Part shown: one piece after another, positions 1 to 32,595 of the stretch
How positions within the stretch are numbered: the first letter of the stretch is position 1
Layout: each line of letters starts with the position of its first letter
IMG/VR virus record: IMGVR_UViG_3300044807_000032
Location: 1 to 32,595 of that record
Strand: one strand, 5' to 3'
DNA from: a virus
Length of the DNA stretch: 32,595 nucleotides
The notes under the pieces: model-generated
Told to the model about the DNA's origin: nothing
Seen by the model: the letters and a program-made list of their open reading frames with translations, nothing else
Database searches by the model: none
Made by a program: the position numbers and the translations under genes

Positions 1-795
1 CGGGCGACGACGGCGTTCTGGAACAAGGGCGCCCGCCCCGGCATGGCCCTCACGCACCCCGCGAACCTGTCCCAGCCTGCACAGGAGCGCCTCAAGGCCC
101 AGTTCGACTCGGTTGCCGCGGGCGCGGACAACACGGGGTCGACGGTTGTGCTCGAGGAGGGCATGGTCCCCAACAAACTGAGCCTGACCGCTGAGGAAGC
201 CCAGTACATCGAGACGCGGAAGTTGAACCGCGAAGAGGTGTGCGCGGTCTACGACGTGCCGCCCCCGGTGGTGCACATTCTGGACCGGGCGACGTTCTCC
301 AACATCACCGAGCAGATGCGGTCGATGTACCGGGACACGATGGCGCCCCGCCTGTCGCTGTACGAGGCGGTACTGGACACACAGTTGCGCCCGGACTTCG
401 ACCCGCGCGGCGACCTGTACGCCGAGTTCCTGATGGACGAGGTGCTCCGCGGCTCGTTCGAGCAGCGTGCGCAGGCCTACGAGGTGATGACCCGCATCGG
501 TGGCATGACGCCGGCCGAGGTGCGCAAGGCCGAGAACAAGCCCTACCTCGGTCCCGAGACCGATCAGCTGTACGTGAACGCGGCGACGATCCCGCTGGGT
601 GCGATCCCGAAGCGGGTCGCGGCGCTCGACGAGAACTTGACGACTCTGCCGCCCGGCGAGTCGCTGCCCGCCATCCCGCAGCAGGTCGCCGCTCCCGCCA
701 AGTGCGTCGGTTGCGGGACTGAAGGCAAGACATCCGCCCGCCAGTTGTGCCGGGCCTGCGAGGGCAGGCGCAGTCGGCAGAAGGAGCTCACCTGA
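1..795 (+). CDS. Phage portal protein, C-terminal part (5' end outside window)
   Basis: The frame is open from base 1, so the gene starts upstream and only the last 264 codons are visible. The content fits an HK97-type portal, the dodecameric ring at the head vertex through which DNA enters: a helical segment around LNREEVCAVYDVPPPVV, then YRDTMAPRLSLYEAVLDTQL, followed by a acidic stem-like region and the late motif MTPAEVRKAENKPYL, typical of this family. The last 35 residues are odd: they carry C-X2-C-X11-C-X2-C (codons at 703-759), a zinc-ribbon-like pattern not usual for portals. The stop overlaps the protease start as TGATG. Family assignment is from motifs; the zinc site is inference. 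Confidence 0.85.
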   Translation, partial: RATTAFWNKGARPGMALTHPANLSQPAQERLKAQFDSVAAGADNTGSTVVLEEGMVPNKLSLTAEEAQYIETRKLNREEVCAVYDVPPPVVHILDRATFSNITEQMRSMYRDTMAPRLSLYEAVLDTQLRPDFDPRGDLYAEFLMDEVLRGSFEQRAQAYEVMTRIGGMTPAEVRKAENKPYLGPETDQLYVNAATIPLGAIPKRVAALDENLTTLPPGESLPAIPQQVAAPAKCVGCGTEGKTSARQLCRACEGRRSRQKELT

Positions 796-1769
796 TGGAT
801 CTCGTGAAGAAGGCTGTCGGCCTCGTCGACACGGTGGAGACCGACAGCCCCAATGGGGCGTTCGAGGTCGTGCTGTCGGCGGCGACGCTGGACCGGGACG
901 GTGAGGTCATCGACTCCCGCGCCTTCGAGCCACTGCCCGATCACGTGCCGTTCGACATCGATCACGGCATGACGGTGCAGACCACGGTGGGTTCCGGTCA
1001 GCCGTACTACGCCGAGGATGGGTCGCTGCGTGTCAAGGGTACCTTCGCGTCCACCCCGCTCGCCCAGGAGGTGCGGACCCTCGTCGCTGAGGGGCACATC
1101 CGCACCACGTCGGTGACGTTCATGGCTGCGGAGCGGGTCAAGGACGAGAAGTCTGTGGATCACGTCGTCCGCGCCGAGCTGCTCAACGGCACGTTCACCC
1201 CGGTCCCGTCCAACCGTGAGGCCGTGGTGCTGTCGGCGAAGGCGTTCAGCGCTGTCGTGGACGAGAAGATCGGCGCCCGCAACTCCGCCTCCGACGCCGC
1301 CAACATCCAGTCCGCCCACGACGCGATGGTGGCCCTCGGTGCCGCCTGCGCCGCGAAGAGCGCGCACAACCTGATGGCCGGCATTGACGCGATGACCGTC
1401 GATGAGGTCCGGCACATCGAAAAGGCGATCGCCACGGAGGTCGAGCAGACGCCCGCGTCGCTGGCGCAGGCCGTTGACGCCACCCTCGACGAGGCAATGG
1501 GCCTGCTGGCCGGCCTCGACACCTCCACGCTTCCAGCCGAGGTCGCTCAGGCGATCGCCCTACTCGTGGCCGCTGACAACGCGGTCGACGAGCTCCTGAC
1601 TGTGATGGGTCTCGCCGACCCGGATGAGGAACCCGACACCGCCGATGGAGCCGCCGGGGCCGCCGCTGACGCCGCCGCCCCCGCCGCGAAGTCCGCTGTG
1701 ACGCCTCCTGACGTCCTGGCCCGGCTGCACATCACTGAGAACGCGGCCCGGCTCGCGTTCGGCGCATAG
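795..1769 (+). CDS. Prohead maturation protease (HK97 gp4 / S78 type)
   Basis: A 324-residue serine protease that would cleave the capsid delta domain inside the prohead. The N-terminal 145 residues match the family: VVLSAATLDRDGEVIDSRAF near 25-44, FDIDHG with His57, TSVTF with Ser106, and AELLNGTFTPVPSNREA near 128-143, the usual last core strand. An ATG at 795 is chosen over an in-frame upstream ATG at 747 because AAGGAG lies at 782-787 and the start overlaps the portal stop. The C-terminal half is helical and then alanine-rich (about 265-300); this is longer than minimal proteases and could act as a scaffold-like extension, which is inference. The order portal, protease, capsid is standard. 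Confidence 0.88.
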   Translation: MDLVKKAVGLVDTVETDSPNGAFEVVLSAATLDRDGEVIDSRAFEPLPDHVPFDIDHGMTVQTTVGSGQPYYAEDGSLRVKGTFASTPLAQEVRTLVAEGHIRTTSVTFMAAERVKDEKSVDHVVRAELLNGTFTPVPSNREAVVLSAKAFSAVVDEKIGARNSASDAANIQSAHDAMVALGAACAAKSAHNLMAGIDAMTVDEVRHIEKAIATEVEQTPASLAQAVDATLDEAMGLLAGLDTSTLPAEVAQAIALLVAADNAVDELLTVMGLADPDEEPDTADGAAGAAADAAAPAAKSAVTPPDVLARLHITENAARLAFGA

Positions 1770-1824
1770 CGCCACCCGCACTACCTCCCTTCCGCAGACC
1801 AACCCCTGAAAGGGGTCACCAGTC

Positions 1825-3045
1825 ATGCCCACCATGAAGCAGCTTGAGGACCAGGGCCGCGTCCTCCTCGAACAGCAGAAGTCGCTGGTCGAGGACACCG
1901 CCCGCCCCTGGAACGAGAAGCGCGACGAGTACGACGCCCGCGAGGCCGACATCAAGTCGATCCTCGAGCAGCACAAGGCGCTCAAGTCGGTCAACGCCGA
2001 CCCGTTCGGCGAGAACGGCGGGGCGGCCGCCACCGAGGCCAAGCCCGAATCCCACAAGAGCATCGGCGAGGCGTTCACCTCGTCCAAGGGATTCCAGCAG
2101 GCGATCAGCGGCGACGTGAAGGGCTCCACCTTCACCACCGGCGCTGTCGACGTGAAGGCCACCCTGACCACCGCCGCCGGTGGTGTCGGTCTCGTGCAGC
2201 CCCAGTATCTGCCCGGCGTGCTGCCGCTGCTGTTCCAGCGGCTCACCGTCGCCGACCTGATGCCGCAGGGTGCCGCGTCCGGCAACTCCATCATCTACAT
2301 GCGGGAGTCGGCGGTCACCAACGCGGCCGCGACCGTCGCTGAAGGTGGACTGAAGCCGGCGTCGGACTTCAACTACGCGCAGGTCACCGAGACGTTCAAG
2401 AAGATCGCCAACGTCCTGAAGATCTCCGACGAAATGCTGCAGGACGTTCCCTACGTCCAGTCGCAGGTCAACGGCCGCCTGGTGTTCTTCGTCCAGCAGA
2501 AGGAGGAGCAGCAGCTTCTCTCCGGTGCCGGCACCGGCTCGGAACTGCTGGGTCTGCTCAACCGGTCCGGTCTGACGGCGGCGCAGGCCAAGGGTGCGGA
2601 CACGGCGCTGGACGCGATCTACAAGGACATCACGAAGATCCGTGTCAGCGCCTTCGTGGACCCGTCGGCGATCGTCATGCACCCGACGGACTGGCAGAAC
2701 ATCCGGCTCCTGAAGGACGCCAACAACCAGTACTTCGCTGGCGGCCCCTTCACTGGTGCTTACGGCGTGGGTGGCGGCGGCATGAACGACCGCACGATTC
2801 TCGGCAACGACGGCGCGCTGTGGGGTCTGCCGGTGGTGGTCACCACGTCGGCCACGGTCGGCACGGCGATCGTCGGTGCGTTCAACACGTGCGCCCAGGT
2901 GTTCCGCAAGGGCGGTATCACGGTGGAGGCGACGAACTCCAACGAGAACGACTTTTTGACCAACTTGATCGCCATCAGAGCTGAAGAACGGCTCGCGCTG
3001 GCGGTCTACCGCCCGGCCGGATTCTCCACGGTGACGGGGCTCTGA
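1825..3045 (+). CDS. Major capsid protein, HK97 fold
   Basis: A 406-residue capsid subunit. Residues 1 to about 75 are a charged coiled-coil (MKQLEDQGRVLLEQQKSLVE) of the kind that serves as the removable delta/scaffold domain, so no separate scaffold gene is needed. From about 110 the HK97 core is recognisable: an N-arm, TVADLMPQGAASGNSIIYMRES, AEGGLKPASDFNYAQVTETF, KIANVLKISDEMLQD, and the late segment that includes HPTDWQNIRLLKD and the A-domain end IAIRAEERLALAVYRPAGF. The start follows GAAAGG at 1809-1814. It is preceded by a 55-nt gap, which fits separate high-level expression. Cleavage by the upstream protease is known for the family but not visible here. Confidence 0.93.
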   Translation: MPTMKQLEDQGRVLLEQQKSLVEDTARPWNEKRDEYDAREADIKSILEQHKALKSVNADPFGENGGAAATEAKPESHKSIGEAFTSSKGFQQAISGDVKGSTFTTGAVDVKATLTTAAGGVGLVQPQYLPGVLPLLFQRLTVADLMPQGAASGNSIIYMRESAVTNAAATVAEGGLKPASDFNYAQVTETFKKIANVLKISDEMLQDVPYVQSQVNGRLVFFVQQKEEQQLLSGAGTGSELLGLLNRSGLTAAQAKGADTALDAIYKDITKIRVSAFVDPSAIVMHPTDWQNIRLLKDANNQYFAGGPFTGAYGVGGGGMNDRTILGNDGALWGLPVVVTTSATVGTAIVGAFNTCAQVFRKGGITVEATNSNENDFLTNLIAIRAEERLALAVYRPAGFSTVTGL

Positions 3046-3050
3046 TCGGC

Positions 3051-3197
3051 GTGAAGACGACAGTCAACAAGGACGGCTCCATCACGACGACCAACGACGA
3101 CGAGCACCCCACCGGGGTCGAGTCGGCGGAGGCGAAGGTCGTGGCGTCGGACGAGAAGCCCGCAGCGAAGACGCGGGCTCGCGCCGAGTCCAAGTAG
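3051..3197 (+). CDS. Small charged protein downstream of capsid, unknown function
   Basis: A 48-residue frame starting at GTG, five bases after the capsid stop and ending just before a strong hairpin. The product is hydrophilic: MKTTVNKDGSITTTNDDEH at the start, an acidic centre, then an Ala/Lys/Arg tail (KPAAKTRARAESK). Small proteins with lysine- and alanine-rich tails are common at this position in actinophage head operons. I see no recognised domain and no strong ribosome-binding site, so translation is probably coupled to the capsid gene. It is a plausible gene by position, codon use and the hairpin that closes the unit, but its function is unknown. Confidence 0.6.
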   Translation: MKTTVNKDGSITTTNDDEHPTGVESAEAKVVASDEKPAAKTRARAESK

Positions 3198-3204
3198 CTC
3201 CACC

Positions 3205-3238
3205 CCCCGCGGCCCGGTCTACTCCCCGGGCCGCGGGG
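3205..3238 (+). terminator. Perfect 13-bp GC hairpin closing the capsid unit
   Basis: CCCCGCGGCCCGG at 3205-3217 is the exact reverse complement of 3226-3238, with an 8-nt loop. There is no T-run after it, so it is either an actinobacterial U-less terminator or an mRNA stabiliser that raises capsid message over the downstream connector genes. It lies between the small gene (stop at 3197) and the GAGGAGG ribosome-binding site of the next gene. Confidence 0.6.
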
Positions 3239-3259
3239 AACCCGACTTGAGGAGGTTCC

Positions 3260-3805
3260 GTGTCCCTGCCCACGCTCACGGACCTCCGGGCCCAGACGAA
3301 CATCGCGTCCACCGCGGATGACGGCGAACTCCAGGACACTCTGGACGCGGCGATCGACGTGGTGGCGGGCATTGTCGGCCCGCTGGACACCCCGGCCGTG
3401 GTGACGGAGACGCACTACAACGTGTCGTCGGATGTGCTGGTGCTGCGCCGGATGCCGGCGGGTTCGCTGACGGCGGTGTCCTACCGCTACGGCGCGGTGA
3501 CGACGGCGCTGACGCTGTCGGATTACGAACTGGACGCGGAGACGGGTCTGGTTCGGCTGGCATCGGGTCTGCGGTTCTACGGCACCTACACGGTGTCGTA
3601 CACGGCGGGCCGCGATGATCTGCCGGCCGCGATCCGGCTGGCCTGCCTGATCGTCGCCGAGCATCTGTGGGAGACGCAGCGTGGCGCGGCGCCGGTTGGT
3701 CCGTTCGCTGCGGATGACTCGTTCTCCACGCCGGGTCTGGGTTATGCGATCCCGAATCGGGCGCGGGAGTTGCTGGCCCCGTATGTGCGTCCGGCGGTGG
3801 CGTGA
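3260..3805 (+). CDS. Head-tail connector / adaptor (gp6-like)
   Basis: A 181-residue protein at the position of the first neck protein, which docks under the portal. It starts at GTG with a strong GAGGAGG at 3247-3253. The profile is that of gp6-like adaptors: an N-terminal helical half (PTLTDLRAQTNIASTADD, LQDTLDAAIDVVAGIVGPLD), a beta-rich middle (VLRRMPAGSLTAVSYRYG, TYTVSYTAGRDDLP) and a C-terminal helix AIRLACLIVAEHLWETQRG ending with a proline-containing tail. The YTxGxxxLP-A-I-R-x-A pattern is typical of the family. It overlaps the next gene by 4 nt, as expected for co-translated neck proteins. Confidence 0.82.
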   Translation: MSLPTLTDLRAQTNIASTADDGELQDTLDAAIDVVAGIVGPLDTPAVVTETHYNVSSDVLVLRRMPAGSLTAVSYRYGAVTTALTLSDYELDAETGLVRLASGLRFYGTYTVSYTAGRDDLPAAIRLACLIVAEHLWETQRGAAPVGPFAADDSFSTPGLGYAIPNRARELLAPYVRPAVA

Positions 3806-4242
3806 ACGTCGCCCTGCCGCTGGTCATCGACGCCACGCTGGCTCTGCTGCCGACACTGTCCGGCTGGTCGCAGGTCACGGTCTATGACGGCCCGCAGGTC
3901 ACCGGCGACACCCCCCGCGACTACGTGACGGTGGGGTTCGTCGACGGCGAGGACTTCGGCGGCACGTTCGATCCGATCCCCGGTCTCGGGGATCTGCTCG
4001 AGGAGGCCGGGTCGCTGCGGTCGGAGATCGTGTGCTGGACGGGCGACGTCGACTTCCCGGGCATGCGAACGCGCGCGTTCGCCTTGTTCAACGCCTGGAA
4101 TGCGGCGGTGCAGGACGACGTGAGCCTGGGTGGCGTGGTCACCGCGGCGTCGCTGTCCGGTGAGGTTGTGCCGGTACAGAACGACAAGGGCTCGGCGGTA
4201 CGCCTGGTGGCGACGCTCGCCTACACCGCGCGCGGGGTCTAG
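3802..4242 (+). CDS. Putative tail terminator / neck protein
   Basis: A 146-residue protein with GTG start overlapping the connector stop as GTGA. The sequence contains PRDYVTVGFVDGEDFGGTF, an aromatic-rich VCWTGDVDFPGMRTRAF stretch and a final strand VRLVATLAYTARGV. This alternation of strands and a helix (TRAFALFNAWNAAV) and the length suit tail terminator proteins (gpU-like), and the position between connector and major tail protein supports that. No motif is decisive, so it could also be a head stopper. Its TAG stop shares the tetramer CTAG with the stop of a reverse-strand gene. Confidence 0.6.
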   Translation: MNVALPLVIDATLALLPTLSGWSQVTVYDGPQVTGDTPRDYVTVGFVDGEDFGGTFDPIPGLGDLLEEAGSLRSEIVCWTGDVDFPGMRTRAFALFNAWNAAVQDDVSLGGVVTAASLSGEVVPVQNDKGSAVRLVATLAYTARGV

Positions 4243-4400
4243 CTGTTCGCCGCAGCGATCAGCCAGACCACTACCAGCACGAGCCCGATCGCTGCCAGCA
4301 CCGACCACACCTGAGCCAAGACATTCAGGTTCTCCAGCGCCTTCGTCTGCTTCTCGGCCTGCGCCAGCAACTGCTGCTCGGTCGTCTGCTCGATCTCCAC
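4239..4400 (-). CDS. Reverse-strand 53-residue membrane mini-protein
   Basis: On the minus strand a GTG at 4400 opens a 53-codon frame ending at 4239. The product has an N-terminal charged helix rich in Glu, Gln and Lys (MEIEQTTEQQLLAQAEKQTK) followed by one hydrophobic segment of about 20 residues near 31-50 (VWSVLAAIGLVLVVVWLIAA) and a three-residue end. This is the layout of a tail-anchored single-pass membrane protein. A GAGGGGGA ribosome-binding sequence sits just before the GTG. It fills an otherwise empty 235-bp gap in the tail operon, and its stop codon interlocks with that of the plus-strand neighbour in CTAG. The function is unknown; superinfection exclusion or another lysogenic trait is inference. 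Confidence 0.6.
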   Translation of the reverse strand: MEIEQTTEQQLLAQAEKQTKALENLNVLAQVWSVLAAIGLVLVVVWLIAAANS

Positions 4401-4477
4401 GCATCCCCCTCGGTCCGTTTCGGGCCTGCACCGTACCGCCCTGCTGCCCGTCCCAACCCATAGAGGAGCACCAAGTC

Positions 4478-4708
4478 ATGGCAGATACCCCGATCACCGC
4501 CGCCCAGTTCCGGGAGGTGCAGGGCGAGGAGTACGGCCAGTTCGTGGCCGCTCAGACGATCTTCATCGAGGGCGCGCGCGCTTTCAACGAGGGCGACCCG
4601 GTTCCGGCCTCGCACGTGTCCCGCGGGGTCGTGCGTGAGGACGAGGTTAAGTCGATCACCACCAAGGCCGGTAAGGCACTCGCCGCCGGCACCTCCGAGA
4701 AGGGCTGA
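4478..4708 (+). CDS. Small conserved-type protein upstream of major tail protein
   Basis: A 76-residue protein starting at ATG with GAGGAGC at 4463-4469. It begins MADTPITAAQFREVQGEEYG and contains a GDPVPASHV turn followed by a short basic helix and the tail KALAAGTSEKG. I do not recognise a domain. Small proteins with a GxPVPxSHV-like turn occur just before the tail tube gene in actinophages, so a structural or tail-assembly role is likely but unproven. It lies five bases before the next start, in the same operon as the tail tube. Confidence 0.65.
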   Translation: MADTPITAAQFREVQGEEYGQFVAAQTIFIEGARAFNEGDPVPASHVSRGVVREDEVKSITTKAGKALAAGTSEKG

Positions 4709-4713
4709 CCCCG

Positions 4714-5304
4714 ATGCCTCCCGTTGCTACCGCCCCGAACATCCTGGTGGATCCGGGGTTCCTCTGGATCGCCCCGCTGGGCACCACGGCCCCGACGAAC
4801 ACGGTCACCGGCTCCGTGTTCACCGACACCGTCCCGGTTGCGTGGCTGCCGCTGGGTGCCACCACGGACGGGTCGACGTTCTCCTACTCGACCACGGTCG
4901 AGGCGATCCGGGTCGCTGAGTTCTTCGACCCGATCAAGTACTCGACGACGGAGCGCGGCGGCTCGATCGCCTTCAACCTGGCGAACTGGTCGCTGTCGAA
5001 CTACCGCCGCGCCATCAACGGTGGCGTGGCCGCGCTGACCCCGACCACGGGAACGGGTGCGACCGCGCTGTACACGCTGACGCCCCCGACCCCGGGTACG
5101 GAAACGCGCTGCATGATCCTGTGGGAGTCCTCGGACGCAACGGTTCGGATCATGGCGAACCAGACCATCCAGGGTGGCGAAGTTTCCACGGCGTTCCAGA
5201 AGGCGCCCGCGTTCGCGGCGATCCCATGCACGTTCAACATGGAGATCCCGGTGGGTGGATCGGCTCCGTTCACCATCTGGGGGGCCGGCGCTAACCGTGG
5301 CTGA
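4714..5304 (+). CDS. Major tail (tube) protein
   Basis: A 196-residue protein immediately upstream of the G/GT chaperone pair, which is the diagnostic place for the tail tube subunit. The start ATG follows GAGAAGGG at 4697-4704. The body is beta-rich: residues around PGFLWIAPLGTTAPTNTV, VAWLPLGATTDGSTFSYS, an alternation EAIRVAEFFDPIKYSTTERG, and the late segment IPCTFNMEIPVGGSAPFTIW. The WLPLGxTxxGSTFSYS pattern and the conserved ERGGSIAFNLANWS region match actinophage major tail proteins. The gene's 3' end overlaps the chaperone start by 8 nt. Confidence 0.85.
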   Translation: MPPVATAPNILVDPGFLWIAPLGTTAPTNTVTGSVFTDTVPVAWLPLGATTDGSTFSYSTTVEAIRVAEFFDPIKYSTTERGGSIAFNLANWSLSNYRRAINGGVAALTPTTGTGATALYTLTPPTPGTETRCMILWESSDATVRIMANQTIQGGEVSTAFQKAPAFAAIPCTFNMEIPVGGSAPFTIWGAGANRG

Positions 5305-5752
5305 GGCTGAGGGCTTCAACGAGGTCGAGTTCTTCGACCAGTCGTTTCGGATGAAGCCGAGCGACGAGTACGAGTGGGAGATGATGGAGTTCGCATCGGC
5401 CGCCAAAGGCGGCGCGGACTCCGACATGCTTTCCGGTGCGGCCGCCACTCTGGACTTCCTGCGGGCCGTCGTCCACGGCGACGACTGGGAGCGATTCCGT
5501 AAGGCGGCCAGGGACAATCGCGCGCAGGTCAAGCGGGACCTGATGCCGATCGTCGTCGCCGCGTTCGTGCAGCCGACGGAGCGCCCTACTTCGCGGCCCT
5601 CCGACTCCTCGGATGGGCCGGCGAGCACCGGTCGGAAATCCGCGGGCGGCGGCTCCTCCAAGGTCATCAAGCGCCTAGAGAAGAAGGGTCGACCCGACCT
5701 GGCCCTCATGGTGACGATGGCCGACGAGGCCCGTTCGGAACGCTCGGCCTGA
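5297..5752 (+). CDS. Tail assembly chaperone G (zero-frame product)
   Basis: A 151-residue acidic then basic protein starting at GTG inside the end of the major tail gene. Residues 9-75 are helical and acidic (FDQSFRMKPSDEYEWEMMEF, then FLRAVVHGDDWERFRKAA), followed by a low-complexity Ser/Pro/Gly linker (PTERPTSRPSDSSDGPASTG) and a basic end. This matches the G component of the tail assembly chaperones that bind the tape measure and recruit tail tube subunits. The downstream frame shift product continues into the T part. Confidence 0.85.
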   Translation: MAEAEGFNEVEFFDQSFRMKPSDEYEWEMMEFASAAKGGADSDMLSGAAATLDFLRAVVHGDDWERFRKAARDNRAQVKRDLMPIVVAAFVQPTERPTSRPSDSSDGPASTGRKSAGGGSSKVIKRLEKKGRPDLALMVTMADEARSERSA

Positions 5753-5973
5753 GAGACGTCTGCGACGTCGCCTACGTCCTGCTGCTGGACAAGTGGGAGC
5801 GGCAGGCGTTAGCGGATCGCCAAGGGCTGCTTGCCCGCGGGGTGACTGAGGACCTGCCGACCTTGGCCGAGGTGCAGGACCGCCTCGATGACGCACTGTC
5901 CGCGGAGCCGGAGCAGCTCGAGTCGGTCGACAGCGAGCAGATGGAACTTCGACGAGCGATGGGAGTCGCGTGA
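5297..5973 (+). CDS. Tail assembly chaperone GT (-1 frameshift fusion)
   Basis: The -1 frame relative to G is open from 5503 to a TGA at 5971-5973 and continues beyond the G stop as GLRDVCDVAYVLLLDKWERQ and a further 50 residues ending MELRRAMGVA. This is the usual T domain. It has no ATG, GTG or ribosome-binding site near the G stop, so production by programmed -1 frameshifting is expected, giving a fusion of about 225 residues. The slip point must lie in the overlap 5503-5754. I see no textbook X-XXY-YYZ heptamer; CGGAAA at 5633-5638 and the GAGAAGAAGGG run at 5677-5687 are the only suggestive runs. Confidence 0.78.
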
Positions 5974-6440
5974 TGTCCGTGCTCGGCAACGCGCAGTCCA
6001 TCAAGGGGGCCAACGACTTCCTGGCCCTGTCGAAGCGGCTCAAGGCGGCCGGCGAGAAGGGGCTGCGGAACGAGCTCAACAAGGTGATGCGGGATGCCGC
6101 GAAGCCGCTGATCCCGAAGGTGCGGGAGGCGGCACGCACCAGCCTGCCCAAGCATGGTGGGCTGAATGAGCGGATCGCCAAGAAGCCCTTGCGCGCGCAG
6201 ACCCGCACCGGTGCCCGCACTGCCGGCGTGCGCATCGTGGGCAGCAAGGTCGACCCGCGCATCAACAATGAGGGCCGCGTCTACCACCCGGTGTTCGGCA
6301 ACAAGCCGGGCGTCGTGCAGCAGGTGCCCGCCGCCAAGGGCTACTTCGACGAGACTCTCGCCAACGAGGGCCCCGGAATCCGCGGGGAAGTGCTGGGCGC
6401 CTTCGGCGGGTTCGTCGAGCGTCTGGTCCGGGGCCTGTAG
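5973..6440 (+). CDS. HK97 gp10-like tail component
   Basis: A 155-residue basic protein beginning at ATG within the TGATG overlap with the T stop; a GTG three bases earlier is also possible. It starts with a helical half (FLALSKRLKAAGEKGLRNEL, NKVMRDAAKPLIPKVREAAR) and then short strands with YHPVFGNK near the middle and a C-terminal helix. That order resembles the HK97 gp10 / tail completion family, in which a helix and basic strands are followed by a G-x-Y-H-P-x-F-G motif. These usually sit before the tail tube gene, so its place between chaperone and tape measure is atypical. The function is inferred. Confidence 0.6.
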   Translation: MSVLGNAQSIKGANDFLALSKRLKAAGEKGLRNELNKVMRDAAKPLIPKVREAARTSLPKHGGLNERIAKKPLRAQTRTGARTAGVRIVGSKVDPRINNEGRVYHPVFGNKPGVVQQVPAAKGYFDETLANEGPGIRGEVLGAFGGFVERLVRGL

Positions 6441-9424
6441 TGGCGAACCTCAGTCTCGTTTTCGACCTGCTCGCCCGGGACAATGCTTCCGGCCCGTTCA
6501 AGAACGTCGGCAACGCCGCGGAACGGGCGGGCCAGCAGACGTCGAAGTTCGGCACCGCCATGTCCGGGGCGTTCAAGCTCGCGTCCGGCGCGCTGCTGGG
6601 CGCGGGTCTCGTCGAGGGCTTCAAGGCGCTGTACAACGCGGCGGATGAGTCGCGGAAGATCGCGGCCCTCACGGCTCAGGTCATCAAGTCGACCGGTGCG
6701 GCCGCGAACGTTTCCGCGAAGCAGGTCGGCGACTTGGCGTCGGCGATCGCGAAGAAGACCGGCGTCGACGACGAGGCAATCCAGTCCGGTGAGAACCTGC
6801 TGCTGACGTTCACCAACGTTCGCAATCAGGTCGGCAAGGGCAACGACGTCTTCAGTCAGGCCACCAAGGTTATGACCGACATGTCGGTCGCCCTGGGCAC
6901 CGATGCGTCCGGCTCGGCGATCCAGCTCGGCAAGGCGTTGAACGACCCGATCAAGGGCATCTCCGCGCTGCAGCGGGTGGGTGTGTCCTTCACGGCGGCG
7001 CAGAAGGAACAGATCAAAACCCTCGTCGAGACGGGCGACACCCTCGGCGCGCAGAAGATCATCCTGGCCGAGCTCAACAAGGAGTTCGGCGGCGCCGCGG
7101 AGGCTGCCGCGACCCCTCTCGGGAAACTGCAGCAGCGGCTCGGTGACGTGGCCGAGCAGGTCGGCGGCTACCTGATTCCCGCTGTCGACAAGGCCGCGAC
7201 GTTCTTCAACGACAAACTGCTGCCGGCCTTCTCCGACATCGGCTCGACGGTTGCGGGTGTGGTTATCCCCGCGCTTCAGGGTCTCGCGGCGACAGTCGGA
7301 GCGGTGGCGGGTGCGTTCAACGCGCTGCCGGGGCCGTTGCAGGCGGGTGTGATCGCGCTCGGGGCGTTCGCTCTGCTCAAGGGCCCGGTTGTGGGTGCGA
7401 TGGAGACTTTCGCGCTCAAGGCGCTGTACATGAAGGACGCCTTCATCAACGCGGGCTCCGGTTTCGGGGGGTTGAAGGCGGCAGGCTCGGGGCTCCTCGG
7501 ATTGTTCGGTGGGCCGTGGGGTCTGGCGCTTGCCGGCGCGACCATTGCTGTCGTCGGCATCAGTTCTGCGATGGAGCGGAGCGCGCAGCGGACCAGGGAT
7601 TGGGCGCACGCCCTTGCAGAGGGTGGGGCGGCGGCCCGTCAGGCGACCGAGGACATGCAGAAGGCCCCCGGCGTCTGGGACCGGTTCGGGTTCGCGTTGA
7701 CCCACGCTGGTGACAGCGTCGGGGTCGTCGGCCAGCAGACTCGCGAGGCGAAGCAGGCGCTCGAGGACTACCGCGCCTCGTTGGACCCTGTCGCTGAGGC
7801 GCAGTCTCGCGTCACCGAGTGGACGAACACACTGTCTGACCGGCTGGTCAACGGCAAGGTCACGACCGAGGATGCCCGCACCGCACAGGAGCGCCTGGCG
7901 TACTGGACGGATGTGCTCGCCAATCGGCAGTCGAACCTGAAGGACGCCGTTGCTGGGGCTACCGCCATCACCAAATCGTTCGAGCAGCAGACCAAGGACG
8001 CCCGCGACGCTCTGGACCAGGCCAAGACCGCAACCGATGACTTCAAGTTGTCGCTGGACATGCTCAGCGGTGCGAACGTCTCGGCTATCGAACTCGAGTC
8101 GCGGTTCCAGGCTGCGCTGGACGCGGCCGACGGCGCGCTGAAGAACCTGAGCGGCTCCGCGCTGAACGCCTCGGGCGACCTCGACTTGCAGTCTGAGGCC
8201 GGTCGCAAGGCTGCCGACGTGCTGCTGGACGTCCGCAACAGCGGCAACGACCTGATCGCCACAATGATCCAGCAGGGCGCCACGACGGATCAGGTGCAGG
8301 CCAAGGACGCAGAACTTAGGCAGTCGTTCCTCAACACTGCCGCGCAGATGGGTATCACCGGCCAGAGCGCCGAGACGCTTGCCAACAAGATCCTCGGCAT
8401 CCCCGGCGAGCGCGTTACGACCATCACGGCGGACACCGGTCGGGCGACGACGGCGGTCGCAAACATCCAGACGCAGATTGACCTCCTTCACGGCCGCACG
8501 GTCACGATCGACGTGGTGACGGCCAAGGCCAATGTCGGCATCCCGTCTGGTTCCGCGCCGGGGTTCGCCTTGGGCGGCTACACGGGCGACGGGGCCAAAT
8601 TCACGCCCGCTGGCGTGGTACACGCAGGCGAGTTCGTGTTCACCAAGGAGGAGACTGCCAAGGCCGGCGTCGGGCGGCTGTCGGCGCTGGCGAAGTCCCT
8701 GCGCGGCTATGCGACCGGCGGGGTCGTGGCGCCAGTGAGCATCCTGGCGGAGCTCGACACTCGCACTTACGAGTCGCAGATGAACGCTGCTGCCAACCAG
8801 GTGGCCAAGGACCTCGAGCCGGTAACGGGGCTGATTGGTGCCCTGAGCTGGGCAAGGTCTCAGGTCGGCAAGCCCTACATCTGGGGCGGTGTCGGGCCGG
8901 CCGGGTATGACTGTTCGGGCTTCATGTCGGCGATCACGAACTATATCCGCGGGCGGTCGCCGCACTCCCGGGTCGGGTCGACTGCCAACTTCCCGTGGGC
9001 CGGATTCACTGGCGGCGACGGACTGTTCACGATCGGCTCGACGGCGAACGCGGGCGGCGGCATCGGCCACATGGCCGGGACGCTGCTCGGTGTCAACGTG
9101 GAGTCGACGGGCGACCATGTGCGGGTCGGCGGGGATGCTCGCGGCTCATCCAACGGCCTGTTCGGTACCCGCGCGCACCTGGCGATGGCCGGCGGCGGCG
9201 TGATCGGTGAGCCGGTGTCCGGGATCGGGCACTACTCGGGCCGGTCGTACTCCTTCGGCGAGAAGGGCCCGGAGACGGTGACTCCGGGGCTGCCGTCGAG
9301 CGGGCCCATGGACTTGTCCGACGCGACGATCAACCGTCTCGCTGCCGCGATGCTCCGCGGGGCTGGCGCCGTTGTGAGATCCGACAGCGACCGTCGCGGC
9401 ATCGACAGCAGGAGTTGGCAGTAA
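6440..9424 (+). CDS. Tape measure protein with NlpC/P60-like peptidase domain
   Basis: The longest gene, 994 residues, starting at GTG one base before the previous stop ends. The first part (to about 250) is alanine-rich helical with the family's MSGAFKLASGALLGAGLVEG and AFALLKGPVVGAMETF hydrophobic stretches; the middle is coiled-coil. Near 700-770 it has the usual tape-measure end motif GYTGDGAKFTPAGVVHAGEF. Residues about 805-905 form an NlpC/P60-like hydrolase: GKPYIWGGVGPAGYDCSGF with Cys825 and GIGHMAGTL with His877, the expected Cys-His pair. The end repeats the YSFGEKGPETVTP motif. It sets tail length and probably opens peptidoglycan during DNA entry. Confidence 0.92.
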   Translation: MANLSLVFDLLARDNASGPFKNVGNAAERAGQQTSKFGTAMSGAFKLASGALLGAGLVEGFKALYNAADESRKIAALTAQVIKSTGAAANVSAKQVGDLASAIAKKTGVDDEAIQSGENLLLTFTNVRNQVGKGNDVFSQATKVMTDMSVALGTDASGSAIQLGKALNDPIKGISALQRVGVSFTAAQKEQIKTLVETGDTLGAQKIILAELNKEFGGAAEAAATPLGKLQQRLGDVAEQVGGYLIPAVDKAATFFNDKLLPAFSDIGSTVAGVVIPALQGLAATVGAVAGAFNALPGPLQAGVIALGAFALLKGPVVGAMETFALKALYMKDAFINAGSGFGGLKAAGSGLLGLFGGPWGLALAGATIAVVGISSAMERSAQRTRDWAHALAEGGAAARQATEDMQKAPGVWDRFGFALTHAGDSVGVVGQQTREAKQALEDYRASLDPVAEAQSRVTEWTNTLSDRLVNGKVTTEDARTAQERLAYWTDVLANRQSNLKDAVAGATAITKSFEQQTKDARDALDQAKTATDDFKLSLDMLSGANVSAIELESRFQAALDAADGALKNLSGSALNASGDLDLQSEAGRKAADVLLDVRNSGNDLIATMIQQGATTDQVQAKDAELRQSFLNTAAQMGITGQSAETLANKILGIPGERVTTITADTGRATTAVANIQTQIDLLHGRTVTIDVVTAKANVGIPSGSAPGFALGGYTGDGAKFTPAGVVHAGEFVFTKEETAKAGVGRLSALAKSLRGYATGGVVAPVSILAELDTRTYESQMNAAANQVAKDLEPVTGLIGALSWARSQVGKPYIWGGVGPAGYDCSGFMSAITNYIRGRSPHSRVGSTANFPWAGFTGGDGLFTIGSTANAGGGIGHMAGTLLGVNVESTGDHVRVGGDARGSSNGLFGTRAHLAMAGGGVIGEPVSGIGHYSGRSYSFGEKGPETVTPGLPSSGPMDLSDATINRLAAAMLRGAGAVVRSDSDRRGIDSRSWQ

Positions 9425-11892
9425 TGGCGGTCGCCTCCCCGGTCGACGTCAAGGTCAACCCGAACGACGCGACGCAGCGGTACATCCTGTGGGGCAACGG
9501 GCGCATTGACGCGATCGGCGGGTTGCCCCCGATCGTCGGTCAGGCCACGTGGTACGACTGGGTGTACCAGCCGGTCGCGGTGGCGCTGCAGATCACCAAC
9601 TGGACGACCGGGGCGGGCTACATGCTCGACCTGTATGGGGCGTTCCAGCCGATCAACGGTGCCCCGGCGGTGGGCACCGGCGGGATCATGGGCGGCGTCC
9701 CCTACAACAACCCGGCCACGGGCCCCGGTGGGCCGCTGTACATCGACTGGGCGTGGAACACGAACGGGTCGACGCAGGGCTACGTGCTCGACCAGTACGG
9801 GCAGACGTACCCGTTCGGTGGGGCGACACCGCTGCCGCGGACCGGCCCGAAGTGGTCGTGGCCGGCGGCGCTGAAGTTGCAGATGCGGTTCACCCCCGAC
9901 GTCCGTGGCGTGATCATGGATGTGCGGGGCGGTCTGCACGGCGAGGGTGCGGTGTCGTCGTTCGGGAGTCTCGGCAACTCGTGGCCGACCGCGAACAACG
10001 CCCGTGACTTCGGGGTCACCGACTGGACCGCGCCGTCCGGCTACAAGCTGGACCTGTTCGGCGGCCTGCACGCTTTCGGCACGGCCGTGGTGCCGTCGGG
10101 TTTCCCGTACCGGCCGGGCGCGGACGTGGCCCGCTGCCTGGCGGTGCTGTCGGCATCCAACCCGCTGAAGTTCCTCGAGGTGTGGTCGGGCGGGCAGCAG
10201 TACGAGTTCGTGTCGTCGACCCCGCCGTCGGTGTCGGCCGGGTCGGGCGTCAACGAGATCCAGCAGGTGACGATCGCCGGTACCCCGACGGGTGGCACGT
10301 TCACCCTGACCTATTCGGGGCAGACGACGGCGGCGATCGCCCGGAACGCGACTGCGGCGACGGTGGACACGGCGCTGGAGGCCCTGTCGAACATCGGCGC
10401 GGGCAACGTGTCGGTGGCCGGCGGCCCGGGCCCGTCAACCCCGTGGACGGTGACGTTCACCGGCACCCTGGCGGCCACCAACGTCGCGCAGATGACCTCC
10501 ACGTCTTCGCTGACCGGCGGTACCGGCGGCACCGACGAGGTCCAGACCATCACGATCACGGGTGCGCCGACCGGCGGCACGTTCACTGTCACCTTCGGCG
10601 GCCAGACGACGGCGGCGCAGGCTCGCACCGCGACGGCCGGCACTCTCCAGACGGCACTTCAGGCGCTGTCGTCCATCGGTGCAGGCAACGTGCTGGTGAC
10701 TGGTGGACCCGGCCCCACAACCCCCTACGTGGTGACCTTCGCTGGCGCGCTGGCCAGTTCCGACGTGGCGCAGATGACGGCGGCGCACACCTTCACCGGC
10801 GGCACCACCCCGAACATCTCGGTATCGACCACCACCCCCGGCGTCTCGACTCCCGTGACGGTCACCACCGGCACGTCGGGGGTTGCCACCTCACCGGCGC
10901 CGTCGGTGACGACGACGACCCGCCCCGACCTGACGTGGTCCTACTCGGACCCGCAGTCGGAGTCTCAGGCGGCGTGGCAGCTGTACGTGTTCACGCAGGC
11001 GTTCGCGACCGGGCATGACATGACCGATCCGGCGGTGTGGGCTGCGTCGGCGCTGGTCGCCGAGTCGGGGATCAACCGGTCCACCCGGGGGATCACGTCC
11101 CCGGTCGACCTGGCGAACGGCACCTACCGCATGTATGTGCGGGCGCAGGACACCGCGGGCCTGTGGTCGGCGTGGTCGAACCTGGGTTGGACGCAGGCGA
11201 TCACCCCGCCCGTGACCCCGACGAGCCTGTCCGCGACCGCCAATCAGTCGACGTTCCTGGTGGTCCTGTCGGTGACGGCGACGACGGGCGGTTCGGCGAA
11301 TCTGATCCGCTTCGAGTACCTGGATTCCGACAGCAGCACGTGGCTGCCGGTCCGGGGTGCCGACGCGGTCACTCTCGCCTCGACGACCACGGCCACCGAC
11401 TACGACCCGCGGCTCGGCGTGACGCGCACATACCGTGCCGTCGCCTACGCGATCAACCCGGCCGTGGCGTCCACCCCGTCCACTACTGCGGCGGCGACGA
11501 TCACCGCCGGTCAGCGGCACGTGCTCACCGCGGTCAGCAACCCCGCGCTGGGCGGGGCTGTGAACGTGCAGAACCTCATCGAGTGGTCGCGCCCGGTGGT
11601 GGCCGGCGTCTTCCAGGGCCTCGGCGCCGAGTACGTGACGGTCGTGTCCGACGGGGTGCCGAAGTCGCGGCGGGGTTCGTTGACGCTGGTCGCTCTGGAC
11701 GCCGCGGGCTGGTCACTGATCGAGAACCTGCTGGAGGCGGACAGCATGTTGCTGCACCGCGACCCGCTGGGTCATGCCGTGTACTGCCGGGCGGTCGGCG
11801 ACTGGACTCAGGGTCGGCTGGTGGCGATGGAGAACCTGTACGGCTCCAGTGTGCCGCTGGTCGAGGTGCGTCCCCCAAACCTGGCCACCTGA
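9424..11892 (+). CDS. Minor tail protein, propeller-like start and two 94-residue repeats
   Basis: A 822-residue protein. An ATG at 9424 with AGGAG at 9410-9414 is chosen over a TTG at 9415. Five copies of a G-Y-x-L-D-x-x-G-x-x-x-x-F-G-like motif recur at about residues 19, 65, 119, 162 and 206 (for example GYMLDLYGAFQPI and GYKLDLFGGLHAFG), suggesting propeller blades. Residues 277-464 are two tandem 94-residue repeats. A fibronectin-like segment follows (DLTWSYSDPQSESQAAWQLY), and the last 120 residues, including NLIEWSRPVVAGVFQG, resemble distal tail proteins. It follows the tape measure, so it is a tail-tip protein; the binding target is unknown. Confidence 0.82.
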   Translation: MAVASPVDVKVNPNDATQRYILWGNGRIDAIGGLPPIVGQATWYDWVYQPVAVALQITNWTTGAGYMLDLYGAFQPINGAPAVGTGGIMGGVPYNNPATGPGGPLYIDWAWNTNGSTQGYVLDQYGQTYPFGGATPLPRTGPKWSWPAALKLQMRFTPDVRGVIMDVRGGLHGEGAVSSFGSLGNSWPTANNARDFGVTDWTAPSGYKLDLFGGLHAFGTAVVPSGFPYRPGADVARCLAVLSASNPLKFLEVWSGGQQYEFVSSTPPSVSAGSGVNEIQQVTIAGTPTGGTFTLTYSGQTTAAIARNATAATVDTALEALSNIGAGNVSVAGGPGPSTPWTVTFTGTLAATNVAQMTSTSSLTGGTGGTDEVQTITITGAPTGGTFTVTFGGQTTAAQARTATAGTLQTALQALSSIGAGNVLVTGGPGPTTPYVVTFAGALASSDVAQMTAAHTFTGGTTPNISVSTTTPGVSTPVTVTTGTSGVATSPAPSVTTTTRPDLTWSYSDPQSESQAAWQLYVFTQAFATGHDMTDPAVWAASALVAESGINRSTRGITSPVDLANGTYRMYVRAQDTAGLWSAWSNLGWTQAITPPVTPTSLSATANQSTFLVVLSVTATTGGSANLIRFEYLDSDSSTWLPVRGADAVTLASTTTATDYDPRLGVTRTYRAVAYAINPAVASTPSTTAAATITAGQRHVLTAVSNPALGGAVNVQNLIEWSRPVVAGVFQGLGAEYVTVVSDGVPKSRRGSLTLVALDAAGWSLIENLLEADSMLLHRDPLGHAVYCRAVGDWTQGRLVAMENLYGSSVPLVEVRPPNLAT
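10252..10803 (+). repeat. Two tandem 94-residue (282-bp) repeats in the minor tail protein
   Basis: Copy 1 starts at 10252 (NEIQQVTIAGTPTGGTFTL) and copy 2 at 10534 (DEVQTITITGAPTGGTFTV). Both continue through QTTAA-A-ARxATAxTxxTALxALSxIGAGNV and VAQMT to a closing LTGG or FTGG. The exact 282-bp offset and codon-level similarity indicate a tandem duplication of a beta-sandwich-like domain. Confidence 0.85.
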
Positions 11893-13013
11893 TGCCGTGG
11901 GACTGGTCTGACGCTGCCGCCGCGGCCCTGTTGAGCAGTCACACGGCCGTGTCGCGGGTCGACGTGCTCCATTCGGGGAAGCCCGTCTACACCCTGGAGG
12001 TGACGGACGGGAACGTGAACATCGACGCCGACCGTCCGGTGCGCCGCAACCTGTCGTGCTCCCTCGTCGACTCGACGGGCACCCTGACCCGCGGCGACGT
12101 CGATGACCTGCTGAACCCCTACGAGTGCGAGATCGCACCGCACCGGGGGGTGCGGGTCGTCGGGGTGGACGAGCTCGCCCCGCAGGGTGTGTTCGGCCTG
12201 ACCGGCCGCGACGTGCAGGACTCCCCGGATGGTCTGTCGATCCGGTTGACCGGCCAGGACCGGGCGATGGGCTATCAGGGGCCGATGGTGTCGGCGCTGG
12301 CCATCGACGGCGGGACCGCGGTGGAGAACGCGATCGCCCGGCTGCTGGCGGCACGCAATCCGGGCCTGTCGCTGCTCAGTCTCAGCACCGGGTTCGTGAC
12401 GGGACCGCTGGTGTTCGCCCCCGACATCGACGTGTGGGCGGAGGCGCAGAAGCTCGCCGAGTCGGTGGGTGCGCGGCTGTTCCACGACCGCACCGGTCAG
12501 TGCGCGCTCGCGCTGGCCGGGCCCGGGTCGGATCGGCCGGTGACCACCTATGCGGAGGGTGGCGGGCTGCTGCTGGGCCTGTCGCGGGTGGAGGACTCGG
12601 ACACGATCAAGAACGTTGTGGTCGCCGAGACCCCGGACGGGGCGGTCCGTGCGGTCGCCGAGGACGACGACCCCACCTCCCCGACGTATGCCCGCGGTCG
12701 GTATGGGCGGCGGGTCGCATCCGTGGTCAACCAGCACTTCACGTCCACCGCGCAGGCGTTGCAGGCCGCCACCGTCCGCCTGGCCTACGAACTGGGCCGC
12801 TCGGAGACGGTCACGTTCACCGCCGTTCCTGACCCTGGCCGCGACGTCGAGGAGGTGGTGACGGTGCACCGCCCCCGCGCCGGCCTCGAGCATCGGGGCG
12901 TTGTGATCGCCACCCTCGACGTTCCGCTGTCCGCCTCCGAGTCCATGAAGGTGGGTTGTCGCCAGTCCCGGCTGGCGCAGGACGGCCGCCAGGTCCCGGC
13001 GGGTGACCTGTGA
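11892..13013 (+). CDS. Minor tail protein, hub-like
   Basis: A 373-residue protein with ATG overlapping the previous TGA. The first 120 residues contain paired strands (RVDVLHSGKPVYTLEVTDG, SLVDSTGTLTRGDVDDLLNP) that are typical of actinophage tail proteins of the DUF5047 type, and the middle contains TAVENAIARLLAARNPG. Residues about 175-210, with VWAEAQKLAESVGARLFHD, match the hub domain seen in baseplate and tail-hub proteins. The C-terminus ends with a strand VVIATLDVPLSASESM. Its position after the distal-tail-like protein supports a hub role; it is overlapped by the next gene by 4 nt. Confidence 0.78.
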   Translation: MPWDWSDAAAAALLSSHTAVSRVDVLHSGKPVYTLEVTDGNVNIDADRPVRRNLSCSLVDSTGTLTRGDVDDLLNPYECEIAPHRGVRVVGVDELAPQGVFGLTGRDVQDSPDGLSIRLTGQDRAMGYQGPMVSALAIDGGTAVENAIARLLAARNPGLSLLSLSTGFVTGPLVFAPDIDVWAEAQKLAESVGARLFHDRTGQCALALAGPGSDRPVTTYAEGGGLLLGLSRVEDSDTIKNVVVAETPDGAVRAVAEDDDPTSPTYARGRYGRRVASVVNQHFTSTAQALQAATVRLAYELGRSETVTFTAVPDPGRDVEEVVTVHRPRAGLEHRGVVIATLDVPLSASESMKVGCRQSRLAQDGRQVPAGDL

Positions 13014-14377
13014 GCTACGACGTGGAGCAGTTGGCCGCGGTCCGCCGCGACGTCGCCGACCTGAAGCGGAATCAGGTCACCTACCGCAAGGCGATCGTGA
13101 CCGCTGTGGATGCGACCGCTGCGACGTTCGCGGCGGACATCGACGGCGTCGGGGTGGTCGCTGGCATCGCCTCACCGATCGATCAGCTGCCCGCGCTGGG
13201 TGACACGGTGCAGGTGGCGGTGTCGGGTGCGACGCCGGTGTATCAGCCGGGCCGCCCCGCTGCGTCGGTGTCCACGACATCGGGCCGGCAGACGTCGAAC
13301 ACCAGCCCGGAGGGTGTCGCCTCGTTTCAGCGGGTCGAGTCCGCCGAGGACCCCGTGTTCCAGGGTGTGGCGCTCGGGGACATGCTGGATCGGCTGCCGC
13401 GGGGCATGGTCGGGTACGGCGGCGTGTCGCTTGCGTCGACGCCCGGGATCGGAACGGGCGAGTTCGGGATCGTCGAGGTGGCGTTCACTCCGGAGGCGGG
13501 CCGCTCCTACGAGGTGAAGTTCCAGGACCTGGCGCTGGCGGGGACGGTGGCCGACGACGACGTGTGGCTCTGGGTCCGGTACAGCACGGACGGCACGAAG
13601 CCGAACGGCGGCTATCCGAGCCTGGTCGGCCCGGTGTACGACCACGCCCCAGCGGCTACCCGGTTCCAGCACTACCAGTTCTCGTCGTTCCTGCTGGGAT
13701 TGCCAGCAAACGCCGGCCCGCAGCCGATGTACCGGCTGCTGGTGACCGTTGCTCGTGGTGCGGGAGGTTCGGGGACGCTTACCGCGCTGGCCTGCAACCC
13801 TGTGGTGCGGGTGCTGGACACCGGCCTGAACGTGGTCAACACGGGCGTGATCAACACCGGGTCGGGTGGCTCGTCGACGGCGGTGCAGAACTACGACGTC
13901 AGCCACGACGCGCTCTGGTCGCAGACGTACAACGCCTCCGGCAACCCGTACACCCGCTACGGCTCCGAGCTCGGACAGGGAAACGACAGCACCGCCGGCA
14001 ACATGCGGTCGATGTGCGGATTCCCCGACCTGACCGCCGGCCTGACGGGGGCGACGATCGACCTCGTCGAACTGAGCTTCTACACGAACTACACGGCCCT
14101 GGGCACCGGGACCGCATCGGTGGGCACGCACGGCGTCAACGCCGCATCGGCGCCCGCGTCGTTCAGCGGCACAACGAACCTGTTCACGATGTCGGGCTGG
14201 GCCCGCAATCAGCGGAAGACGGTCGACGTCACGTCGTGGGCGGCGAGTTTGCAGTCGGGCGCGATCAGGGGTTTCACGGTGGGCCCCGCCTCGCTGCTGA
14301 CGTCGGACTACTACATGTGGTGGAACGGCGCCGCCATGACCAACCCTCCGCGGCTGCGGATTAAGTACAAGAAATGA
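13010..14377 (+). CDS. Minor tail protein / tail fibre with beta-sandwich end
   Basis: A 455-residue protein starting at GTG in a GTGA overlap. Residues 5-25 form a short coiled coil (VEQLAAVRRDVADLKRNQVT), then an OB-like beta region (AIVTAVDATAATFAADIDGV) that probably attaches it to the hub. The rest is beta-rich. The C-terminal 150 residues (YNASGNPYTRYGSELGQGND and MWWNGAAMTNPPRLRIKYKK) resemble the DNRLRE/carbohydrate-binding-like modules at fibre tips. The function is therefore host recognition or tail-tip structure; the glycan link is inference. Confidence 0.72.
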   Translation: MSYDVEQLAAVRRDVADLKRNQVTYRKAIVTAVDATAATFAADIDGVGVVAGIASPIDQLPALGDTVQVAVSGATPVYQPGRPAASVSTTSGRQTSNTSPEGVASFQRVESAEDPVFQGVALGDMLDRLPRGMVGYGGVSLASTPGIGTGEFGIVEVAFTPEAGRSYEVKFQDLALAGTVADDDVWLWVRYSTDGTKPNGGYPSLVGPVYDHAPAATRFQHYQFSSFLLGLPANAGPQPMYRLLVTVARGAGGSGTLTALACNPVVRVLDTGLNVVNTGVINTGSGGSSTAVQNYDVSHDALWSQTYNASGNPYTRYGSELGQGNDSTAGNMRSMCGFPDLTAGLTGATIDLVELSFYTNYTALGTGTASVGTHGVNAASAPASFSGTTNLFTMSGWARNQRKTVDVTSWAASLQSGAIRGFTVGPASLLTSDYYMWWNGAAMTNPPRLRIKYKK

Positions 14378-14384
14378 GGGTGAC

Positions 14385-14636
14385 GTGGCGACGGTGACCA
14401 TCACGATCCCGGACGCCATCGTCCCGGACGTTCTGGCGATGTTCCGCGCACAGTACCCGGACATTGCGGCCCTGACGGATACGGCGGTCGGCAAGGAAGG
14501 GATCGCCCGCATCCTGCGGACCACGTTCCAGAACTGGGATATGTCCCGCACCGAGAAGAACTTGCAGGCCCAGGTGCAGCAGGCGCGCACGGACCGCCTC
14601 ACCGTGATCTCCCCGCTGCTCACGCAGATCGTCTGA
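14385..14636 (+). CDS. Small protein before endolysin, unknown
   Basis: An 83-residue protein at GTG with GAGGGTGAC immediately before it. The product is MATVTITIPDAIVPDVLAMF, a threonine- and valine-rich strand followed by a helix, then a central helix with GKEGIARILRTTFQNWDMS and a C-terminal helical end. It resembles short proteins between the tail-fibre and lysis genes of many actinophages. I do not recognise a domain. Seven bases separate it from the previous gene and 13 from the endolysin. Confidence 0.7.
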   Translation: MATVTITIPDAIVPDVLAMFRAQYPDIAALTDTAVGKEGIARILRTTFQNWDMSRTEKNLQAQVQQARTDRLTVISPLLTQIV

Positions 14637-14649
14637 GGGGAGCGTCGAC

Positions 14650-15408
14650 ATGCTGTCCTCCAGTCGCAACGGGTCTCGCGTCATCTGGCTCGCGGTCCAC
14701 ACGACCGAGGGCATCATGCGGGCCGTCGACCTGCGCGCGTGGGCGACCTGGCCGGGTTCCTCGCACGCCTCGTCGGACGAGACCGGTGTGCTGCTGACCC
14801 CGGCCGACGGGTTCGTGCCCTACGACCGGGCCGCGTGGACGCTGCGCAACGGCAATGCCGTCTCGGACAACATCGAGCAGTGCGGGTGGGCGCGGTGGAC
14901 CCGGGCCGAATGGCTGGCCCGCCCCCTGCTTCTCGACGCGACGGCGCGGTGGCTGGCGGAGCGCTCCACGGCGCGCGGTATCCCGCTCGTGCACCTGAGC
15001 CTGGCCGACGTGAAAGCCCGCCGGCCGGGTGTCATCGGGCATGCCGACTACACGTATGCGACCGGCGACGGAACCCACACCGACCCCGGCCCCAACTATC
15101 CGTGGGACGTCGTACTTGGCAGGGCGAATGCCTACGCCAACGGTCAGACCCCCGAAGGAGGGCTAGTCATGGATGCAGATGTGGCCAAGCAGTTCGACGA
15201 GCTGCGGCGCCTGCTCGCGCTGGCGGTCGGCGTGCAGATCGGAAACCGCGCGCCCGGGGAGAGAACGCCGGGTGAGCAGGTCGCCGCCACCATCGCACCG
15301 CTCCAGGCGTCGATCGACAAGCTGGCCGCCGCGGTGGGTCGGCTTCAGGGCGGGTCGGCGGACGTCAAGGCAATTGCCGAGCAGCTCACCGTCGTCCCCA
15401 AGTCCTGA
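14650..15408 (+). CDS. Endolysin: N-acetylmuramoyl-L-alanine amidase
   Basis: A 252-residue amidase_2/PGRP-family enzyme that would cut the bond between MurNAc and L-Ala in the host wall. The start follows GAGGGGAG at 14635-14642. The zinc ligands expected for the family are visible: His17 in AVHTTEG, His131 in GHADY and Asp145 in THTDPGPNYPW. The catalytic domain ends near 165. The last 75 residues contain a coiled-coil (KQFDELRRLLALAVGVQIGN and DKLAAAVGRLQGG) that may drive oligomerisation and replaces a classical wall-binding domain. There is no signal peptide, so it relies on a holin. Confidence 0.92.
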   Translation: MLSSSRNGSRVIWLAVHTTEGIMRAVDLRAWATWPGSSHASSDETGVLLTPADGFVPYDRAAWTLRNGNAVSDNIEQCGWARWTRAEWLARPLLLDATARWLAERSTARGIPLVHLSLADVKARRPGVIGHADYTYATGDGTHTDPGPNYPWDVVLGRANAYANGQTPEGGLVMDADVAKQFDELRRLLALAVGVQIGNRAPGERTPGEQVAATIAPLQASIDKLAAAVGRLQGGSADVKAIAEQLTVVPKS

Positions 15409-15413
15409 CGCAG

Positions 15414-15704
15414 GTGGGCGACGCCCTCAGCGCTCTCCCGCTGGGCCAACTCAGCGCGGGCGCCCTCGTCGCCCTGATTGTCCTGTCGATCCTCCGCGGC
15501 GGACTCGTGCCCCGGCAGCAGTTGATCGACAAGCAGGCCGACTGCGACAAGTGGCGGGAGGCGGCCGAAAAGTGGCAGCTGACGGCTACCCGGCTCGGCA
15601 TGTCGATGGAGAAACTGCTCGTCTACGCCGAGACCACGAACCATGCCCTGACGGACATTCGCGAGCTGGCTCAGCGGGCTTCCGATCAGGAGGACCACCC
15701 CTGA
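15414..15704 (+). CDS. Holin-like membrane protein 1 (one TM plus coiled-coil)
   Basis: A 96-residue protein starting at GTG at 15414, five bases after the endolysin stop. One hydrophobic segment near residues 14-27 (LSAGALVALIVLSIL) is followed by a charged helix (RQQLIDKQADCDKWREAAEK) and a second amphipathic helix. Single-pass proteins of this form follow endolysins in actinophages and can act as holin or antiholin. No ribosome-binding site is clear, so translation is likely coupled to the endolysin. The role is inferred from context. Confidence 0.65.
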   Translation: MGDALSALPLGQLSAGALVALIVLSILRGGLVPRQQLIDKQADCDKWREAAEKWQLTATRLGMSMEKLLVYAETTNHALTDIRELAQRASDQEDHP

Positions 15705-15892
15705 TGTGGCCGTTCACACGTACCGCGCGACCTTCCCCGGACGCGGTAGCTGCTTCTGATCAGGCGGAGCGCGCACTGACCGACGCCGAGAACCTTGACG
15801 GTCGGCTGGAGCAGATCGCGCAGCAGTCAGCCGAGATTCGGCGCTTCAACCACATCGCGGCCGCTGTGGCGAAGTCCATCCGGGGAGCCTAA
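15704..15892 (+). CDS. Small helical lysis-cassette protein (DUF7620-like)
   Basis: A 62-residue protein in an ATGA-type junction with the previous gene, with AGGAGG at 15688-15693. It starts MWPFTRTARPSPDAVAAS and is otherwise a charged helix (DQAERALTDAENLDGRLEQI), ending AAAVAKSIRGA. It lacks a transmembrane segment. It resembles a short DUF7620-like family often linked to the neighbouring membrane protein in phages of actinobacteria. That likeness is from memory of the motif pattern, not a search; the function is unknown. Confidence 0.65.
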   Translation: MWPFTRTARPSPDAVAASDQAERALTDAENLDGRLEQIAQQSAEIRRFNHIAAAVAKSIRGA

Positions 15893-16234
15893 ATGATCAC
15901 CATCTACGACCCAGCGTTCTGGCTTTACTTCCTGTCCTGGTTCTTCTTCCTGCTGTACGTGCTGATCTACGGGATCGGTTCCCCGTGGTACCAGTCGCTG
16001 ATCGGCCGGGCCCTGTTGCTGTCGAACCTGGCGATCGTGCTGGTCCTGACGAACGCGCTGATCGTCATCGTCTTCGGCGACTACCCGGCGAAGGAAACGG
16101 TGCGCGGTGTGCTCCTCGGCCTGGTCATCGCCTCCGCCGTCTACCAGTTGGTCGCGCTGATCCGCACCCGGTTCCCGAACCGTGACACCCCCGACCACAA
16201 GCACCGCAGGTCAACGGATCAGGGCGACGGATGA
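15893..16234 (+). CDS. Multi-pass small membrane protein (putative holin-associated)
   Basis: A 113-residue protein starting at ATG directly after the previous TAA. Three hydrophobic segments are visible: WLYFLSWFFFLLYVLIYGIG, ALLLSNLAIVLVLTNALIVI and TVRGVLLGLVIASAVYQL, with a central SPWY turn. The basic tail DHKHRRSTDQGDG is likely cytoplasmic. The SPWY-x-S-x-x-GRALL motif occurs in actinophage membrane proteins near holin genes. It could be a holin or a membrane-potential sensor; no experiment or decisive motif supports a single role. Confidence 0.65.
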   Translation: MITIYDPAFWLYFLSWFFFLLYVLIYGIGSPWYQSLIGRALLLSNLAIVLVLTNALIVIVFGDYPAKETVRGVLLGLVIASAVYQLVALIRTRFPNRDTPDHKHRRSTDQGDG

Positions 16235-16740
16235 CCAGCGTGGGCGGAGGAGGCCAGACGGAGAAAGACCCCAGCGGTTGGACCGTCGACACGCTGCGCG
16301 AGTTCATGATCCAGCAGATAGAAGACATGCGCCGCATCCTCGATGAGCGCTACCAGACGCAAACGCGGGCGGTCGACGCCGCTTTTCTGGCGCAGCGCAC
16401 TGCGATGGAGACGGCTCTGACGGCTGCCGAGAAGGCTGTCGGCACGGCGCTGGCGTCGGCCGAGAAGGCCGTGGGCAAGGCGGAGATCGCCGCGGAGAAG
16501 CGGTTCGATGCCGTCAACGAGTTCCGAGCGCAACTGTCGGATCAGGCAGCGACGTTCATGCCCCGCTCGGAGTCGGAGGCGCGCACCGGTGCCCTGGCCG
16601 AGAAGGTGGATGGGCTGGCGACGCGCATCGACAAGACGGAGGGCCGGTCCGGTGGCCGCTCCGACTCCTGGGGCTACTTGGTGGGCGCCATGGGGCTGCT
16701 GATCGCCCTCGCCTCGCTGATCCTCGCCAACCTGCCCTGA
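16231..16740 (+). CDS. Tail-anchored coiled-coil membrane protein
   Basis: A 169-residue protein with a 4-nt ATGA overlap. A long coiled coil spans about residues 20-105, with the repeating TAAEKAVGTALASAEKAV element giving an alanine/lysine/glutamate heptad-like pattern (about three turns of a 10-residue unit). A flexible GRSGGRSDS linker and one C-terminal membrane segment (YLVGAMGLLIALASLILANL) follow. This is a common actinophage lysis-cassette protein, possibly a spanin- or antiholin-like regulator. The exact role is not known. Confidence 0.68.
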   Translation: MTSVGGGGQTEKDPSGWTVDTLREFMIQQIEDMRRILDERYQTQTRAVDAAFLAQRTAMETALTAAEKAVGTALASAEKAVGKAEIAAEKRFDAVNEFRAQLSDQAATFMPRSESEARTGALAEKVDGLATRIDKTEGRSGGRSDSWGYLVGAMGLLIALASLILANLP

Positions 16741-16774
16741 TCCTCACACCCCCACCGAAAGAAGGAGTACCGCC

Positions 16775-17023
16775 ATGTCCAGCCAGTTCCTGAAGGACGC
16801 CGCCGAGCGTGCCGCGAAGACCTTCGCCCAGACCCTGCTCGCCTACTTCGGTGCGTCCGCCCTCGACGTGCTGCACGCCGACTGGGGCAACGGCCTGTCC
16901 GTCGCCGCCGGCGCCGTCGTGCTGTCGCTGCTGTCGTCGGTCGTGTCGCTCAACCTCGGCAACTCGGGCACGGCGTCGATGACCAAGGCCGTCGAACCAG
17001 CCGGACGACACGCCGCCCCGTAG
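16775..17023 (+). CDS. Holin, r1t type
   Basis: An 82-residue protein that fits the r1t-holin family: a conserved amphipathic start (FLKDAAERAAKTFAQTLLAY), an alanine-rich first segment, then DWGNGLSVAAGAVVLSLLSS and the late region NLGNSGTASMTK. Two hydrophobic segments with a GN-S-G-T-A-S motif are typical. The start ATG has GAAGGAG at 16760-16766. It would form membrane lesions that release the amidase. The three other membrane proteins upstream suggest regulated timing. Confidence 0.85.
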   Translation: MSSQFLKDAAERAAKTFAQTLLAYFGASALDVLHADWGNGLSVAAGAVVLSLLSSVVSLNLGNSGTASMTKAVEPAGRHAAP

Positions 17024-17095
17024 GTCCGGCCCGCACCGACTTTCGTCACACCACATTTAAGCCCGGGGGAATCGCTTCTACCGAAGGACTGACCC

Positions 17096-17452
17096 ATGGC
17101 ACGCACGTCTCAGGCCGCCAGCATCGCTGCCATTCAAGCGGTACTCCCCGCCGCTGGCTCCTGGTGGATCACGCTGACCAACACCGACCCCGGGACGACG
17201 GGTGCGACTGAACTCCCCGGCATCACCCGGCAGACGTTCACCGCGTCGGCGGGCACTGCTGCCGTGCCGTCGGTTGTGTCGAACACGAACGCGATCACCA
17301 TCCCGAACACGGGGGCGACGCAGGCCAACTACTGGGCCATCTACGACGCGGTGACGGCGGGGAACTACCGGACCGGCGGCGCATTGGCCAGCCCCGTGAC
17401 CGCGGCGTCCATCACGGTCGCGGCCGGGGCGATCCAGGTCAGCGGGTCCTGA
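17096..17452 (+). CDS. Gp80-like tail fibre protein
   Basis: A 118-residue beta-rich protein starting at ATG with GAAGGA at 17079-17084. It has the order SIAAIQAVLPAAGSWWITL, LTNTDPGTTGATELPG, ITRQTF, then YWAIYDAVTAGNYRTGGAL and ends in a strand. The TNTDPGTTGATE and YWAIYDA segments are characteristic of Gp80-like phage tail fibre proteins. It begins the post-lysis adhesion block. The downstream gene shares the N-terminal MARTS, so both may dock on the virion by the same first residues. Confidence 0.72.
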   Translation: MARTSQAASIAAIQAVLPAAGSWWITLTNTDPGTTGATELPGITRQTFTASAGTAAVPSVVSNTNAITIPNTGATQANYWAIYDAVTAGNYRTGGALASPVTAASITVAAGAIQVSGS

Positions 17453-17453
17453 C

Positions 17454-17900
17454 GTGGCACGCACTTCGCTCGCCGGCACCAAGGCATCCGGCGCTGCTGC
17501 CGGACCGGTCGTACAGTTCCGCGCGGCCGGTGCCGCCCGGGACGTCCGCGTGTTCGAGATCGGCGTGTTCTCCGCGACCGCGGTTGCCTGCGAGGTCGGG
17601 ATCGGTCGCCCGGCCGCGATCGCTGTCACCCCGGCCACCCCGATCGGTCCGGTCGCGTCGGGTCAGTCGTTCGACAACGTCATGGGCGCGGGTGCTGCCC
17701 TGGTCGACACGACGTGGGGCACGGCACCGACCGTTCCTGCGATCCCGTGGCGGCGGTACCCGATCCCGGCGACCATCGGCGCGGGCATCGTCTGGCAGTT
17801 TCCCGGCGGCATCGTCGTGCCCGCCGCTGGCGCCCTGGTCATCTGGCAGTACAGCGCGTTAGCGGTCACGCTGGATTGGCATTTTGAGATTGACGAGTAG
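17454..17900 (+). CDS. Fibre-associated protein, unknown
   Basis: A 148-residue protein beginning with GTG a base after the previous stop. The N-terminus MARTSLAGTK matches the upstream gene's MARTSQAAS. The rest is a beta-rich stretch: RDVRVFEIGVFSATAVACEV, a GQSFDNVMGAGAALVDT turn, and a hydrophobic end ALVIWQYSALAVTLDWHFEI. The pattern is that of a structural virion protein rather than an enzyme. I recognise no named family with confidence. Its place between a Gp80-like protein and a repeat fibre suggests a fibre or chaperone role. Confidence 0.65.
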   Translation: MARTSLAGTKASGAAAGPVVQFRAAGAARDVRVFEIGVFSATAVACEVGIGRPAAIAVTPATPIGPVASGQSFDNVMGAGAALVDTTWGTAPTVPAIPWRRYPIPATIGAGIVWQFPGGIVVPAAGALVIWQYSALAVTLDWHFEIDE

Positions 17901-17903
17901 CTC

Positions 17904-18869
17904 GTGCCGCTGCTCGGCGGTACGACGGCCGCCACCTATCAGGCGCCCCGCCCGCTAGCTCCCGCAGCCCCGTCGGGCGGCACGCAGATCATCTCCCCGC
18001 CGGCCGAGCAGCCGGTGCCCGCGTCCGGGTCCGGCTCCGTGTCCATCACTGGCAGCGGCACGGCGTCGGCAGCGGCCAGCGGCACGGGCAGTTTCACCCT
18101 CACCGGCACAGCTGCAGCGGCCGGCTCGGTTACCGGTAGCGGCTCGGTTGCCATCTCGAGCTCGGGTGCAGCTTCCGTTGCGGCCACGGGCACCGGCTCG
18201 GTCACGGTCACCGGCACGGCGACGGCACGGGCTGCGGCAGCCGGGGCCGGGACCTTCGCGCTGTCCGGGGCCGGTTCCGCGACGGCGCCGGTCACCGGCT
18301 CGGATGCGGTCACGATCACCGGCACGGGCGCCGCTGCCGTCCCCGCATCCGGTGCGGGCACGGTGACCCTCTCCTCTACCGGGACGGCGCGAGCGGCCAC
18401 TACAGCGGCCGGAACGGTCGCGCTGTCATCGACCGGCGCCGCATCGGCTGCCGCAAGCGGTACGGGTGCGGTCGTCGTGTCCGGGACCGGCTCTGCTGGC
18501 GCCCCATCGTCGTCCGCATCAGGCACCGGTTCGGTGGGTGTCAGCGGGACCGGATCAGCGTCGGCCTCCGCCGCGGGCTCGGGCGTGATCGTCATCGGCG
18601 GGGCCGCCACGGTCGCCGTGTCCGCCAGCGGCACGGGGCTGCTCACGTTGACCAGCCTGGCCACCGCGCAAGCCCTCGGAGCCCTGCCGCCCGCCGCATC
18701 CCACTACGCGGCCAAGCCAGGCGTCTCCCCCGGTTTCGTCACAGCCGGAACGTCGCACGAGTTCGCGGCCAATCCACCCCCCGATCACACCGTGACCGCC
18801 GCCGGGACCTCCCCCCGACTGCACGCCGCCGGCACATCCCACACCTTCACCGCCAACCCTCGGGAGTAG
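17904..18869 (+). CDS. 18-residue-repeat fibre-like protein
   Basis: A 321-residue protein starting at GTG four bases after the previous stop. Residues 1-40 are a proline-rich lead. Residues 41-259 are 12 repeats of an 18-residue unit, with one 21-residue unit, of the form S/T-G-T-G-S-V-x-V-x-G-T-G-S-A-x-A-x-A. Each holds two short alternating strands, which suggests a beta-solenoid or long thin fibre. The C-terminus carries TAGTSHEFAANP and AAGTSHTFTANP, two copies of a different 12-residue motif. Composition is almost only Gly, Ala, Ser, Thr and Val. Its neighbours are fibre proteins and a CotH-like kinase. Function is inferred as an adhesion fibre. Confidence 0.8.
   Translation: MPLLGGTTAATYQAPRPLAPAAPSGGTQIISPPAEQPVPASGSGSVSITGSGTASAAASGTGSFTLTGTAAAAGSVTGSGSVAISSSGAASVAATGTGSVTVTGTATARAAAAGAGTFALSGAGSATAPVTGSDAVTITGTGAAAVPASGAGTVTLSSTGTARAATTAAGTVALSSTGAASAAASGTGAVVVSGTGSAGAPSSSASGTGSVGVSGTGSASASAAGSGVIVIGGAATVAVSASGTGLLTLTSLATAQALGALPPAASHYAAKPGVSPGFVTAGTSHEFAANPPPDHTVTAAGTSPRLHAAGTSHTFTANPRE
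18024..18680 (+). repeat. Twelve in-register 18-residue (54-bp) coding repeats
   Basis: Units begin at codon 41 and recur every 54 bp. Examples are SGSGSVSITGSGTASAAA, TGSGSVAISSSGAASVAA, TGTGSVTVTGTATARAAA and SGTGSVGVSGTGSASASA. Only unit 9 carries a three-residue insertion. DNA identity between units is low while the pattern is kept, so selection acts on the protein shape. Confidence 0.85.
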
Positions 18870-18871
18870 CC

Positions 18872-19783
18872 GTGGCCTTGCAGCTCACCCGCATCGACAG
18901 CACACCGCGCACCTATGCGCTCACCGACCTGTTCACGGCCGGTGTCCCCGCGGGCGTGACCGGCGTCGATGTGGCTCTGCTGCCCAAGGGGAGCAGCGGG
19001 CCGAACGCCGCAACCGTGTGGGTGCCTACCGTCTACGCCAGTGGGTCGTTCAGCGTCCGCTGGGTTGGGCCTGACGCCGATGCCACGGGTGCGACGCTCG
19101 TAGTCCCCGCCAGTGCCGACGCCTGGATACGGATCACCAACCTCCCACAGGTGGCCGCGGTCAAGCTCGAGCGCATCACCGTGCTCGGCGGGTCCGCCAG
19201 CATTGCCGCACCGACCGGCATCCCCGTCATCTCCGTCAACGGGCACACCGGAGCCGCGGTCGTCGTCACCGCCGCCGACGTCGGCGCGGTCGCCACCGGA
19301 TCAGGCGCGGGCGGGGCGCTGTCCGGCACCTACCCCAACCCGGGCCTCAACGCCACGTCCGTCGATTCCGTGGTCGCCGGGAAGGTCAGCACGGTTGGCA
19401 GCGCCACCGAAGTCGCGCTCAGGGCGGACTTTGTCGCCTACGCCGACATCGATCCGGACATCGGCCTCGTCGGCGACTTCATCACCTTCGAGGGCTACCG
19501 TCCGGGCTTCACTGGCGACCTCGAATACCGGCCCACCCCGCTCGGCTGGCAGTTCCAGGGCCGGTTCTGGAAGACCGACGAGACTCCGTTCGCGGACTCA
19601 ATTCACATCTTCGGCGACGCGCCCGCGCTGCACCTGACTAGGGAACACGCCTGGCTCACCACCTCAAACGAGTGGGGCGTGTGCATGGTCTACCTCGGCA
19701 CCGACGAGTCGATGGTGTTCTTCCATCACGCCGCGATCGGCCCCGGGCCCGTACACGTCTTCTTTGAGGGGACTTTCAACTGA
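18872..19783 (+). CDS. Tail fibre protein with VNGHTG linker
   Basis: A 303-residue protein starting at GTG. The first 110 residues are beta-rich and probably a virion-attachment head. At 122-140 the linker VNGHTGAAVVVTAADVGA occurs, followed by GGALSGTYPNPGLNA near 147-161; both are hallmarks of phage tail fibre shafts. The C-terminal 140 residues contain a compact aromatic-rich domain (GFTGDLEYRPTPLGWQFQGR, EWGVCMVYLGTDESMVFFHH) likely to be the receptor-binding head. The next gene begins in an ATGA-type overlap. Confidence 0.78.
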   Translation: MALQLTRIDSTPRTYALTDLFTAGVPAGVTGVDVALLPKGSSGPNAATVWVPTVYASGSFSVRWVGPDADATGATLVVPASADAWIRITNLPQVAAVKLERITVLGGSASIAAPTGIPVISVNGHTGAAVVVTAADVGAVATGSGAGGALSGTYPNPGLNATSVDSVVAGKVSTVGSATEVALRADFVAYADIDPDIGLVGDFITFEGYRPGFTGDLEYRPTPLGWQFQGRFWKTDETPFADSIHIFGDAPALHLTREHAWLTTSNEWGVCMVYLGTDESMVFFHHAAIGPGPVHVFFEGTFN

Positions 19784-20994
19784 TGCGCGGGCGCTACGCG
19801 CTGGTGGAGTTGGGCGGCGTCCCGCAGCGCGTTGATCTCCTCGCACTGCCGAAGGTCACCATCACCACCACCGGCGGCGCGCCGATCGTCAACACCGTGG
19901 ACTACGTCAGCGGCACCATCACCATCACCGGCCGGGGCTCCGTAGCCACCAGGACCACCCAGATCCGTGGCCGCGGCAACACCACCTGGGAAGCGCCGAA
20001 GAAGCCGTACAAGGTGAAGCTCAGCAGCGCGGCATCCCTCGTCCCCGGCGCTCCCAGCGACCGGGACTGGGTGCTCCTCGCCAACTACTACGACCCGTCA
20101 TCGGTACGCACCACCGTGGCGATGGAGCTCGGCGCCCGCTGCACCGGCCTGACCTGGACCCCCCGTTTCCGGCACGTCGAGGTCACGCTCAATGGCGTGT
20201 GGCAGGGCCTCTACCAGCTCGGCGAGCACGTCAAGGTCGCCAGCAACAGGATCAACATCGACAAGCCCGGAAGCGCGACCAGCGGGCTCCCCCTCACCGG
20301 CGGGTACACGCTGGAGATCGATCACCGCATGGGGCCGGGCGAAGGCTTCTATACCCCGCACGACGGCCTCCCCGTCGCCTTCGATGAGCCCGACGGCACC
20401 ACCCCCGCGCAGGCCGCCTACATCGAAGGCTTCGTCGACGCGTTCGAGACCGCCCTGTATGCCGGTGACTGGCTGAACCCGGCCACCGGCTACGCCCGGT
20501 TCATCGACCGGGACTCCTTCATCGACTGGTACCTGGTCAACGAGCTGACCATGAACCTCGACTCGGACTTCTTCTCCTCCTGCAAGCTGTACAAAACCCG
20601 CGACACTGCTGGCAGCCCCGGCCGCCTGCACATGGGGCCGCTGTGGGACTTCGACAACTCGATGGGCAACACCTTCGGCGCCTTCGCCTCCGCCGCCACC
20701 GGCTTCCACACCCGCACGGATCACGGCGTCAACCACCCCGGCGCGACCTGGCTGGTCCGCATGTTCGAGGACCCCGCGTTCGCCGCCGCTGCCTGGACGC
20801 GATGGCAGGCCCTCGCCGCCACCCTCGGCGATGTCGACGAACTGATCGACCGGGCGATGGCCATCAACTGGCCGGCCGCCGCCCGCGACCAGGCGTCGTG
20901 GGGATACACGGCCAAGCGGGAGACCACCGCCCAGCAACTCACCACGTGGCTGACCGCCCGCATCGCGTGGCTGACGGGGGCACTGGAGCCCTAG
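19783..20994 (+). CDS. CotH-kinase-like protein in the fibre block
   Basis: A 403-residue protein with CotH-family signatures. An N-terminal strand region (LPKVTITTTGGAPIVNTVDY) leads to IRGRGNTTWEAPKKPYKVKL (61-80), then DRDWVLLANYYDPSSVRTTV, LGEHV at 146-150, FIDWYLVNELTMNLDSDFF (246-264) and GPLWDFDNSMG (285-295), which matches the family's metal-binding DFD. CotH proteins are atypical kinases; B. subtilis CotH phosphorylates serines of spore coat proteins. No membrane segment or secretion signal is visible. Position just after fibre genes and the overlap with the previous gene suggest a virion or fibre partner. Kinase activity is inference. Confidence 0.82.
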   Translation: MRGRYALVELGGVPQRVDLLALPKVTITTTGGAPIVNTVDYVSGTITITGRGSVATRTTQIRGRGNTTWEAPKKPYKVKLSSAASLVPGAPSDRDWVLLANYYDPSSVRTTVAMELGARCTGLTWTPRFRHVEVTLNGVWQGLYQLGEHVKVASNRINIDKPGSATSGLPLTGGYTLEIDHRMGPGEGFYTPHDGLPVAFDEPDGTTPAQAAYIEGFVDAFETALYAGDWLNPATGYARFIDRDSFIDWYLVNELTMNLDSDFFSSCKLYKTRDTAGSPGRLHMGPLWDFDNSMGNTFGAFASAATGFHTRTDHGVNHPGATWLVRMFEDPAFAAAAWTRWQALAATLGDVDELIDRAMAINWPAAARDQASWGYTAKRETTAQQLTTWLTARIAWLTGALEP

Positions 20995-21809
20995 AACGAG
21001 TCGACCCCGAACCGGACTACACCTGGCCGGCTCGGGGCCGACTTCGCGATGAAGGCGATGCTGTCGTAGATCGACACCCGGGGCACCTGGGCCGCCGCAT
21101 TGACGCCCAGCTTCTCCCCCTCGGGGTGGTACCAGGAGTGCATGTCGTCGACCAGCGTCCTCAGCACCTCGAAGAAGCTGGTCGACCGGCGGTAGCCGCC
21201 ACCGAAGCCTGGCCAGTACATGGTGTGCAGATCCTCCACCGCATACAGGCCGCCGTCGGACAGCAGCGGGAACAGCACATCGAACGACGCCCGCACATGC
21301 TCGGCGCGGTGACTGCCGTCGTCCAGAACGATGTCGACCCCACCCATCTCGGCGACCACCCGCCGCAGGAACTCCGGGTCATCCTGGGAGCCGATGCGCA
21401 CGGGCAGGTCCGGGCTGTCAACCGCGGCCACCTGCGGGTCGACGTCAACGCCGAAGATGATCGCGTCCGGGCCGAAGAACTGACGCCACAGCTGCAGCGA
21501 CCCCCCGTGCTGCACGCCGATCTCCAGCAGCCGCAGCGGGCGAGTGGAGCCGTCCGGCAGCGGGAAGCCTGCGCGGTACGGGGCGAACTGCTCGTCGTAG
21601 GCAGGCAGGTACTGCGTCCACTTGTGGATGGCTCGGCCCTCGTGCGCGAAGAACAGTCGGCCGAACTCGGTGTTGCTGGCACCGGCGGCTAGGGCCTCCT
21701 CGGTCGTCATGGCGAAGTCCGCGATGCGTCCGTCTCCTCCGCGCCCGGCGATCGAGGCCAGCTTTCTGACGACACGGTTGTAGCGGACTCTCTCGACGAG
21801 CGTGGACAC
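20991..21809 (-). CDS. Class I SAM-dependent methyltransferase (CmcI/MycE-like)
   Basis: A 272-residue enzyme on the minus strand. A GTG at 21809 is chosen because AGAAGGG lies just upstream. Motif I is LLEIGVQHGGS (94-104), followed by GVDVDP (120-125), DIVLDDGSH (159-167), VEDLH (191-195) and DDMHSWYHPE (221-230). The paired aspartates and histidines resemble the metal-dependent O-methyltransferases related to CmcI, MycE and TylE sugar methyltransferases. Such enzymes methylate hydroxyls, often on sugars. Its stop interlocks with the CotH stop in CTAG. Opposite orientation and closeness to attP suggest a lysogeny-expressed or cargo gene. Confidence 0.82.
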   Translation of the reverse strand: MSTLVERVRYNRVVRKLASIAGRGGDGRIADFAMTTEEALAAGASNTEFGRLFFAHEGRAIHKWTQYLPAYDEQFAPYRAGFPLPDGSTRPLRLLEIGVQHGGSLQLWRQFFGPDAIIFGVDVDPQVAAVDSPDLPVRIGSQDDPEFLRRVVAEMGGVDIVLDDGSHRAEHVRASFDVLFPLLSDGGLYAVEDLHTMYWPGFGGGYRRSTSFFEVLRTLVDDMHSWYHPEGEKLGVNAAAQVPRVSIYDSIAFIAKSAPSRPGVVRFGVDSF

Positions 21810-21910
21810 AAGCGACCCTTCTCTAGGAATCAGTACGGCGCGCCACCGTAAACCGTTCCAGGTCCGGGCGGCGCCGCAACTCGACCGTTCCAGCCCCACC
21901 CGCACACACC

Positions 21911-21945
21911 GCGCCCCTCGTCTGCCACGTGCAGGCGTGGGGCGC
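21911..21945. terminator. Hairpin left of attP
   Basis: Arms GCGCCCCTCGTCTGC (21911-21925) and GCAGGCGTGGGGCGC (21931-21945) pair over 15 positions with one mismatch and one G-U pair, around a 5-nt loop. It resembles the perfect hairpin right of the core at 22135-22166. There is no T-run. It may end transcription into attP or mark a duplicated terminator. Confidence 0.45.
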
Positions 21946-22001
21946 ATTCGGCGTTTCGGGGTGTTCACCACACGGGCGTGTGTCATACATGTGTCGACAC
22001 A
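21931..22001 (+). repeat. Left copy of attP-flanking direct repeat
   Basis: This stretch aligns with gaps to 22156-22201. Both start GCAGG-TGGGGCGC, continue TTC-GCGTT-CGGGG and contain the exact 12-mer GGGCGTGTGTCA (21974-21985 and 22179-22190), followed by ATGTG and GACAC. The left copy has extra bases before the 12-mer. Such flanking copies are what arm-binding sites of a tyrosine integrase would look like. Confidence 0.6.
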
Positions 22002-22044
22002 GGGCACACGATGTGCTGTGTAGTCAACAGTGACACCTGTAGTA

Positions 22045-22074
22045 GCAGGTCAGAGCAAAGTGGCAGGTCAGAAC
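22045..22074 (+). repeat. 18-bp-spaced direct repeats beside the core
   Basis: GCAGGTCAGAGC at 22045-22056 and GCAGGTCAGAAC at 22063-22074 differ by one base and are 18 bp apart, close to two helical turns. They lie about 10 bp left of the tRNA-derived core. Integrase arm or excisionase binding is the likely role; this is inference. Confidence 0.5.
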
Positions 22075-22084
22075 GAGGCCGTTC

Positions 22085-22131
22085 CTTCCCTGACACGGAA
22101 GAGGTCACTGGTTCGATCCCAGTATCGCCCA
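22085..22131 (+). other. attP core: 3' half of a tRNA-Val(GAC) gene
   Basis: The sequence folds exactly as the 3' half of a tRNA: anticodon stem CTTCC (22085-22089) and GGAAG (22097-22101), loop CTGACAC with anticodon GAC (22092-22094), variable loop AGGTC, T stem ACTGG/CCAGT around TTCGATC (22107-22123), and acceptor strand ATCGCCC plus A (22124-22131). No D-arm or 5' acceptor strand precedes it, so it is not a complete gene. Phages that integrate into tRNA genes carry such a 3' half to rebuild the gene. Integrase is adjacent. The host site is therefore predicted to be tRNA-Val(GAC). Confidence 0.85.
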
Positions 22132-22134
22132 CAC

Positions 22135-22166
22135 CGCCCCACCTGCGGACTTACGCAGGTGGGGCG
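22135..22166. terminator. Perfect 13-bp hairpin between attP core and integrase end
   Basis: CGCCCCACCTGCG (22135-22147) is the exact reverse complement of 22154-22166 with a GACTTA loop. The integrase stop codon (minus-strand TAA, bases 22151-22153) is in the loop, so the hairpin covers the gene's last codons. It is followed on the plus strand by CTTT. It could serve the rebuilt tRNA on integration and the integrase message, as a bidirectional terminator. Confidence 0.6.
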
Positions 22167-23263
22167 CTTTCGCGTTCGGGGCGTGTGTCAGATGTGGACA
22201 CTGCGGAATCATCCTCGGACCACGCCGCGCGCACCCGGTCATGGGCATCCGGCCGCATGTGCCGGTACGTCGAGACCATGCGTGTAGAGGAGTGGCCGAG
22301 GATGTCCGCGATCTCGTCTGACGACACCCCTGCCTGCGCGAGCCAACTGGCACACGTGTGTCGCATCGAGTACGGGTCGACGTAGGGCACCCCGGCCGCC
22401 TCGAGCGCCGGCCGCCACACCCGGTTCCGGAAGTTGGACTCCGAGACCCGACCACCGCGCGGCGACGTGAACACCGGACCCTCGCCGCGGTCGCCGATCA
22501 GTCGCCACAGCAGGTCGCCCACCTCCGGCGGGAACGGCACCCACCGCACCGACGAGTCCGTCTTCGGATACGCCCTGATGCCGGTCCGTGTCACTACCTG
22601 CTGTACGCGCACCAGCCGCCGCTCGAAGTCCACGTGCTCGACGTCGAGCCCCGCCAGTTCGCCCGGGCAGCGCAGCCCGGAGAAGCAGCCGAGGGCCACG
22701 AACCCCATCCAGTTGGCAGCCCGCGGGGCCACGGCGAGCGCCAACTGGATGCGGTCGTACTCGTGCCGGGTCAGCCAGCGCTCCGCCGGCTTCACCACCT
22801 TCGGCAGCTTCACCTCGACACACGGGGAGGCAGTCAACTTCTTCGACAGCACCGCGTCGCTGAGCATCTTCGACAACAGGTTGTACGAAGCGACCACCGT
22901 CGAGGCGCCGACCCCGGCGTGTGTCATTCCGTTGACCCACGTCTGGACGTCCAGGCGGTCGATCGACATCAGCGGCCACCCGGCCCAGTGCGGCTCGATG
23001 TGGTTCTTCCAGTGGCTCGCGTTCTTCGCCGCAGTGGCCTTCTCCACGGTGCGCGCCGCGAACCACTTGACCGCCCACTTGCTCACGGTCAGCCGGTGAT
23101 CGACCGGGACGTGCCCGCCGCGAACGAACGACGCCTCGAGCTCGGTGGCCCGCTGGATCACGACCCGCTGCAACGGGTCGGTGATCGACTTCCGCCTACC
23201 GTTGGGTAGGTGGACCTTCACGTTCCAGCTGCCCGACGGCAGCTTGATCGGCTTGGACGCCAT
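22151..23263 (-). CDS. int: Tyrosine integrase
   Basis: A 370-residue site-specific recombinase transcribed toward attP. The N-terminus (MASKPIKLPSGSWNVKVHLP) is the arm-binding domain, residues about 57-150 the SAM-like core-binding domain, and the rest the catalytic domain. Catalytic residues: Arg198 in SGLRCPGEL, Lys234 in YPKTDSS, Arg301 in YSMRHT, His324 in LGHSS and Tyr333 in STYRHM. The first His of the HxxR box is replaced by Tyr298, a substitution seen in a number of actinophage integrases but not in XerD. The start at 23263 follows a GTGAGAG stretch. The core at 22085-22131 is its presumed substrate. Confidence 0.93.
   Translation of the reverse strand: MASKPIKLPSGSWNVKVHLPNGRRKSITDPLQRVVIQRATELEASFVRGGHVPVDHRLTVSKWAVKWFAARTVEKATAAKNASHWKNHIEPHWAGWPLMSIDRLDVQTWVNGMTHAGVGASTVVASYNLLSKMLSDAVLSKKLTASPCVEVKLPKVVKPAERWLTRHEYDRIQLALAVAPRAANWMGFVALGCFSGLRCPGELAGLDVEHVDFERRLVRVQQVVTRTGIRAYPKTDSSVRWVPFPPEVGDLLWRLIGDRGEGPVFTSPRGGRVSESNFRNRVWRPALEAAGVPYVDPYSMRHTCASWLAQAGVSSDEIADILGHSSTRMVSTYRHMRPDAHDRVRAAWSEDDSAVSTSDTRPERESAPPA
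22156..22201 (+). repeat. Right copy of attP-flanking direct repeat
   Basis: This is the counterpart of 21931-22001, with the 12-mer GGGCGTGTGTCA at 22179-22190. It lies within the last codons of the integrase gene, so the coding end also serves as a DNA site. Confidence 0.55.
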
Positions 23264-23280
23264 GAGTCATTCTCTCACGC

Positions 23281-23305
23281 AGGACGGCGGGGACCGGGCT
23301 GTCCT
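23281..23305. terminator. Weak hairpin between integrase and upstream small gene
   Basis: AGGACGGC (23281-23288) pairs with GCTGTCCT (23298-23305), an 8-bp stem with one non-Watson-Crick position and a 9-nt loop. It sits 10 bp after the stop of the 23315-23650 gene and before the integrase start, both on the minus strand, so it could end the repressor-side message. Confidence 0.35.
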
Positions 23306-23314
23306 GGGTGGGTG

Positions 23315-23650
23315 CTAGACGGTCTGGACGATCCGCAGATGTGCGCGGTGCCACTGCGCCTGCATATCGGCGATGGCGTCCACTCGCTGCTGAAGCGTCA
23401 TGCCTGCTCGTAGTTCGACCACGTTGATGTCAGTGTGCACGGCCCAGTCCTGGCCCGCGGGCAACTCCGCACAGATGAAAACCGTATCTTCGTTCACTGT
23501 TCGCTCGTCCCCCTTGGCCCCACGGCTGGAGCCTGTGGATACAAGGTAGAGCCGAGCGGTGACAGTCCGCGACCCGTTGCACTCAGCACAGTTCCGTAAG
23601 TAGGCCGGGACACGCGCTACGAGCAGGCGGTGGGACTTTGGTCCCGTCAT
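23315..23650 (-). CDS. Small protein between repressor and integrase, unknown
   Basis: An 111-residue frame on the minus strand. The N-terminal part contains CAECNG (residues 21-26), a possible half zinc site, and the rest has WAVHTDINVVELRAGMTLQQ and a helical end. An inner GTG at codon 51 has GGGGGA upstream and would give about 61 residues beginning NEDTVFICAEL, so the true start is unclear. It is in the same direction as the repressor and integrase. No family is recognised. It might be part of the lysogeny control set. Confidence 0.5.
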   Translation of the reverse strand: MTGPKSHRLLVARVPAYLRNCAECNGSRTVTARLYLVSTGSSRGAKGDERTVNEDTVFICAELPAGQDWAVHTDINVVELRAGMTLQQRVDAIADMQAQWHRAHLRIVQTV

Positions 23651-23678
23651 GGATCACGAATCGTATGGCTGTCGACTG

Positions 23679-24188
23679 TCACAAGTTGACATTTCGCTCC
23701 CCCGCCTCCCGTTCATCCTGGCGGCCCTTGTCGTAGGCCTCCAGCAGGGCGGCGGCCACGCCCTCTAAGAGGCCCCGCTGGTAGTCGGTCAGGCGGTCGA
23801 AGCGCTCGGGCATCTTCCACCGCTGGCCCGGCGTCGGGATGCCGGCCGCCGCGTACACCTCAGCAACGGGGATCTCGAGGATCTTCGCCAGACCCTCGGC
23901 GGTGCGGTCGGTGATCTTCCCGCGGCCCTGCCCGCGCGCCAGGTAGCGGACCGACTCATACGAGATCGGCTCGCCCGCGCGCTTCACTGCCTCGAGCGCG
24001 CTCATGGGTCCGGCATGGGTGCCGAGCTCGCGCAGGCGTCGCAGGATGAGGGCCTGTAGCCGCTCTGGCGGGCCTTTCTCGGTCAACGCAACTGCCTGCT
24101 GGCGCATGCGGCGAAGAGTCCGGGCGCGTCGCCTCGGATACAACGGCCAGGGGGCCTTGGCGTTGGACACGCCGTCCAAGAACCACAT
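23679..24188 (-). CDS. Phage repressor with XRE-type HTH
   Basis: A 169-residue protein read away from the operator gap, as expected for a lysogeny repressor. The segment ERLQALILRRLRELGTHAGP leads into SYESVRYLARGQGRGKITDR and TAEGLAKILEIPVAEVYAAAG, which is the XRE helix-turn-helix layout. The C-terminal part, including RLTDYQRGLLEGVAAALLEA, is helical and may dimerise. The start is uncertain: ATG at 24188 lacks a ribosome-binding site, so translation may be leaderless, which is common for such repressors; ATG at 24107 is an alternative. The Cro-like gene opposite supports the switch role. Confidence 0.75.
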   Translation of the reverse strand: MWFLDGVSNAKAPWPLYPRRRARTLRRMRQQAVALTEKGPPERLQALILRRLRELGTHAGPMSALEAVKRAGEPISYESVRYLARGQGRGKITDRTAEGLAKILEIPVAEVYAAAGIPTPGQRWKMPERFDRLTDYQRGLLEGVAAALLEAYDKGRQDEREAGERNVNL

Positions 24189-24197
24189 ACCTGTGAC

Positions 24198-24291
24198 TTG
24201 TAAACACGCTGGTGCACACGGAGACCTTACAGAGACAACCGTGGACAAAACACACACGGGAGTTGTAAAGTCGTTGTTGCAATGACAACCT
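24198..24291. promoter_or_regulatory. Operator-rich switch region between repressor and Cro-like gene
   Basis: The gap between the divergent genes (24189-24303) is the least GC-rich in this region. TTGTAAA occurs at 24198-24204 and 24263-24269, and several GTTGT / ACAAC half-sites cluster here; GTTGTTGCAATGACAAC at 24273-24289 is an inverted pair around a 7-nt centre. A second ACAAC is at 24235-24239. The copies suggest repressor or Cro-like binding sites overlapping the rightward promoter. Confidence 0.6.
24242..24269 (+). promoter_or_regulatory. Candidate rightward early promoter
   Basis: TGGACA (24242-24247) and TGTAAA (24264-24269) are separated by 16 bp and resemble the sigma-70-type hexamers, with four to five matching bases each. 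The transcript would start near 24276, about 28 bases before the GTG at 24304, with TAGGAGGAG between. The -10 overlaps a TTGTAAA repeat, so repression by the switch protein is plausible. Confidence 0.5.
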
Positions 24292-24303
24292 AGGAGGAGC
24301 ACA

Positions 24304-24603
24304 GTGCCCACCATGCACACCGCGCCCCGACTGGAGGCCCGCCTCCGTCACCCGCGAGCGCTACGAGACGCAATGACCGCCCGCCGCATGACCGTCCGCG
24401 AACTGTCGGTGGCCTGCGGTAGAGACAGCTACAAGTCCACCGTCGGCAACCTGCGGTCAGGGTTCCGAACCAGCTGCAGCCCGCACATGGCCGGCCGCAT
24501 CGAACTGGCCCTGGGGCTCTACCCCGGTGCCATTTTTGAGCTCTCGGTTCCCGGTTCCACTAGTGCAACTGCAACGAACGCCCGAGCGAGGAGAGCAGCG
24601 TGA
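24304..24603 (+). CDS. Cro-like small DNA-binding protein
   Basis: A 99-residue protein with GTG start and a strong AGGAGGAG at 24292-24299. It contains a helix-turn-helix-like stretch: RALRDAMTARRMTVRELSVA, GRDSYKSTVGNLRSGF and AGRIELALGLYPGAIFEL, which matches a small XRE/Cro fold. The last 20 residues are Ala/Arg/Ser-rich and possibly disordered. It is the first rightward gene after the switch region and overlaps the excisionase gene. It probably opposes the repressor; this is from position and fold. Confidence 0.72.
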   Translation: MPTMHTAPRLEARLRHPRALRDAMTARRMTVRELSVACGRDSYKSTVGNLRSGFRTSCSPHMAGRIELALGLYPGAIFELSVPGSTSATATNARARRAA

Positions 24604-24827
24604 GTCAGTCCGTCATCGAGCACCTGACCGTCAAGGACATCGCCGCCCAACTGAACGTCAGCGTCGGCAAGGTCCACCAGTTGATCAGCGACGGCGACCT
24701 GGCCGCGGTGAACATCGGCCGCGGAGCCAAGGCGTACTGGCGCGTCTCCCGCGAGGACTTCAACGACTACCTCACCGACCAGCGAGCGAAGACGGTCGCG
24801 TGGGCCATCAAGAACAAGTCGGCGTGA
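24600..24827 (+). CDS. xis: Excisionase-like protein (HTH_17 / MerR-like fold)
   Basis: A 75-residue protein in a GTGA overlap with the Cro-like gene. The sequence LTVKDIAAQLNVSVGKVHQL, ISDGDLAAVNIGRGAKAYWR and VSREDFNDYL is the usual excisionase winged-helix pattern: helix-turn-helix followed by a beta hairpin. It would bend DNA at attP or attL/R and direct integrase to excision. It is not adjacent to integrase but is in the same early region. It could also be a helix-turn-helix regulator of unrelated target. Confidence 0.78.
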   Translation: MSQSVIEHLTVKDIAAQLNVSVGKVHQLISDGDLAAVNIGRGAKAYWRVSREDFNDYLTDQRAKTVAWAIKNKSA

Positions 24828-25024
24828 CCGCGCGCGCCGCCGGCATCCAAGCCGCATGACCCTCCCCCCGACGCTGCCCGGCGGGAGTGGCGCGAGCCCT
24901 GAGACCTCCCGTCGGGCAGCAGCACCGGGGACCACGCACCAGTTCTGACCCGCACAACAGCAACGGCGCCCGCTGTGCCCCCTGACAAGGACGCGGACGC
25001 CGTACCGATCAGAAAGGTACATCA
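24828..25024 (+). promoter_or_regulatory. Non-coding leader with long hairpin before early operon
   Basis: About 200 bp without a convincing gene. It contains a 15-bp stem: GCTGCCCGGCGGGAG (24873-24887) pairs with CTCCCGTCGGGCAGC (24906-24920), one position being G-U, around an 18-nt loop. A terminator or antitermination site is likely, because the large early operon starts 100 bp further on. A GAAAGG at 25013-25018 is the ribosome-binding site for the first gene. Confidence 0.5.
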
Positions 25025-25162
25025 ATGGCCGGAATCGTCTACCACCTGCAGATCCCCGGGCACACCTGCCGGCACCTGTGGGTGTGCGGGGTCGCCCGCC
25101 ACACGTGCACGGCGCACTGGTTCAAGCCGATCGGCCACGCCCCCAAGGCGGGTGCCCGATGA
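25025..25162 (+). CDS. Cys/His-rich mini-protein, first gene of early operon
   Basis: A 45-residue protein beginning at ATG with GAAAGG seven bases upstream. It is very rich in His and Cys (GHTCRHLWVCGVARHTCTAH) with three cysteines and five histidines, so metal binding is likely. It overlaps the next gene as ATGA. Its short length and position at the head of a long operon make it a good candidate for a regulator or toxin-like effector, but no family is recognised. Confidence 0.68.
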   Translation: MAGIVYHLQIPGHTCRHLWVCGVARHTCTAHWFKPIGHAPKAGAR

Positions 25163-25452
25163 CCGCCGCTCTGCATGCGCTCGGTTCCCCGTTCGGCCTC
25201 ACATGCCTCGGCCTGTATGCGGTCGCCGTTGTCGTGCTGCTGCTGGCGAACCACGGTGCGCACCGCAAGCCGGACCCCACGTGGACGGACTGGACGTTGT
25301 CGCAGCCGCCGGTGCCCACGCAGGCCGAGGTCGACGCGGCGTGGCTGGCCGATCAGCCGTGCGCGGTCGACGACGACGCCCTGTGTGACGCCGAGTTCGT
25401 GTCGCTCATCTCGACCACTTGGCAGTGGCCCGACACCGAGGACGCGGCATGA
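25159..25452 (+). CDS. Single-pass membrane protein, unknown
   Basis: A 97-residue protein in an ATGA overlap. One transmembrane segment spans about residues 14-32 (LTCLGLYAVAVVVLLLANHG), followed by a basic patch and an acidic tail with paired Trp residues (PTWTDWTLSQPPVPTQAEVD). The tail contains two cysteines. No domain is recognised. The soluble part likely lies in the cytoplasm, though orientation is only a guess. Confidence 0.62.
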   Translation: MTAALHALGSPFGLTCLGLYAVAVVVLLLANHGAHRKPDPTWTDWTLSQPPVPTQAEVDAAWLADQPCAVDDDALCDAEFVSLISTTWQWPDTEDAA

Positions 25453-25772
25453 GCGCCGCCCAGGTCCAGCAGTGGCCCAACGGCATGATCTTGGGCGCCT
25501 TCCTCCGGGGTCACCGGGCCGTCACCTACAACGGGTGCGACTGGGTCTACCTCGATGACGGGACTCCGGCGACCGCAGACCGTCCTTGCGTCGAATGCGG
25601 AATCTCCGCAGGTGGCACGGACAAGCCCGATCCCTGCCTCGGATGGCTACCCGGCGTGGACTTCGCCTGCTGTGGACACGGCGTGCCCGGCCAGGAATAC
25701 GTCAAGGCTTCGGGTGCCGTCTACCCATCCGTGGCGGAGTGGCGAGCAGCAGTCAACGAGGCCGACCAGTGA
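25449..25772 (+). CDS. Cys-rich conserved-type protein
   Basis: A 107-residue protein with ATG overlap. It contains RPCVECG near residue 46, then DPCLGWLPGVDFACCGHG at about 61-78, and ends with a helix SVAEWRAAVNEADQ. The C-x2-C and C-G-H-G arrangement suggests a zinc site. The CLGWLPGVxxACCGHG pattern recurs in actinophage hypothetical proteins. The function is unknown. Confidence 0.68.
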   Translation: MSAAQVQQWPNGMILGAFLRGHRAVTYNGCDWVYLDDGTPATADRPCVECGISAGGTDKPDPCLGWLPGVDFACCGHGVPGQEYVKASGAVYPSVAEWRAAVNEADQ

Positions 25773-25927
25773 CCGCGGACTGCTCCCCCCTGCCCGGCGA
25801 GACATCCGGCCGTCACCGTCCCGCGCGGCTGTACCCCGGTGGGGTCGAGCTGCACCACCTGCTGGCGCGCGCCGGATACCGATGGACGACCACCCACACA
25901 CATCACAGCCTGGAGGCAGCGGTATGA
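25769..25927 (+). CDS. Small His-rich protein, unknown
   Basis: A 52-residue protein beginning at GTG in a GTGA overlap. It has a proline-rich start (CSPLPGETSG), a helix GVELHHLLARAGYRW and a histidine-rich tail TTTHTHHSLEAAV. The run of His residues could bind metal, but no fold is recognised. It is supported by tight overlaps at both ends. Confidence 0.55.
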   Translation: MTADCSPLPGETSGRHRPARLYPGGVELHHLLARAGYRWTTTHTHHSLEAAV

Positions 25928-26169
25928 GCGAGGTACCCGTCATCGTCCACGAACTGATGCGTGCGGCGACTGGCAATCCGATCACCGTCCGCACCCTTGA
26001 TGGGGACGACGTTGTCCTGCGACTCGCCACGGCTGACGAGCTGCTGAGGTTTGAGCAGGAAGCCCGCGCCTCCCTCGCCGAGCGCGGCATCGTCGTCGAC
26101 CACCCGAGCATGTCGCGGGACCGGGCCGAAGAACTGTGCGCGCCATTGAGCTTGGGCGACCGGTCATGA
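25924..26169 (+). CDS. Small hypothetical protein
   Basis: An 81-residue acidic protein with ATGA overlap to its neighbours. It begins MSEVPVIVHELMRAATGNPI, has strands TVRTLDGDDVVLRLA and a helical end ELLRFEQEARASLAERGI. No motif is recognised. Its place is in a tightly packed operon. Confidence 0.58.
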   Translation: MSEVPVIVHELMRAATGNPITVRTLDGDDVVLRLATADELLRFEQEARASLAERGIVVDHPSMSRDRAEELCAPLSLGDRS

Positions 26170-26339
26170 CCCGCCGCCCTCTCGCCGTCGAGCTTGCCGG
26201 TGCCGCGCTGAGGGAACTGCTGCCGTGGCTTCGAAAGCTGGCCGACTGGATGGACCCGATCGACGCCCTCGTGCCGCCCGTGGAACCGGAGCCGCTGACC
26301 GTTCCGACCGCCTGGGTCGAGATGGAGGGGCAGCGGTGA
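26166..26339 (+). CDS. Small helical hypothetical protein
   Basis: A 57-residue protein with ATG overlap. The first half is a helix (TRRPLAVELAGAALRELLPW), continuing RKLADWMDPIDALVPPVEPE and ending with a short strand. Amphipathic character suggests membrane or protein contact. The function is unknown; it is supported only by overlap and codon use. Confidence 0.52.
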   Translation: MTRRPLAVELAGAALRELLPWLRKLADWMDPIDALVPPVEPEPLTVPTAWVEMEGQR

Positions 26340-26968
26340 GCGAGCTGCTGGACCTTGGTCCAGTTCGCTACGAGCCACCACTCACCCGCTCCGGTCCATG
26401 GCACGCGCCCGGTCACCGCTCGACCCCGCTGCGGACCGGTCCCCGTTGGCTGCGTGGTGCGACCCGCTGGCACCGCATCCGCTCCGGCCTGCAGTACGAG
26501 CACCACAACCACCCGTCGTACTCGGCGTGGTGCGGGCAGTCGATCTGTCCACAAGGCCGCGACGCCGCTGACGACATCCCGACCGACGGCATCCCGCTGT
26601 GCGGCACCTGCGAGGGGCGGGCTGCCGGTGCCGGTCACCCCTCGCCGCTTGGACTGCCAGAGTCGGGGCTGCTGTTCCGCCCGGCCCGGCTGACCCCGCC
26701 GCGCTGGTGCCCCGGCGGCGGGCCCTACGGCCCGGCCATGCACCTCGGCGAGGCGGTCGGCAACCGGGTCGTCCGCTGCGGCGCCTGCGGGGAGCTGGCC
26801 CGCGAACGCAACGCCTACGGCTGGAACCCCCGCCCCGGCGGCGAACCCCAGCAGCACAAGCCCGGCCCCGGCCTCGTGCCGGGCTGCGAGCAACACGCCT
26901 GGAGGCATCTCGTCCGCACCGTCGAAGGCGTCGCGTGCGAGTGCGCTGGGATCGAGGTTGCCCAATGA
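26336..26968 (+). CDS. Cys-rich conserved-type protein with several zinc-knuckle-like pairs
   Basis: A 210-residue protein with GTG overlap. Cysteine pairs occur at WCGQSIC, PLCGTCEG, RCGACGEL and CECAG, with an HHNH-like patch early in the protein, giving at least four potential metal sites. The long linker is rich in Pro and Gly. No enzyme motif is visible. It resembles hypothetical proteins in Streptomyces phages, from pattern memory only; DNA or RNA binding is possible. Confidence 0.66.
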   Translation: MSELLDLGPVRYEPPLTRSGPWHAPGHRSTPLRTGPRWLRGATRWHRIRSGLQYEHHNHPSYSAWCGQSICPQGRDAADDIPTDGIPLCGTCEGRAAGAGHPSPLGLPESGLLFRPARLTPPRWCPGGGPYGPAMHLGEAVGNRVVRCGACGELARERNAYGWNPRPGGEPQQHKPGPGLVPGCEQHAWRHLVRTVEGVACECAGIEVAQ

Positions 26969-27255
26969 CCCCCGCCGCGCTCGAACCCCTCCTCGCCCTG
27001 CAGCACGCCACCACGGCCGACGACGCCCACAACCTCGCCGCAGCCGCCGTCCTCGCAGGCGCCACAGGTGAGGAGGCACAGCAGGCCCTCGACGAGTGGC
27101 TGGCGCTGCAGGGCCGACAGGTGCAGCAACTGTTCGCCGACCGCCGACGACCCGACTGCTGCGCGGGCATCGAACGCGACCACAGGGCCCTGCCCGCCCG
27201 CTTCGTCGAGCGATACGACCCCTCACCCGAACCGATCGACAGGAGTATCCAGTGA
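26965..27255 (+). CDS. Small hypothetical protein
   Basis: A 96-residue protein with ATGA overlap. It is helical: LEPLLALQHATTADDAHNLA and GEEAQQALDEWLALQGRQVQ, ending with RPDCCAGIERDHRALPAR. The CC pair and His near the end are notable. No family is recognised. The next gene, a nuclease, starts inside its last codons. Confidence 0.58.
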   Translation: MTPAALEPLLALQHATTADDAHNLAAAAVLAGATGEEAQQALDEWLALQGRQVQQLFADRRRPDCCAGIERDHRALPARFVERYDPSPEPIDRSIQ

Positions 27256-28031
27256 CCCTCAAGTTCAGCCCGAAGGCGCACAAATACTGGCTCGACTCCA
27301 AGCCCTGTCCGGGAGTCACCACACTGCTCGGCAAGGGCCTGCCGAAGCCGGCAATCCCGTACTGGGCAGCGAAGTCCGTCGCCGAGTTCGTGGTCGACGA
27401 GCCTGAGCAGGTCGAGCAACTCCGGTCGCTCGGTCGCGGCCCGGCCGTCGCAGCCCTCAAGGCCATTCCCTGGCAGGCCCGCGATACCGCCGCCGTCCGC
27501 GGCACGGACGTGCACCGCTTCGCCGAGGAGCTGATCCACGGGCGCGAGGTGGACGTCCCGGATCACCTCTTGGCTCATGTCGAGGGCTACGCCCGTTGGC
27601 TCGACGAGTTCCAGGTGGAGGCGCTGCACACCGAGCACCCGGTGGCGAACCGCCGGTGGCACTACGCCGGCACGTTCGACGCGGTCATCCGCTTCGGCCG
27701 TGGGCCGTGGGCCGGGCGCACCGTCCTCGCTGACTGGAAGACCAGCTCCGGCGTCTACGGCGAGGCGGGCCTCCAGACCGCTGCATACGCGCGGAGCGAG
27801 TTCATGGCACCCGATGAGCAGACGGAGATCCCGACGCCCGCCGTCGACGCCACCGGGGTCCTGCACATCACCGACGCCGGGTCGCAGTTCTACCCACTCA
27901 GCCCCACGCCCGAGGACATCGACGAGGCGTTCAAGGTCTTCACCCACATCGCGTTCGTCGCCAACAAGACCGACTGGATCAAGGGGCTGATCGGCGAGCC
28001 GATGCGCCTCGAGACCGAGGTGGCGGCCTGA
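27252..28031 (+). CDS. Cas4/RecB-like PD-(D/E)XK nuclease
   Basis: A 259-residue nuclease with GTGA overlap and a ribosome-binding AGGAG at 27241-27245. Catalytic pattern: RGTDVHRFAE with His88, YAGTFDAV with Asp143, VLADWKTSS with Asp161 and Lys163, and a QTAAY motif (Q175 to Y179) typical of the RecB/Cas4 group. It lacks an obvious four-cysteine Fe-S cluster. It would degrade or trim DNA ends and works with the RecT-like protein nearby, forming an exonuclease/annealase pair comparable to RecE/RecT. The pairing is inference. Confidence 0.82.
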   Translation: MTLKFSPKAHKYWLDSKPCPGVTTLLGKGLPKPAIPYWAAKSVAEFVVDEPEQVEQLRSLGRGPAVAALKAIPWQARDTAAVRGTDVHRFAEELIHGREVDVPDHLLAHVEGYARWLDEFQVEALHTEHPVANRRWHYAGTFDAVIRFGRGPWAGRTVLADWKTSSGVYGEAGLQTAAYARSEFMAPDEQTEIPTPAVDATGVLHITDAGSQFYPLSPTPEDIDEAFKVFTHIAFVANKTDWIKGLIGEPMRLETEVAA

Positions 28032-28564
28032 TGCCCAAGAAGTGCGCCACGCCGACCATCGATCGGCTGATGGCGAAGGTCGCCGAGACCGGGTCGGGCT
28101 GCTGGGAGTTCCAGGGAAGCAAGCACAGTTTCGGCTACGGCCAAATCCGCGACGTATGGGGTGGTCGCCTCCTCTCGGCCCATCGCGTGACCTACGAGTT
28201 CTTCCGCTGCGAGATCCCCGAGGGTCTCTTCCTCGACCACCTTTGCCGCAACCCTCCGTGCTGCAACCCCTGGCACCTGGAGCCAGTGACGAACGGCGAG
28301 AACGTTCGCCGAGGCGTCGGCCCGCTGACCGCCGGCCAGTGGCGTGCCGAGTACGAGACGAGCAAGACGCACTGCCCGTATGGCCACGCCTACGACGAGC
28401 GGAACACCTACTTCACAGGCAAGGGCCACCGGCAGTGCCGCAAGTGCAAGGGCCGGCGCCAATCCGAGTACATGGCTCGCAAGGCTTCGCAGGTCCCGTC
28501 CATCGAAGCCCAGATCGAGGACGCCCTCGAGGCGCCCGCCAAGACCGAAGGAGCAGCAGCGTGA
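28031..28564 (+). CDS. HNH endonuclease with C-terminal zinc ribbon
   Basis: A 177-residue protein with ATG overlapping the previous TGA by 1 nt. The HNH_3-type layout is clear: CWEFQG (24-29), GYGQIR, AHRVTYEFF, then EGLFLDHLCRN with Asp69 and His70, CCNPWHLEPV and NGENVRRG. A C-terminal CPYGHAYDERNTYFTG and CRKCKGRR (residues 115-143) form a likely zinc ribbon. Such genes are often free-standing homing endonucleases between recombination genes. It interrupts the nuclease/RecT pair, which suggests insertion. Confidence 0.82.
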   Translation: MPKKCATPTIDRLMAKVAETGSGCWEFQGSKHSFGYGQIRDVWGGRLLSAHRVTYEFFRCEIPEGLFLDHLCRNPPCCNPWHLEPVTNGENVRRGVGPLTAGQWRAEYETSKTHCPYGHAYDERNTYFTGKGHRQCRKCKGRRQSEYMARKASQVPSIEAQIEDALEAPAKTEGAAA

Positions 28565-28767
28565 AGACGTCGGGTCGCAAGCTACGGGAGCTACGGGAGG
28601 CGCTGCTCGACGAAGCAAGGAAGGCCGAGCAGCAGATGTACGACCAGGAGAGCAAGGTCTACGGGGCCATCGCGATCGAGGACTACTCGGCAGCGGCGGT
28701 CGCTTGTCACCGGGCCCACCAGTTCAAGCTGGTCGCCAAGGCGCTCACCGAGCAGGCGGGCGCATGA
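28561..28767 (+). CDS. Small helical hypothetical protein
   Basis: A 68-residue protein with GTG overlap. It is almost entirely helical and charged: SGRKLRELREALLDEARKAE, QQMYDQESKVYGAIAIEDYS and HQFKLVAKALTEQ. It could be a coiled-coil partner of the RecT-like protein next to it. No family is recognised. Confidence 0.58.
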   Translation: MKTSGRKLRELREALLDEARKAEQQMYDQESKVYGAIAIEDYSAAAVACHRAHQFKLVAKALTEQAGA

Positions 28768-29699
28768 CCGCCGTCGAGCAGTACCAGCCCCGCACCGAGA
28801 TCATGCCGATGAGCGACCCAACCGGGGGCCGCCTCGTCGCCTGGGCACAGGCCGCCGGTGCCGCAAACCAACTCGCCAAGGCCCTCGTGCAGACAGGTTT
28901 CGTCCCGATGGTCGGGCCGAAGAACAACCGGCGCCCGATGTCGGAAAACGACGTGACGGCCACGATCCTCATGGGTGACGAACTCGGCTTCAGCCCACTA
29001 GCGGCGCTCCGATCGCTCTATGTCGTACATGGAACTCCTGCCTTGTACTCCCGGAGCATGGTCGCCCTCGCACTTTCCCGGGGTCATCAGGTCTGGACAG
29101 AAGAATCCGGCCCAACCCAAGTCGTCGTATGCGGGCGCCGGCTCGGTTCCGAGCATGTCGAGCGTGCGGTCTGGACGATGGATCGGGCGCGCAAGGCTGG
29201 CTACACGTCCAACACGAAGTACAGCGAGACGCCCGAGGAAATGCTGTACGCCAAGGCCGCCGCCGAGATCGCCCGCAAGATCGCCCCCGACGTCCTGTCG
29301 GGCGTCCCGTACTCGGTGGAAGACCTGGAGCTCGAACCGGAGAACCAGCCCACCGCCCGCGTCGCCCGCTCCACCGCGACCCGCGCCGTGCGCCGCCAGG
29401 ACCCGCCCGCCGTGCCCGAACCGGAGTTCGACGAGCCGGTGCCCGAGCCCGTCAAGGCCACCGCAGAACGCGCCGACGAGCCCATCACCCCCAAGCAGCT
29501 CACCGCCCTCAACGCGGCGCTGTCGCAGGATCTCGGGTTCACCGACCGGGACGACAAGCTCGCTTACCTGTCGGGCGAACTCGGCCGGGAGATCGCCAGC
29601 AGCAAGGACGTCACGAAGTCCGAGGCGGGGCGCCTGCTTGACGGGTTCGCCGCCGCACTCGAAACGACCGAGCCGACACTGCCGGGCGGTGCCGTATGA
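28764..29699 (+). CDS. recT: RecT-like single-strand annealing protein
   Basis: A 311-residue protein with ATG overlap. The core VTATILMGDELGFSPLAALR, SLYVVHGTPALYSRSMVALA, TMDRARKAGYTSNTKY and MLYAKAAAEIARKIAPD is the RecT/Redbeta-type arrangement. The C-terminal 100 residues are proline-rich and then helical (GRLLDGFAAALETTEP), which may bind SSB. It would anneal single strands during recombination-dependent replication. The upstream nuclease is separated by two small genes. Confidence 0.84.
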   Translation: MTAVEQYQPRTEIMPMSDPTGGRLVAWAQAAGAANQLAKALVQTGFVPMVGPKNNRRPMSENDVTATILMGDELGFSPLAALRSLYVVHGTPALYSRSMVALALSRGHQVWTEESGPTQVVVCGRRLGSEHVERAVWTMDRARKAGYTSNTKYSETPEEMLYAKAAAEIARKIAPDVLSGVPYSVEDLELEPENQPTARVARSTATRAVRRQDPPAVPEPEFDEPVPEPVKATAERADEPITPKQLTALNAALSQDLGFTDRDDKLAYLSGELGREIASSKDVTKSEAGRLLDGFAAALETTEPTLPGGAV

Positions 29700-29887
29700 A
29701 CGAAAGTTGGACCACCACCCACGGTGACCGCGTCTCCGTCTTCCAGCGCCTCACCGTCCTCGGCACCAAATGGCGGTACAACGTCGTCGCCGCCAACGGG
29801 GAACTGGTCGAGTCCGGCGAGGCGTACAGCCGCAGGATCGACGCGGTGGAGGCAGCCGAGCGGCACCATCCGCGGGTTGAGTCGTGA
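29696..29887 (+). CDS. YegP/DUF1508-like small protein
   Basis: A 63-residue protein with ATGA overlap. Its centre LGTKWRYNVVAANGELVESG followed by EAYSRRIDAVEAAERHHP matches the DUF1508 (YegP-like) repeat: a strand pair with KW-x(3)-VAANGE and a helix. These small domains occur singly in phages, and their role is unknown. Likeness is by pattern, so confidence is moderate. Confidence 0.7.
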   Translation: MNESWTTTHGDRVSVFQRLTVLGTKWRYNVVAANGELVESGEAYSRRIDAVEAAERHHPRVES

Positions 29888-30174
29888 GGGACGTGGATCT
29901 CCTGCGCCGGGCAGCGAGTGAGCTTCGCCGCGATGGGGCGTCCGCCGTGGAGCTCGCCACGGCGGACTGGCTGATCGCTGAGGCGGCGGTCGTTGAGGCG
30001 ATACCCCCGGTGACGGAGCTGTTGTGGGGGGTGCGGCTGGAGTTCCAGAACGGCCTCGACAGTGTGCTCGAGGTCGACCGACTGGAAGACGGACAGGAAT
30101 ATCTCCGTACCAGCAGCACCCCGCACGGACTCGCCGTGGCGCTGGCCGTCCTTGCGAGCCAGCCCCATGACTGA
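29884..30174 (+). CDS. Small hypothetical protein
   Basis: A 96-residue protein with GTG overlap. The N-terminal half is helical (VDLLRRAASELRRDGASAVE and ATADWLIAEAAVVEA), followed by strands with VRLEFQNGLDSVLEVDR and a helix ending in ASQPHD. No family is recognised. Overlap with the nuclease below is 8 nt rather than 4. Confidence 0.58.
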   Translation: MRDVDLLRRAASELRRDGASAVELATADWLIAEAAVVEAIPPVTELLWGVRLEFQNGLDSVLEVDRLEDGQEYLRTSSTPHGLAVALAVLASQPHD

Positions 30175-30472
30175 GGCCGCCCTCCAACAGATGGTCATCG
30201 ACCTCGCCCGCTGGGCCGGGTTCATGCACTTCCACGACAACGACCCGCGCCGCAACCGCGCCGGCTTCCCCGACCTCGTGTTGATCCACACCACCACCGG
30301 CCGGCTCATCTTCGTGGAGCTCAAGTCCGAGAAGGGCAGGCTGCGGCCCGAGCAGGACGTGTGGCTCACCCACCTCGGCGTGCATCACGAGTGCTATGTG
30401 TGGCGGCCCCAGCACTGGGAGACCGGCGTCATCCGGCAGATCCTCACCGAGTCCCGGCAGGCCGTCGCATGA
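30167..30472 (+). CDS. VRR-NUC family nuclease
   Basis: A 101-residue protein. The motif RNRAGFPDLVLIH near 25-37, FVELKSEKGRLRPEQDVWLT at about 46-65 and the late strand CYVWRPQHW give the VRR-NUC fold: a compact PD-(D/E)XK nuclease that cuts branched DNA, with the D, E-x-K residues visible. It could resolve recombination intermediates for the nuclease/RecT pair. It overlaps its neighbour by 8 nt. Confidence 0.82.
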   Translation: MTEAALQQMVIDLARWAGFMHFHDNDPRRNRAGFPDLVLIHTTTGRLIFVELKSEKGRLRPEQDVWLTHLGVHHECYVWRPQHWETGVIRQILTESRQAVA

Positions 30473-30615
30473 CCGAGCCCGCATCGCTGCCCGTTCCGCT
30501 CGGATGGCCGGAGAACAACATTATCTTCTGCACCACCTGCGGCATCCATCTGGCGATGACCAGCCAGCCGCTGTGCCCTGTGTGCCTCGACGTGAAGACG
30601 CGGGGGATGCGGTGA
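30469..30615 (+). CDS. Mini zinc-ribbon protein
   Basis: A 48-residue protein with ATGA overlaps on both sides. FCTTCGIHL and LCPVCLDV give C-x2-C pairs 14 residues apart, a zinc-ribbon pattern; the rest is short and basic at the end (KTRGMR). It sits directly before the cytosine methyltransferase. A role as a nucleic-acid-binding accessory is plausible but unproven. Confidence 0.62.
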   Translation: MTEPASLPVPLGWPENNIIFCTTCGIHLAMTSQPLCPVCLDVKTRGMR

Positions 30616-31331
30616 ACGTCCTCTCCCTCTTCGCGGGCATCGGCGGTCTCGAGCTCGGTCTCGAGCGGGCCGGGATGACCACCGTCGGGCAGGTCGAGAT
30701 CAACCCCTTCTGCCGGCGCGTGCTGGCGAAACACTGGCCGGAGGTACCGAGGCATGACGACGTCCGAACCGCAGTCGAATGGTGGCAGTCAGAGGACCGG
30801 CCACCCGTCGACGTCATCTGCGGCGGCTTCCCATGCCAGGACATCTCCTCAGCCAACACTGCCGGGCCTCGAGCTGGTCTGGCTGGCGCCAAGTCCGGGC
30901 TGTGGACCGCCTACGCCGCCGTCGTGGACACCGTCCGACCCGAGTGGGTCATCGTGGAGAACTCGCCCCGCTGGAGGACGTGGGCCCCAACCGTGCGGTC
31001 CGACCTGCACCGACTCGGCTACGGAACCGGAGCACTCGAGCTGCCCGCCGGTTCGTTTGGCGCTCCCCACCGGCGACCACGATGCGTGGTGGTGGCCCAC
31101 GCCGACAGCGACCGCGAACCACTTCGCGCCCTCCATGCGCAAGTGGCCCAGCTTCGTCCGATTCCAAGACGAGGTGGCTACTGGTCGTCTCGGGGCTGGC
31201 CTGTGGGAGTGGGCGATGGGCTTCCCGGACAGGTGGACCGACTGCGGGCCCTCGGAAACGCCGTCGTCCCCCAGGTCTCCGAACTCGTGGGCCGGCTGAT
31301 CATGGCTGCTGAGTCGGCGGTGGCCGCGTGA
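30612..31331 (+). CDS. C5 cytosine-specific DNA methyltransferase, short form
   Basis: A 239-residue enzyme. Motif I LSLFAGIGGLELGLE (4-18), motif IV GGFPCQDIS with Cys75, motif VI VIVENSPR (ENS instead of ENV), motif VIII HRRPRCVVV (153-161) and motif X RLRALGNAVVPQV (210-222) are present. The region between motif VIII and X is only about 45 residues, so the target-recognition domain is almost absent; typical enzymes exceed 300 residues. A second frame across 30754-31299 encodes a rival typical C-terminus. It may protect phage DNA or regulate genes. Confidence 0.82.
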   Translation: MNVLSLFAGIGGLELGLERAGMTTVGQVEINPFCRRVLAKHWPEVPRHDDVRTAVEWWQSEDRPPVDVICGGFPCQDISSANTAGPRAGLAGAKSGLWTAYAAVVDTVRPEWVIVENSPRWRTWAPTVRSDLHRLGYGTGALELPAGSFGAPHRRPRCVVVAHADSDREPLRALHAQVAQLRPIPRRGGYWSSRGWPVGVGDGLPGQVDRLRALGNAVVPQVSELVGRLIMAAESAVAA

Positions 31332-31576
31332 CCTACCACTTCATCATGCCGCTGTTCGACGGCAACCCGGCCTGCGCTGAGGCCGACCCGGATGCCTGGT
31401 TCCCAGAGAAGGGCGGCAGCACGCGGGAGACCAAGGCGATCTGTGCCGGTTGTGAGATCCGGCTTGCCTGCCTCCAGTGGTCCCTGGACAACCGCGAGCA
31501 GGCCGGCACGTGGGGTGGGCTCAGCGAGACGCAGAGGAAGCGCCTGCTCCGTGCGCGCGGGAGGCGAGCCGCATGA
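31328..31576 (+). CDS. WhiB-family transcriptional regulator
   Basis: An 82-residue protein starting at GTG. It has the four family cysteines Cys16, Cys39, Cys42 and Cys48 (CAEAD, CAGCEIRLAC), the region DPDAWFPEKGGSTRETKAIC and the GTWGG turn at 60-64 followed by a basic helix RKRLLRARGRR. WhiB proteins are Fe-S sensors confined to actinobacteria and their phages; phage versions can modulate host sigma factors. This places the host among actinobacteria. Confidence 0.9.
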   Translation: MTYHFIMPLFDGNPACAEADPDAWFPEKGGSTRETKAICAGCEIRLACLQWSLDNREQAGTWGGLSETQRKRLLRARGRRAA

Positions 31577-31683
31577 CCGCCCTCCTCGCGGCCATCTTCC
31601 GCGCCGTCGACACGGCTATCGACGCCTTCATCGGTGCCGTCGTGGACCGCATCGTGGCGGGCTGGGAAGAGGAGGAGGAATGA
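31573..31683 (+). CDS. Amphipathic mini-protein, unknown
   Basis: A 36-residue frame in ATGA overlaps on both sides with a GGGAGG ribosome-binding sequence. It is one helix with hydrophobic face (LLAAIFRAVDTAIDAFIGAV) and a WEEEEE acidic end. It resembles membrane-associated peptides. It could be a short membrane effector; no family is recognised. Confidence 0.5.
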   Translation: MTALLAAIFRAVDTAIDAFIGAVVDRIVAGWEEEEE

Positions 31684-31922
31684 GCCCCGAAGATCCCCGA
31701 CACGGCACGGACAACGGCTACCGGAATCTCGGCTGTCGTTGCCAGCCCTGCCGCGATGCTCATGCGGAATGGATGCGCGAGGCTCGCCCCCGTTACGGAG
31801 CGAGGCTTACGGCAGACGACCCGCGTCACGGGCGGTCCAACACCTACCTGAATCAGGGCTGTCGCTGTGCCGCCTGCTGCAATGCGCACACCGACGTCAA
31901 GCGGATGGGTCGCAGAAGATGA
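31680..31922 (+). CDS. Duplicated Cys-rich motif protein
   Basis: An 80-residue protein with ATGA overlaps. It contains two copies of a zinc-binding-type motif: DPRHGTDNGYRNLGCRCQPC at 5-24 and DPRHGRSNTYLNQGCRCAAC at 47-66, each ending C-x3-AH. The 126-bp spacing and similarity imply internal duplication. Single copies of this motif occur in small actinophage proteins. The basic end MGRRR supports nucleic-acid contact. Confidence 0.68.
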   Translation: MSPEDPRHGTDNGYRNLGCRCQPCRDAHAEWMREARPRYGARLTADDPRHGRSNTYLNQGCRCAACCNAHTDVKRMGRRR

Positions 31923-32182
31923 CCCCCGAGCAGCGTGCCCTCCGCGACGCCTACCTGTCCGAAACGTGGGCCACCGTCCGCGAATACCGCGACGGTGATC
32001 CGCTGCCGAAACGGAAGGTTCGCAAGCCCCGGAAGCCGCGCGATGCACGCAACGGTCCGCGCAAGCCGTGCCCTGTGTGCGGCGTCGAGTACGGGGCTGC
32101 ATACGTCCCAGACCACATTATCCGCCGTCATCCCAGGATGGTTGATAACCCTGTGGACAACGGCGAAAGCGGGGCCGCGTAA
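31919..32182 (+). CDS. Small C2H2-like protein
   Basis: An 87-residue protein with ATGA overlap, the last gene of the early operon. A helical start (QRALRDAYLSETWATVRE), a strongly basic middle (KRKVRKPRKPRDARNGPRK) and a C-terminal CPVCGVEYGAAYVPDHIIRR, followed by HP, form a C2H2-like finger. Basic residues next to a finger are typical of DNA-binding proteins. It might regulate late transcription; this is inference. Confidence 0.62.
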   Translation: MTPEQRALRDAYLSETWATVREYRDGDPLPKRKVRKPRKPRDARNGPRKPCPVCGVEYGAAYVPDHIIRRHPRMVDNPVDNGESGAA

Positions 32183-32321
32183 TGGCTGGCGGCGGTTTGT
32201 CCGGAGGGGTATCCGCATGGGATACTTGTGGAGCAAGACAACTCCACATAAAGACGGGCCAGGCGGCGCTGCGAACGCCGTTCTCCCTGGCCCTGACCCC
32301 CGATCAGACCGGAGGCTCCCA
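32183..32321 (+). promoter_or_regulatory. Structured leader before packaging-region HNH gene
   Basis: No gene is seen. Three inverted repeats are stacked: GTATCC/GGATAC (32209-32225), TGTGGAG/CTCCACA (32227-32248) and GGGCCAGG/CCTGGCCC with an inner GGCG/CGCC (32256-32293). TTGTGG (32226) and TAAAGA (32249), 17 bp apart, are a weak promoter candidate. GGAGG at 32311-32315 is the ribosome-binding site of the HNH gene. This is a likely late promoter plus a terminator or antitermination structure, but a packaging cos site cannot be excluded. Confidence 0.5.
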
Positions 32322-32595
32322 GTGAGTTTGCCACACCCCCCCGACCGCCGTAAGCCCATCTCGCGCCGTCTGCGCTTCGAGATCCTGCGCCGCGACAACA
32401 ACACGTGTCGCTACTGCCACGCGACCGACAGCCCGCTGACGATCGACCACGTCATCCCCGTCGCGCTCGGTGGCACCGATGACCCGGCCAACCTGGTCGC
32501 CGCGTGCAAGGACTGCAACGCGGGCAAGACCTCGACCAGCCCAGATGCGGCCCTCGTGGAGCAGGCCACCACTGACGCGCTCCGATGGTCCGCGG
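32322..32595 (+). CDS. HNH endonuclease (packaging-type), 3' end outside window
   Basis: A GTG at 32322 with GGAGG 7 bases upstream opens a frame that stays open to the window end, giving 91 visible residues. It has RRLRFEILRRDNNTCRYCHA, IDHVIPVALGGTDDPANLVA and ACKDCNAGK, a classic HNH with two C-x2-C pairs. In many phages an HNH of this kind sits next to terminase and the portal and helps cut cos-type genomes. Here it is at the right end, facing the missing terminase. Confidence 0.9.
   Translation, partial: MSLPHPPDRRKPISRRLRFEILRRDNNTCRYCHATDSPLTIDHVIPVALGGTDDPANLVAACKDCNAGKTSTSPDAALVEQATTDALRWSA

Follow-up and report, generated by a model that had tools for sequence, protein, structure and literature searches.

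A stand-alone CotH-family protein with a probable kinase-type active site and a likely tail association in a temperate actinophage-like genome

Introduction

Does a CotH-family protein encoded by a phage act, like its namesake of Bacillus subtilis, on a repeat-rich protein encoded close by, or does it serve the virion in another way? The question is raised by a gene in a viral sequence record 32,595 bases long, referred to here as the window, which is a temperate actinophage-like genome of 66-74% GC whose capsid and tail relatives are mostly found, at low identity, in actinobacterial phages. The order of its genes is portal (C-terminal part), protease, capsid, connector, tail tube, tape measure, minor tail and lysis; downstream of the lysis genes come the genes at 17096-20994, a convergent methyltransferase, a tRNA-Val, an integrase and the early genes (Table 1). 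A preliminary description of this DNA proposed that the CotH-like protein, translated with tail-fibre genes, could phosphorylate the product of a nearby Ser/Thr/Gly/Ala repeat gene, a virion-linked kinase-substrate pair not known from phages. With respect to a tested pair this still holds, as we found neither such a pair from phages nor a functional test of a phage CotH in the literature. The domain itself, in contrast, had already been noted: phage genomes were reported to carry CotH kinase domains on occasion, joined to hypervariable lectin domains, and these were described as unstudied (PMC8008677), and CotH domains are among the targets of DGRs (PMC4159848). The phage CotH domain is thus already present in databases and literature, and the window protein adds a stand-alone example to an uncharacterised kind.

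Table 1. Features of the CotH locus and their positions in the window
Feature	Position	Strand	Remarks
118-aa protein	17096..17452	+	PF23140 podophage fibre gp80 / PHROG 240 'head protein'
148-aa protein	17454..17900	+	relatives in L082 and MW202691, within the head modules
321-aa Ser/Thr/Gly/Ala repeat protein	17904..18869	+	54-nt / 18-aa spaced repeats
303-aa protein, presumed fibre protein	18872..19783	+	no family match; overlaps CotH by 1 nt
CotH-family kinase-like protein, 403 aa	19783..20994	+	ATG start; ORF, Pfam, PHROG, fold
CotH domain, aa 61-397	19963..20973	+	full Pfam model
K73-K74, aligned to conserved KK of B. cereus CotH	19999..20004	+	K73 in 26/26 homologues
D260, aligned to D of TQNFDGF in B. 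cereus CotH	20560..20562	+	Asp in 24/26 homologues
D289-F-D291, aligned to WDYD of B. cereus CotH	20647..20655	+	both Asp in 26/26 homologues
SAM-dependent methyltransferase	20991..22007	-	PF13578 / PHROG 21658; convergent with CotH, beside tRNA-Val and integrase
tRNA-Val (gac)	22062..22132		beside integrase

Family, fold and active site

The gene at 19783-20994, whose start overlaps the stop of the upstream gene in the sequence TGATG, encodes a full-length CotH-family protein. The match to Pfam PF08757 (CotH; E 2.2e-37, 129.7 bits against a cut-off of 23.8) covers all 322 positions of the model, and PHROG 6813 is matched with an E value of 1.6e-103. Scored with a profile built without the window sequence, the protein reaches 353.8 bits, while the best of 500 shuffles reaches 4.8 bits. 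Family search detected CotH only, with no FnIII or LamG fusion, and no signal peptide was seen by eye. The AlphaFold model (mean pLDDT 83.8) matches only two PDB entries with E below 1e-3, 5jda and 5jd9, both of which are B. cereus CotH; for 5jda, the structure with Mg/AMP, the TM values are 0.67/0.74 and E is 1.4e-13. The comparison with CotH that the preliminary description had proposed as a check therefore bears out its assignment. Although identity to the B. subtilis and B. cereus proteins is 17%, the fold, the KK, Asp and WDxD motifs and the Pfam CotH domain are common to all of them, and the full-length match, the CotH fold and the active-site Lys and Asp residues place the window protein in the CotH kinase family.

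The signature set read from the sequence beforehand is complete, i.e., IRGRGNTTW (residues 61-69), LGEHV (146-150), NELTMNLDSD (253-262) and GPLWDFDNSMG (285-295), but LGEHV is not a strict signature, its E148 being replaced by Q, D or W among homologues. When a profile made from 26 homologues is aligned with 5jd9, the alignment runs through nearly the whole domain, and the active-site residues are conserved among these homologues (Table 1), non-conservation being what the preliminary description had named as a refutation; the two exceptions at position 260, both cellular, have Glu. D289 and D291 presumably bind metal. In B. subtilis CotH, the D228Q substitution yields a catalytically inactive protein (PMC7821199), and D260 would be the counterpart of D228, a correspondence drawn from the alignment to 5jd9, the motif spacing and PMC7821199, with the B. 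subtilis sequence itself outside the alignment. Judged from its sequence, the window CotH is probably catalytic, with a kinase-type active site that appears intact.

Phage relatives and the link to the tail

Among 50,697 phage records, CotH of the window type was found in 22 Mycobacterium phage records, assigned to Omegavirus wherever the taxonomy line was read, and in four gut contigs. The window protein forms one clade (support 100/99) with that of the actinophage contig L010 and those of Omegavirus (mycobacteriophage cluster J), to which it shows 44-48% identity over the CotH domain, with the same active-site residues. In Omegavirus (Halley gp43, Thibault gp39, and Beem gp43, named 'kinase'), CotH occupies the middle of a protein of 882-907 residues that also contains FnIII and, except in Thibault, LamG; the N-terminus gives a weak match, below cut-off, to the phage-tail-repeat family PF12789, and some records label the gene minor tail protein or kinase. 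This N-terminus is common to CotH-less proteins, and the CotH part occupies a swappable distal position. The window protein belongs to this phage tail kind (PHROG 6813) by sequence family and clade, but it stands alone at 403 residues, without the tail N-terminus or the FnIII/LamG fusion. In L010, a CotH-FnIII-LamG gene lies downstream of minor tail genes. Between Halley and Dove, the CotH domain has a dN/dS of 0.12, which indicates purifying selection, with dS near saturation.

CotH is also found at the end of a contractile-tail baseplate/collar-fibre block in L012, among tail genes and without a signal peptide. It is placed far from the window protein in the tree, on a long branch, and was probably recruited independently, so that CotH in phage tail blocks has at least two separate tree placements. 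Structure search brought up more phage proteins, among them gp353 of Bacillus phage G and one that bears the name CotH kinase protein. The phage CotH proteins fused to DGR-diversified C-type lectins (PMC8008677; PMC4159848) have the CotH domain in common with the window protein, which differs in having no lectin fusion. The two genes that follow gene 37 of Thibault (38 and 39) are described as likely minor tail proteins linked to host preference in PMC3706429; gene 39 is the CotH gene, and we found no mention of CotH in the passages of that paper on the two genes.

Since its clade mates are fused to tail proteins, the window phage, too, is likely to have a CotH module that is associated with the tail and probably catalytic, even though the window copy stands alone. 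The firm tail link comes from these relatives rather than from window genes. The earlier statement that CotH is translated with tail-fibre genes gains from the Omegavirus tail-repeat fusion and from the L012 block; it is weaker in the window, where the genes at 17096-19783 follow the lysis genes and their sole family matches fall on the first gene. The 303-aa protein has no relative among families, phage records or viral contigs, and its single-sequence AlphaFold model (pLDDT 38.8) is unusable; from the motif-like SVNGHTGAAVVVTAADVGA / LSGTYPNP we take it to be a fibre protein. The tail-block forms of CotH have no signal peptide, whereas most bacterial relatives examined appear by eye to have one, and this is consistent with cytoplasmic synthesis and assembly into the virion.

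Natural loss of the module in Redno2

The Omegavirus Redno2, with M. smegmatis mc2 155 as its listed host, matches Halley with 99.8% identity over the 6,404 bases that end at position 9723 of the Halley locus and with 98.2% identity over the 5,572 bases that begin at position 12397. Redno2 lacks the Halley segment between these positions, which contains CotH, FnIII and LamG; the junction shows an overlap of 35 bases, and Redno2 gp42 corresponds to the N-terminus of Halley gp43 joined to the C-terminus of gp44. Because this viable relative does without the segment, the module would be dispensable on M. smegmatis. No partner lost together with CotH is visible in the region compared, nor is any other local change, so no obligate partner is evident. 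The two phages are near-identical here apart from the CotH segment, which makes the role of CotH directly testable in a laboratory host. A convenient pair for comparison is Redno2 (L083) 6001-6552 and Halley (L001) 9320-12579, a clean deletion with near-identical flanks.

Dispensability in Redno2, together with the FnIII/LamG and N-terminal tail parts that the clade mates have and the window copy lacks, could suggest that the window CotH is a degenerate, functionless remnant of a longer tail protein. We consider this hardly credible, as the full-length domain is intact, all catalytic residues are kept and identity to the clade mates remains at the level given above.

The neighbouring repeat protein

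The Ser/Thr/Gly/Ala repeat protein invoked in the preliminary description exists and is separated from CotH by a single gene. This proximity and its composition, with 96 Ser/Thr in 321 residues (30%), could favour its phosphorylation by CotH, as CotH acts on CotB and CotG. These two substrates are, however, rich in Ser, Lys and Arg (PMC7821199), CotG being strongly positively charged (PMC9765600), while Lys/Arg makes up 1.9% of the repeat protein and only 5 of its 96 Ser/Thr lie within three residues of Lys/Arg. B. subtilis CotH is encoded with its Ser/Lys/Arg-rich substrates; a composition scan found no SKR-type stretch in the window, and no neighbouring substrate of the CotB/CotG type accompanies CotH there. 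Nor did it detect a comparable repeat protein near CotH in Omegavirus and the other CotH phages scanned (L001, L002, L005, L010, L011 and L012).

No relatives of the repeat protein were found by tblastn in phages or by a viral-contig scan, both of which are limited by low complexity, and the pairing was probed through the 148-aa neighbour instead. Relatives of the latter occur in L082 (41% identity) and in MW202691 (40%), each within a head module, and in both cases a Ser/Thr/Gly/Ala or Gly/Ala repeat protein is encoded two genes further on. No CotH was detected in either stretch, and MW202691, a complete circular record, is absent from the CotH matches. Similarity of the window repeat to that of L082 (composition-adjusted E 0.001) and to that of MW202691 (E 3.2) is only suggestive of homology. 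With no CotH detected beside the similar repeats of L082 and MW202691 and with so little Lys/Arg, two adjoining cassettes explain the proximity better than a kinase-substrate pair does. The repeat protein as a CotH substrate is thus not supported and highly unlikely, and the survey of related phages for co-occurrence, proposed as a check, points instead to one between such repeats and 148-aa relatives in head modules. The cassette, in which a 148-aa-like protein is accompanied by a short one and by a repeat protein of Gly/Ala or Ser/Thr type, recurs in head modules of different phages, spanning 3022-5998 of L082 and 4926-7527 of L095.

Bacterial relatives

CotH was found in 36 of 395 actinobacterial genomes, and most of the ORFs examined seem, by eye, to begin with signal peptides. 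Secreted or lipoprotein-like bacterial CotH proteins (Amnibacterium L013, Porticoccaceae, Bacteroidota) show about 27-41% identity to the window protein and the same active site; they differ from the phage tail forms in their signal peptides, seen by eye, and no tail context was seen around them. Some bacterial kin carry FnIII-like, Calx-beta-like or cellulose-binding-like parts. In one of the actinobacterial genomes, G347, a capsid relative occurs together with CotH, though on separate contigs. In the actinobacterial protein L041 (G091), a Pro/Ser linker connects CotH to a C-terminal domain that resembles a cellulose-binding module. The four human-gut CotH records deposited as 'Bacteriophage sp.' were not counted as phage cases, and the two that were read fully look bacterial. 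In these two, L007 and L009 (MT836996 and MT836222), the genes look cellular, e.g., glycogen-branching enzyme-like and GGDEF-like.

Proposed function and alternatives

Altogether, our tentative reading, to which we assign a probability of roughly 40%, is that CotH is a catalytically competent CotH-fold phosphotransferase and an optional distal-tail module, phosphorylating itself and/or neighbouring tail-tip proteins. It would be made late with the fibre genes, in a cytoplasm that contains ATP, and would most likely phosphorylate itself and/or its tail-tip neighbours during assembly, a modification that could adjust how the fibres assemble or how the receptor is contacted on certain hosts. The analysis itself shows the family, the fold, the conserved active site, the clade with tail-fused phage CotH and the fact that a viable relative has lost the module; that the protein is present in the window virion, that it is an active kinase and what it phosphorylates are what we infer. 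If active, such proteins would be kinases fixed in the virion that take part in the maturation of the tail or in contact with the host. We found no virion proteomics of a CotH phage in the literature; the virion of Omega was analysed according to PMC3706429, and Omega is not among the CotH matches. Three observations stand against a tail kinase: the nearest bacterial kin look mostly secreted, suggesting extracellular roles where ATP is scarce, Redno2 has lost the module with no obligate partner in evidence, and the window copy has no fused tail domain.

In the main rival account, CotH acts at the surface of the host while the phage adsorbs, either as an adhesin or enzymatically, on glycans or proteins found there, and FnIII and LamG serve as companion binding modules. 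The fusion of both to most Omegavirus copies and to that of L010 would fit this account, as would the swappable distal position behind an N-terminus common to CotH-less proteins, the secreted appearance and accessory parts of the bacterial kin, and the location of the tail genes in a host-preference region according to PMC3706429. On the other hand, a pure adhesin would not be expected to keep its catalytic residues so strictly, little ATP is available outside cells, and no binding domain is fused to the window copy. We regard a host-surface role as possible but somewhat unlikely. A variant in which an active protein (or glycan) kinase in the tail tip modifies host-envelope or fibre molecules during adsorption seems unlikely. 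To our knowledge, no virion kinase activity modifying such molecules at adsorption has been reported. Kinase-fold relatives are also able to carry out other kinds of transfer.

Compared with phosphorylation within the tail tip, a role outside the virion seems quite improbable. CotH would then be lysogen cargo that, together with the convergent methyltransferase near the tRNA-Val/integrase end, alters the host surface in the prophage state. CotH is indeed the last rightward gene before the methyltransferase, tRNA-Val and integrase, and the phage contig L011 encodes a lipoprotein-like CotH outside a tail block. The window CotH, however, is on the same strand as the late-side gene that it overlaps by 1 nt, has no signal peptide that could be seen and has clade mates fused to tail proteins. 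The L011 gene, at 9878-11035 of that contig, lies between DNA polymerase and primase genes. In the window, the methyltransferase is a possible lysogeny gene, and the tRNA-Val is likely to be an attachment site.
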